Virus record (IMG/VR): IMGVR_UViG_3300022833_000034
Span: 1 to 30,716 of that record
Source of the DNA: a virus
Strand: one strand, 5' to 3'
Length of the DNA: 30,716 nt
The notes beneath the pieces were generated by a model. It ran no database searches, had not been told where the DNA came from, and worked only from the letters and a program-made list of their open reading frames with translations. This document shows positions 1-30,716 of the stretch, one piece after another. Positions within the stretch are counted from its first letter, which is position 1, and each line of letters starts with the position of its first letter. A program made the translations under genes and the position numbers.

Positions 1-581
1 AAAAGTGGCAAAATTGCGACACACCCTCCGACACACCAAGCGACACACCTAAAGCCACGAATATAAAGGCTTTAAGCACTATACGCGACACACCCTCCGA
101 CACACCAAGCGACACACCTAAAGCCACGAATATAAAGGCTTTAAGCACTATACGCGACACACCCTCCGACACACCCTCCGACACACAAAGAAACAACAAT
201 GTTTTAAACAAGTTAAAAGACAATGCTTGTTTTGACAACAAGCCGGTGCTTGAAACCTTCCTACAAGAAAGAACAGATGCGTTTGAAGATTTCTGGAAAA
301 CATACAGCGAAAGTAAAGTTTTAATTGGTGGTAAAAACAAAGCACCAAAGGCAAAAACCAAATCAAAATTTTTGAATGAAACCTTCCCAGCTTCAAAAAT
401 CAGAAGCATGGGGTTAGAGGCATTTGATCAAGAGGTCGAGTCATTACTGGATCTGGTTTGGTTGGTTTACTCAGACATTGCTCAACATAAAAAAACAAAT
501 ACCCGTTCAGATTGGTTTAACCACGAAAACATGTGGCCTGCAAAGTTCTTGTCCAACGCACAGTGGAGGGATGAAGCATGA
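1..581 (+). CDS. Replication initiator (lambda O-like), 3' part continuing from the window end
   Basis: This is the C-terminal portion of a gene whose start lies at 30219. Because 1-119 equals 30598-30716, the frame opened at 30219 passes through base 3 without a stop to TGA at 579-581. The joined protein is 319 aa. This part encodes the linker (about residues 131-180), built from two copies of a 23-residue repeat rich in Asp-Thr-Pro-Ser units, then a C-terminal domain containing FEDFWKTY and ending in QWRDEA. In lambda-like phages the initiator binds iterons within its own gene and recruits the helicase; the 69-bp DNA repeat encoding the linker fits that. The stop overlaps the ATG of the DnaB-like helicase by 4 bp, so the two are translationally coupled. 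Initiator function is inferred from architecture and position; no individual family is recognised with certainty. Confidence 0.8.
   Translation, partial: KWQNCDTPSDTPSDTPKATNIKALSTIRDTPSDTPSDTPKATNIKALSTIRDTPSDTPSDTQRNNNVLNKLKDNACFDNKPVLETFLQERTDAFEDFWKTYSESKVLIGGKNKAPKAKTKSKFLNETFPASKIRSMGLEAFDQEVESLLDLVWLVYSDIAQHKKTNTRSDWFNHENMWPAKFLSNAQWRDEA
16..187. repeat. Iteron array, probable origin of replication
   Basis: The 9-bp motif CGACACACC starts at 17, 29, 41, then 86, 98, 110, then 155, 167 and 179 (the last has one mismatch). The copies form triplets with 12-bp spacing inside a 69-bp direct repeat (16-84, 85-153, partial from 154). The spacers carry the inverted repeat TAAAGCC/GGCTTTA (50-56/68-74 and 119-125/137-143) around an AT-rich loop. 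Both periods are multiples of three, so the array stays in the coding frame. An AT-rich stretch follows at about 187-245. Iterons plus an AT-rich tract inside the initiator gene match the lambda ori arrangement. The same array is seen again at 30613-30716 because of the terminal redundancy. The copy number of the 69-bp unit could be altered by assembly. Confidence 0.75.
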
Positions 582-1999
582 GCCAACTCAATGTCCCACC
601 TCAAAGCATGGAAGCAGAGCAAGCGGTACTTGGATCAATCTTAATACTTGCAAAAGCGGATCGACTAGTCGGTGAAATATTCGATTTGATTAGCACTGAC
701 ATGTTTTACAACCAATCCCATCAAATAATATTCAACGCAATGAACCGCATTGGCGCTAAAAACGAGATTGACGTTGTTACGTTGGATGAAGAACTTGGTA
801 ACACTGAGCAGTCAGAGCTAGCAGGAGGGTTTGCATACTTTGGAGATTTAGCCAGGAACACACCATCTTCTAAAAATGTACTCAAATACGCTGAAATTAT
901 CATTGAGCGATACGAAAAACGCAAAGTGCTAGAAATTTTGCACAACTCAATAGATCAGGTTTACAACAAAACTGAAACGTCAGAAACACTTTCGTATATT
1001 GAGCGAAACCTATCAGGAATTAACCTGGGCGGTAACTACGAACCTACGCACATAAACTCTAAAATTCCAGAGTGGTTAGACGTAATGCAAAAACGCGCTG
1101 AGAACGATCAAGGCGCTATTGGACTAAAGACTGGGGTAGATGGAATAGACAAGCAAATTATCGGCATACAGCCTAACTGGTTGATTATTTTGGCGGGTCG
1201 CCCATCAATGGGTAAGACGCTTGTGGCTCAAATGATTCACTCACACATATCAAAGACTTTACCGACCATGTTTTTTAGCATGGAAATGAGCAGCAACGAG
1301 ATAATGGATCGTTACGTTGGAATACTCGCAGGCATCGAAGTCAACAACTTAAAAATGGGCGCTTTGTCGGATTTGGAATGGGAGAGAACGAATAACATAA
1401 TTTATTCTATGAACAAAGACAGATTCAAAATTTACTACGATGAAACGCCAGCCTTAGCACTCAAACAAATATGCCATCGAGTCAAATCTACTATTAAAAA
1501 AGTAGGGCAAATTGGCCTAGTCACCATCGATTACATCGGATTAATGGAGAAAGAGCGTTCAGAACGTGATGATTTAGCGATTGGTAAAATCACCCGCGGA
1601 TTGAAGCAGTTAGCCAAAGAAACCAACACGCCAATATTGCTGCTAGTTCAAGCTAACCGAGGTACTGACATTGTGGCTAGGCCAACTATGTCAAACCTAG
1701 CAGGTTCCAGTGCTATTGAGTCAGACGCGGATCTGGTTTTATTCAGTCATAGGGATGAAGTTGCAAATCCTGAAACAGCGTTCAAAGGAATTATTGAGTT
1801 AATACCCGCTAAGTTTCGCCACGGTACATGCAACAAAACCGCATACATAGGAAAACGCTCAGACAAAATGGGCGGTACTTTCTACAGCTTAACTGATGCT
1901 GAGGCCGGTGAGCTGGACAATCAGAATAAGACGCGACAATTGCCACCACCGCGACCCCAAAGAGCTGAAAGATTTTCAAAAAAGGAGGCCAAGGCATGA
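578..1999 (+). CDS. Replicative DNA helicase, DnaB family
   Basis: 473 aa, close to the usual DnaB length. An N-terminal DnaB domain begins with a run typical of the family (PPQSMEAEQAVLGSIL, residues 7-22). The RecA-like C-terminal motor has Walker A GRPSMGKT at about 207-214, and an SMEMS motif and a Walker B-like VTIDYIGLM follow. It would unwind DNA at the fork as a hexamer loaded by the upstream initiator. The phage thus carries its own helicase (as P22 does with gene 12) instead of a lambda P-type loader. The start codon overlaps the initiator stop (ATGA), and the stop overlaps the next small gene. The C-terminus ends in a basic Pro/Arg/Lys-rich tail. Confidence 0.95.
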   Translation: MSQLNVPPQSMEAEQAVLGSILILAKADRLVGEIFDLISTDMFYNQSHQIIFNAMNRIGAKNEIDVVTLDEELGNTEQSELAGGFAYFGDLARNTPSSKNVLKYAEIIIERYEKRKVLEILHNSIDQVYNKTETSETLSYIERNLSGINLGGNYEPTHINSKIPEWLDVMQKRAENDQGAIGLKTGVDGIDKQIIGIQPNWLIILAGRPSMGKTLVAQMIHSHISKTLPTMFFSMEMSSNEIMDRYVGILAGIEVNNLKMGALSDLEWERTNNIIYSMNKDRFKIYYDETPALALKQICHRVKSTIKKVGQIGLVTIDYIGLMEKERSERDDLAIGKITRGLKQLAKETNTPILLLVQANRGTDIVARPTMSNLAGSSAIESDADLVLFSHRDEVANPETAFKGIIELIPAKFRHGTCNKTAYIGKRSDKMGGTFYSLTDAEAGELDNQNKTRQLPPPRPQRAERFSKKEAKA

Positions 2000-2142
2000 A
2001 TCTACTCACTAACGCCCAGGCCGCCCTGTACAAAAAAATAGAAATGTCAGAGTCAGAGGCAGCTAAGAAAAAAGCGCAGGCTCAGAGAATGAAAGCTGAG
2101 GACGCACAGGACCGTCAAAAGTTGAGAAGGGATGCAGCATGA
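1996..2142 (+). CDS. Small charged protein, unknown function
   Basis: 48 aa, starting at an ATG that overlaps the helicase stop (ATGA at 1996-1999), with AAAGGAGG about 8 bases upstream as a strong ribosome binding site. It ends in another ATGA overlap with the next gene at 2139. The product is Ala, Lys, Glu and Gln rich and probably one long helix from about residue 15. No family is recognised. The two overlaps and the strong Shine-Dalgarno sequence are the reasons to believe it is translated. Confidence 0.65.
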   Translation: MNLLTNAQAALYKKIEMSESEAAKKKAQAQRMKAEDAQDRQKLRRDAA

Positions 2143-2558
2143 ACGGCAAATTTAGAATAGTTAATAGCCGTGACTCTCTTGAGCTTCTAATCAAAGAGGT
2201 TCGAGATACTTGGGAGTTTCAAAAATGGCTGATGGTCCAGGTATCAACTGAAAAGCAACGCAGTCAATTACAAAATAATTCTATGCACCTTTGGTTTGAA
2301 TGGGTAGCTAAAGAGTTAAATGATCGCGGTATAGATATGCGGGTGCTACTCAAAAGCAAGCCGACAATAGATTGGTACGCATCGAGCGTGAAATCTCACG
2401 TATGGAGGCCAACGCAGCAGGCCATAGCTGATAAATCATCAACTGCCGACTTATCTACAGTCGAATGCCTACAAACCCATGAAGAATTAAACCGGTGGTT
2501 TGGTAATTCTTTTGGTTTCCAAGTTCCTTGGCCGAATCTTAGGAGTAAAACAGCATGA
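2139..2558 (+). CDS. NinB/Orf-like recombination protein (tentative)
   Basis: 139 aa. The segment EKQRSQLQNNSMHLWFEWV (about residues 38-56) resembles the R-x-L-x-Q-N-x(n)-W signature of lambda NinB (Orf), a single-strand DNA binding recombination mediator, and the length is close to NinB (146 aa). It sits between the helicase and NinG, the same place ninB occupies in lambda-like phages, which supports the call. Overall similarity beyond the motif is weak by eye, so a separate family with the same motif is possible. Both ends use 4-bp ATGA overlaps with neighbours. Confidence 0.45.
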   Translation: MNGKFRIVNSRDSLELLIKEVRDTWEFQKWLMVQVSTEKQRSQLQNNSMHLWFEWVAKELNDRGIDMRVLLKSKPTIDWYASSVKSHVWRPTQQAIADKSSTADLSTVECLQTHEELNRWFGNSFGFQVPWPNLRSKTA

Positions 2559-2731
2559 TTTATTTATTAGTATTAATTATTTGGATAATCATTGGTCTTG
2601 GAACTTGGAATCTACTTTTTACCATTTTCACTTTAAATTTAAGTTCAGTTGATAGGAAAGTACAAATGGTTGCAAAGTTCATAATCGTTATTTTTTGGCC
2701 TTTCTTTCTTGTTTATAGGGAGTTTGCATAA
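2555..2731 (+). CDS. Small membrane protein
   Basis: 58 aa with two hydrophobic segments, about residues 2-27 (Leu/Ile/Trp rich) and 40-54 (FIIVIFWPFFLVY), joined by a short polar loop. It is probably an integral inner-membrane protein with a helical hairpin. The ATG overlaps the previous stop, and the TAA shares its last base with the ATG of ninG (TAATG). No family is recognised. A membrane protein among nin-type genes could act in superinfection exclusion or host modulation, but that is only a guess from location. Confidence 0.65.
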   Translation: MIYLLVLIIWIIIGLGTWNLLFTIFTLNLSSVDRKVQMVAKFIIVIFWPFFLVYREFA

Positions 2732-3327
2732 TGCCCAACGCCAAACGTCGATGTACTAAATGCAAAACATACGAGCCCATACAGAACGGAGTAACTACAC
2801 CGTTAGGCTTTTTTTGCTCCCATCTATGCAAATTAAATTACGTTATCGATTCAGCTAATAAATTAAGAATAAAGGCGGTTGAGAAGAAAATAACAAACGT
2901 CAGGCACAAAAGGAAATTGAACGAGCTTAGAACTAGGACACAGTGGTACAACCTGCTTCAAACCGAGGTGAACAAATACGTTAGGAATAGAGACATAAAC
3001 AAACCTTGTTGCACATGCGGTACCACAAACCCAAGCATTAAATATGATGCGGGGCATTGCTTCACTAGAGCTGCCAGGCCAGATATACGGTTTAACCTCC
3101 ACAATATTCATAAGCAATGCTCTGTCAACTGCAATCAACATGGCTCAGGTATGCGTCACGAATATCAATTATTTATTACAAACAAGTACGGTCCTAATCA
3201 TTTTGAATGGCTCGAAAGTTATCACAGACCGTTAAAAGATGAATTTCCGCATTGGTCAGACATTGAGAAAGAAATAAAAAGGTATCGAATGTTAAACAAG
3301 CAAGCTGAACAGGACATAGCAGCATGA
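2731..3327 (+). CDS. ninG: NinG (Rap) recombination protein
   Basis: 198 aa. The N-terminus has a zinc-finger-like CTKC (residues 8-11) with a partner CSHLC. The C-terminal half has the NinG hallmark: CCTCG, then DAGHCF, RFNLHNIHKQC, N-x-H-x-SG and a Y-rich tail. NinG/Rap is a structure-specific HNH-like endonuclease that acts on recombination intermediates and stimulates phage recombination through the RecBCD pathway. It lies in an unbroken chain of overlapping nin-type genes upstream of the probable Q antiterminator. Length and motif order match the family well. Confidence 0.9.
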   Translation: MPNAKRRCTKCKTYEPIQNGVTTPLGFFCSHLCKLNYVIDSANKLRIKAVEKKITNVRHKRKLNELRTRTQWYNLLQTEVNKYVRNRDINKPCCTCGTTNPSIKYDAGHCFTRAARPDIRFNLHNIHKQCSVNCNQHGSGMRHEYQLFITNKYGPNHFEWLESYHRPLKDEFPHWSDIEKEIKRYRMLNKQAEQDIAA

Positions 3328-3494
3328 ACATTCAATGGTCAGAAGAAACAATTTATGATCATGTATTAGCAGGAGAGCCACCACATTGTAAAAAATGTCA
3401 GTCATACCTCATTGTGAAGCGTGGCGTTGAAAAAGGTAATCAAAGGTATGAGTGTAAAAAATGCTTATTCAAGTTTGTTGATAAAGGTTTATAA
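3324..3494 (+). CDS. Small zinc-ribbon protein
   Basis: 56 aa with two CxxC knuckles, CKKC (residues 23-26) and another CKKC about 20 residues later, followed by LFKF. This is the zinc-ribbon pattern of InsA-type transposase N-termini and related DNA-binding ribbons. It begins at an ATG overlapping the ninG stop and ends immediately before the next start at 3495. It probably binds nucleic acid or a polymerase subunit. Its place directly before the Q-like gene suggests a transcriptional role, but no function can be assigned. Confidence 0.7.
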   Translation: MNIQWSEETIYDHVLAGEPPHCKKCQSYLIVKRGVEKGNQRYECKKCLFKFVDKGL

Positions 3495-4004
3495 ATGGCA
3501 CAGGCGGCGTATGAAATGGCACGATTAACATGTAGTTCAAAATCAATTGATGGAGTAGGTGGCGGTGGTGTCCAGGTTGACAATCTAACAGTTGCAGGCG
3601 CACTGGCATTTAGGCATCCAAAAACGGGTGATAGACTATCAAAACTGGCAGAGTGTTTAGCTCGTTATGTTTATTGTGATGATATGTCTAGCAAACAGCC
3701 CGTAGTCAACACGCTATTTCTAGCAGCCAGGCGGCACCGGACAAAAATACCCCCAGCTACGCTAATGAAAATAGTCAAATCAGCGTTGGAGGAATATAAA
3801 ACACCGCACCACACTCGCAAGGGGATCGACATAGCGCAGAGTGTTAAACCAGCATCACGCGCTCACATAGCCGGTGAAATTGGCATAACTAGGCAGAGCT
3901 ATTCACACACGCATCATCATGTATATGAATCAGCGTTTGGGTTTTTAGCCGCTTTGGGTAGCGAAGCAGATCAACATATCCAGGCGGCTATGACTAATGG
4001 TTGA
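3495..4004 (+). CDS. Probable late antitermination protein Q
   Basis: 169 aa. The C-terminal half (about residues 118-165) reads as a helix-turn-helix, RAHIAGEIGITRQSYSHTHH, followed by an amphipathic helix ending in AADQHI-type residues, a layout shared with the sigma-region-4-like end of lambdoid Q proteins. The position is the other argument: last gene of the nin-like block, with a candidate late promoter followed by two terminators (5039-5264) and the lysis genes downstream. Q would load RNA polymerase at that promoter and let it read through. The N-terminus has a Gly-rich stretch. A generic DNA-binding regulator is the alternative. Confidence 0.55.
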   Translation: MAQAAYEMARLTCSSKSIDGVGGGGVQVDNLTVAGALAFRHPKTGDRLSKLAECLARYVYCDDMSSKQPVVNTLFLAARRHRTKIPPATLMKIVKSALEEYKTPHHTRKGIDIAQSVKPASRAHIAGEIGITRQSYSHTHHHVYESAFGFLAALGSEADQHIQAAMTNG

Positions 4005-4104
4005 TTTAACGTTAGATAAACCAACTAAAATTGACAAAAATCAAAAGAAAAAGGGCCCACTAAATCACATGGCGTTAGAAAATATATTCGAGGCAATTCT
4101 TTAA
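3997..4104 (+). CDS. Possible 35-aa protein
   Basis: A short open frame overlapping the end of the Q-like gene by 8 bases and ending at TAA 4102-4104. The product is Lys/Asp-rich in its first half (DKNQKKKG) and ends in an amphipathic ALENIFEAIL. No clear Shine-Dalgarno sequence is seen beyond the coupling overlap, and no family is recognised. It may be a chance frame. Confidence 0.3.
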   Translation: MVDLTLDKPTKIDKNQKKKGPLNHMALENIFEAIL

Positions 4105-4351
4105 GGGATGAGCCTGCAATAACGTATTTAGATAATTGACAAGATGATAAACGGAGTAGGTGATAAACCATTTATTACATTTTCCCACCTTTTTCCCACA
4201 TTGACGTATTACATTTTACCCACATAAAGTAGTTTTAAATATATTCTTTATTTGTATTGACAAAATAATAAATGAGGCTCATATTGTGTTCACGGTCTGG
4301 AACAAACCAGGCCGAACCACCAAGGGTAACTTGGAATTAAAGGAATTTATC
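4105..4351 (+). promoter_or_regulatory. Promoter region for the 4352 gene, with direct repeats
   Basis: This AT-rich stretch has no gene. It contains three TTGAC boxes (4136, 4201, 4257). The best pairings are TTGACG 4201-4206 with TAAAGT 4225-4230 (18-bp spacer) and TTGACA 4257-4262 with CATATT 4280-4285 (17-bp spacer). The phrase TATTACATTTT(A)CCCAC occurs at 4173-4188 and 4207-4223, a 34-bp-spaced direct repeat that could be a regulator site around the upstream promoter. The leader 4290-4351 ends in AAAGGA, 9 bases before the ATG. Promoter strength and the regulator are not known. Confidence 0.45.
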
Positions 4352-4822
4352 ATGAGCGCATATGTTTACAACGTAGAATCAAAAGAAATAGTGTTAGTTA
4401 TTAATGCAGAAACCAACGAAAAGTGTGAATCTATCGCTGAGGATAATGGTTATATGGGTTGTGATGAGTACGGATTGTCTTACTCTAACGAAGGGTTGTC
4501 TGAGACTAAATTTACTGATTTTCACAACGACAACGAAACAAATATTTTAGTTGATAAAATTGAAAACTCTACGTCATTAACTGAATTACGTAACTCACTA
4601 AACTCACTCGCTATCCATATCGACAATACCGATGATGAAATAAAGCTTGAAGAATATGTTGATTTAACTTCACTCCCTCATTTTGACAATGATAAAACAG
4701 AGTGGGTTGACGGTTCATTTTCATGTGATTTACACAGCCATTTAATCTATAACGATTGTGCCGGTGATGTTGCAGGTCGAGTGGGCTGGGAAATATTGCC
4801 AGTGTCTTATTTTGAAGATTAA
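4352..4822 (+). CDS. Acidic protein of unknown function, probable accessory (moron-like) gene
   Basis: 156 aa, strongly acidic (many Asp and Glu). The first 50 residues have a repeated strand-helix feel (YNVESKEIVLVINAET, then a helix and a conserved-looking GYMGCDEYGLSYS), and the C-terminal part ends in WEILPVSYFED. The ATG at 4352 is preferred to a GTG at 4286 because AAAGGA lies 9 bases upstream and the GTG has no ribosome binding site. It has its own promoter candidates and sits between the Q-like gene and the late promoter, so it may be expressed outside the early/late programme, possibly from the prophage. I recognise no function. Confidence 0.7.
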   Translation: MSAYVYNVESKEIVLVINAETNEKCESIAEDNGYMGCDEYGLSYSNEGLSETKFTDFHNDNETNILVDKIENSTSLTELRNSLNSLAIHIDNTDDEIKLEEYVDLTSLPHFDNDKTEWVDGSFSCDLHSHLIYNDCAGDVAGRVGWEILPVSYFED

Positions 4823-5015
4823 ATTGGAACATCACCTGAAAGGCCGCAGAAATGCGGCTAAACCGGAAGCTGAGAAAGCTACATCGCAGATACAAATACG
4901 CTGCGTACCCACTGACAAGTCACTGATAGTAAGAAATTTACTCACGGGTGAAACGCTAGGAAGCTTTATGATGGGATTAGCTATTGAGGAAGCTACCAAG
5001 CGTAGTAAGAAATAA
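4758..5015 (+). CDS. Small basic protein of unknown function (start uncertain)
   Basis: The frame is open from a GTG at 4758, but that start lies inside the preceding gene and gives a non-protein-like N-terminus. TTG at 4824, just past the upstream stop, would give a 63-aa product. The C-terminal 45 residues look like a real domain, with strands IQIRCVPT and LIVRNLLTG followed by an amphipathic helix and a KRSKK tail. The DNA at 4843-4858 also folds as a 6-bp hairpin with a GAAA loop. No family is recognised. Confidence 0.45.
   Translation: MPVMLQVEWAGKYCQCLILKIKLEHHLKGRRNAAKPEAEKATSQIQIRCVPTDKSLIVRNLLTGETLGSFMMGLAIEEATKRSKK
4843..4858 (+). other. GNRA-capped hairpin
   Basis: GCCGCA (4843-4848) and TGCGGC (4853-4858) pair perfectly around the tetraloop GAAA. 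The hairpin lies 20 bases after the stop of the 4352 gene. No T-run follows, so it is not a standard terminator. It could stabilise the upstream mRNA end or sequester a start of the small gene that overlaps it. Confidence 0.45.
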
Positions 5016-5038
5016 CTGATTATTTATACAGTTAGTCA

Positions 5039-5067
5039 TTGCATGACCTGACACAATTTGGTATAAA
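5039..5067 (+). promoter_or_regulatory. Candidate late promoter (pR'-like)
   Basis: TATAAA at 5062-5067 is preceded by TTG-G, giving an extended -10 (TGGTATAAA). The TTGCAT at 5039-5044 is a weak -35 at 17 bp. Transcription would start near 5074 and run through a leader of about 120 bases into two intrinsic terminators before the lysozyme gene. A weak -35 with good -10 and a terminator soon downstream is the arrangement of Q-dependent late promoters. The rest of 5016-5278 holds no gene. Confidence 0.5.
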
Positions 5068-5194
5068 TGATCATTCTCGGAGTAGTTTTATTCCTAGACA
5101 GCATTTAGACGATGCATATTTGTATTATGAGAGCTTCCGCTATTTAATCTTGCCGGACTGGTAGCGGTAGCCCTCTGTATATCAAGAACTAATT

Positions 5195-5217
5195 AGCCGC
5201 TTAACTGCGGTTTTTTT
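5195..5217 (+). terminator. Intrinsic terminator (tR'-like, first)
   Basis: GCCGC (5196-5200) pairs with GCGGT (5207-5211) around TTAACT and is followed by a run of seven T (5211-5217). It lies about 120 bases downstream of the candidate late promoter and ahead of every late gene, so antitermination would be needed for lysis and structural gene expression. Confidence 0.65.
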
Positions 5218-5239
5218 ACGTCCAAATTCCCAGACCATT

Positions 5240-5264
5240 GCCTCGCCTAGTGCGGGGCTTTTTT
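5240..5264 (+). terminator. Intrinsic terminator (tR'-like, second)
   Basis: GCCTCGC (5240-5246) pairs with GCGGGGC (5252-5258), seven pairs with one T-G wobble, a five-base loop and then six T (5259-5264). The lysozyme ATG begins 15 bases later. Two terminators in tandem between the late promoter and the first late gene are the strongest sequence argument for Q-type control here. Confidence 0.75.
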
Positions 5265-5278
5265 ATGCGAGCTATATC

Positions 5279-5701
5279 ATGATCCACTACGACCAATTGA
5301 AAAAGCAATTAGTTAAACATGAGGGTGAGAGATTCAAGCCGTATAAATGCACGTCTGGATATATCACAATTGGCGTAGGTCGCAATCTCCAGACTCGCGG
5401 CATCACACACGACGAATCAATGTATATGTTAGAAAATGACATCTCATACTTTGAGGAATCACTCAGGGAACGGTTACCAAGCTTTAGAAGCTTTTGCCCA
5501 ACCCGCCAAGCTGTATTAGTCAATATGGCATTCAATCTAGGTGTTAATGGACTGCTCAATTTTAAACGTATGCTCAACGCATTAGAGCAGGAAGATTACA
5601 TAGAAGCAGCTAAAGAAATGCTAGACAGTAATTACGCTAAACAAGTTGGCAATCGTGCTAATGAGTTATCAGAGCAAATTAAAACAGGTGAATGGCAATG
5701 A
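5279..5701 (+). CDS. Endolysin, T4-type lysozyme (GH24)
   Basis: 140 aa, the usual size for a phage GH24 lysozyme that cuts the MurNAc-GlcNAc bond of peptidoglycan. Catalytic Glu15 lies in KHEGERFKPY; the position of T4 Asp20 is Cys24 (YKCTSGY), and Thr30 follows in ITIGVGRN, giving a Glu-Cys-Thr triad as found in a known subset of phage lysozymes. QAVLVNMAFNLG in the C-terminal lobe is also typical. There is no N-terminal signal or SAR segment, so export depends on a holin. First gene of the late operon; its end overlaps the next gene. Confidence 0.92.
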   Translation: MIHYDQLKKQLVKHEGERFKPYKCTSGYITIGVGRNLQTRGITHDESMYMLENDISYFEESLRERLPSFRSFCPTRQAVLVNMAFNLGVNGLLNFKRMLNALEQEDYIEAAKEMLDSNYAKQVGNRANELSEQIKTGEWQ

Positions 5702-6204
5702 AGAATTGGAAATCAATCGTTAAAAGCATTGCTCCCGTTCTTGGTACCGCATTAGGTGGTCCTATGGCTGGCGCGGCTATTAAAATGCTATCCAGCAAAC
5801 TATTAGGTAATGAGGATGGAACTGAGGCAGAGCTAGAACAATTCATATCTACTGCATCACCTGACCAACTACTTGAAATAAAAAATATCGATAATGATTT
5901 TAAAGTAAAAATGAAAGCTTTAGACTTTAATGTATTTAAGTTAGAGCAGGAAGGCCGAGAAAACGCTAGAAATCATCACAAAGACCACTTCATGCCAACG
6001 TTATTGTGTCTATTACTAACACTCATGGTTAGTGCTGGCGCATATGTACTAATGACAACTGAGATACCAAAAGATAACGCCAACATAATTTATATGGTGT
6101 TTGGTCAAGTTCTTACTGCATGGGCCGGATCAATTGCATATTGGGTAGGCACAACTAAATCAAGCAGTGATAAATCTAAATTGCTTGGACCTGTTAGATC
6201 ATGA
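5698..6204 (+). CDS. Holin, 3TM GTA-holin-like
   Basis: 168 aa from the ATG at 5698, which overlaps the lysozyme stop as ATGA; an in-frame ATG at 5692 would add two residues. The N-terminal segment (SIVKSIAPVLGTALGGPMAG) is a glycine/alanine-rich hydrophobic stretch typical of the gene-transfer-agent holin family. A charged middle follows, then two transmembrane helices (about 100-118 and 130-150) and a Ser/Lys-rich tail. Such proteins permeabilise the inner membrane so that lysozyme reaches the cell wall. Position between lysozyme and a second small membrane protein supports a lysis role. Confidence 0.7.
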   Translation: MKNWKSIVKSIAPVLGTALGGPMAGAAIKMLSSKLLGNEDGTEAELEQFISTASPDQLLEIKNIDNDFKVKMKALDFNVFKLEQEGRENARNHHKDHFMPTLLCLLLTLMVSAGAYVLMTTEIPKDNANIIYMVFGQVLTAWAGSIAYWVGTTKSSSDKSKLLGPVRS

Positions 6205-6437
6205 CTGATAAGTCAGCGATTGCTAGCTATTCGGTGAACGGCTCTACAGCACTAATTGGATTTGTCACAGTAGAGTTATTAGCGATAACAATCGGTATCA
6301 TCATGTGTTTAGCAACATATGCAACAACACTATATTTTCAACGTCGCAGAGATAAACGTGAATTGGAAGAATCAGAACGAAAACTGGAAATACACGATTT
6401 ACATTTGCAGGCATTAACAAAAAATGAAACTAATTAA
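6201..6437 (+). CDS. Second holin-like protein (HP1-type)
   Basis: 78 aa with one clear membrane helix (about residues 24-45, VELLAITIGIIMCLATYATTLY), immediately followed by FQRRRDKRE and a charged helical tail. One TM followed by Y-F-x(2-3)-R/K-D-K/R-R is the pattern of the HP1-family small holins. It starts at an ATGA overlap with the preceding gene and overlaps the small terminase gene by 14 bases. It may be the actual holin, an antiholin, or a pinholin partner. No Rz/Rz1-like spanin gene is evident next to it. Confidence 0.65.
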   Translation: MTDKSAIASYSVNGSTALIGFVTVELLAITIGIIMCLATYATTLYFQRRRDKRELEESERKLEIHDLHLQALTKNETN

Positions 6438-6813
6438 TACCAAGCACGAGAAGTTTTGTCAGGCATGGCACGAAACGGGAATAAAATCCGGTGCATACAG
6501 AGAATCGCATCCACAGAGCAAAAAGTGGAAAGACGAAACGGTACATAATAAAGCATCGGCATTAAGTAGAAATCTACAGGTTTTGGCTAGGTTTGAAGAA
6601 CTGCAAGAACAGGCACTAAAAAGCCACAATGTGACTATTGCAAGCTTACTGAAAGAGCTTGAAGAAGCAAGGTCAATAGCATTGGCAGCAGAAACTCCAC
6701 AAGCATCTGCGGCGGTATCAGCGACACTGGGTAAAGCCAAGTTGGTAGGCCTAGATAAACAGATAATTGAGAAGACAATTAAAGTTATCGATACCGGCGA
6801 GAATAATTGGTAA
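6424..6813 (+). CDS. terS: Terminase small subunit
   Basis: 129 aa. The N-terminal half starts with TKHEKFCQAWHETGIKSGAY, the helix-turn-helix opening of the Terminase_2 family (F-x-E/Q-A/E-Y-x(6)-A-A/Y). A central helical segment with AETPQASAAVSATLGKAKLVGL then matches the oligomerisation core and its usual G-K-L-x-G-L end. The protein forms a ring that recognises the packaging site on concatemeric DNA and activates the large subunit encoded directly downstream. The stop overlaps the large-subunit TTG start. Confidence 0.85.
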   Translation: MKLINTKHEKFCQAWHETGIKSGAYRESHPQSKKWKDETVHNKASALSRNLQVLARFEELQEQALKSHNVTIASLLKELEEARSIALAAETPQASAAVSATLGKAKLVGLDKQIIEKTIKVIDTGENNW

Positions 6814-8033
6814 ACCTTTCGTTATTTCGTAGGCACGTTAAGAATAACTCGCCCGCGTTTTTGCCTTTGTTCACTAACACTGAACGGTATGAAATAGTAT
6901 GGGGTGGGGCAGGTAGCGGCAAATCTCACATAGTCGCTCGTAAAATACTGTACCGATTACTAAAAGAATTTGATTTTAAACACAACTTTTTAGTCATAAG
7001 AAAAGTGGACAGGACAATCAAACGTTCTGTCTTCACTCTAATTAAAAACATCATATCAATATGGGGTCTAACGAGTGAGTTTGATATAAACCTCACTGAC
7101 AAGACGATCACATATAAGCCCAACGGCTCACAAATAATGTTCAGCGGCCTTGATGATGTTGAAAAGCTCAAATCAATCGAGGGTGTGACGTCGATATGGT
7201 GCGAAGAAGCGACCGAGCTAAATCAAGAAGATTTTGAGCAATTAGATTTACGTTTAAGAGGCGAAACGCAGTACATAAAACAGATTACGCTGACATTTAA
7301 CCCAATCAGCGAACAGCACTGGATAAAAAAAATATTCTTTGATGATCCCATCGACAGTGTATTAACATTAAAAACAACGTACCTGGATAATGCGTTTATT
7401 GATGATGAATACAAAATGGTCATGGATAACAAGAAGAAGACTAACCCCAGGTATTATTCAATCTACGCATTGGGGAACTGGGGAACTGCTGACGGGCTTA
7501 TATTTAACAACGTAACTGCCAGGCTAATCAGGCCAGAAGAACTGCATGGTCTTGAATACGTGCAGGGGTTGGACTTTGGTTACACTAATGACCCATCAGC
7601 ATTCAATCAAACCTACGTTGATATGAAGAACAAACGCATATTCGTAAACGATGGATTTTACGAGAAAGGGTTAAGCAACTCTCGTATTGCTGACAAAATA
7701 AAAGAGCTAAACGGTCATAGACACAAAACAACCGCTGACAGTTCAGAGCCTAAATCAATCGACTACTTAAAGACAAAAAGCATCAACGTAAGGGGTGCAA
7801 TGAAAGGCGCGGGCTCAGTTAATACCGGCGTTGATTTCCTGCTTGAGTTTGAAATTATCGTCAACGCTCACCTGGTAGAGTTTATGACCGAGTTTAATAA
7901 TTACTGCTGGCTGATAGATAAAAACAATGTTCAGCAGAATAAACCGGTTGATGATTTTAACCATTTTATCGATTCGCTCAGATACGCATGTGAGCATCAC
8001 ACCAAAAACAATGCTTTCGTTTTTTCTTGCTAG
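6807..8033 (+). CDS. terL: Terminase large subunit, PBSX/Terminase_3 family
   Basis: 408 aa, normal for PBSX-type TerL. ATPase domain: Walker A GGAGSGKS at 33-40, Walker B SIWCEE at 129-134, then the TFNP coupling motif at 163-166. RNase H-like nuclease: Asp256 in GLDFGYTNDP, Asp311 in TADSSEPKSI and the Asp cluster in PVDDFNHFIDSLRYA (380-394). It translocates DNA into the prohead and cuts it. The only early start is TTG at 6807, overlapping the end of terS, so expression is probably coupled to terS. Whether packaging is headful or cos cannot be told from the sequence alone. Confidence 0.95.
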   Translation: MVNLSLFRRHVKNNSPAFLPLFTNTERYEIVWGGAGSGKSHIVARKILYRLLKEFDFKHNFLVIRKVDRTIKRSVFTLIKNIISIWGLTSEFDINLTDKTITYKPNGSQIMFSGLDDVEKLKSIEGVTSIWCEEATELNQEDFEQLDLRLRGETQYIKQITLTFNPISEQHWIKKIFFDDPIDSVLTLKTTYLDNAFIDDEYKMVMDNKKKTNPRYYSIYALGNWGTADGLIFNNVTARLIRPEELHGLEYVQGLDFGYTNDPSAFNQTYVDMKNKRIFVNDGFYEKGLSNSRIADKIKELNGHRHKTTADSSEPKSIDYLKTKSINVRGAMKGAGSVNTGVDFLLEFEIIVNAHLVEFMTEFNNYCWLIDKNNVQQNKPVDDFNHFIDSLRYACEHHTKNNAFVFSC

Positions 8034-8078
8034 CTCACAAACGCTGCAACCTAAAAATAAATAATATGAGGGTTCACA

Positions 8079-9356
8079 ATGTGGCCGTTTAGTCAGAAAA
8101 TCACAAATAATGCGCCCAGTGCTAACACCGAAGTAAAGTTTGCACTAAAATCAATCACATTGCCCGAAGCGCAGCCCAGTTGGAATCTTTTTCCACAAAA
8201 ACAGAGAGAATGGTCCACAGCAGTTGCTATTGACGAGGGTTACAACGCCTCAGCGATTGTTTACGCAGCAGTAGAGAAAAGAGCCAAGTTGATCGCTAGT
8301 GTGCCGTGGTATGCAGCAACAAAGGACGTGAACGGTAAAATTGAAAGATTGCCAGCCACTCACGCGCTGAACCAATTGATATACAGCCCTAATCTCGACC
8401 AATCATGGTACGAGGTAATGTATTCAGCTAGTCAAATGTTAGACCTCAGCGGATCTGCTTTCATGCCGGAAGTGAAAGGCGGCGCAAAGGCGTATCCAAT
8501 AGGTATTTCTGTTTTAAACTCTGAATACATAAAGATTAAACCAGGAAAAGAGCAGCTAGTTGATTTATATCAATACGTCAACGGCAATGTTACGCGCAAT
8601 ATATCACCCGATGATATGGTTCAGATAAAGCTTCCTAACCCCAAAAACCCTTACTTCGGTATGCCAGTACTAATGGCAGCAGGAAGGGCCACAGACATAG
8701 ATAGAGAAGCCGGGGATTGGCAAAAATCTAGCCTGCAAAATAGAAACATATCAGACATACACATTGAAGTACCAGAGGGTACTCAGCCGGACCAAATAGA
8801 ACAGATACAATCAAAACTACGCGAGCGCAATCAATCACCAGACAATGCAAGAGCGCCGTTGATATCTAGCGGTAAAGTTAACCAGTTATCAAGAACAGCC
8901 GTTGAAATGGACTTTACCAACTCACGCCGTTCAGTATGGACAGAAATAGCCGCATGTTTTGGCGTACCACTAGCAGCAATGGGATTTACTGAGAACGTCA
9001 ACCTAGCTAACGCTGACGCGATGATGAAACAGCTATGGCAAGACACCATCGTTCCACAGCTAGAGCTATTTAAACGACAATTAGACCATCAACTCGCTAA
9101 AGAGTTTGGTGATAACGTTTGTATTGAGTATGACCTGTCTAATGTAACAGCGTTGCAAGAATCACTGGATAGCAAACTGGCTAATGCAGAAAAGATGGAC
9201 AGGTTAGGGTTTAGTTTGGCGCAGATTAACCAACGCTTAGAGTTAGGTTTTAATGATAGCGAAATACCTGCTGACATAACTGATTTAGGCGAGAACCTAA
9301 ACGACGATGAAATTAAAATGATTTTAAAGTCTGCAAGCTATGGCAATGCTAAATAA
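8079..9356 (+). CDS. Portal protein, HK97 family
   Basis: 425 aa. NASAIVYAAVEKRAKLIASVPWYA (about residues 55-78) and the stretch around NPYFGMPVLMAAGRATDID, then GVPLAAMGF and NADAMMKQLWQDTIVPQLE are characteristic of HK97-type portals. It forms the dodecameric ring at the packaging vertex. The ATG is preceded by GAGGG at 8 bases. It follows terL after 45 bases and shares the TAATG junction with the next small gene. Confidence 0.93.
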   Translation: MWPFSQKITNNAPSANTEVKFALKSITLPEAQPSWNLFPQKQREWSTAVAIDEGYNASAIVYAAVEKRAKLIASVPWYAATKDVNGKIERLPATHALNQLIYSPNLDQSWYEVMYSASQMLDLSGSAFMPEVKGGAKAYPIGISVLNSEYIKIKPGKEQLVDLYQYVNGNVTRNISPDDMVQIKLPNPKNPYFGMPVLMAAGRATDIDREAGDWQKSSLQNRNISDIHIEVPEGTQPDQIEQIQSKLRERNQSPDNARAPLISSGKVNQLSRTAVEMDFTNSRRSVWTEIAACFGVPLAAMGFTENVNLANADAMMKQLWQDTIVPQLELFKRQLDHQLAKEFGDNVCIEYDLSNVTALQESLDSKLANAEKMDRLGFSLAQINQRLELGFNDSEIPADITDLGENLNDDEIKMILKSASYGNAK

Positions 9357-9628
9357 TGAAAAATAGAAAAGGCACTTTTAAAATAACTAAAGCTTTAATT
9401 GATAATAACCCTGACGGAGTTATAAAAACACTGGCAAACGTTTTAGTTTTGCGATGCGAGTATATAGCTATATATGACCATTTTGAGTATCACGGTATTA
9501 GTAAATTATTCGATGAGACTGAGGAAGGGCAGGTTATTCCAGAGTACGGTTTTATTATTAGTTTTGATGGAAAAGTCACTTGTTTTACTAGTGAAAATTC
9601 AGGGGCCGAATTAAATTGGCTAGACTAA
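9356..9628 (+). CDS. Small protein of unknown function between portal and MuF genes
   Basis: 90 aa, started by TAATG coupling to the portal stop. The first 35 residues are basic and helical; the remainder is strand-rich (LRCEYIAIYDHFEYHG, GFIISFDGKVTCFT). Codons are more AT-rich than those of the flanking structural genes, so it may be a late insertion into the head module. It overlaps the TTG start of the MuF-like gene by 13 bases. No family is recognised. Confidence 0.6.
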   Translation: MKNRKGTFKITKALIDNNPDGVIKTLANVLVLRCEYIAIYDHFEYHGISKLFDETEEGQVIPEYGFIISFDGKVTCFTSENSGAELNWLD

Positions 9629-10371
9629 TCACCGGACTATCACCCGCACGAGAGCAGGCATTGCAGGAAAGGTTATTCATTGCATTATCTAAAAAATATG
9701 AAGGCAGAATTAAGCGAGAAATTGCTAGAGCGATGCGCTCATTTGCTCGATCAGACCAAGATGCGATTACTATTCATGAAGACAGATTAAAAGTTGTTTT
9801 AGTGAAGCTTTACCTAGAATCATTTAAAACGTTTGGCAGTCGATTACTAAAATCAATTGTTAAAGCAGATGGTAAAGCGGTGCCAGAAACGCCGCAGTTT
9901 AATCTTGCACGTAAAATCTGGATAAACACCCATTCATCGTTAGCAGTCACTCAGATTGCAGGCACAACGAAAGACCAGGCATTGAATATAATCAGAATAG
10001 CCCTTGATGATAGCGTTACAGAGGGACTTAGCGAGATTCAGGCAGGCAGATTAATACAGTCACGCATCAGGCAGGGCAGCGGCCAGTTATCGACATTGCG
10101 CGGCAGAATGATAGCCAGAACAGAATCACATGCCAGCTCTAACGCCAGCACACAAATGGCGGCTAAATCTACACGGCTACCGCTAATGAAAGAATGGATT
10201 TCGTCAAGCAGCGACAGAACAAGGCAGACACACTTTGACGCTAACGGGTCTATGGTTGACATTGACCAGCCTTTCAAAGTCGGCAACAGTTTATTGATGC
10301 AACCGGGCGATCCAAGTGGTGACGCAGAGGAAGTTATTAATTGTAGATGCGCCGTAGGGTATTCATTATAA
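9616..10371 (+). CDS. Phage Mu F-like minor head protein
   Basis: 251 aa. The C-terminal third carries the MuF/SPP1 gp7 signature: ARTESHASSNASTQ, then KEWISSSSDRTRQTHFDANG, LLMQPGDPSG and the terminal EEVINCRC. These proteins bind the portal and are carried into the capsid, sometimes being ejected into the host. The N-terminal two thirds is helical. Start is TTG at 9616 with AGGGG about 11 bases upstream; no ATG or GTG fits better. The MuF domain here has no extra toxin or protease domain attached. Confidence 0.85.
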   Translation: MARLITGLSPAREQALQERLFIALSKKYEGRIKREIARAMRSFARSDQDAITIHEDRLKVVLVKLYLESFKTFGSRLLKSIVKADGKAVPETPQFNLARKIWINTHSSLAVTQIAGTTKDQALNIIRIALDDSVTEGLSEIQAGRLIQSRIRQGSGQLSTLRGRMIARTESHASSNASTQMAAKSTRLPLMKEWISSSSDRTRQTHFDANGSMVDIDQPFKVGNSLLMQPGDPSGDAEEVINCRCAVGYSL

Positions 10372-10435
10372 ACATTCATTGCTCAATGACGTTAAAGCCA
10401 GCCACAAAATCAATATAAATTTCAGAGGAAATCAA

Positions 10436-11077
10436 GTGGAACGTAAAAGTTTACAGTTTGACATCAAAAAAGACGATATAGCAGGCCGCATGTTTTCTGG
10501 TTACGCATCCACATTCGATGTGGACTTGGGCGGTGACATTATCGTGCCTGGCGCATTTAAAAAAACCATTGAGGGCCGTCAGCAGTCTGTCAAAGTTTTA
10601 TACCAGCACAATGAGCCTATTGGTCGCTCTATGCGGTTATACGAAGACACAATCGGTTTGTTCGTAGAAGGTAAGGTAAGCAAAACGCGACTCGGTGATG
10701 AAGCACTAGAGCTTATGCGTGACAGAGTAATCGACCAAATGAGCATCGGTTTTTCTGTGCCGGCCGGTAAGTCTGAAATGTCAGATGATGGCCTACGTAT
10801 CATACGTGAGATTAAGTTGTATGAGTTTAGCCCGGTAACATTCCCGATGAATGAAAACGCTATCATAACGAGCGTTAAAAGTATGAAAGATGCGATCAAG
10901 TTGGGTAAATTTGATGGGCAAGATTTAAAAGAACTGTCTGAGATACTAACAGACATTAAGACACTGTTAAGCACTGAGCCGTCAAAGAACACTCAGCCGC
11001 AAGATCAGCCGTCAGAACTAGAAATGCTGTCAAAAGCACTCGATAATTTTGGCGCTATTGCCATAAACAGAACTTAG
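10436..11077 (+). CDS. Prohead maturation protease, HK97 (U35) family
   Basis: 213 aa from a GTG at 10436 preceded by AGAGGAA at 7 bases; an upstream in-frame TTG at 10379 lacks such a site. The conserved core is present: GYASTFDVDLGGDIIVPGAF, catalytic His58 in LYQHNEPIG, catalytic Ser103 in MSIGFSVP, and the Glu-containing IKLYEFSPVTFPMNENA. It digests scaffold/delta domains inside the prohead and triggers capsid maturation. The C-terminal 60 residues are Gln/Ser/Pro-rich and may be self-cleaved. It sits directly before the major capsid gene, as in most HK97-type phages. Confidence 0.93.
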   Translation: MERKSLQFDIKKDDIAGRMFSGYASTFDVDLGGDIIVPGAFKKTIEGRQQSVKVLYQHNEPIGRSMRLYEDTIGLFVEGKVSKTRLGDEALELMRDRVIDQMSIGFSVPAGKSEMSDDGLRIIREIKLYEFSPVTFPMNENAIITSVKSMKDAIKLGKFDGQDLKELSEILTDIKTLLSTEPSKNTQPQDQPSELEMLSKALDNFGAIAINRT

Positions 11078-11085
11078 GAAGAATC

Positions 11086-12321
11086 ATGGAAATTAAAGAA
11101 TTAGTTGATAAATTGAATGCTAGCACAACTGGCATTATGGACTCACAAACCAAAGCCGCGGCCGAAGTTAAGTCTTTGGGCGAGGCATCAGCAGAAACAA
11201 AAGCAGCACTGGATAAGCAAATCGCAGAGCAAACAGAGCTAAAAGGATTGTTTAACGCGCTAGATACTGAGCTAAAGAACATGCAAATGAAAGCTCAAAA
11301 ATACGACGTTGCTAAAGTGCAGTTAAAATCACTTGGTCAAACGTTCGTTGAGTCTAAGTCTTACTTGGATGCTAAAGCTACTGGTGCGCGTAGTGTTCAA
11401 CCAGTTGACATGGATAAGAAAAGTTTAACGGCTCTTACTGCAAGCGCAGGCGCATTAGTTCGCGCTGATCGTGACCCAACGGTATACCAGAATCCTAATC
11501 GCCCAATTCGCATTCGTGATCTAATACCCACCGTACCTACAGTATCTAATGCTGTTGAGTTTATGCGTGAGTTAGTGTTCACAAATAACTCGGCACCGCA
11601 AGGTACTGCATCAGGCATCGGTGGTGGTGAGTTTGTAGCCAAAGCTGAATCTAACATCACGTATGAGCTAGTTACAAAAGCCATTCGTACTATTGCACAT
11701 TGGATCCCCGCATCACGTCAAGTTTTGTCAGATGCGCCAATGCTACAAGGTCTGATTAACTCACGGTTAGTCTACGGTTTGGATTTAAAGTCTGACCAGC
11801 AGATTTTGTTAGGTGACGGAACAGGCCAAGAGCTAGACGGTTTGCTAGTAGACGGTGATATTAACAACATCAACAAGTTGCCTGCCGGTACCGCTGCTGC
11901 TGATGTGCCAAGCGCAATGATTGATCACATTCGTAAAGCGGTCACCAAGTGCCAAGAATTCGAGTACTACAATATGACAGGTTTGTTACTAAATCCTGCT
12001 GACTGGGAAATACTAGAAACAGCCAAAGCAACTGACGGCCATTATTTAATGGTTTCTATGCCTACCGATACAGCCACCCAAACAGTATGGCGTATACCTG
12101 TCATCATCTCTAACGCAATGCCAGCCAATACCTTCTTAATTGGCGACTGGTCAATGGGTGCCGTTATTTATGACCGCGAAGATATTTCGGTACGCATTAG
12201 TGAGTCGCATAGCGATTACTTTGTTAAAAATGGCGTTGCTATTCTTGGTGAGGAACGTTATACCCTCGCTATTCCGTTACCTAAAGCGTTCTGTAAAGGT
12301 TCGTTTGAAGTTGCAGCGTAG
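11086..12321 (+). CDS. Major capsid protein, HK97 fold
   Basis: 411 aa. The first about 100 residues form a Lys/Glu/Ala-rich coiled coil, the delta domain that serves as internal scaffold and is removed by the protease. The capsid fold follows from about residue 115, with IRIRDLIPTVPTVSNAVEFM, the segment ending in HWIPASRQVLSDAP, a DQQILLGDGTGQELDGLL loop, and the WRIPVIISNAMPANTFLIGDW strand typical of this family. AGGA lies 8 bases before the ATG. A strong terminator follows 19 bases after the stop. Confidence 0.96.
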   Translation: MEIKELVDKLNASTTGIMDSQTKAAAEVKSLGEASAETKAALDKQIAEQTELKGLFNALDTELKNMQMKAQKYDVAKVQLKSLGQTFVESKSYLDAKATGARSVQPVDMDKKSLTALTASAGALVRADRDPTVYQNPNRPIRIRDLIPTVPTVSNAVEFMRELVFTNNSAPQGTASGIGGGEFVAKAESNITYELVTKAIRTIAHWIPASRQVLSDAPMLQGLINSRLVYGLDLKSDQQILLGDGTGQELDGLLVDGDINNINKLPAGTAAADVPSAMIDHIRKAVTKCQEFEYYNMTGLLLNPADWEILETAKATDGHYLMVSMPTDTATQTVWRIPVIISNAMPANTFLIGDWSMGAVIYDREDISVRISESHSDYFVKNGVAILGEERYTLAIPLPKAFCKGSFEVAA

Positions 12322-12339
12322 TAAGTAGAAAACTATAAG

Positions 12340-12365
12340 AAGGCCGCTTAATTGCGGCCTTTTTT
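12340..12365 (+). terminator. Intrinsic terminator after the major capsid gene
   Basis: AAGGCCGC (12340-12347) pairs with GCGGCCTT (12354-12361) around TTAATT, followed by a run of six T (12360-12365). An eight-pair stem and a clean T-run make this the best terminator in the window. It probably lowers transcription of connector and tail genes relative to capsid, with Q-modified polymerase reading through in part. Confidence 0.85.
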
Positions 12366-12427
12366 ACGCCTAGAATTTACTCTTTGTCAGAAAGAATCAA
12401 AACATAAAAAACAACAGGTCAATATCA

Positions 12428-12589
12428 ATGAATGACTACAAAGTACTAATTACGTCAACGTTAGGTTTAGCAGGAACCGTTGTAACACTAGCAGATTGCA
12501 CACAGACAAAAGAGCGCCTGAAAAAAGGCATCATCTGTGAGATTAAAGTAGTGGCACCCGTCGAGACTAAGCGAAAGGCTAAAAAATAA
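12428..12589 (+). CDS. Small protein between capsid and connector genes
   Basis: 53 aa: an N-terminal hydrophobic/Thr-rich stretch (KVLITSTLGLAGTVVTL) that reads as strands or a short helix, then a basic C-terminus ending KRKAKK. The ATG has AGG about 7 bases upstream, and the stop overlaps the connector start (TAATG). Similar-sized proteins at this place in HK97-type phages are sometimes head decoration or assembly factors, but no match is recognised here. Confidence 0.6.
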   Translation: MNDYKVLITSTLGLAGTVVTLADCTQTKERLKKGIICEIKVVAPVETKRKAKK

Positions 12590-13185
12590 TGTATAGCATT
12601 GTTACAGCCGATCCAATCGTGTCGCCAGCAACCGCACAGCAGTTAATTGATTGGGCTAGGCTGGACAGTGACGATCCCAAAATTGAATCATCGCTATTGA
12701 TTGCTACTGATCTGGTTATATCATTTTTAAGCCTTGAAATATTACCCAGAACTTACACGCTTACGTACGAAGATTGGCCCAAAGTTGGCACACAGTCAGG
12801 TTCGCAGCTATCACGTAAATCGTACTGCAATAAATTCAAAATAGACCTACCTTACGCCAACTTGATAACGATCATCTCAGTCAAAGCGAACGGCGTTGCA
12901 CTGGATAGCAATAGTTACAGAGTGATAACCGGTAAAAACACACAATTGCGATTTGATGAAATCGGATACGACGAGGTAGACAACTCGGCACTTGAGATTG
13001 TTTACAGTGCAGGATATGGAGCGGAAACAGCTAACGTACCTGCGTCAATAATCAATGCAGTCGTTATGGTTGCCGGATATGTTCATTCCCACAGTGGCGG
13101 TTGTGACATGGCTCAGGCGGTCAATATGTCGGGCGCATCACAGTTGTTACGGCCTTATGCTGTGATGGCTGGCATGGTTTTTTAA
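12589..13185 (+). CDS. Head-tail connector protein (gp6-like adaptor)
   Basis: 198 aa. The opening VSPATAQQLIDWARLDSDDPKIESSLL followed by a helix and the W-P strand (LTYEDWP) is the usual pattern of the gp6/Phage_connect_1 adaptor, which binds the portal ring. The long central strands (IDLPYANLITIISV, LEIVYSAGYG) and the VPASIINAVVMVAGYVH helix are also typical. It is the first of four neck and tail-terminator genes packed with minimal spacing. Confidence 0.85.
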   Translation: MYSIVTADPIVSPATAQQLIDWARLDSDDPKIESSLLIATDLVISFLSLEILPRTYTLTYEDWPKVGTQSGSQLSRKSYCNKFKIDLPYANLITIISVKANGVALDSNSYRVITGKNTQLRFDEIGYDEVDNSALEIVYSAGYGAETANVPASIINAVVMVAGYVHSHSGGCDMAQAVNMSGASQLLRPYAVMAGMVF

Positions 13186-13187
13186 TC

Positions 13188-13526
13188 ATGAAATGCTGCA
13201 ACATCAACCCAGGTGATATGAATCGTAAAATTGAGTTGCTACACCTGGTAAAAGTATCGACTCCATCGGGTGGATTCACTGAGTCTTGGGAAAGTGTCGC
13301 GTATTTATGGGCAAAAATTAAGAACAGTAGCGGCTCAGAATTAATTCACGCCGATCAACTTGGCTCAGTAGCATTCAGTGATTTCACAATTCGTTATCGT
13401 GCCAACATTAACGAGAGAATGAAAATAATTTACCGTGGAACTGAATTTCAAGTTAGACACATTAATAACATTGAAGAATCCGACCTGTTTCTAGTGGTAA
13501 AAGGTGAGCGAGGTGTTAGCCAATGA
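13188..13526 (+). CDS. Head closure / head-tail joining protein
   Basis: 112 aa, the normal size. INPGDMNRKIELLHLVKVST, then GGFTESWESVAYLWAKI and a C-terminal IIYRGTEFQVRHI match the Phage_H_T_join family (SPP1 gp16/HK97 gp7-like), a small beta-barrel that closes the connector channel below the adaptor ring. Its stop overlaps the next gene by 4 bases. Confidence 0.87.
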   Translation: MKCCNINPGDMNRKIELLHLVKVSTPSGGFTESWESVAYLWAKIKNSSGSELIHADQLGSVAFSDFTIRYRANINERMKIIYRGTEFQVRHINNIEESDLFLVVKGERGVSQ

Positions 13527-13978
13527 CTGTGCAAGTTTTGGGGATAGCAGAATTACAGCGTAAATTGCGGTCACTAGGTGATGCAATGGATGATGCAATT
13601 ATGGGCGGCGTTATGGTGACAGCTAACGAGATACGCACAGACGCAATCAAATCAATACAGCAAGTAAGTGGAGGCCAGCAGGTGCAGCGTTCACGTCAAG
13701 GTGGTGGCGGCACTTATACACACACCGCATCATCTGAAGGTAACGCGCCTAATACTGACACAGGAAAGCTAGTCGCAAGCATAGCCGTAGAGAACAATAA
13801 AACTGGAATGTTCTCTTTGGTCGGTAGCAATTTAGACTATGCAACATTCCTAGAGTTTGGGACAAGAAGCATGGGGGCTAGGCCATTTTTGCAACCGGCA
13901 TTAGATAAGAATGAAGAAAATTTAAAAACCAATATTAGCAAAGCAGCAGATGTATTAATTGAGAGGCGTAGTCGATGA
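13523..13978 (+). CDS. Neck/tail completion protein, HK97 gp10 family
   Basis: 151 aa. The family signature is clear at the C-terminal end: SNLDYATFLEFGTRSMGA followed by RPFLQPALDKNEEN. The middle has a Gly/Gln/Thr-rich loop (about residues 52-75). Members link the connector to the tail or help tail-tube completion. Both ends overlap neighbours by 4 bases. Confidence 0.87.
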   Translation: MTVQVLGIAELQRKLRSLGDAMDDAIMGGVMVTANEIRTDAIKSIQQVSGGQQVQRSRQGGGGTYTHTASSEGNAPNTDTGKLVASIAVENNKTGMFSLVGSNLDYATFLEFGTRSMGARPFLQPALDKNEENLKTNISKAADVLIERRSR

Positions 13979-14394
13979 GTTCACTCGTTCAAATTGCAAT
14001 TTCAATCATGTCAGCCCTTAAATCAGAGTCTACATTAACATCCCAGCTAACAACCTACGCATCAAGCCCCGCTGTATTTACTCACGTACCGGAAGACCTC
14101 ACAGACTATCCGTATGTGGTTTTGTATGACACTGGGCTAGACGGTAACGACAATGACGCGCACCTTGGCTTTGATGGTGTGTTGAATATTCATAGCTGGT
14201 CAGATCAAAGAGACATGTCGGTAATCGGCAACATACAAAAATCTATTTACGACATTTTGCACAACCAAGAATTAACAATGACTGGTTACAACCTAGTCGA
14301 TTTACATCAAGAATTTACAACAATCTTACGCGACCCTGACGGAATAACTCTACACGGTGTCCAGCGTTTTAAAATTATTTTACAAACAAACTAA
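13975..14394 (+). CDS. Tail terminator protein (DUF3168-like)
   Basis: 139 aa. The pattern of an N-terminal helix, then VFTHVPEDLTDYPYVVLYDT, HSWSDQRDMSVIGNIQKSIYDIL and a C-terminal VQRFKIIL strand matches the DUF3168/tail-terminator family, which forms the ring that stops tube growth and joins head and tail. Position just before the tail tube gene agrees. Confidence 0.85.
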   Translation: MSSLVQIAISIMSALKSESTLTSQLTTYASSPAVFTHVPEDLTDYPYVVLYDTGLDGNDNDAHLGFDGVLNIHSWSDQRDMSVIGNIQKSIYDILHNQELTMTGYNLVDLHQEFTTILRDPDGITLHGVQRFKIILQTN

Positions 14395-14406
14395 AGGGCA
14401 AACATT

Positions 14407-14805
14407 ATGACCGCAGGCGTTGGATTCACAGGAAGAAAAGTTTTACTCACTATTGGCGGTGTCGGTAACATCGCTATTCAAGAAAAAAGCGTGAACATTA
14501 ACAATGAGGCAGTTGACGTATCCAGTGATTCTAGCAATGGCACCACTGTTGTATTAGCTGAACCTGGTAACAAAAGTTTAGAGCTTAGTTTTTCAGGCGT
14601 AGTTGAAAACCTTAATTTAGTCATGTCAATTATGAATAACACTAGCCAGATTTATGCTTGCACGCTTACATATCCAGAGGGCTCTGTTATTTCTGGTGAT
14701 TTCTTCCTTGGCTCAATCGGTAACGCTGGCCCATTTAAAGAAGCGTTTACATTCGAGGCTTCAATGAGTTCAAGTGGCCCTGTAACGTTCACAGAAGGCA
14801 CTTAA
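14407..14805 (+). CDS. Major tail tube protein
   Basis: 132 aa, mostly predicted strands: GRKVLLTIGGVGNIAIQEKSVNINNE, then SLELSFSGVV, SQIYACTLTYPEGSVISGDFF, and the final FEASMSSSGPVTFTEGT typical of phage tail tube proteins of the Phage_tail_2 group. It assembles as hexamer rings along the tape measure. It follows the terminator gene after 12 bases with an AAAGGGC site and precedes the assembly chaperone. Confidence 0.88.
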   Translation: MTAGVGFTGRKVLLTIGGVGNIAIQEKSVNINNEAVDVSSDSSNGTTVVLAEPGNKSLELSFSGVVENLNLVMSIMNNTSQIYACTLTYPEGSVISGDFFLGSIGNAGPFKEAFTFEASMSSSGPVTFTEGT

Positions 14806-14806
14806 A

Positions 14807-15187
14807 ATGGCTTTTTTGTTCGGTAAATCTGAGATTGAGCTGGATTATCTTGGTAAATCCTACACGTTAAAGGTCACGGCGAGAACAGCCGTTGATCTTG
14901 AGCGGTCTTTAGGTATGCACCCAATAACCTTATACATGAAGATTGTTAAAGCGTCACAGGCACAAGAAATGCCACCAATGGGTTTAATGGCTGAGTTTTT
15001 CGAGTTCATGCTCAAAAGAGCAGGCGCGACAGTTGATTTTGATGAATTATACAGTCAGCTATTTGATAACGATGCTATGACAGAAATATCAGAAAAAGTG
15101 GGGGAGCTATTACAGCTATTCCTACCGCAAAGCGATGAAATCGACATCCCAAAAACCCAACCCAAGACTCGCACCAAGAAGAAGTAG
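14807..15187 (+). CDS. Tail assembly chaperone, G-like product
   Basis: 126 aa. YLGKSYTLKVTARTAVDLERSLGMHPI (about residues 14-40) is a typical opening for GTA/HK97-type tail assembly chaperones. The C-terminus is a basic Lys/Thr/Pro tail whose codons overlap a second frame. A slippery heptamer CCCAAAA at 15148-15154 is in the correct frame (C CCA AAA) to move ribosomes -1 into the following T-like frame, as with lambda G and GT. The chaperone recruits tail tube subunits to the tape measure encoded just downstream. Confidence 0.85.
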   Translation: MAFLFGKSEIELDYLGKSYTLKVTARTAVDLERSLGMHPITLYMKIVKASQAQEMPPMGLMAEFFEFMLKRAGATVDFDELYSQLFDNDAMTEISEKVGELLQLFLPQSDEIDIPKTQPKTRTKKK

Positions 15188-15381
15188 CCCCGCAATCTTG
15201 GGAGGAGTTATACAAATTTTGCATTCGTAACGGGTGCAACCCCTCCGACTTTTGGCAAATGACGCCATCCGAAGTTTATGTTTATTTAGAAGCCAAACAG
15301 CCCGTTCAGTATTACAGCGGCATGATTGGTGACGATGTGGATCAATTACTAGAAATGAGACAAGGCGAGGACTTTATATAA
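15154..15381 (+). CDS. T-like extension of the tail assembly chaperone, reached by -1 frameshift
   Basis: The -1 frame continues from the slippery CCCAAAA site for 75 codons to TAA at 15379-15381, which shares its last base with the tape measure ATG. It encodes QSWEELYKFCIRNGC, PSDFWQMTPSEVYVYLEA and LLEMRQGEDF, a good match to the small phage tail-assembly chaperone domain (W-x(2)-L-Y, P-x-DFW-x-MTP-x-E). There is no start codon with a ribosome binding site at the front of this frame. A fused product would be about 191 aa (116 + 75). Confidence 0.85.
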   Translation, partial: NPTQDSHQEEVAPQSWEELYKFCIRNGCNPSDFWQMTPSEVYVYLEAKQPVQYYSGMIGDDVDQLLEMRQGEDFI

Positions 15382-17354
15382 TGGCATTGGGTAGCGTAGG
15401 CGGGATAGTTATTAGAGTGAGCGCTGATGATACTAAATTCAATTCAGCGATGGACAGAGTATCTAATTCTGTTGCAGCTAATGCTCGTAGATTGAGGGCG
15501 TCAGGCAATCAATTCGCAAAATGGTCGGCCATTAGTGTTGCTGCTGCGGGTGCTGTTGCAACGGCTATGATAAAGGGGCAACTAGGCACACTCGATGCCC
15601 TAGCCAAAACATCAGACGCACTAAAAATACAACAGCAAAACCTACAAGCTCTACAGTTTCAAGCGGAGTTAAGCGGGGTAAGCACTGAGCAACTAGCAAC
15701 TAACCTTGAGCGTATGCAAAGGCGTATCGGTCAAGTGGCTAGAAGTGGCGGCCCTGCGGCTAAAACTCTTGAAGAAATCGGTATCAGTGCAAAAGATATT
15801 GTTGAACTTTCGGCAGATAAACAGCTTGAAGAAATAGCGAAATCACTAGGCGGCATGGAAAACGCCAGCTTACGTGCATCAATAGCGATGGATCTATTTG
15901 GTCGTGATGGTGTCCGAATGATTAAGATGCTGGAAGGGCTTAAAAAAGACGGGTTGCAGGGAACAGTTGAAGAATTAGAGAACTTAGGCATCGCCCTTAC
16001 TAGATTGGACACAGCAAAGGTGGAACAGGCTAATGACGCAATGTTTAAAAGTGGTCAAGCTGTCGAGGGCATATTAAATAACGTAACTGTAAAAGTCTCT
16101 CCGATTCTTCAAGCGATGGGTGATGAGTTTGTGAAGAATGCGGCACTGACTAAGGGATTCGGAGATACTATTGATTCAGTTATCAAGAACACCATAAAAG
16201 TTGTCGGCATTCTAGCTGATTCATTCCGTGGTCTTGAGATGCTGTTCGCATCAATGAAAGTTATCGGATTCAGTCTCGGCAAAGCTATGGTTGAAGTTTT
16301 CAGAATTATGGCAAAGGGCGTTGAACAGTTTGTAAATCTAGCCATATTCAATCTAAACGGAATGATAAAAGCGATCAACATGCTGCCAGGCGTGGCAATT
16401 CCAGATATTTCACAGTTTGAATCTAAAGCCGCAAAGATGCTGGAAGGATTCTCTAAAACCGCGAGTGAAAACTTAACTGGTGCAATTCAAGATTTTAAAG
16501 ATGTAGTTAGCAAGCCTTTACCCAGCGTAGCGCTAGACCAGTTCGTCAAAGATGCAGAAGACGCAGCACAAAAAATGGCAGAGATTGCCACAACAGGCGC
16601 TTTAGGTGGAAGGCCTGCAAAGTCAGGTCTGAGCCCAGAAGAACAGCAGGCAATGCAAGATAAAATAAACCTAATACGTGACAATCTAAAAACAGAAAAA
16701 GATTTACGTGACGAGGCATACATATTAGATATTGAAGCTATCAAAAACTTTGGAATGTTAAGCGAAGCCGCGAAAGCAGAGGCAGACGCCTTAGAGTTGG
16801 CACGAACACAGCAACATGTTAATGCAATTGTTGACATAGAAAAGAAAGCCGCAGATGCAAAGAAAGCCATTGTTGATGCAGAAAATAGAGCCAAGATTGC
16901 AGCAGTCAGCAGCGCATTTGGTGACTTATCTAGCCTAATGAACTCAGGCAGTAAAAAGGCATTTGAAATAGGTAAGAAAGCCGCAGTAGCAAGCGCGGCA
17001 ATATCAGGAACACAGGCAGCCATTGACGCATGGAAGGCGGGTATGTCAACAGGTGGACCAACAGCACCATTCGTAGCTGCCGCTTATGCTGCATCATCTA
17101 TTGCAAAAACTGGAATGATGATTAGGCAGATTAATCAACAGCAATTCGGCGGTGCTGCAAGTGGTAATTCAACATCATTCAGCGGTGGAGTGCCGGCGGT
17201 TAACACCCAATCAAGCGGCGGTCAGTCTGGCGGCAATCAAAACATAAACATCAGCGGCATTGATAGAAATAGTTTAATCAGTGGCGGTCAGTTAGTAGAC
17301 ACACTAAACCAAGCGCTAGGGGATGGATTCACCATAAACTTTGCTGGCGGTTAA
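15381..17354 (+). CDS. Tail tape measure protein
   Basis: 657 aa, the longest late head-tail gene before the tip. It opens with GIVIRVSADDTKFNSAMDRV, the usual start for tape measures, then long Ala/Lys/Gln-rich helices, a hydrophobic segment at about 275-340 and a Gly/Ser/Gln/Asn-rich end. Tape measures set tail length; at about 0.15 nm per residue this would give roughly 100 nm (rule of thumb). The ATG is coupled to the end of the T-like frame (TAATG). No lysozyme or peptidase domain is seen in it. Confidence 0.93.
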   Translation: MALGSVGGIVIRVSADDTKFNSAMDRVSNSVAANARRLRASGNQFAKWSAISVAAAGAVATAMIKGQLGTLDALAKTSDALKIQQQNLQALQFQAELSGVSTEQLATNLERMQRRIGQVARSGGPAAKTLEEIGISAKDIVELSADKQLEEIAKSLGGMENASLRASIAMDLFGRDGVRMIKMLEGLKKDGLQGTVEELENLGIALTRLDTAKVEQANDAMFKSGQAVEGILNNVTVKVSPILQAMGDEFVKNAALTKGFGDTIDSVIKNTIKVVGILADSFRGLEMLFASMKVIGFSLGKAMVEVFRIMAKGVEQFVNLAIFNLNGMIKAINMLPGVAIPDISQFESKAAKMLEGFSKTASENLTGAIQDFKDVVSKPLPSVALDQFVKDAEDAAQKMAEIATTGALGGRPAKSGLSPEEQQAMQDKINLIRDNLKTEKDLRDEAYILDIEAIKNFGMLSEAAKAEADALELARTQQHVNAIVDIEKKAADAKKAIVDAENRAKIAAVSSAFGDLSSLMNSGSKKAFEIGKKAAVASAAISGTQAAIDAWKAGMSTGGPTAPFVAAAYAASSIAKTGMMIRQINQQQFGGAASGNSTSFSGGVPAVNTQSSGGQSGGNQNINISGIDRNSLISGGQLVDTLNQALGDGFTINFAGG

Positions 17355-17408
17355 TTCTCTAGGCTTGTAAACCATTCAAAATATCAAAAACTAACATGAG
17401 GTTATAAA

Positions 17409-17543
17409 ATGTCAGCACCTACACCGATTGCAGTACCCACAACTGGTACGCCAGTTATTACAAATCCAGAAACAGCCGGAAAAGTTGCCACTCCATCGGT
17501 GATAACGCCTGTTTCAATTCCAGCAATTCCAGTACCGGGCTAA
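17409..17543 (+). CDS. Small proline/threonine-rich protein
   Basis: 44 aa, almost entirely Pro, Thr, Val, Ile and Ala, with GAGG 8 bases before its ATG. It resembles in composition the first 55 residues of the next protein (a Pro-rich lead segment), so it may be a partial duplication of that segment or a structural linker protein. It stops 3 bases before the following ATG. No family is recognised. Confidence 0.6.
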   Translation: MSAPTPIAVPTTGTPVITNPETAGKVATPSVITPVSIPAIPVPG

Positions 17544-17546
17544 ACT

Positions 17547-18464
17547 ATGTCAGCCGTACAGATACCCAACACATTTGTAACAAAAAGACCCGCTAGCCCT
17601 ACGCCCAACCCAATTGCTCCGCTAGATAACCCGTTTATCGTTGGAGCTGAATCGATACCGAATGCAGCAACGCCTATTGTAATCACTCCAAGGCCATTGC
17701 CAAACAGCAACCCACCCTACGCTTTAAATCATGCTCGAATACTGTATGCAAGTGAGTTGTTAACATCAACAGTTACGACTAGTGCAGGCACAAACGGGAA
17801 TCTTGTATTAGTGCCAAATACTGCGGATAGGTGGGCGATAACTGCGGGCGGGTCAATTACATTCACATTGAGTACAGCGGTTAATATGGATTCTGTTGCG
17901 ATTGGCGCTCACAATCTAGGCTCAACTAATCACGTTGTATCTGTAGAATATTCTAGCGCGGCCACTGGCACGTTCAGCACGTTTAAAGCAGCACGGACGC
18001 CAGCAGACGACACTGCATTAATGTTTCATAATACGACTACCGTTAGCGTACTTCGTTTAAAAGTCACGTGCACCGGCTCAGGCTCGGCGTTCGTGGGCTC
18101 AATATACGCAGGTATCGCACTGCAAATGCAAAGACCGTTTTTCGCTGGTCACTCACCTATCAATCTATCAGCTAAGACAATTCGATACAGCTCAATGACC
18201 GAAGGGGGTAACTTTGTAGGTGAGCAAATTAGGCGCTTAGGGTTTAACACATCAGCGCAGTTTTCCAACCTAGAAAATGATTGGTATAGATTCTACTTCC
18301 AGCCGTTCGTTGTTCATGCGCGTACTTTGCCGTTTTATTTTGCTTGGAACCTCGATCAGTATGATACCGATGTAGGCTACTGCAAAACGAGCGAAGACAT
18401 AACACCCGCTTACGGTGTGAAAGATATGTTTGACGTATCGTTTCAGATGATGGGGTTTGGCTAA
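17547..18464 (+). CDS. Tail-tip protein with discoidin-like domain (distal tail-like)
   Basis: 305 aa. Residues 1-57 are Pro/Asn/Thr-rich and probably extended. Residues about 58-195 form a beta-rich domain (NTADRWAITAGGSITFTL, DSVAIGAHNLGS, VVSVEYSS) with the spacing of an F5/8C-discoidin-like sandwich, as seen in a distal tail protein type found in several Pseudomonas and related siphophages. The C-terminal part (SMTEGGNFVGEQIRRLGF, WYRFYFQPFVVHAR, FYFAWN) resembles a distal tail oligomerisation domain. It lies between tape measure and hub gene, where the distal tail protein is expected. Carbohydrate binding by the middle domain is an inference. Confidence 0.6.
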   Translation: MSAVQIPNTFVTKRPASPTPNPIAPLDNPFIVGAESIPNAATPIVITPRPLPNSNPPYALNHARILYASELLTSTVTTSAGTNGNLVLVPNTADRWAITAGGSITFTLSTAVNMDSVAIGAHNLGSTNHVVSVEYSSAATGTFSTFKAARTPADDTALMFHNTTTVSVLRLKVTCTGSGSAFVGSIYAGIALQMQRPFFAGHSPINLSAKTIRYSSMTEGGNFVGEQIRRLGFNTSAQFSNLENDWYRFYFQPFVVHARTLPFYFAWNLDQYDTDVGYCKTSEDITPAYGVKDMFDVSFQMMGFG

Positions 18465-20611
18465 TGTCATTTGAAACAGAGCGCAAGAAATACGCTAGGC
18501 AACCATTTAAATTTTACGAAGTTGAGGTAAACGGCACTACATATAAAATATGTGAAAATGTCGGCCCTGTTCCCGCTGGTCTTGACGCGATGCCTTTAGC
18601 AAAGTCGGCTAGCAAGCGACCGCCAAGGGTAGCACTGGAGGGTGGTATCGGTGTTCGCGGCTCTATCAGCGTTAGTTTTAATGAAGGTTTAGATTACAGA
18701 TACTTCGGAACTATTGCAGCACCAGTAATATTCTGGCCAAATTGGCGGGCTAGAAACATCGGTTACCAAGGCGGGCGCATATCTGAATTTAGCGGATACA
18801 TTGTTGATGGGGCATATGACGTAACAAACTTTGAGCGACGTGATTACATAATCGAATCGTTTAGCCATAGCGCAAGCGGCGCAAGCATTACGGGCAAAGA
18901 CACACTTAAAATGCTGTCAGGTGACAGAGCCAAAGCCCCGCGTAAAAGCTCAGGCATATTAAATGCTGACATACTTGCGGCTGACACGTCATTTACGCTA
19001 ATACCATCAGGCATTGGTGATTTAGAATATCCGGCTGATGGGTTTATTAGACTAGGTGATGAGGTTGTGTCGTTCACACGCTCGGCTGATGTATTTACAG
19101 TTGTTAGAGGGCAGTACAATACGCTAGCAGAAAGTCACGGCATAAACGACTTGGCGCAACTATGCTTATATTACAGTGATAATATTAGCGACATACTTTA
19201 CAACCTTTATACAGTTTACGCAGATGTACCAACAGCGCAAATTCCAAAAGCGCAGTGGGACGATGAGATTAATTTAAATCTACCAGGCTTGTATGAGACG
19301 CTAATAGCTGAGCCAACAGGTGTGGATGATTTAGCAAAAGAATTATGTGAATCTGCCCCTCACTTTCAATACTATGACGAGCGCATCAATAAAATTGTAC
19401 TAACAGCAATCAAAGCGCCGCCCAATATTTCTCAGTGTTATACAGCAGAGGCCAACATACTTGAAGCTAGTACAGTCATAAAAGATGAGCCGGAGATGCG
19501 CATCAGTACGGTTATTGTACGTTTTGGCCAGCGTGACCCAACTAAAAAGCGTGATGATGCAAGTAATTATAAACAAGGTCAAGTTAGGACCACGCCTGCA
19601 TCCATTGTCAAATACGGCGGCGTAGAAAAATACAAAGTAATAAATAGCAGGTGGATATCAAACGGTAACAGAGCAGCGGCAATACGTTTAGCGGCCAGAA
19701 TTGGGCGCAGGTTTGAAGAAATGCCGCGTTCAATTTCCTTTAACCTTGACCCGCGTGATGCTGATGTTTGGACAGGTCAACCACTGTCTATAAATTCAGA
19801 TTTGACATTGAGAAATACAGCACCATATGACCGATTCTGTATGCCTGTTCAAGTTTTAAGTGTTGGTGAAGCACAAGACTATCAGTATCAAGCTTTAGAA
19901 TATACTTACAGTGCGGCACTGGCAGAAGATGAGGACAGTGACGACCCAAATTATAGACCCGTTTATATTTCTGGTCAGACAATAAGATTAGAAAACGGAC
20001 AGGGCAACCCACAAACTTTACGTGAAGCATATGACACCGTGTGGCCGGATTTACTGGCAGGCTACAACGTTGTGTTTATATTTGACTTGTCTTGTGTGGC
20101 TGGCTCTGACGATATAACAGAGCATTCAGTTGTAACTAGTGCGGGCAATGAATTCTCTGTATTGACAACGCCCATACTAATTGACGTGCGCGGCCTAATT
20201 GTTGGCAAGGGTGGCGATGGCGGATCTGCTGATGGTCAAAATGGTGGGCCGGCTTTATCTCTTAAAGATGATATTAGGCTTTCAAACACTGGCGTTATTG
20301 GCGGCGGTGGCGGCGGTGGTGGTGGATATGACGATCCAGAACCATCCAACCCAGAGTCAGGTGAAGGCGGAGGCGGTGCAGGATTTACAGGCGGGTTAGG
20401 TGGACGCGGCCAGCAAAGCCCACAGGTTAGAGCTGGAACTACAACTGGCGGTGATGGATCATACGTAGGAGGCGGTAACGGTGGAGATTTAGGAGAAGAC
20501 GGTCAAGGTGATAACAATGGGATAGGCGGTATCGCTGGCGACGCAATAAATCTAAACGGCTACACAATTACATACATAAACACAGGCACAATTTTAGGAA
20601 CAATATCATGA
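18464..20611 (+). CDS. Tail hub protein with C-terminal glycine-rich tip
   Basis: 715 aa. The N-terminal two thirds (to about residue 500) is mixed alpha/beta and reads as a baseplate-hub-like tail protein (IFWPNWRARNIGY, DDLAKELCESAPHFQYY, IRLAARIGRRFEEMPRSISF). The last third differs: about residues 575-695 are packed with glycine in repeated G-G-x motifs, including a run of nine Gly, ending NLNGYTITYINTG. Such stretches form the polyglycine helix sandwich of receptor-binding tips such as that of phage S16 gp38, and similar Gly-rich ends occur on siphophage tail-tip proteins. So this protein probably combines hub and host recognition. The start overlaps the previous stop (TAATG). Confidence 0.65.
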   Translation: MSFETERKKYARQPFKFYEVEVNGTTYKICENVGPVPAGLDAMPLAKSASKRPPRVALEGGIGVRGSISVSFNEGLDYRYFGTIAAPVIFWPNWRARNIGYQGGRISEFSGYIVDGAYDVTNFERRDYIIESFSHSASGASITGKDTLKMLSGDRAKAPRKSSGILNADILAADTSFTLIPSGIGDLEYPADGFIRLGDEVVSFTRSADVFTVVRGQYNTLAESHGINDLAQLCLYYSDNISDILYNLYTVYADVPTAQIPKAQWDDEINLNLPGLYETLIAEPTGVDDLAKELCESAPHFQYYDERINKIVLTAIKAPPNISQCYTAEANILEASTVIKDEPEMRISTVIVRFGQRDPTKKRDDASNYKQGQVRTTPASIVKYGGVEKYKVINSRWISNGNRAAAIRLAARIGRRFEEMPRSISFNLDPRDADVWTGQPLSINSDLTLRNTAPYDRFCMPVQVLSVGEAQDYQYQALEYTYSAALAEDEDSDDPNYRPVYISGQTIRLENGQGNPQTLREAYDTVWPDLLAGYNVVFIFDLSCVAGSDDITEHSVVTSAGNEFSVLTTPILIDVRGLIVGKGGDGGSADGQNGGPALSLKDDIRLSNTGVIGGGGGGGGGYDDPEPSNPESGEGGGGAGFTGGLGGRGQQSPQVRAGTTTGGDGSYVGGGNGGDLGEDGQGDNNGIGGIAGDAINLNGYTITYINTGTILGTIS

Positions 20612-22830
20612 GTCTAGTACCCTATTTAGTAACAGCATTGGAAAAATCACAGGTTACAGCCGCATCAACTGGGAAAAACATTGTAGCAGGCGCGATAATT
20701 ACACTATCAACAATTGCCGGGGTTGCGGTCACTATGTTTGATAATTCAGCGGGCTCAGGCGGCAATACAGCAAAAAGCACCGACGCGAATGGCCAGAAAG
20801 TTATATTCGTAAAACCTGGAATATACAACATTACTGTAAATGGTGACGCTGAAAAAAGGATTAATATTTCTGAATTGTTAGGAGACAACAAGGGTTTACA
20901 GAGAAAGCAGCTAGAAGTTTCTGGATATTACGACCTTCTTTCCTCTGCGGTCTCAGATGATAGTTTGGTCGATGGCGGTGTAGTAATTATAAAAGACAGG
21001 GCCGATTCTGTTTGGGACGTTGTTTTGTCATCTACTGTTACATCTAATTTATATGACATATACACATCAACATCAATACCATCTTTATCTATAAAATTAC
21101 GAGAGCCTAAAATATTAACGCCTGAGCACTACGGATTAGGAGCAGGCGTAGAGGATAGAGACGGCTTTATTTATTTGCTAGCTAAAAACAAACCTATACA
21201 GGCGTTTGGTGACGAGTACATTTTAAACGGTGCAGAGTATAACGGCCCCTGCGATGTAGAATTTGGAAAAAATACGATTATAAGAAACAACCAAACCAGC
21301 GGCCCAAGAAGATCCTCGTTAAAATTCTTTGGTTTGAAAGACGAAACAAAAATAGATGTAACAGTTGCTACGCTGGGATCACTAGCGGATACGATAACAG
21401 TATCCAGTGCTGGATCGTTTAGCGTTGGTGACACATGTCTGCTAGAGGAAAATGCAGCAAATAAGCCCGAGATTAATTACGGGCAGGGAAACCTAACTCA
21501 GGACGCAAATTACCGCGAATTTAATACAATATTGTCAATCAACGGAAACGACATACAGTTTGAGGAATACCTCAGATTTCCGTATCTAGTTGCTAATGAT
21601 TTAAAGATACAAAAAGTATTTTTTAATGAAAACGCTCATGTAAAAGGAGGAATTTACACTGGCGGCAGCGGCAGCGGTGGTGGTGTAACTCATGAGTTAT
21701 GCAGGTACAGCTCTACGTTTATGGTAAAGGGTAGAGGTATATCTGAATCAGATAGGAATGGTGGTACGGTTTCGTTTTTCCAAGAATGCTGGGAATGCTC
21801 CCGCGGAGGATTAGACTCAATTCACACGTTGTTTGGTAGTCGTGCGTTAAAAAATCAGTCTTGTATTAACTACGATATAAAATCAAAAAGAACAAGCAAC
21901 GGTGGCGTAATAGTCTCGGGTGATACGTTCTGTATGTACGATTTAATAGTCCAAGACTCAACTGGAGACGATAATGGCGACGGAGTTGGGCTGAGTAACG
22001 GGGCGCGTTTTAACACATTCGGCAGCATTATTCTGTCGGGTTCCAGATGTTATGGGATGTGGTCGCATGAGTTTTGCGACGATAACACGTTTGAATCTTT
22101 TGTAAGCAACTCAGGCATAACAGTAGGCGTTTATCTTTTCGGTGATAGAAATAAGTTTTCGAATGTCAAAGTCGAAAATCATCCTACAGGAATGGCAATA
22201 TACGGTAATGATAATACTGTAGCATCAGCTGACGTTGCGGCTAAAGGCACGGCGTTAATAATGACGGCGATCGGGCAAAGCGGAAACAAAGTGTCAGGTA
22301 AGTTTATTTCTACAGGTACAGACGCAAATAGTAAAGATTTGCTGCTAAGTGATTTGGGACCAGATAACGAAATAGATATTTTGGGCGGTGCTAGGGGTAT
22401 GACATATGCAGCGGGCAGAAGCCCAAATCATGATAGTACTGTCATCGTTAGCGGTGTAAATCCCTACGTATTAAAAATTGATAGGCACACTAAAGGATTT
22501 ACTTGGTCTAGTAGAAATGTCACAGCATCATCGCTAGTTGATTTAAAAATACCTGTTAGAGGCGGCACTGACGGACTTGGTCAGTTTGTATCTACAGCAA
22601 GTGGAGACGCTGCAAAAATATATAAAATCATGCTAAAAACTGAGACTACTTTAGCAAACTCATACTCAGAGTACGTGATAACTGATAGACAAGGCGCGTT
22701 ATCTATTGAAACAGTACTGGAGGGAACAGGCGTATTTGCTCCGCGTTTAGTTATAACTAGCGGCGTTGTTCAGCTAAGAGTATCTAACAACTCAGTTATT
22801 TTTGTGTCTGTAAATTTAGACCAGTTTTAA
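20608..22830 (+). CDS. Tailspike-like protein with beta-helix domain
   Basis: 740 aa, last gene of the late operon; the ATG overlaps the previous stop (ATGA). The N-terminal about 90 residues (VPYLVTALEKSQVTAASTGK, then a short beta domain) look like a virion attachment module. From about residue 170 (PEHYGLGAGVEDRDGFIYLL) it has the entry typical of pectate-lyase-type spikes. The middle shows the short repeating strand-turn pattern of a right-handed parallel beta-helix (NTFGSIILSGS, DNTFESFVSNSGI, NKFSNVKVENHPTG, NTVASADVAAKG). The C-terminal 150 residues are beta-rich and may trimerise. It would bind or cleave a surface polysaccharide; the active-site residues cannot be picked out by eye. 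Confidence 0.8.
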   Translation: MSLVPYLVTALEKSQVTAASTGKNIVAGAIITLSTIAGVAVTMFDNSAGSGGNTAKSTDANGQKVIFVKPGIYNITVNGDAEKRINISELLGDNKGLQRKQLEVSGYYDLLSSAVSDDSLVDGGVVIIKDRADSVWDVVLSSTVTSNLYDIYTSTSIPSLSIKLREPKILTPEHYGLGAGVEDRDGFIYLLAKNKPIQAFGDEYILNGAEYNGPCDVEFGKNTIIRNNQTSGPRRSSLKFFGLKDETKIDVTVATLGSLADTITVSSAGSFSVGDTCLLEENAANKPEINYGQGNLTQDANYREFNTILSINGNDIQFEEYLRFPYLVANDLKIQKVFFNENAHVKGGIYTGGSGSGGGVTHELCRYSSTFMVKGRGISESDRNGGTVSFFQECWECSRGGLDSIHTLFGSRALKNQSCINYDIKSKRTSNGGVIVSGDTFCMYDLIVQDSTGDDNGDGVGLSNGARFNTFGSIILSGSRCYGMWSHEFCDDNTFESFVSNSGITVGVYLFGDRNKFSNVKVENHPTGMAIYGNDNTVASADVAAKGTALIMTAIGQSGNKVSGKFISTGTDANSKDLLLSDLGPDNEIDILGGARGMTYAAGRSPNHDSTVIVSGVNPYVLKIDRHTKGFTWSSRNVTASSLVDLKIPVRGGTDGLGQFVSTASGDAAKIYKIMLKTETTLANSYSEYVITDRQGALSIETVLEGTGVFAPRLVITSGVVQLRVSNNSVIFVSVNLDQF

Positions 22831-22860
22831 ATTACGGGGTTTGATCCCCGCCACCTAATT
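22831..22860. other. Candidate attP core resembling a tRNA/tmRNA 3' end
   Basis: CGGGG (22835-22839) and CCCCG (22846-22850) pair around TTTGAT, followed by CCACCTAATT. This resembles the T-arm and acceptor end of a tRNA or tmRNA gene, the common target of P4/CP4-57-type integrases, though the loop is 6 rather than 7 bases so it is not an intact T-arm. It lies upstream of an integrase remnant, where attP is normally found. No T-run follows, so it is not a clear terminator for the tailspike gene. Confidence 0.45.
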
Positions 22861-23134
22861 TAACTATTGTGTCGCAATTGTGTCGCAATTATCAATAACC
22901 TGATTGCAGGTCAGTAATAACGGTAATGTTTCATAATCGTGCCAGGTATATACTAGGCGTGTCCATAGGTGTCCCATTTACACGTATGGACATACTTAAT
23001 CTCTCTTAGCCCTTTCAAAATAAACCTCCTAAAACTGAATTACTGTCCATAGCTGTACATGGATGAATTGCAGCTAGTTAAAAATTGTGTCAGCATTGTG
23101 TCGAAATTACAACAATGATGTGTCGAAGATAACA
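22861..23134. repeat. Noncoding arm-site-like repeats upstream of the integrase remnant
   Basis: No gene is seen in this stretch. ATTGTGTCGCA occurs twice in tandem, 11 bp apart (about 22865-22887). Related TTGTGTC boxes recur near 23085-23105 and GTGTCG again at about 23120. A second motif, TGTCCATAGSTGT, is at 22960-22972 and 23044-23056, and its half GTCCATA is inverted as TATGGAC at 22985-22991. Two kinds of repeats flanking an attP-like sequence fit integrase arm sites and excisionase sites. AATTGCGACACA, the complement of the first motif, is also found at the edge of the origin iterons. Confidence 0.5.
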
Positions 23135-23284
23135 ATGCCGCTTACTAATACTAAACTAAAAGCCATGTATGGCAAAAAGAAAAAGTCTACCACACAAATT
23201 CCTGATCGTGATGGGCTGGTCGCTAGTTGTGGATTGTCTGGACACGATTAGGGTTGTATTTTTTATCACGTTTCTTAACTGTAC
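23135..23284 (+). pseudogene. int: Truncated tyrosine integrase, N-terminal remnant
   Basis: The ATG at 23135 begins MPLTNTKLKAMYGKKKKST and continues IPDRDGLVASCGLSG before TAG at 23249-23251. This matches the N-terminal arm-binding domain of P4/CP4-57-type integrases (M-x-L-T-D-x-K-[IL]-x(n)-D-x-x-GL-x-x-x-V). After a one-base shift at about 23243 the reading TIRVVFFITFLN continues the family pattern for a dozen residues, then similarity ends where the convergent methyltransferase gene begins. The catalytic domain (R-H-R-Y) is absent. No other integrase or recombinase is present in the window. Confidence 0.7.
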
Positions 23285-23704
23285 TCATAAATTGCCCTTA
23301 TCTAATAATTCTTTACGATTAACCCAAGTAAATTTTGCATTACCGAGCATTTTTGGAGAAAACACAAAAAACACGCTGCCTTTATTATTTCCTGACCTTG
23401 GCACTCCATCCTCTAAGAATGCGATGCGCCCCTTCGTGACAAAACGTATCTCTGTTGCGTACTCAACTGCTTTGGCAAACCACTTAACAGATGGATCTGC
23501 CATAACTAGCATTACTGAACCAATTCCTTTGCTGGCTTGCTCAATAGCCTTATCAACCCAGGGTGTAATGTGACTATACGGGGGGTTTATCCATACGTAG
23601 GGCGATAAAATACCGAAATGCTGTAGGCTCTCGAACCAATCCAAAGACAGAGAATCTTCCTCTTTGGTCCAGTAAGTTGAGTGTGAAATGCTCAGTAATT
23701 GCAT
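23285..23704 (-). pseudogene. DNA N6-adenine methyltransferase (phage Dam type), probably damaged
   Basis: 139 aa versus about 170 or more for the family. The catalytic motif is present in VWINPPYSHITPWVDKA, and the C-terminal part (VMLVMADPSVKWFAKAV, EIRFVTKGRIAFLE, GSVFFVFSP) is normal. The N-terminus starts abruptly at STYWTKEEDSL. What looks like the missing N-terminal piece (DGLINAITEHFTL) lies in another frame within 23690-23801. The connecting segment usually containing LDxAA and N-A-x-C is missing. This suggests a frameshift plus a small deletion, so activity is doubtful. It is the last gene of the leftward operon. Confidence 0.7.
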
Positions 23705-23801
23705 TAATCAAACCGTCACTAGCAAGCCTGGTTGCAGCCAAGACGGTTTCTATCGTCTCGACTGTTTCCATGCCTTGTATTAATGTGATTGAAGGGTTCA
23801 T
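23574..23801 (-). CDS. 75-aa frame, probable detached N-terminus of the methyltransferase
   Basis: The ATG directly follows the stop of the AP2 gene (GATTAGATG), so it is translated by coupling. Residues 1-45 contain METVETIETVLAATRLASDG and LINAITEHFTL, which fit the opening of phage Dam-type methyltransferases. After that the frame runs antisense-free into residues (GRFSVFGLVREP) that overlap the true methyltransferase frame and look like out-of-frame reading. It is most simply the 5' end of a gene whose reading frame was broken near 23690; a separate small protein remains possible. Confidence 0.45.
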   Translation of the reverse strand: MNPSITLIQGMETVETIETVLAATRLASDGLINAITEHFTLNLLDQRGRFSVFGLVREPTAFRYFIALRMDKPPV

Positions 23802-24107
23802 CTAATCCGCAAAATCACGTTTATTTTCTCTGGCCTGCGCTTCTTTCATGCTTTTAAGCTTCGCCACATCTACAGAAAGATTGTTTTTAAAGTCTTCGAG
23901 ATAACTATTGTCTCGTTTAACCTTTGCTTCAAGCCAAGCAACACCAGCATCAATATTGGTGGGAAAACTACCAAGAAATGTGTTTTTCCCATAAATAGAT
24001 AACCACGTTTGGAATTTATCCCTATTATTCCTTACACCAGGCAAAAGGTTGTCGGAAGGTGCTAAAACTCTTGGCCTCAAGTTTGCGATTGTGATTTTAT
24101 TAGCCAT
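23802..24107 (-). CDS. AP2-domain DNA-binding protein
   Basis: 101 aa. Residues 23-62 carry the AP2 pattern: PGVRNNRDKFQTWLSIYGKN, then LGSFPTNIDAGVAWLEAK (G-V-x3-R-x-K-[WF]-x-A/W-x-I-x(2)-G-K-x3-LG-x-F-x-T-x2-A). In phages AP2 domains are usually attached to HNH homing endonucleases; here there is no HNH motif and the C-terminus is a charged helix. It would bind DNA through its three-strand sheet. It sits within the recombination operon, its ATG overlapping the exonuclease stop. Confidence 0.75.
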   Translation of the reverse strand: MANKITIANLRPRVLAPSDNLLPGVRNNRDKFQTWLSIYGKNTFLGSFPTNIDAGVAWLEAKVKRDNSYLEDFKNNLSVDVAKLKSMKEAQARENKRDFAD

Positions 24108-25921
24108 TACGCAGCCTCACCACTTGCATACTGACGAGCCATTGCTAGAGCATGTTTCTTGGGCTCTATTATTATTTTTGTTTCTTCTTGCCCCGCTAGA
24201 TAACCGGCTGCGAAAGCGGCTTCAATTAACGATGGCAAACGGCCAAAAACACTCTTAGTTAAACCGTTAGCGGTGTTAGGAGTAGACGCAGTAGCAACAG
24301 GAGTATCTACAGACTCACTGGTTGTATGGGTGTTGCCAGTGCGTTGGGTTAAGCGTTCGTCACTGATACCTCTTTCGTATGCGCCCTCAGATTGCCTTCT
24401 GGCTTCTAACTGTTCAGCATCCTTGGTTGCTTGAGCATCTAAAAAATATGCCTCAATTTCATCAGACGTTTTCTTGGCCTTTGCATTTCTTAAACTGGCT
24501 TCTTCGTCAAGTTTGGATTTTTCAGCCGCAGCCTTAGCAACATTTTCAGCATTAACCTTAGCTTGTTCAGCCGCGGCTTTAGCAGTTGCCTTGGTTTCTT
24601 CTTCTTTGCGTATCTGTTCACGTTGAGAGTCCAAGCGCAATTGCTCGGCTTCTTTGTGTTCAGCTATGCGAGTTTTAACCATGGCTTGAAAATCATCGTT
24701 AGCTTTGAATGCAATGTTGCGCCAATCTGAAAACAAGAATCTGTACTTTTTGTGATGCTCTATAAACGATGAGTTTTCTTGAGCAATTTCAAACCAACCA
24801 TTAAGTTCAATTTTGATTTTAGATACGGCTGTATCTGCGGCATTTTGGAGTGAGTCAATCATCTTCTTGCCTTTCATGGCATCACTAATTGAAATGTCAC
24901 TTACAGGTGGTAAAACATCAAGCTTTTTAAAAATACTGGTATGGCCAAACACTTCATTCTCTGCCAAAACAATTATTCTTTCACGCAACTCTGCTTTACG
25001 CGCCTTAACAAGCTTTGATTCGCGTAGTCTTGATTGGCTGAGTTGCTCTTTTATTTCACGTAAGTCATTAACGAATGCGCTAATGTCGGCAGACTCACTT
25101 AGCGCCAACTCACAAGCAGCATCACAAGCTGCCTCACCACGGCTAAATATTTTTTGCCTGGCTTCTGCATCAGCGAAGTCTTGATCTGTTTCTGGCGTAC
25201 CGTTACTGCTTTTTATCAAAGCAAGTGCTTTAAGGTGGAAATCATTCAGGTTAGACTTTAACGCCATACCATTCATTTGATATTTAATAGCCGGTAAGTC
25301 GCTTATTACTTCTGCTACAACCTTTTCAGCCTTAGCAGTAGGAACATAAGTGGATAGGTCAATTGCAAACTGCTTCCAGCTTGCTATCAGCGCAGAACGC
25401 AATGCAGGGTCGCTTCTATATTCCATGTCAGCCCAATTATCTTTGGTGCCATCTGAGCAAACAAATACAGCATATTCAGCACCAGACAAAAGCAATTGTT
25501 GTTCTAGTTGGTAGGCGTAACTCAACGGTAAATTTCCATCTTTGACGGCTTTCATCAACTTAGCGTTATTTAATTTATGTTCAAAAATAACGTCTTGCAT
25601 CATGGTTAAACCGTCAAAACTAGCCAGCAATGGCAAACCTTCAACTTCTAGCGTTCCTGTAGCTGGAAACAAGTCCTCACTCAACATATCAGCCTCAACA
25701 ATAATTCGCGCCATAGCCTCTGTTTCATGGCCCTTATCGAATATTTTTTGCTGAAATTCTGATACTTCCTTAACTTCGCCCGTTGCTTTCATATGTAAAA
25801 GCTCTGAGCGCGTCATAAACTTTGACTCGCCCATTACTGCTGGCGCTTCACTTGCTGTAAAGTGCTTGGCGCGAAGTTCTAGCCACTCACTTGACCCTTG
25901 AGATACTGAAATTATGTTCAT
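24107..25921 (-). CDS. YqaJ-family exonuclease with long C-terminal coiled-coil extension
   Basis: 604 aa from the ATG at 25921, chosen because AGGAGGA lies 6-8 bases upstream and the ATG overlaps the recT stop. Residues 1-200 are a YqaJ/lambda-exo-type nuclease: SSEWLELRAKHFTASEAPAV, FDKGHETEAMAR, and catalytic Asp103, Glu114 and Lys116 (SFDGL...VIFEHK). It resects double-strand ends 5'-3' for the partner annealase. Lambda exo is 226 aa; the remaining 400 residues here are helical, with a DUF1351-like middle and a Lys/Ala/Glu-rich coiled coil at about 420-510, ending in a short globular-looking tail. The extension may be a fused accessory protein. Confidence 0.85.
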   Translation of the reverse strand: MNIISVSQGSSEWLELRAKHFTASEAPAVMGESKFMTRSELLHMKATGEVKEVSEFQQKIFDKGHETEAMARIIVEADMLSEDLFPATGTLEVEGLPLLASFDGLTMMQDVIFEHKLNNAKLMKAVKDGNLPLSYAYQLEQQLLLSGAEYAVFVCSDGTKDNWADMEYRSDPALRSALIASWKQFAIDLSTYVPTAKAEKVVAEVISDLPAIKYQMNGMALKSNLNDFHLKALALIKSSNGTPETDQDFADAEARQKIFSRGEAACDAACELALSESADISAFVNDLREIKEQLSQSRLRESKLVKARKAELRERIIVLAENEVFGHTSIFKKLDVLPPVSDISISDAMKGKKMIDSLQNAADTAVSKIKIELNGWFEIAQENSSFIEHHKKYRFLFSDWRNIAFKANDDFQAMVKTRIAEHKEAEQLRLDSQREQIRKEEETKATAKAAAEQAKVNAENVAKAAAEKSKLDEEASLRNAKAKKTSDEIEAYFLDAQATKDAEQLEARRQSEGAYERGISDERLTQRTGNTHTTSESVDTPVATASTPNTANGLTKSVFGRLPSLIEAAFAAGYLAGQEETKIIIEPKKHALAMARQYASGEAA

Positions 25922-26679
25922 GCTGCGTCCTCCTGGTTGCAAGTTCTTACTTGATGCTCTAACTCGTCTGATAACTCATACTTTGATTTGATCATAGCGA
26001 CTAAATCATCAGGGTCTTTCCCAGCGTCTAATGCTGATGCCCACTTATTAGCCTGCTTATTGAATGCGTCTTGGGTAAACTCAGGTTTGCTAATAGCTTT
26101 CTGTTTTTCTGGCTCACTAGATTTATTAATTGGGTTAAGTTCGCGCTCAATGGGCAAATCCTCGGCTTCCTCAACTGAAATTAATCCAGCCAATGCGTCA
26201 GCAAATTGATTCCGCAATGCAAATCCTCTCGCCCTCATTGCTAACATGCGCTTGGGGTATTGCGTCCAAGGCCCAGCTTTGCCCCAAAGTTTTGCCGCTT
26301 TTGCATCGACCTCACTGAATTTTTGAGTGTGCTTTTCGCCACCTTTACGATGAACGATACAAGTTGCAGTCATGCTAGATTCGTCAAAAACCTCGTTTAT
26401 CCCTCCAAACTTAGGGTGGTTTTGTACAAGAGCCATTAACGCATCACCATAGATTGAGGGGCGACCGTTTATTACTGCGATGTTTTGAATGGCTTGAAGT
26501 GGGTTAAGTCCGACTTCATTACCCATCATCATTGCAACGAGCGTATCTTCTGGCTTGCCTTTGTAACTAGTTGGGCAAAGCTGCGAGTTGCATATCATGG
26601 TTGCAAGATTCATTGCCTCGTTTAAGTTTGCCGGTGTTAATGCAAACCCTGTACTTGCTACTGCTGTTGAATTGCTCAC
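25918..26679 (-). CDS. recT: RecT-family single-strand annealing protein
   Basis: 253 aa. The core motif MNLATMICNSQLCPTSYKGK, then GNEVGLNPLQAIQNIAVING, RPSIYGDALMALVQNHP and YPKRMLAMRARGFALRNQFAD is the standard RecT signature. It anneals complementary strands exposed by the YqaJ exonuclease encoded immediately downstream (4-bp overlap). The C-terminal 80 residues are Lys/Pro/Glu-rich and variable, as is usual. Its start is coupled to the small gene upstream. Confidence 0.95.
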   Translation of the reverse strand: MSNSTAVASTGFALTPANLNEAMNLATMICNSQLCPTSYKGKPEDTLVAMMMGNEVGLNPLQAIQNIAVINGRPSIYGDALMALVQNHPKFGGINEVFDESSMTATCIVHRKGGEKHTQKFSEVDAKAAKLWGKAGPWTQYPKRMLAMRARGFALRNQFADALAGLISVEEAEDLPIERELNPINKSSEPEKQKAISKPEFTQDAFNKQANKWASALDAGKDPDDLVAMIKSKYELSDELEHQVRTCNQEDAA

Positions 26680-26807
26680 AACGTCACCTCACTTTTGGAA
26701 AATGTTAAAACCCATCCAGAGGGTCTACCCTGGACAACTAACTGCAAACCCAAACGCCTTAATATGCGTTTAGCCTGCTGCGCTTTGTGTAGCTTTTTGA
26801 ATGTCAT
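26676..26807 (-). CDS. Small basic protein upstream of recT
   Basis: 43 aa from the ATG at 26807, which has GGAG about 10 bases upstream; the open frame extends farther 5' but without a good start. The product is rich in Lys, Arg and Gln (KKLHKAQQAKRILRRLGLQL) then forms strands (VVQGRPSGWVLTFS). The stop overlaps the recT ATG by 4 bases. No family is recognised. Confidence 0.55.
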   Translation of the reverse strand: MTFKKLHKAQQAKRILRRLGLQLVVQGRPSGWVLTFSKSEVTL

Positions 26808-26893
26808 TCTTTTAAACTCCGTACTGTTGTCTACTAACCTCTGCGTAGAAACTTCGGTTAGTAGGTGGTTGAGCCCTTTAATTAGGGCTGTTT

Positions 26894-27118
26894 TTAAGCT
26901 GCTTCTGAAACACACAACATGCTGTAAATTAAATCTAGCGTTGCTTGGTCAGGTATTAGCTGAATGATTTGCTCCGCTGTTAGCTGCTCGAAAACATGGT
27001 GCAAGTTGACACCCTCCAGCTTTGCTGAAACTTTCCCGCTATTGACTGTCAAACCTTCAATACTGCGGCACTCAATAGCAAAATCGCTATAAGTACCTTC
27101 TGTGTTTCTAATTGCCAT
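26894..27118 (-). CDS. 74-aa protein of unknown function
   Basis: Starts with an ATG coupled to the upstream stop (one-base overlap at 27118). It has a strand-rich first half (AIECRSIEGLTVNSGKVSAKL) and an acidic helical second half (VFEQLTAEQIIQLIPDQATL). No signal or membrane segment. Between the antirepressor and recT, in the place where lambda carries gam, kil and cIII, so a host-interaction role is possible but there is no sequence support for a specific one. Confidence 0.6.
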   Translation of the reverse strand: MAIRNTEGTYSDFAIECRSIEGLTVNSGKVSAKLEGVNLHHVFEQLTAEQIIQLIPDQATLDLIYSMLCVSEAA

Positions 27119-27507
27119 TATTGACTCCCTACATTCGCTGCTTCTTCCGTTGCCCAGGTATTTGCTAACGCCTCAATTGCCAACGTTCTGACTGCTCGAC
27201 GAAGTGGTATAACTTCAAACTCATTCTTAGTAGTCATTAGCTGATAGTGCATAGCCTCGATATTTTTGCCATCAAACGTTGCGTCAACAATATCCTGCTG
27301 ATCTAAACAGTTGACCCTACTAGTTGGGTAAACAAGCTGGTAAAACCCGCCAGTGGTGAGAGCGTTGGTTATTTCAGAGCGAAAAAACTCGAAGTTTTCC
27401 AGATCACTGTTTTCCGGCTCAGTTGTACTGACTAACTCAACGCTAGTGCCAAAAATAGCGCTAAAACTTGAGTTTAGAATTTGATTTGATTTGATTGCTG
27501 CGTTCAT
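27118..27507 (-). CDS. 129-aa protein of unknown function
   Basis: The frame ends one base into the next gene and starts 3 bases after the antirepressor stop. The product is acidic in the middle (TTEPENSDLENFEFF), with YQLVYPTSRVNCLDQQDIVDATF and a C-terminal helix VIPLRRAVRTLAIEALA. No catalytic or metal-binding motif is visible. It shares the leftward operon with the recombination genes. Confidence 0.6.
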   Translation of the reverse strand: MNAAIKSNQILNSSFSAIFGTSVELVSTTEPENSDLENFEFFRSEITNALTTGGFYQLVYPTSRVNCLDQQDIVDATFDGKNIEAMHYQLMTTKNEFEVIPLRRAVRTLAIEALANTWATEEAANVGSQ

Positions 27508-27509
27508 AA

Positions 27510-28277
27510 TTAAGCTACCTTGCTGAAAAATTTGTTTTGAAAGTACATCTGGCCCTTTGCTGTAATAAGCGTTTTAAACCAAAGTTGAATTTCACCGTTC
27601 TGATCTTTGCGAGTTTTCTCTTGAAGTTTAAATAAACCTTGATCAACGTACTTCTGGTAAGGTCTATTTCTTTGACTAAAACTATCCATCACATAACTTC
27701 CTTCACGAAGCATGGCGAAAAGCTTGTTTTGTCCTGTGCCAACTGATTTGGCAAAGTCTCTGATACAAACGCTATTGATTGAATCGTTAACCGCTTCGGC
27801 AAACGCTATTTTGGGTTGTGCGGCTTCAAGCTTTTCTGCCAAGTCAGCAGCTAAACGTAATGACTCAGCAAAACTCTTAGGCATATTCTGTTGTGATTGG
27901 TAGGTGCCAGTCTTACGAATAGAAGGAAGGACTTCACCAACCACCCAATCTTCAAACTTTTCAGCCTCTGGCATTTTCGAACGCATGATTAAACGGTAAA
28001 CGTCACGTTCTGGAATTATTTGATATTGAGTTACGGATTGATTGTGAGAATAACCAGCTGCTCTACATGCCTTGTAATCACTGGATACTAGCAATTCGCT
28101 ACCACCTATAAGTTTAACGTTCTTACAATGGTCTTGAATCGCTTCTGACGTATTTGCATAACCAAGTAGATCAGCAACATCCTTTGCAATAAACATTGGC
28201 TCACCGTTTTGATCAATTACTCGGACTTCACTTGATTTGAATTTGAAAGGAATTACGTTGCTGGTTGGTGTACTCAT
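27510..28277 (-). CDS. Antirepressor, Bro-N plus KilAC domains
   Basis: 255 aa. Residues about 14-115 form a Bro-N domain: SEVRVIDQNGEPMFIAKDVA, DLLGYANTSEAIQDHC, YQIIPERDVYRLIMRSKMPE, EDWVVGEVLPSIRKTG. Residues about 155-250 are a KilAC domain: CIRDFAKSVGTGQNKLFAML, QRNRPYQKYVDQGLF, TLITAKGQMYF. Phage antirepressors of this build bind and inactivate the CI-type repressor. It is the first gene of the leftward operon, and its promoter carries two copies of the predicted CI operator, so it is itself under repressor control: a switch in which loss of repression produces more antirepressor. Confidence 0.88.
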   Translation of the reverse strand: MSTPTSNVIPFKFKSSEVRVIDQNGEPMFIAKDVADLLGYANTSEAIQDHCKNVKLIGGSELLVSSDYKACRAAGYSHNQSVTQYQIIPERDVYRLIMRSKMPEAEKFEDWVVGEVLPSIRKTGTYQSQQNMPKSFAESLRLAADLAEKLEAAQPKIAFAEAVNDSINSVCIRDFAKSVGTGQNKLFAMLREGSYVMDSFSQRNRPYQKYVDQGLFKLQEKTRKDQNGEIQLWFKTLITAKGQMYFQNKFFSKVA

Positions 28278-28308
28278 GTTGATGCCTTAATTAAGTAACT
28301 TGCCAATC

Positions 28309-28346
28309 AGTGTACAAGATATTCTTGTTATGGCAAGTAAAACTTG
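28309..28346 (-). promoter_or_regulatory. Leftward promoter pL with two repressor operators (OL-like)
   Basis: Read on the minus strand: -35 TTGCCA (28336-28331), 16-bp spacer, -10 TACACT (28314-28309), with start near 28302 and the antirepressor ATG at 28277. Two CAAG-N5-CTTG operators lie over it: 28315-28327 (CAAGATATTCTTG, filling the spacer) and 28334-28346 (CAAGTAAAACTTG, overlapping the -35). The same motif occurs three times at OR. Binding at either site would block polymerase. Confidence 0.75.
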
Positions 28347-28364
28347 TTGTTTTTATCTTAGGCA

Positions 28365-28389
28365 TAAAAAAACCCGCTATTAACGGGTT
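28365..28389 (-). terminator. Terminator of the repressor transcript
   Basis: On the minus strand AACCCG (28389-28384) pairs with CGGGTT (28376-28371) around a 7-base loop and is followed by a run of six T. It lies 67 bases after the repressor stop and just before the leftward promoter, so it insulates the repressor transcript from the antirepressor operon. Confidence 0.8.
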
Positions 28390-28455
28390 AATTATTATTA
28401 AGTTAAGTTATCGCCAAACACTAGACGAATAAAAAACCTTTCCTATTATATTGAC

Positions 28456-29064
28456 TCACTCTGCATCTACCATAATGTCTGGATGCTCCAAAGCGTTAAA
28501 GCTATTCAGCCTCAACCTGCTTGCGCCAGGCTTATACAGACGCATTACTTTTAACAAACCTTCATAAAGAACTGCGTACACTCCTCCATCAACTGCTGAG
28601 ATTTCTTTTGTATCTATCACAACCATGTCGCCATCAAAAAGCCTTGGCTCCATGCTGTTTCCTGATATAAATACACATAAGGAATAACTTTCATCTACCC
28701 CACACCCGTCAAAAAGAGACTTTGGAAGCTTGATAACTTTCCCTTTTCTTAAACTTAAATCTCCATCCGTGACTACGACACTCATAAGAACTGACACCTC
28801 TACTTCTTCATTATCTTCGAGTAATCCAACAGGACTTACATTTGTGTTAACACATCCATCGCCACCCGCTATAAGCGTTAATTCGTTGATTTTTAAAGCG
28901 CGACACAGGGCGCTTCTATTTTTACCTAACACGTCATTTCTGCCGCGCTCCAAGTTTTGTACAGCGGTAACACTGACTTTTACAACCTCTGCTAATTTGT
29001 TTTGTGAATAACCAATACCTTTTCTGTAGTGCTTAATTCTCAAACCCTGATCTATTAGCCGCAC
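28456..29064 (-). CDS. CI-like repressor, XRE HTH plus S24 peptidase domain
   Basis: 202 aa from a GTG at 29064 with GGAG 8 bases upstream. The N-terminal HTH spans about residues 8-65 (YSQNKLAEVVKVSVTAVQNL). The C-terminal half is an S24/LexA-like domain with catalytic Ser137 in ISGNSMEPRLFDGDMVVID and Lys172 in GLLKVMR, 35 residues apart as in LexA. The Ala-Gly or Cys-Gly cleavage dipeptide expected about 35-40 residues before Ser137 is not seen; that region reads SVVVTDGDLS. It should bind CAAG-N5-CTTG at OL and OR, holding the lysogenic state and preventing expression of cro and the antirepressor. Confidence 0.9.
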   Translation of the reverse strand: MRLIDQGLRIKHYRKGIGYSQNKLAEVVKVSVTAVQNLERGRNDVLGKNRSALCRALKINELTLIAGGDGCVNTNVSPVGLLEDNEEVEVSVLMSVVVTDGDLSLRKGKVIKLPKSLFDGCGVDESYSLCVFISGNSMEPRLFDGDMVVIDTKEISAVDGGVYAVLYEGLLKVMRLYKPGASRLRLNSFNALEHPDIMVDAE

Positions 29065-29102
29065 GTTGCGATCTCCAAGTAATTACAATCCAACCTAAAG
29101 TA

Positions 29103-29172
29103 CAAGCATTGCTTGCTTAACAAAAGACTAGAATAACTTGCTATTTGTGTATTTATGGGCAAGAATAACTTG
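29103..29172. promoter_or_regulatory. OR operator region with three CAAG-N5-CTTG sites
   Basis: Operators: 29103-29115 (CAAGCATTGCTTG, perfect dyad), 29128-29140 (CTAGAATAACTTG, one arm mismatch) and 29160-29172 (CAAGAATAACTTG). They occupy the space between the divergent cI and cro starts, as OR3, OR2 and OR1 do in lambda. The centres are about 25 and 32 bp apart. The pR and pRM promoters must lie here but no pair of hexamers is convincing enough to name; TAGAAT (29129-29134) and AAGAAT (29161-29166) are -10-like. The spacing of the right pair is wider than in lambda. Confidence 0.75.
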
Positions 29173-29192
29173 TATAGAATTAAGGGGTGGTT

Positions 29193-29420
29193 ATGAAGGG
29201 CATAGAGAAGGCCGTAAAAAATGCAGGTGGCGCGGGAAACCTCGCTGAACAATTGGGTGTTTCTTATGAGGCTGTCAGGCTTTGGCGGAAACTTGGATTT
29301 GTACCTCAGAAAAGTGTTTTTGATGTTGAAGATAAAACTGGCGTGTCTTGTTTTGAGCTTAATCCAACAGTTTACCCTGTCAACAGGTTCATTGATGTGA
29401 GCCTCAAACAAGCCAGTTAG
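29193..29420 (+). CDS. Cro-like HTH protein
   Basis: 75 aa from the ATG at 29193, preceded by AAGGGG at 5 bases; an in-frame GTG at 29187 is less likely because it lies on the ribosome binding site. Residues 10-35 (GGAGNLAEQLGVSYEAVRLW) are a helix-turn-helix of the YdaS/Cro type, followed by the conserved-looking GFVPQKSVFDVEDKTGVSCF and ELNPTVYP. As first gene of the rightward operon it probably binds the same operators as the repressor and shuts off cI expression during lytic growth. Confidence 0.85.
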   Translation: MKGIEKAVKNAGGAGNLAEQLGVSYEAVRLWRKLGFVPQKSVFDVEDKTGVSCFELNPTVYPVNRFIDVSLKQAS

Positions 29421-29442
29421 CAATTTAAACAGAGAGTTTATT

Positions 29443-29622
29443 ATGTATAACAATCGAAACTACGTTAGAGAAAACGCCATAAAAGTGAGATTTAGCAATG
29501 AAGAACTAGAAGCGATTAGTGCCCTAGCAAGTTTGTCACGTAAACAGAAAGCTGCGTTCATTTATGATGCCGTTATGCGTCAGATTGCGATTGAAATTAA
29601 TTATAAACAACGTGGGGTGTAA
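29443..29622 (+). CDS. Ribbon-helix-helix (Arc-like) small protein
   Basis: 59 aa: a short strand NAIKVRFSNEE, helix LEAISALASLS, turn, and helix QKAAFIYDAVMRQIAIEI, the order of the Arc/MetJ ribbon-helix-helix fold that binds DNA as a dimer. AGAGAG lies about 8 bases before the ATG. It directly precedes another probable RHH protein (the next ATG follows the stop with no gap). It occupies the place of cII in lambda, so a regulatory role in the lysis-lysogeny decision is possible. Confidence 0.7.
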   Translation: MYNNRNYVRENAIKVRFSNEELEAISALASLSRKQKAAFIYDAVMRQIAIEINYKQRGV

Positions 29623-29832
29623 ATGAAGGGTCTGGAAAGTGTCATGTTTTCTGATATGCAAATCAAAGAATTAACAGAAGCGGCTAATCATCGAGGCGTA
29701 ACCGTCAGTGAGTTAGTCGAGTCTAAAACCAGAGAGTTTTTAAACCAGGTCAGTGGCAGAAAAGAGCTGAAAAAGTCCGTAATTTTAACTTTTAGGCCCC
29801 TCAAAAGCACCCATTATATTGGTGTTAGATGA
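29623..29832 (+). CDS. Second small ribbon-helix-helix-like protein
   Basis: 69 aa, starting directly after the stop of the previous gene with GGGG upstream. SVMFSDMQIKELTEAANHRG and VTVSELVESKTREFLNQV give strand-helix-turn-helix, again RHH-like; the C-terminal tail (KKSVILTFRPLKS) is basic. It may be a partner or paralogue of its neighbour. Function unknown. Confidence 0.55.
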   Translation: MKGLESVMFSDMQIKELTEAANHRGVTVSELVESKTREFLNQVSGRKELKKSVILTFRPLKSTHYIGVR

Positions 29833-29846
29833 TCATGTGCCAATAG

Positions 29847-29893
29847 TGATGTTATCAATCACATCAGTTTGAAGGCCGATTAAGTTCGGTTTT
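29847..29893 (+). promoter_or_regulatory. Inverted repeat and weak hairpin after the RHH genes
   Basis: TGATGT (29847-29852) and ACATCA (29861-29866) form a dyad 8 bases apart, which could be a regulator site. Next, AAGGCCGA (29872-29879) can pair with TCGGTTTT (29886-29893), with two G-T pairs and a short loop, ending in four T: a weak terminator of the tR1 type. It would attenuate transcription into the replication genes. Confidence 0.4.
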
Positions 29894-29968
29894 CAGGTGC
29901 TCCACACGCGACTCTATGTAGATGCGTTAAACGTTCGAGATAACAGGGACTCGGCGAATTCAATTCAA

Positions 29969-30085
29969 TAAAAAACCCCGGTCAATGCGCTAGAACTACG
30001 GGGTTAATTACCAACGGATTAAGTATGAGCAAATTAGAAAGAAAAATCAACATTCAAATTATTAATAAAGGTGTTCAGCTATCAA
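29969..30085 (-). ncRNA. Predicted OOP-like antisense RNA
   Basis: On the minus strand there is a good sigma-70 promoter: -35 TTGATA (30085-30080), 16-bp spacer, -10 AATAAT (30063-30058), start near 30051. The transcript would end at an intrinsic terminator, AACCCCG (30005-29999) pairing with CGGGGTT (29980-29974) and a T-run to 29969, giving about 80 nt. Lambda OOP RNA is 77 nt, leftward, and lies beside the O gene. This RNA would cover the ribosome binding site and start of the 64-aa gene at 30025. Span given includes the promoter; the RNA itself is about 29969-30051. Confidence 0.55.
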
Positions 30086-30219
30086 CAGCAAACGGCTGCA
30101 ACACAACGTCTATGACACGTAAAGAGCTGCAAGTGTTAATAAGTGACGCTTTGATCGCTGAACGTGTCCTGGGCGATGCTGAGAGAGCTAGAAAAACAGT
30201 GTTACGGGCGGTGAGCTAA
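30025..30219 (+). CDS. 64-aa protein of unknown function upstream of the initiator
   Basis: Basic and helical: KLERKINIQIINKGVQLSTA, then MTRKELQVLISDALIAERVL and a basic end. It does not have the HTH of lambda CII. The stop overlaps the initiator ATG (TAATG), so initiator translation may be coupled to it. Its start and Shine-Dalgarno region are complementary to the predicted antisense RNA, so control of this gene would pass to replication. Confidence 0.65.
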   Translation: MSKLERKINIQIINKGVQLSTANGCNTTSMTRKELQVLISDALIAERVLGDAERARKTVLRAVS

Positions 30220-30716
30220 TGAAACTGGCTCTAGTGAACAAAAACAATCAGGTTAAGAGAGATATGCCAAGTGAGAATGGTTTCGTGATCCTTTGGAGAG
30301 ACATTAACAAGCAGTCTTGGTCTAATGAATCGTTGCCCTACGCAGTCTTCACCAAGCTTTTAACTCAAGTCCAGCATAAGCCTTACGTAGCAGAAGTAAA
30401 TGGTATTAAGACACCATTACAAGCTGGTGAAATAGCGATGTCATACGACAAGATAACTCAATTATTTAAAGAGATAAAAGACAAATCTCACGCTAGAAGA
30501 ATCATTAAAAAATTCAAATCTTTGTCGCAAATTTACACCAGAGAAATTAAAAAAGGCAACGTGAATTATGGGTTTGTAGTCGGTTTTGTAGGGTGGGAAA
30601 AGTGGCAAAATTGCGACACACCCTCCGACACACCAAGCGACACACCTAAAGCCACGAATATAAAGGCTTTAAGCACTATACGCGACACACCCTCCGACAC
30701 ACCAAGCGACACACCT
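30219..30716 (+). CDS. Replication initiator (lambda O-like), 5' part; continues at base 120 of the window
   Basis: ATG at 30219, overlapping the previous stop. The frame is open to the window end (166 codons), the last 119 bases duplicating 1-119. The joined protein (30219-30597 plus 1-581) is 319 aa. Residues 1-126 look like a winged-helix DNA-binding domain of the phage replication protein type: ENGFVILWRDINKQSWSNES, LQAGEIAMSYDKITQLFKEI, SHARRIIKKFKSLSQIY, then VNYGFVVGFVGWEKW. The iteron-coded linker follows directly. The initiator is followed by a DnaB-like helicase rather than a loader. Annotated in two parts only because the circle was cut inside the gene. Confidence 0.8.
   Translation, partial: MKLALVNKNNQVKRDMPSENGFVILWRDINKQSWSNESLPYAVFTKLLTQVQHKPYVAEVNGIKTPLQAGEIAMSYDKITQLFKEIKDKSHARRIIKKFKSLSQIYTREIKKGNVNYGFVVGFVGWEKWQNCDTPSDTPSDTPKATNIKALSTIRDTPSDTPSDTP
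30598..30716. repeat. Terminal redundancy, identical to 1-119
   Basis: The 119 bases are the same as the first 119 of the window, beginning with the unique sequence AAAAGTGGCAAAATTG before the iterons. A frame crosses the junction without interruption. This is most simply an assembly overlap of a circular or circularly permuted molecule; a true direct terminal repeat of that exact length inside a gene is less likely. Confidence 0.9.

Follow-up and report, generated by a model that had tools for sequence, protein, structure and literature searches.

A phage S24 repressor lineage with changes at both the cleavage site and the catalytic-lysine position

S24-type regulators that do not cleave themselves have been described both in phages and in cells. 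The CI repressor of coliphage 186, which is paired with the antirepressor Tum, is described as having no canonical catalytic base and an incomplete nucleophile segment (PMC12984324). Rep021, the repressor of mEp021, is reported to be without the Ala-Gly site, and the group to which it belongs, the mEpimmI coliphages, not to be induced by UV (PMC11893012). LexA of Synechocystis PCC 6803 is described with a Gly-Gly dipeptide and an exchange of the serine for Asp (PMC3091678, PMC4759255). Among antirepressors, FsoA of Fels-1 is reported to be encoded in the left operon under control of its own prophage's repressor, to act on Gifsy-2 (GtgR) and to be dispensable for Fels-1 induction (PMC3121763).

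The locus analysed here shares features with each of these systems. The window, as we call the whole stretch of 30,716 bases that was analysed, ends in an exact repeat of its first 119 bases (30598–30716, plus strand) and therefore closes into a circle. Its repressor ORF (28456–29064, minus strand; 202 residues, GTG start) is located between a leftward operon, which begins with a gene that we call ant, and a rightward Cro/YdaS-like gene. Like 186 CI as described, the repressor appears to combine a LexA-like C-terminal fold with an active site that does not work; unlike 186 CI, however, it retains Ser137 along with most of the S24 signature, and, in contrast to Tum, the antirepressor-like product encoded next to it is a Bro-N/KilAC protein, with no LexA box nearby. 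With Rep021 it has in common that an S24 CI-type repressor lacks Ala-Gly, and a KilAC-like protein is reported for the Rep021 group as well (PMC11893012), but Rep021 is described as retaining its catalytic site, whereas here the lysine is lost too. As described for Synechocystis LexA, a natural S24 regulator has a changed cleavage dipeptide and has lost a catalytic residue, yet that protein is a cellular regulator, while in our case a phage repressor carries Asp-Gly and a Lys-to-Met exchange. AlpR (L018) and the PrtR-annotated phi2 repressor (L004), of the phrog_4 type, show the same HTH and S24 architecture, and are 31% and 34% identical, respectively, to the full-length protein of the sister contigs introduced below; unlike the window lineage, they keep Lys174 and a Gly-Gly or Ala-Gly bond. 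A search of the open-licence literature for an S24 phage repressor that is dead on both counts found no case, Rep021 of mEp021 being the nearest. Hence, while non-cleaving S24 regulators were already known, what is new here is that lysine and cleavage site are both lost in one phage repressor.

Cleavage site and active site of the repressor

A sequence-only reading of this DNA had assigned the ORF to an S24 repressor. Its coordinates and strand are borne out, and Pfam recognizes the expected domains, HTH_3 with 29.4 bits (cut-off 23) and Peptidase_S24 with 48.4 bits (cut-off 23.3). For a comparison at the residue level, we aligned the window repressor with 94 homologues, taken as stop-to-stop ORFs from phage, plasmid and IMG/VR loci (95 rows in total). 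Ser137, which lies within the motif GNSMEP (codon 28654–28656, minus strand) and had been proposed as the nucleophile, is invariant in 95/95 rows, and so is Gly101. The residue preceding this glycine, in the P1 column, is Ala in 48 rows, Cys in 37, Gly in 5, Asp in 3, Pro in 1 and Thr in 1. At the position where 85 of the 95 aligned sequences have Ala-Gly or Cys-Gly, the window has Thr-Asp-Gly-Asp (residues 99–102, codons 28759–28770, minus strand), just as had been noticed, with Asp100-Gly101 at the place of the scissile bond. Compared to lambda CI and LexA, this repressor family has two extra residues before the scissile bond; the LexA register would yield the dipeptide Val98-Thr99, which is not Ala/Cys-Gly either and is equally unsuited.

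In LexA, the active-site pair is S119/K156, with a serine-to-lysine spacing of 37 residues, and the same spacing is found in 94 of the 95 rows, the remaining one having 38. Counted from Ser137, the catalytic-lysine column therefore falls on residue 174 (codon 28543–28545, minus strand), which is Lys in 92 rows and Met in three, including the window. The sequence-only reading had instead taken Lys172 (codon 28549–28551, minus strand) for the catalytic lysine with LexA-like spacing; this residue is in the wrong column, which holds Arg in 86 of the 95 rows, adjoining the Lys174 of those same rows. The three sequences with Asp at P1 are also the three with Met174, namely the window and the sister contigs L001 and L002, which are nearly identical and constitute a single lineage. 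A wider set of 203 rows, in which some contigs are repeated, has Lys in 197, Met in five and a gap in one row of this column; of the Met rows, three come from loci of a single contig and the others are the window and L001. The gap traces to a spurious antisense ORF in L057, and that row was left out when distinct cores were counted. Lys174 is found in 137 of 139 distinct cores, Asp-Gly occurs solely alongside Met, and none of the 137 cores with Lys174 has Asp at P1. In addition, the loop between Gly101 and Ser137 comprises 36 residues in the window as well as in L001 and L002, compared to 40–42 in the other 92 rows. A further difference, Leu at residue 38 of the window where both sisters have Trp, was considered as a second lesion and dismissed, because Leu is common in that column (22/95).

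Cleavage is blocked when A84/G85 or A111/G112 are changed, and a structure exists for LexA with the exchange G85D. For the catalytic lysine, the exchange K156A is described as rendering LexA non-cleavable (PMC3834820). With Asp at P1 and Met in place of the catalytic lysine, the alignment thus supports a loss of self-cleavage twice over, and does so more strongly than the sequence-only reading, which had already suggested such a loss. We would consequently expect the repressor of this lineage to be deaf to RecA.

The predicted structure is consistent with this assignment of the cleavage position. When the 218-residue sister protein is modelled with AlphaFold (38-row alignment, pLDDT 81.2), residues 88–217 match LexA of T. 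maritima (3k2z_A: Z 18.2, rmsd 1.6, 123 residues), followed by E. coli LexA and then by phage 186 CI (2fkd_A: Z 13.1, rmsd 3.2, 110 residues). Alignment on LexA and CI, which had been proposed earlier as a check, places D100-G101 between the predicted strands 87–99 and 102–114, at the tip of a LexA-type hairpin; Lys172 and Met174 are both modelled on strand 170–177, and the final strand spans residues 204–214. Residues 1–68 match the N-terminal domain of P22 c2 (Z 13.1), which means that A66-G67 is located where the DNA-binding domain ends. A place of these two residues in the cleavage loop would, according to the sequence-only reading, have spoken against a loss of cleavage; the model puts them in the N-terminal domain and outside that loop, and a hidden cleavage site at A66-G67 was therefore rejected. 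In sequence searches, the window protein had no match in the PDB, and a profile built from the alignment retrieved almost exclusively N-terminal domains from it. The sister protein returned 67 stretches from genome contigs, with no relative among them, and a small alignment returned 30 relatives, none of them close.

Truncation of the window copy and the integrase region

A TGA at 28456–28458 (minus strand) interrupts the repressor frame in the window; beyond it, the frame continues VNIIGKVFYSSSVWR up to a TAA. This position is a sense codon in both sisters (L001 and L002), which encode 218 residues, corresponding to a full frame of 28408–29064 (minus strand) in window coordinates. The stop removes the last 16 residues, that is, the conserved final β-strand, in which Gly208 is found in 94 and Phe211 in 91 of the 95 rows; this strand is missing in only one row, that of the window. 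Over 1862 shared bases, the window and L001 differ at nine positions, three of them within the repressor gene. Both sisters have full-length ORFs with the HTH and the final strand intact; intact copies of the repressor gene do exist. An AlphaFold model of the 202-residue window protein (pLDDT 74) retains the remainder of the fold, but was left out as evidence of damage because such predictions do not measure stability. Reassignment of the TGA codon was rejected, since other window genes terminate at TGA in the normal way. The sole other contig found of the same phage, L212, stops short of the repressor, leaving the stop with no second witness, and a scan of viral contigs, in which near-identical records may be omitted, yielded no contig with its exact 30-base context.

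The record also has no match to a tyrosine integrase (PF00589), a resolvase (PF00239) or phrog_1 at any position, while each of these searches was positive in at least 13 of 14 control genomes. An integrase probably survives only as a stub of 28 codons, contained in a 38-codon ORF at 23135 (23135–23251, plus strand): its residues 1–28 align without gaps to residues 1–28 of the integrase of Salmonella phage SEN34 (12/28 identical), after which the sequence diverges and reaches a stop. In a search of 50,697 phage records with the stub, the SEN34 integrase (two accessions) was the sole match, with an E-value of 0.7, for which reason we call this identity probable; Pfam assigned no family to the stub, and tblastn against plasmids gave no match. 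The stub junction recurs in L212 (3300035698_002954), which is 100% identical to window positions 22377–25167 (2791 bases). The sister contig G002, by comparison, encodes a complete but different 401-residue tyrosine integrase, and four of the five other ant-bearing records searched contain a tyrosine integrase, the fifth, with none, being the 4.3-kb fragment of L001.

Four direct TGTGTCG repeats, at 22868, 22879, 23097 and 23119, lie just upstream of the stub and could be arm-type integrase sites. Iterated CGACACA units, which have a core in common with these repeats, are found across the junction of the circle, at 17–185 and 30614–30713, probably within a replication gene, and are possible origin iterons.

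Together, the truncated repressor and the probable integrase stub suggest a loss of lysogeny. The circular window phage is probably a derivative in which this capability is already gone or being given up, and it may no longer form stable lysogens.

Operators and the linked Ant protein

The 15-bp palindrome ACAAGnnnnnCTTGT occurs with at most one mismatch at four sites in the window, starting at 28314, 28333, 29102 and 29159, all of them in the two spacers that flank the repressor gene. The left pair (OL) consists of ACAAGATATTCTTGT (28314–28328) and GCAAGTAAAACTTGT (28333–28347) and overlaps, with the former, a promoter-like site for ant. On the right (OR), ACAAGCATTGCTTGC (29102–29116) and GCAAGAATAACTTGT (29159–29173) are accompanied by a weaker site with two mismatches (29127–29141). 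Shuffling the two spacers 3000 times gave a mean of 0.012 sites and a maximum of one, and 15 shuffles of the whole window gave 0–3 sites with at most one mismatch; as the motif was drawn from the very sites that were then counted, the site count is descriptive, and at two mismatches the window as a whole has no more sites than chance would give (18 observed vs 18.2 expected). The candidate operator sites are conserved in L001 and L002. At window position 29107, in the centre of the first OR palindrome, both sisters have a base other than that of the window, and the spacer between repressor and ant contains a terminator-like hairpin (28371–28389, minus strand).

Judging from this arrangement, the repressor in its intact sister form should bind ACAAGnnnnnCTTGT-type palindromes at OL and OR. 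It would thereby silence the left operon, with ant (27510–28277, minus strand) followed by a 129-aa ORF, a 74-aa ORF, RecT and a YqaJ-type exonuclease (24107–27507, minus strand), as well as the right operon, headed by the Cro/YdaS-like regulator (29187–29420, plus strand). Of 33 differences to L002 across 2631 bases, 21 fall into the 129-aa ORF (27118–27507), a locally divergent stretch that may stem from recombination.

Both domains of Ant are recognized by Pfam, Bro-N with 87.5 bits and ANT (KilAC) with 95.2 bits, and relatives are found in eight other contigs, of which two are partial (L001, L110). In L105, Ant is identical to that of the window from residue 6 on. The L105 repressor has an intact LAAG site, keeps the lysine and carries an unrelated N-terminal domain, while its S24 domain is 46% identical to that of the window lineage over 141 residues; its ant gene is located downstream of a TTGACA promoter and is directly preceded by a repeat of a 21-base element from the cro-repressor spacer of that phage. 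L107 has a 56% identical Ant next to another cleavable repressor, with the palindrome AGGATATCCT upstream of ant, and L106 has a 71% identical Ant in 10.8 kb that contain no S24 homologue. Thus, as a comparison of these loci with the window illustrates, ant accompanies cleavable, non-cleavable and S24-less neighbours, and where both sites can be compared it is apparently under the resident repressor's operators. As to further neighbours, L105 has a 169-aa gene without a Pfam match (4287–4796) between its cleavable repressor and the shared ant, which is absent from the window, and in L106 a 128-aa protein, again without a Pfam match, and a weakly HipA-like kinase gene stand in place of an S24 repressor (2608–3749). 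A Bro-N or KilAC match accompanies the S24 homologue in 23 of 198 loci, counting repeated contigs, and 20 of these 23 keep both an intact Ala/Cys-Gly and the lysine.

Control of ant by LexA was considered as well and rejected, as no box with at most one mismatch is found nearby. The region 27423–30716 contains no match to CTGTn8ACAG at this threshold, a consensus that may not be that of the host; the whole window has 18 such matches vs 11.6 expected, the single exact one lying inside the portal gene at 9135. In this respect ant differs from the LexA-controlled antirepressors 186 Tum and Gifsy GfoA/GftA, with the proviso that the host's own box may deviate from the one searched. It rather resembles fsoA of Fels-1, as described, in that it is located in the left operon and apparently behind the operators of the resident repressor, with any action in trans being putative here.

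Accounting for a non-cleaving repressor

The explanation that we favour, and consider probable, is that of a LexA/CI-type repressor with HTH, S24 fold and Ser137 that does not cleave itself, given Asp at P1 and Met at the lysine position, and that is accompanied by an Ant which is not the sensor; in the window, the copy is cut short and an integrase stub is left. RecA filaments would not inactivate such a repressor directly, and in the window genome the stop would take away the last strand of its S24 domain, with only the probable stub remaining of the integrase. Self-cleavage could conceivably persist if Lys172, on the same face of its strand, acted as a displaced base and a D-G or V-T bond were cleaved. 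In SipA, a lysine two residues before the base position is described as partly filling the site, but SipA is likewise described as being without peptidase activity (PMC12984324); considering also that P1 Asp is never seen together with Lys174 and that most relatives have Arg172 in addition to Lys174, this reading seems highly improbable. Alternatively, the repressor of the whole lineage might be decaying, with Asp100, Met174, the short loop and the stop all reflecting relaxed selection in a phage turning virulent, as the stop, the probable stub and the lack of an integrase in the record would allow. The sisters, however, keep full-length ORFs with HTH and final strand, the larger sister contig has a tyrosine integrase, and the S24 domain is still conserved at the level seen against L105, which makes a general decay unlikely. 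Somewhat more weight, though well short of an even chance, can be given to the possibility that the in-frame TGA arose as an error of sequencing or assembly, or is a minor variant, and that the window encodes a 218-residue protein like its sisters. The sense codon in two out of two sister contigs and the failure of the scan, with its possible omission of near-identical records, to find the stop context speak for an error. Against it stands that the phage also lacks an integrase; as the junction is present in a second contig, L212, the loss of lysogeny functions is not limited to one base.

The sequence-only reading had paired the repressor with an antirepressor controlled at OL, which would take over as the induction route. 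The arrangement is borne out, with repressor-type palindromes on both sides of the repressor gene and the Bro-N/KilAC gene behind the left pair; its extension to a cis-acting induction route of this prophage strikes us as rather improbable. Both Ant domains are present, ant is the first gene behind OL, and antirepressor-driven induction of non-cleaved repressors is described as established for Gifsy, 186 and N15 (PMC3121763). Those antirepressors are LexA-controlled, though, whereas no box with at most one mismatch is found at 27423–30716, and the Ant of L105, as well as the related one of L107, resides beside a cleavable repressor, in line with the 20 of 23 loci (repeats included) with an intact site and lysine. 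Moreover, ant is itself placed behind the repressor's operators, so that prior derepression would be needed, and from this position Ant by itself cannot sense damage. A role for Ant, if it is an antirepressor, as an amplifier of derepression or in trans, on or from other phages, fits better. A specific version of the latter, which we regard as a long shot, is that the dead S24 domain is kept as a module for dimerisation and Ant docking, while a heteroimmune phage of the L105 type senses damage, expresses the shared Ant through its own OL and thereby induces the non-cleavable prophage in trans; the 71% identical Ant of L106, with no S24 repressor in the 10.8 kb seen, argues against it.

With respect to the explanation favoured above, the window genome would resemble a temperate phage caught in the process of losing lysogeny, and the lineage raises the question of how a prophage with such a repressor leaves the lysogenic state. 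Phages of the L105 type, heteroimmune and with the same Ant next to an intact repressor, provide a ready comparison for asking whether KilAC proteins act on S24 domains. As a natural phage repressor that has a LexA-type fold and its nucleophile, but neither the scissile residue nor the lysine, the protein described here would allow what the S24 domain does structurally to be told apart from what it does in catalysis.

Follow-up and report, generated by a model that had tools for sequence, protein, structure and literature searches.

What lambda pO and its short leftward RNA, OOP, do beyond cII has long been debated, with a primer, a replication brake and transcription interference as the proposed roles. 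The same question is raised by the window analysed here (the whole 30,716-nt stretch of viral DNA), in which a preliminary description had placed an OOP-like antisense RNA across the start of the replication operon. We asked whether this phage has such an element, where its RNA would start and end, and what it might regulate when cII is not nearby.

Organisation of the replication module

The ends of the record are redundant: window positions 30598-30716 repeat the first 119 bases (1-119), as in a circular or end-redundant molecule, and because of this repeat the initiator gene that starts at 30219 resumes at 120-581. To the right of an S24-type repressor gene lie, in order, a YdaS/Cro-like gene, two small genes and a non-coding stretch (29833-30024), which is followed by a 64-aa gene, a DnaD-like initiator gene and a helicase-like gene (Table 1). 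The 64-aa product matched neither Pfam nor PHROG, and homologues of its gene were found in two related loci, L004 (protein 91% identical) and L012. A 69-bp unit repeated inside the initiator gene encodes DTPSDTPSDTPKATNIKALSTIR; by comparison with lambda, these repeats are a candidate iteron array. Within the non-coding stretch, the block 29870-29958 opens with a rightward terminator-like hairpin whose closing pair shows a compensatory change relative to L004 (A-T to C-G). A gene is inserted in L004 between the counterpart of this block and the leftward hairpin described below.

Table 1. Position of the putative pO-oop-tO cassette and of neighbouring features in the window.
Feature	Coordinates	Strand	Remarks
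S24-type repressor gene	28456-29064	-	
Non-coding leader block	29870-29958	+	89 nt, 94% identical to L004:2451-2539
Predicted leftward terminator (tO-like)	29970-30005	-	stem 29974-29980 / 29999-30005, loop 29981-29998
Predicted OOP-like RNA	29970-30015	-	46 nt as drawn, about 48 with the U-tract end; 5' GUUGGUAAUUAACCCCG...
Weak Shine-Dalgarno (GGA) of the 64-aa gene	30016-30018	+	directly adjoins the predicted RNA start
Putative pO-like -10 box, CATACT	30022-30027	-	complementary to AGT and the ATG that starts the 64-aa gene
64-aa gene, first of the replication module	30025-30219	+	stop overlaps the initiator start
Putative pO-like -35 box, TTGATT	30045-30050	-	spacer 17
TTGATA-16-AATAAT promoter of the preliminary description	30058-30085	-	probably not the main promoter
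DnaD-like replication initiator gene, 5' part	30219-30716	+	phrog_2514, DnaD-like helicase loader, E 2.9e-10
Repeats within the initiator gene	16-186	+	69-bp unit, 2.5 copies; candidate iterons
Helicase-like gene	578-1999		named from its translation and the annotated equivalent in phage P24

A conserved leftward terminator shape

The putative terminator reads AAAAAACCCCG-(18 nt)-CGGGGTT, with a U6 end supplied by the A-tract 29970-29975; it is missing from the list of our promoter and terminator scan because its loop exceeds 8 nt. Its fold has no extra stability over shuffled sequences (z -0.19), and single-sequence folding was set aside as uninformative about the element. The terminator had been called strong. 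A terminator shape is present and conserved, but its strength finds no support in the fold: because that fold equals the shuffles and the predicted RNA reaches only -9.7 kcal/mol, the word must rest on conservation and not on the window alone.

The evidence for this shape comes from relatives, in which the stems vary and still pair (CCCCG/CGGGG; GCCCG/CGGGC in L012; GGCTCC/GGAGCC in L004; CCCCGC/GCGGGG or CCTCGC/GCGAGG in the larger of two groups of relatives). As the stems change, the loop stays nearly invariant inside each group (TTGCTTTC..CGGC; GCGCATTGA). Every aligned sequence has at least five A before the stem; most of the loci found by pattern scans were selected for this tract, but it is also present in the loci found through their initiators and in L075, which was found by a pattern without it. 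On shape and conservation, we conclude that the predicted leftward terminator is a real, conserved element, of the intrinsic kind that would end a short RNA.

Direct searches with the window sequence gave little. An exact search of viral contigs with the hairpin returned no match, and a loose pattern for the group-1 loop gave chance matches among the matches listed. When the 169-nt leader was compared by BLAST with 395 genomes (order of G001), only short matches were obtained, the best of which (L062) was rejected as an unrelated terminator. Rfam returned six chance-like matches in window 28000-30716, far under gathering scores and none of them at the cassette, and no relevant family at gathering or lax thresholds.

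A candidate promoter overlapping the first start codon of the replication module

When the minus strand was scanned to the right of the hairpin, the pattern TTGNNN-17-CATA(A/C)T recurred locus upon locus; in the window it is TTGATT-17-CATACT (30050-30022), overlapping the start codon of the 64-aa gene. With the -10 box fixed on the start codon, TTG was found at spacer 17 in all 26 loci with a terminator cassette, and the ATG was preceded by A(G/T)T in 26/26, against 4.9% of 410 control gene starts located elsewhere in the retrieved loci. The promoter score, on a matrix that represents E. coli promoters in general, was at least 7.4 over the 26 loci, while the controls averaged 0.7 and 2% of them reached 7.39 or more. 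These counts do not amount to 26 independent events, because the loci are related and were found via the hairpin or via related initiators, and a joint chance of 1e-14 overstates their independence, also because some types share first codons. Even so, chance would hardly produce as few as five independent types, each with a probability of 1-4.5%. One control is itself pO-like: the minus-strand start codon at 27507 (gene 27118-27507) carries TTGATT-18-CATAAT with a score of 8.9, one of the two highest among the 410, which may be chance.

The 26 cassettes all directly precede the first gene of a replication module, and these first genes are of several unrelated kinds: the 64-aa gene, a gene of 60 aa, O-like genes whose N-termini differ, and mini-ORFs shorter than 20 codons. 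The latter (16-18 codons, in L044:5185-5330 and in L045, where the cassette is on the minus strand at 9319-9384) bear the promoter -35 ahead of unrelated initiators, and the L044 mini-ORF seems, from its sequence, to be an internal deletion of the 60-aa gene in which the first and last codons were left. The window thus has the sequence of a leftward sigma-70 promoter whose -10 box lies over the start codon of the first replication-module gene.

The lambda OOP promoter is under LexA control. No LexA box (CTGT-N8-ACAG, at most one mismatch) was found near 29969-30085, and no DnaA box near the promoter. In lambda, a pO- mutation replaces A by T at the position 2 bp ahead of the O start codon (PMC3985674), and the equivalent base is A in 26/26 loci.

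The predicted RNA

Lambda OOP served as the model for the start of the RNA, which was placed at the base immediately to the left of the Shine-Dalgarno (mostly GAGG, AGGA or GGAG at this position in relatives). Transcription from the start-codon promoter would therefore run from 30015 to about 29968 and give 46-48 nt, not the roughly 80 nt first proposed. Pairing over the ribosome binding site, also proposed, is not what this RNA would do, as it adjoins the Shine-Dalgarno without covering it. The base at the predicted start is C on the plus strand in 26/26 loci; because our script sought a C there, this agreement is a consistency check and not an independent test.

In the larger group, which was gathered through initiator relatives and pattern scans, the predicted RNA is 53-55 nt long, and in 22/22 sequences a 4-bp 5' hairpin starts right at the predicted +1. 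This hairpin occurs with six stem sequences and 88/88 cells paired, whereas re-dealt arms match in 0.1% of trials; pairing was counted from the sequence ends because MAFFT misplaced the arms. As the predicted +1 and the end of the hairpin coincide, the leftward RNA appears to be the folded unit. The 5' hairpin is absent from the window and its three closest relatives. With the start inferred, the predicted lengths in the window and in the larger group compare with about 60-77 nt in the pO-oop-tO class.

Comparison with lambda, phi80, P22 and other phages

The O gene of the lambda record begins with ATGACAAATACAGCAAAAATACTCAAC, preceded by AGGAGTCATT; the resulting promoter is TTGAGT-17-CATAAT, and CAATAAAAAACGCCCGG lies upstream. 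The window has in common with lambda pO/OOP/tO a leftward promoter sequence with a 17-bp spacer and a -10 box that overlaps the first replication gene at its start codon, a leftward terminator after CAATAAAAAA, and a (predicted) RNA that starts with G just left of the Shine-Dalgarno (PMC3985674). The two differ in their RNAs, as lambda OOP is 77 nt long and overlaps the end of cII with its 3' part (PMC3349717) whereas the window RNA would be wholly non-coding with no cII, and in their initiators, lambda having O and the window a DnaD-like protein with the 64-aa gene in between. Phage phi80 has promoter hexamers identical to those of the window and a 60-nt annotated RNA, M3, which lies between cII and gene 15, off cII, and is an RNase P substrate (PMC11143913); unlike in the window, this RNA is flanked immediately by cII upstream and by an O-like gene downstream. 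P22 oop was detected by RNA-seq as a 63-nt leftward RNA (PMC13397905). In the P22-type phage BTP1, TGGTCA-17-CATAAT lies over a 48-codon ORF that precedes the initiator, like the 64-aa gene of the window, but in P22 the oop RNA runs antisense to the cII equivalent, c1.

More broadly, the geometry was found in 9 of 12 sampled lambdoid records when any gene start in the region was allowed (lambda, phi80, BTP1, KO-TP1, phiES15, SEN34, PhiR47_2, mEp043 and PAJU2), most of which also have a leftward terminator shape upstream; it was missing in the Mannheimia, Yersinia 21.09 and Halomonas phages. In a sample picked by the rep_O domain alone, the promoter was present in 6/29, all with a (S/A)NTAE-type N-terminus; not every rep_O gene has pO. 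The window shares its place, geometry, A-tract and start-codon overlap with the cassettes of Alteromonas phage P24 and related IMG/VR contigs. The larger group differs by another loop, the 5' hairpin at +1, a long non-coding leader upstream and varied downstream genes. The relatives with named hosts are phage P24 and a Thalassotalea genome. On this comparative evidence, an OOP-like antisense RNA at the replication operon, as proposed in the preliminary description, is retained as the kind of element, and its promoter, start site, length and overlap are revised.

Alternative readings of the promoter, the hairpin and the RNA

The promoter first assigned to the RNA, TTGATA-16-AATAAT, is indeed found on the minus strand at 30085-30058, and an RNA of about 80 nt made from it would cover the start codon and the Shine-Dalgarno and block translation directly. 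Its hexamers match at 10 of 12 positions, and its matrix score exceeds that of the start-codon promoter (9.65 against 8.74). Against this, the site is not above chance (7 promoter-like sites observed versus 8.0 in shuffles; p ~0.14 against synonymous-codon shuffles), and it is missing at the other loci, whose coding sequences differ. Furthermore L004 and L012, which keep its -35 box and most of the codons, have AAATAT and GTAAAC in place of the -10 box. Hexamers lost where the surrounding codons are kept had been named beforehand as the outcome that would speak against the promoter; this is what we find at 30058-30085 and not at the start codon. We therefore consider a direct block of translation from this site improbable. 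In view of the aligned sequences, 30058-30085 is probably the wrong promoter, the start-codon promoter being better supported.

The hairpin could also be only a border terminator that catches spurious leftward transcription, or else part of the rightward mRNA as a structured leader element, with the promoter match inherited and unused. Indeed, the cassette is common to the relatives by descent, and many of them have, upstream of it, a leader with rightward-strand structure of its own. We nevertheless judge this unlikely, as unrelated genes and shortened mini-ORFs repeatedly carry TTG at spacer 17, lambda has a proven promoter of this start-codon geometry (PMC3985674), the 5' hairpin begins exactly at the predicted +1, and an A-tract is required for leftward termination only. 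A rightward leader element alone had been considered for the hairpin and was dropped once the start-codon promoter emerged. Finally, the RNA might be made and act mainly in trans, on another phage message or a host message, via the conserved terminator loop. The near invariance of this loop per group despite stem changes would fit such a role, but kinship alone may preserve the loop and the two groups differ in it, and we give this possibility very little weight.

Proposed function without cII

In strict OOP elements, which lead to RNase III-dependent cutting of the cII-O message, the RNA lies over the end of a cII-type gene. No such overlap exists in the window, where the closest ORF on the upstream side stops at 29832, leaving 138 nt to the terminator, and has best matches other than cII. 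Because the RNA would sit wholly in a non-coding stretch, a cII-type coding target is excluded in the window phage, in agreement with the earlier suggestion that a cII message is not what it acts on. No cII-like gene lies under the RNA, and regulation of the replication operon is therefore the likeliest function.

Inferring transcription, start and function, we think it likely, though well short of certain, that the window has a pO-oop-tO cassette that restrains the replication operon, mainly by convergence and secondarily by antisense. RNA polymerase would initiate leftward transcription at a sigma-70 promoter, with a -10 box complementary to the start codon plus its three preceding bases and a -35 box over codons 7-9 of the 64-aa gene. 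The short RNA would begin beside the Shine-Dalgarno and stop at the hairpin 29970-30005, and its sequence would by construction be the complement of the leader in the rightward replication mRNA. As the main step, promoter convergence would hold back and tune rightward expression of the operon; antisense pairing beside the ribosome binding site would come second. In lambda, active pO lowers pR transcription past pO and loss of pO harms replication (PMC3985674), and the silencing of replication by plasmids needs oop transcription plus iterons (PMC3349717). Given this precedent and the same organisation in the window (pO heading the module, repeats in the initiator gene), a convergence-type restraint is favoured. 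The antisense step is weakened because lambda OOP is reported to leave O-P mRNA stability unaffected (PMC3985674). Other points that speak against the cassette reading as a whole are the modest fold of the window RNA and its missing 5' hairpin, the kinship of the 26 loci, the low share of the promoter in the rep_O-selected sample, and the lack of LexA and DnaA boxes near the promoter. The initial suggestion that the OOP-like RNA may limit replication is thus one with precedent in lambda (PMC3985674, PMC3349717).

Implications for the pO-oop-tO class

The pO-oop-tO class is already known; what is new here is its association with unrelated downstream genes and with a DnaD-like initiator, and its separation from cII. 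These arrangements suggest that an OOP-class RNA can serve replication control alone. In phages that have the promoter, the terminator and the predicted RNA alongside unrelated initiators, but no cII under the RNA, nature has already parted the two roles, and the one in replication can be tested directly. A tentative extension, which we rate somewhat more doubtful than credible, is that pO-oop-tO is a portable replication-control device at the left border of interchangeable modules, its restraint being general and the cII antisense function of lambda and P22 derived. If so, unrelated genes would carry the promoter overprinted on codons 1-9, and because of this overprinting of coding starts, the need for pO would shape N-termini and keep vestigial mini-ORFs.

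A long structured leader in relatives

A modular and apparently non-coding leader of about 500-900 nt, made of recurring blocks, lies directly upstream of the cassette in several relatives (L014:755-1406, L007:1715-2330 and L035:1-648, and also in L047, L049, L051, L052 and L057); it is absent from the window. No Rfam family fitted it. One of its helices, GGCGTTTTGA...TCAAAGCGTT, covaries in 20 variants, with swapped inner arms and with G-U pairs on the rightward strand, and its longest paired run averages 9.7, versus 5.8 when the arms are re-dealt. From these sequence patterns, the leader is possibly an undescribed large structured phage RNA. In L012, the non-coding leader upstream of the cassette contains a tRNA-like element at 191-285 (tRNA-Val call; Rfam tRNA, 34.7 bits).
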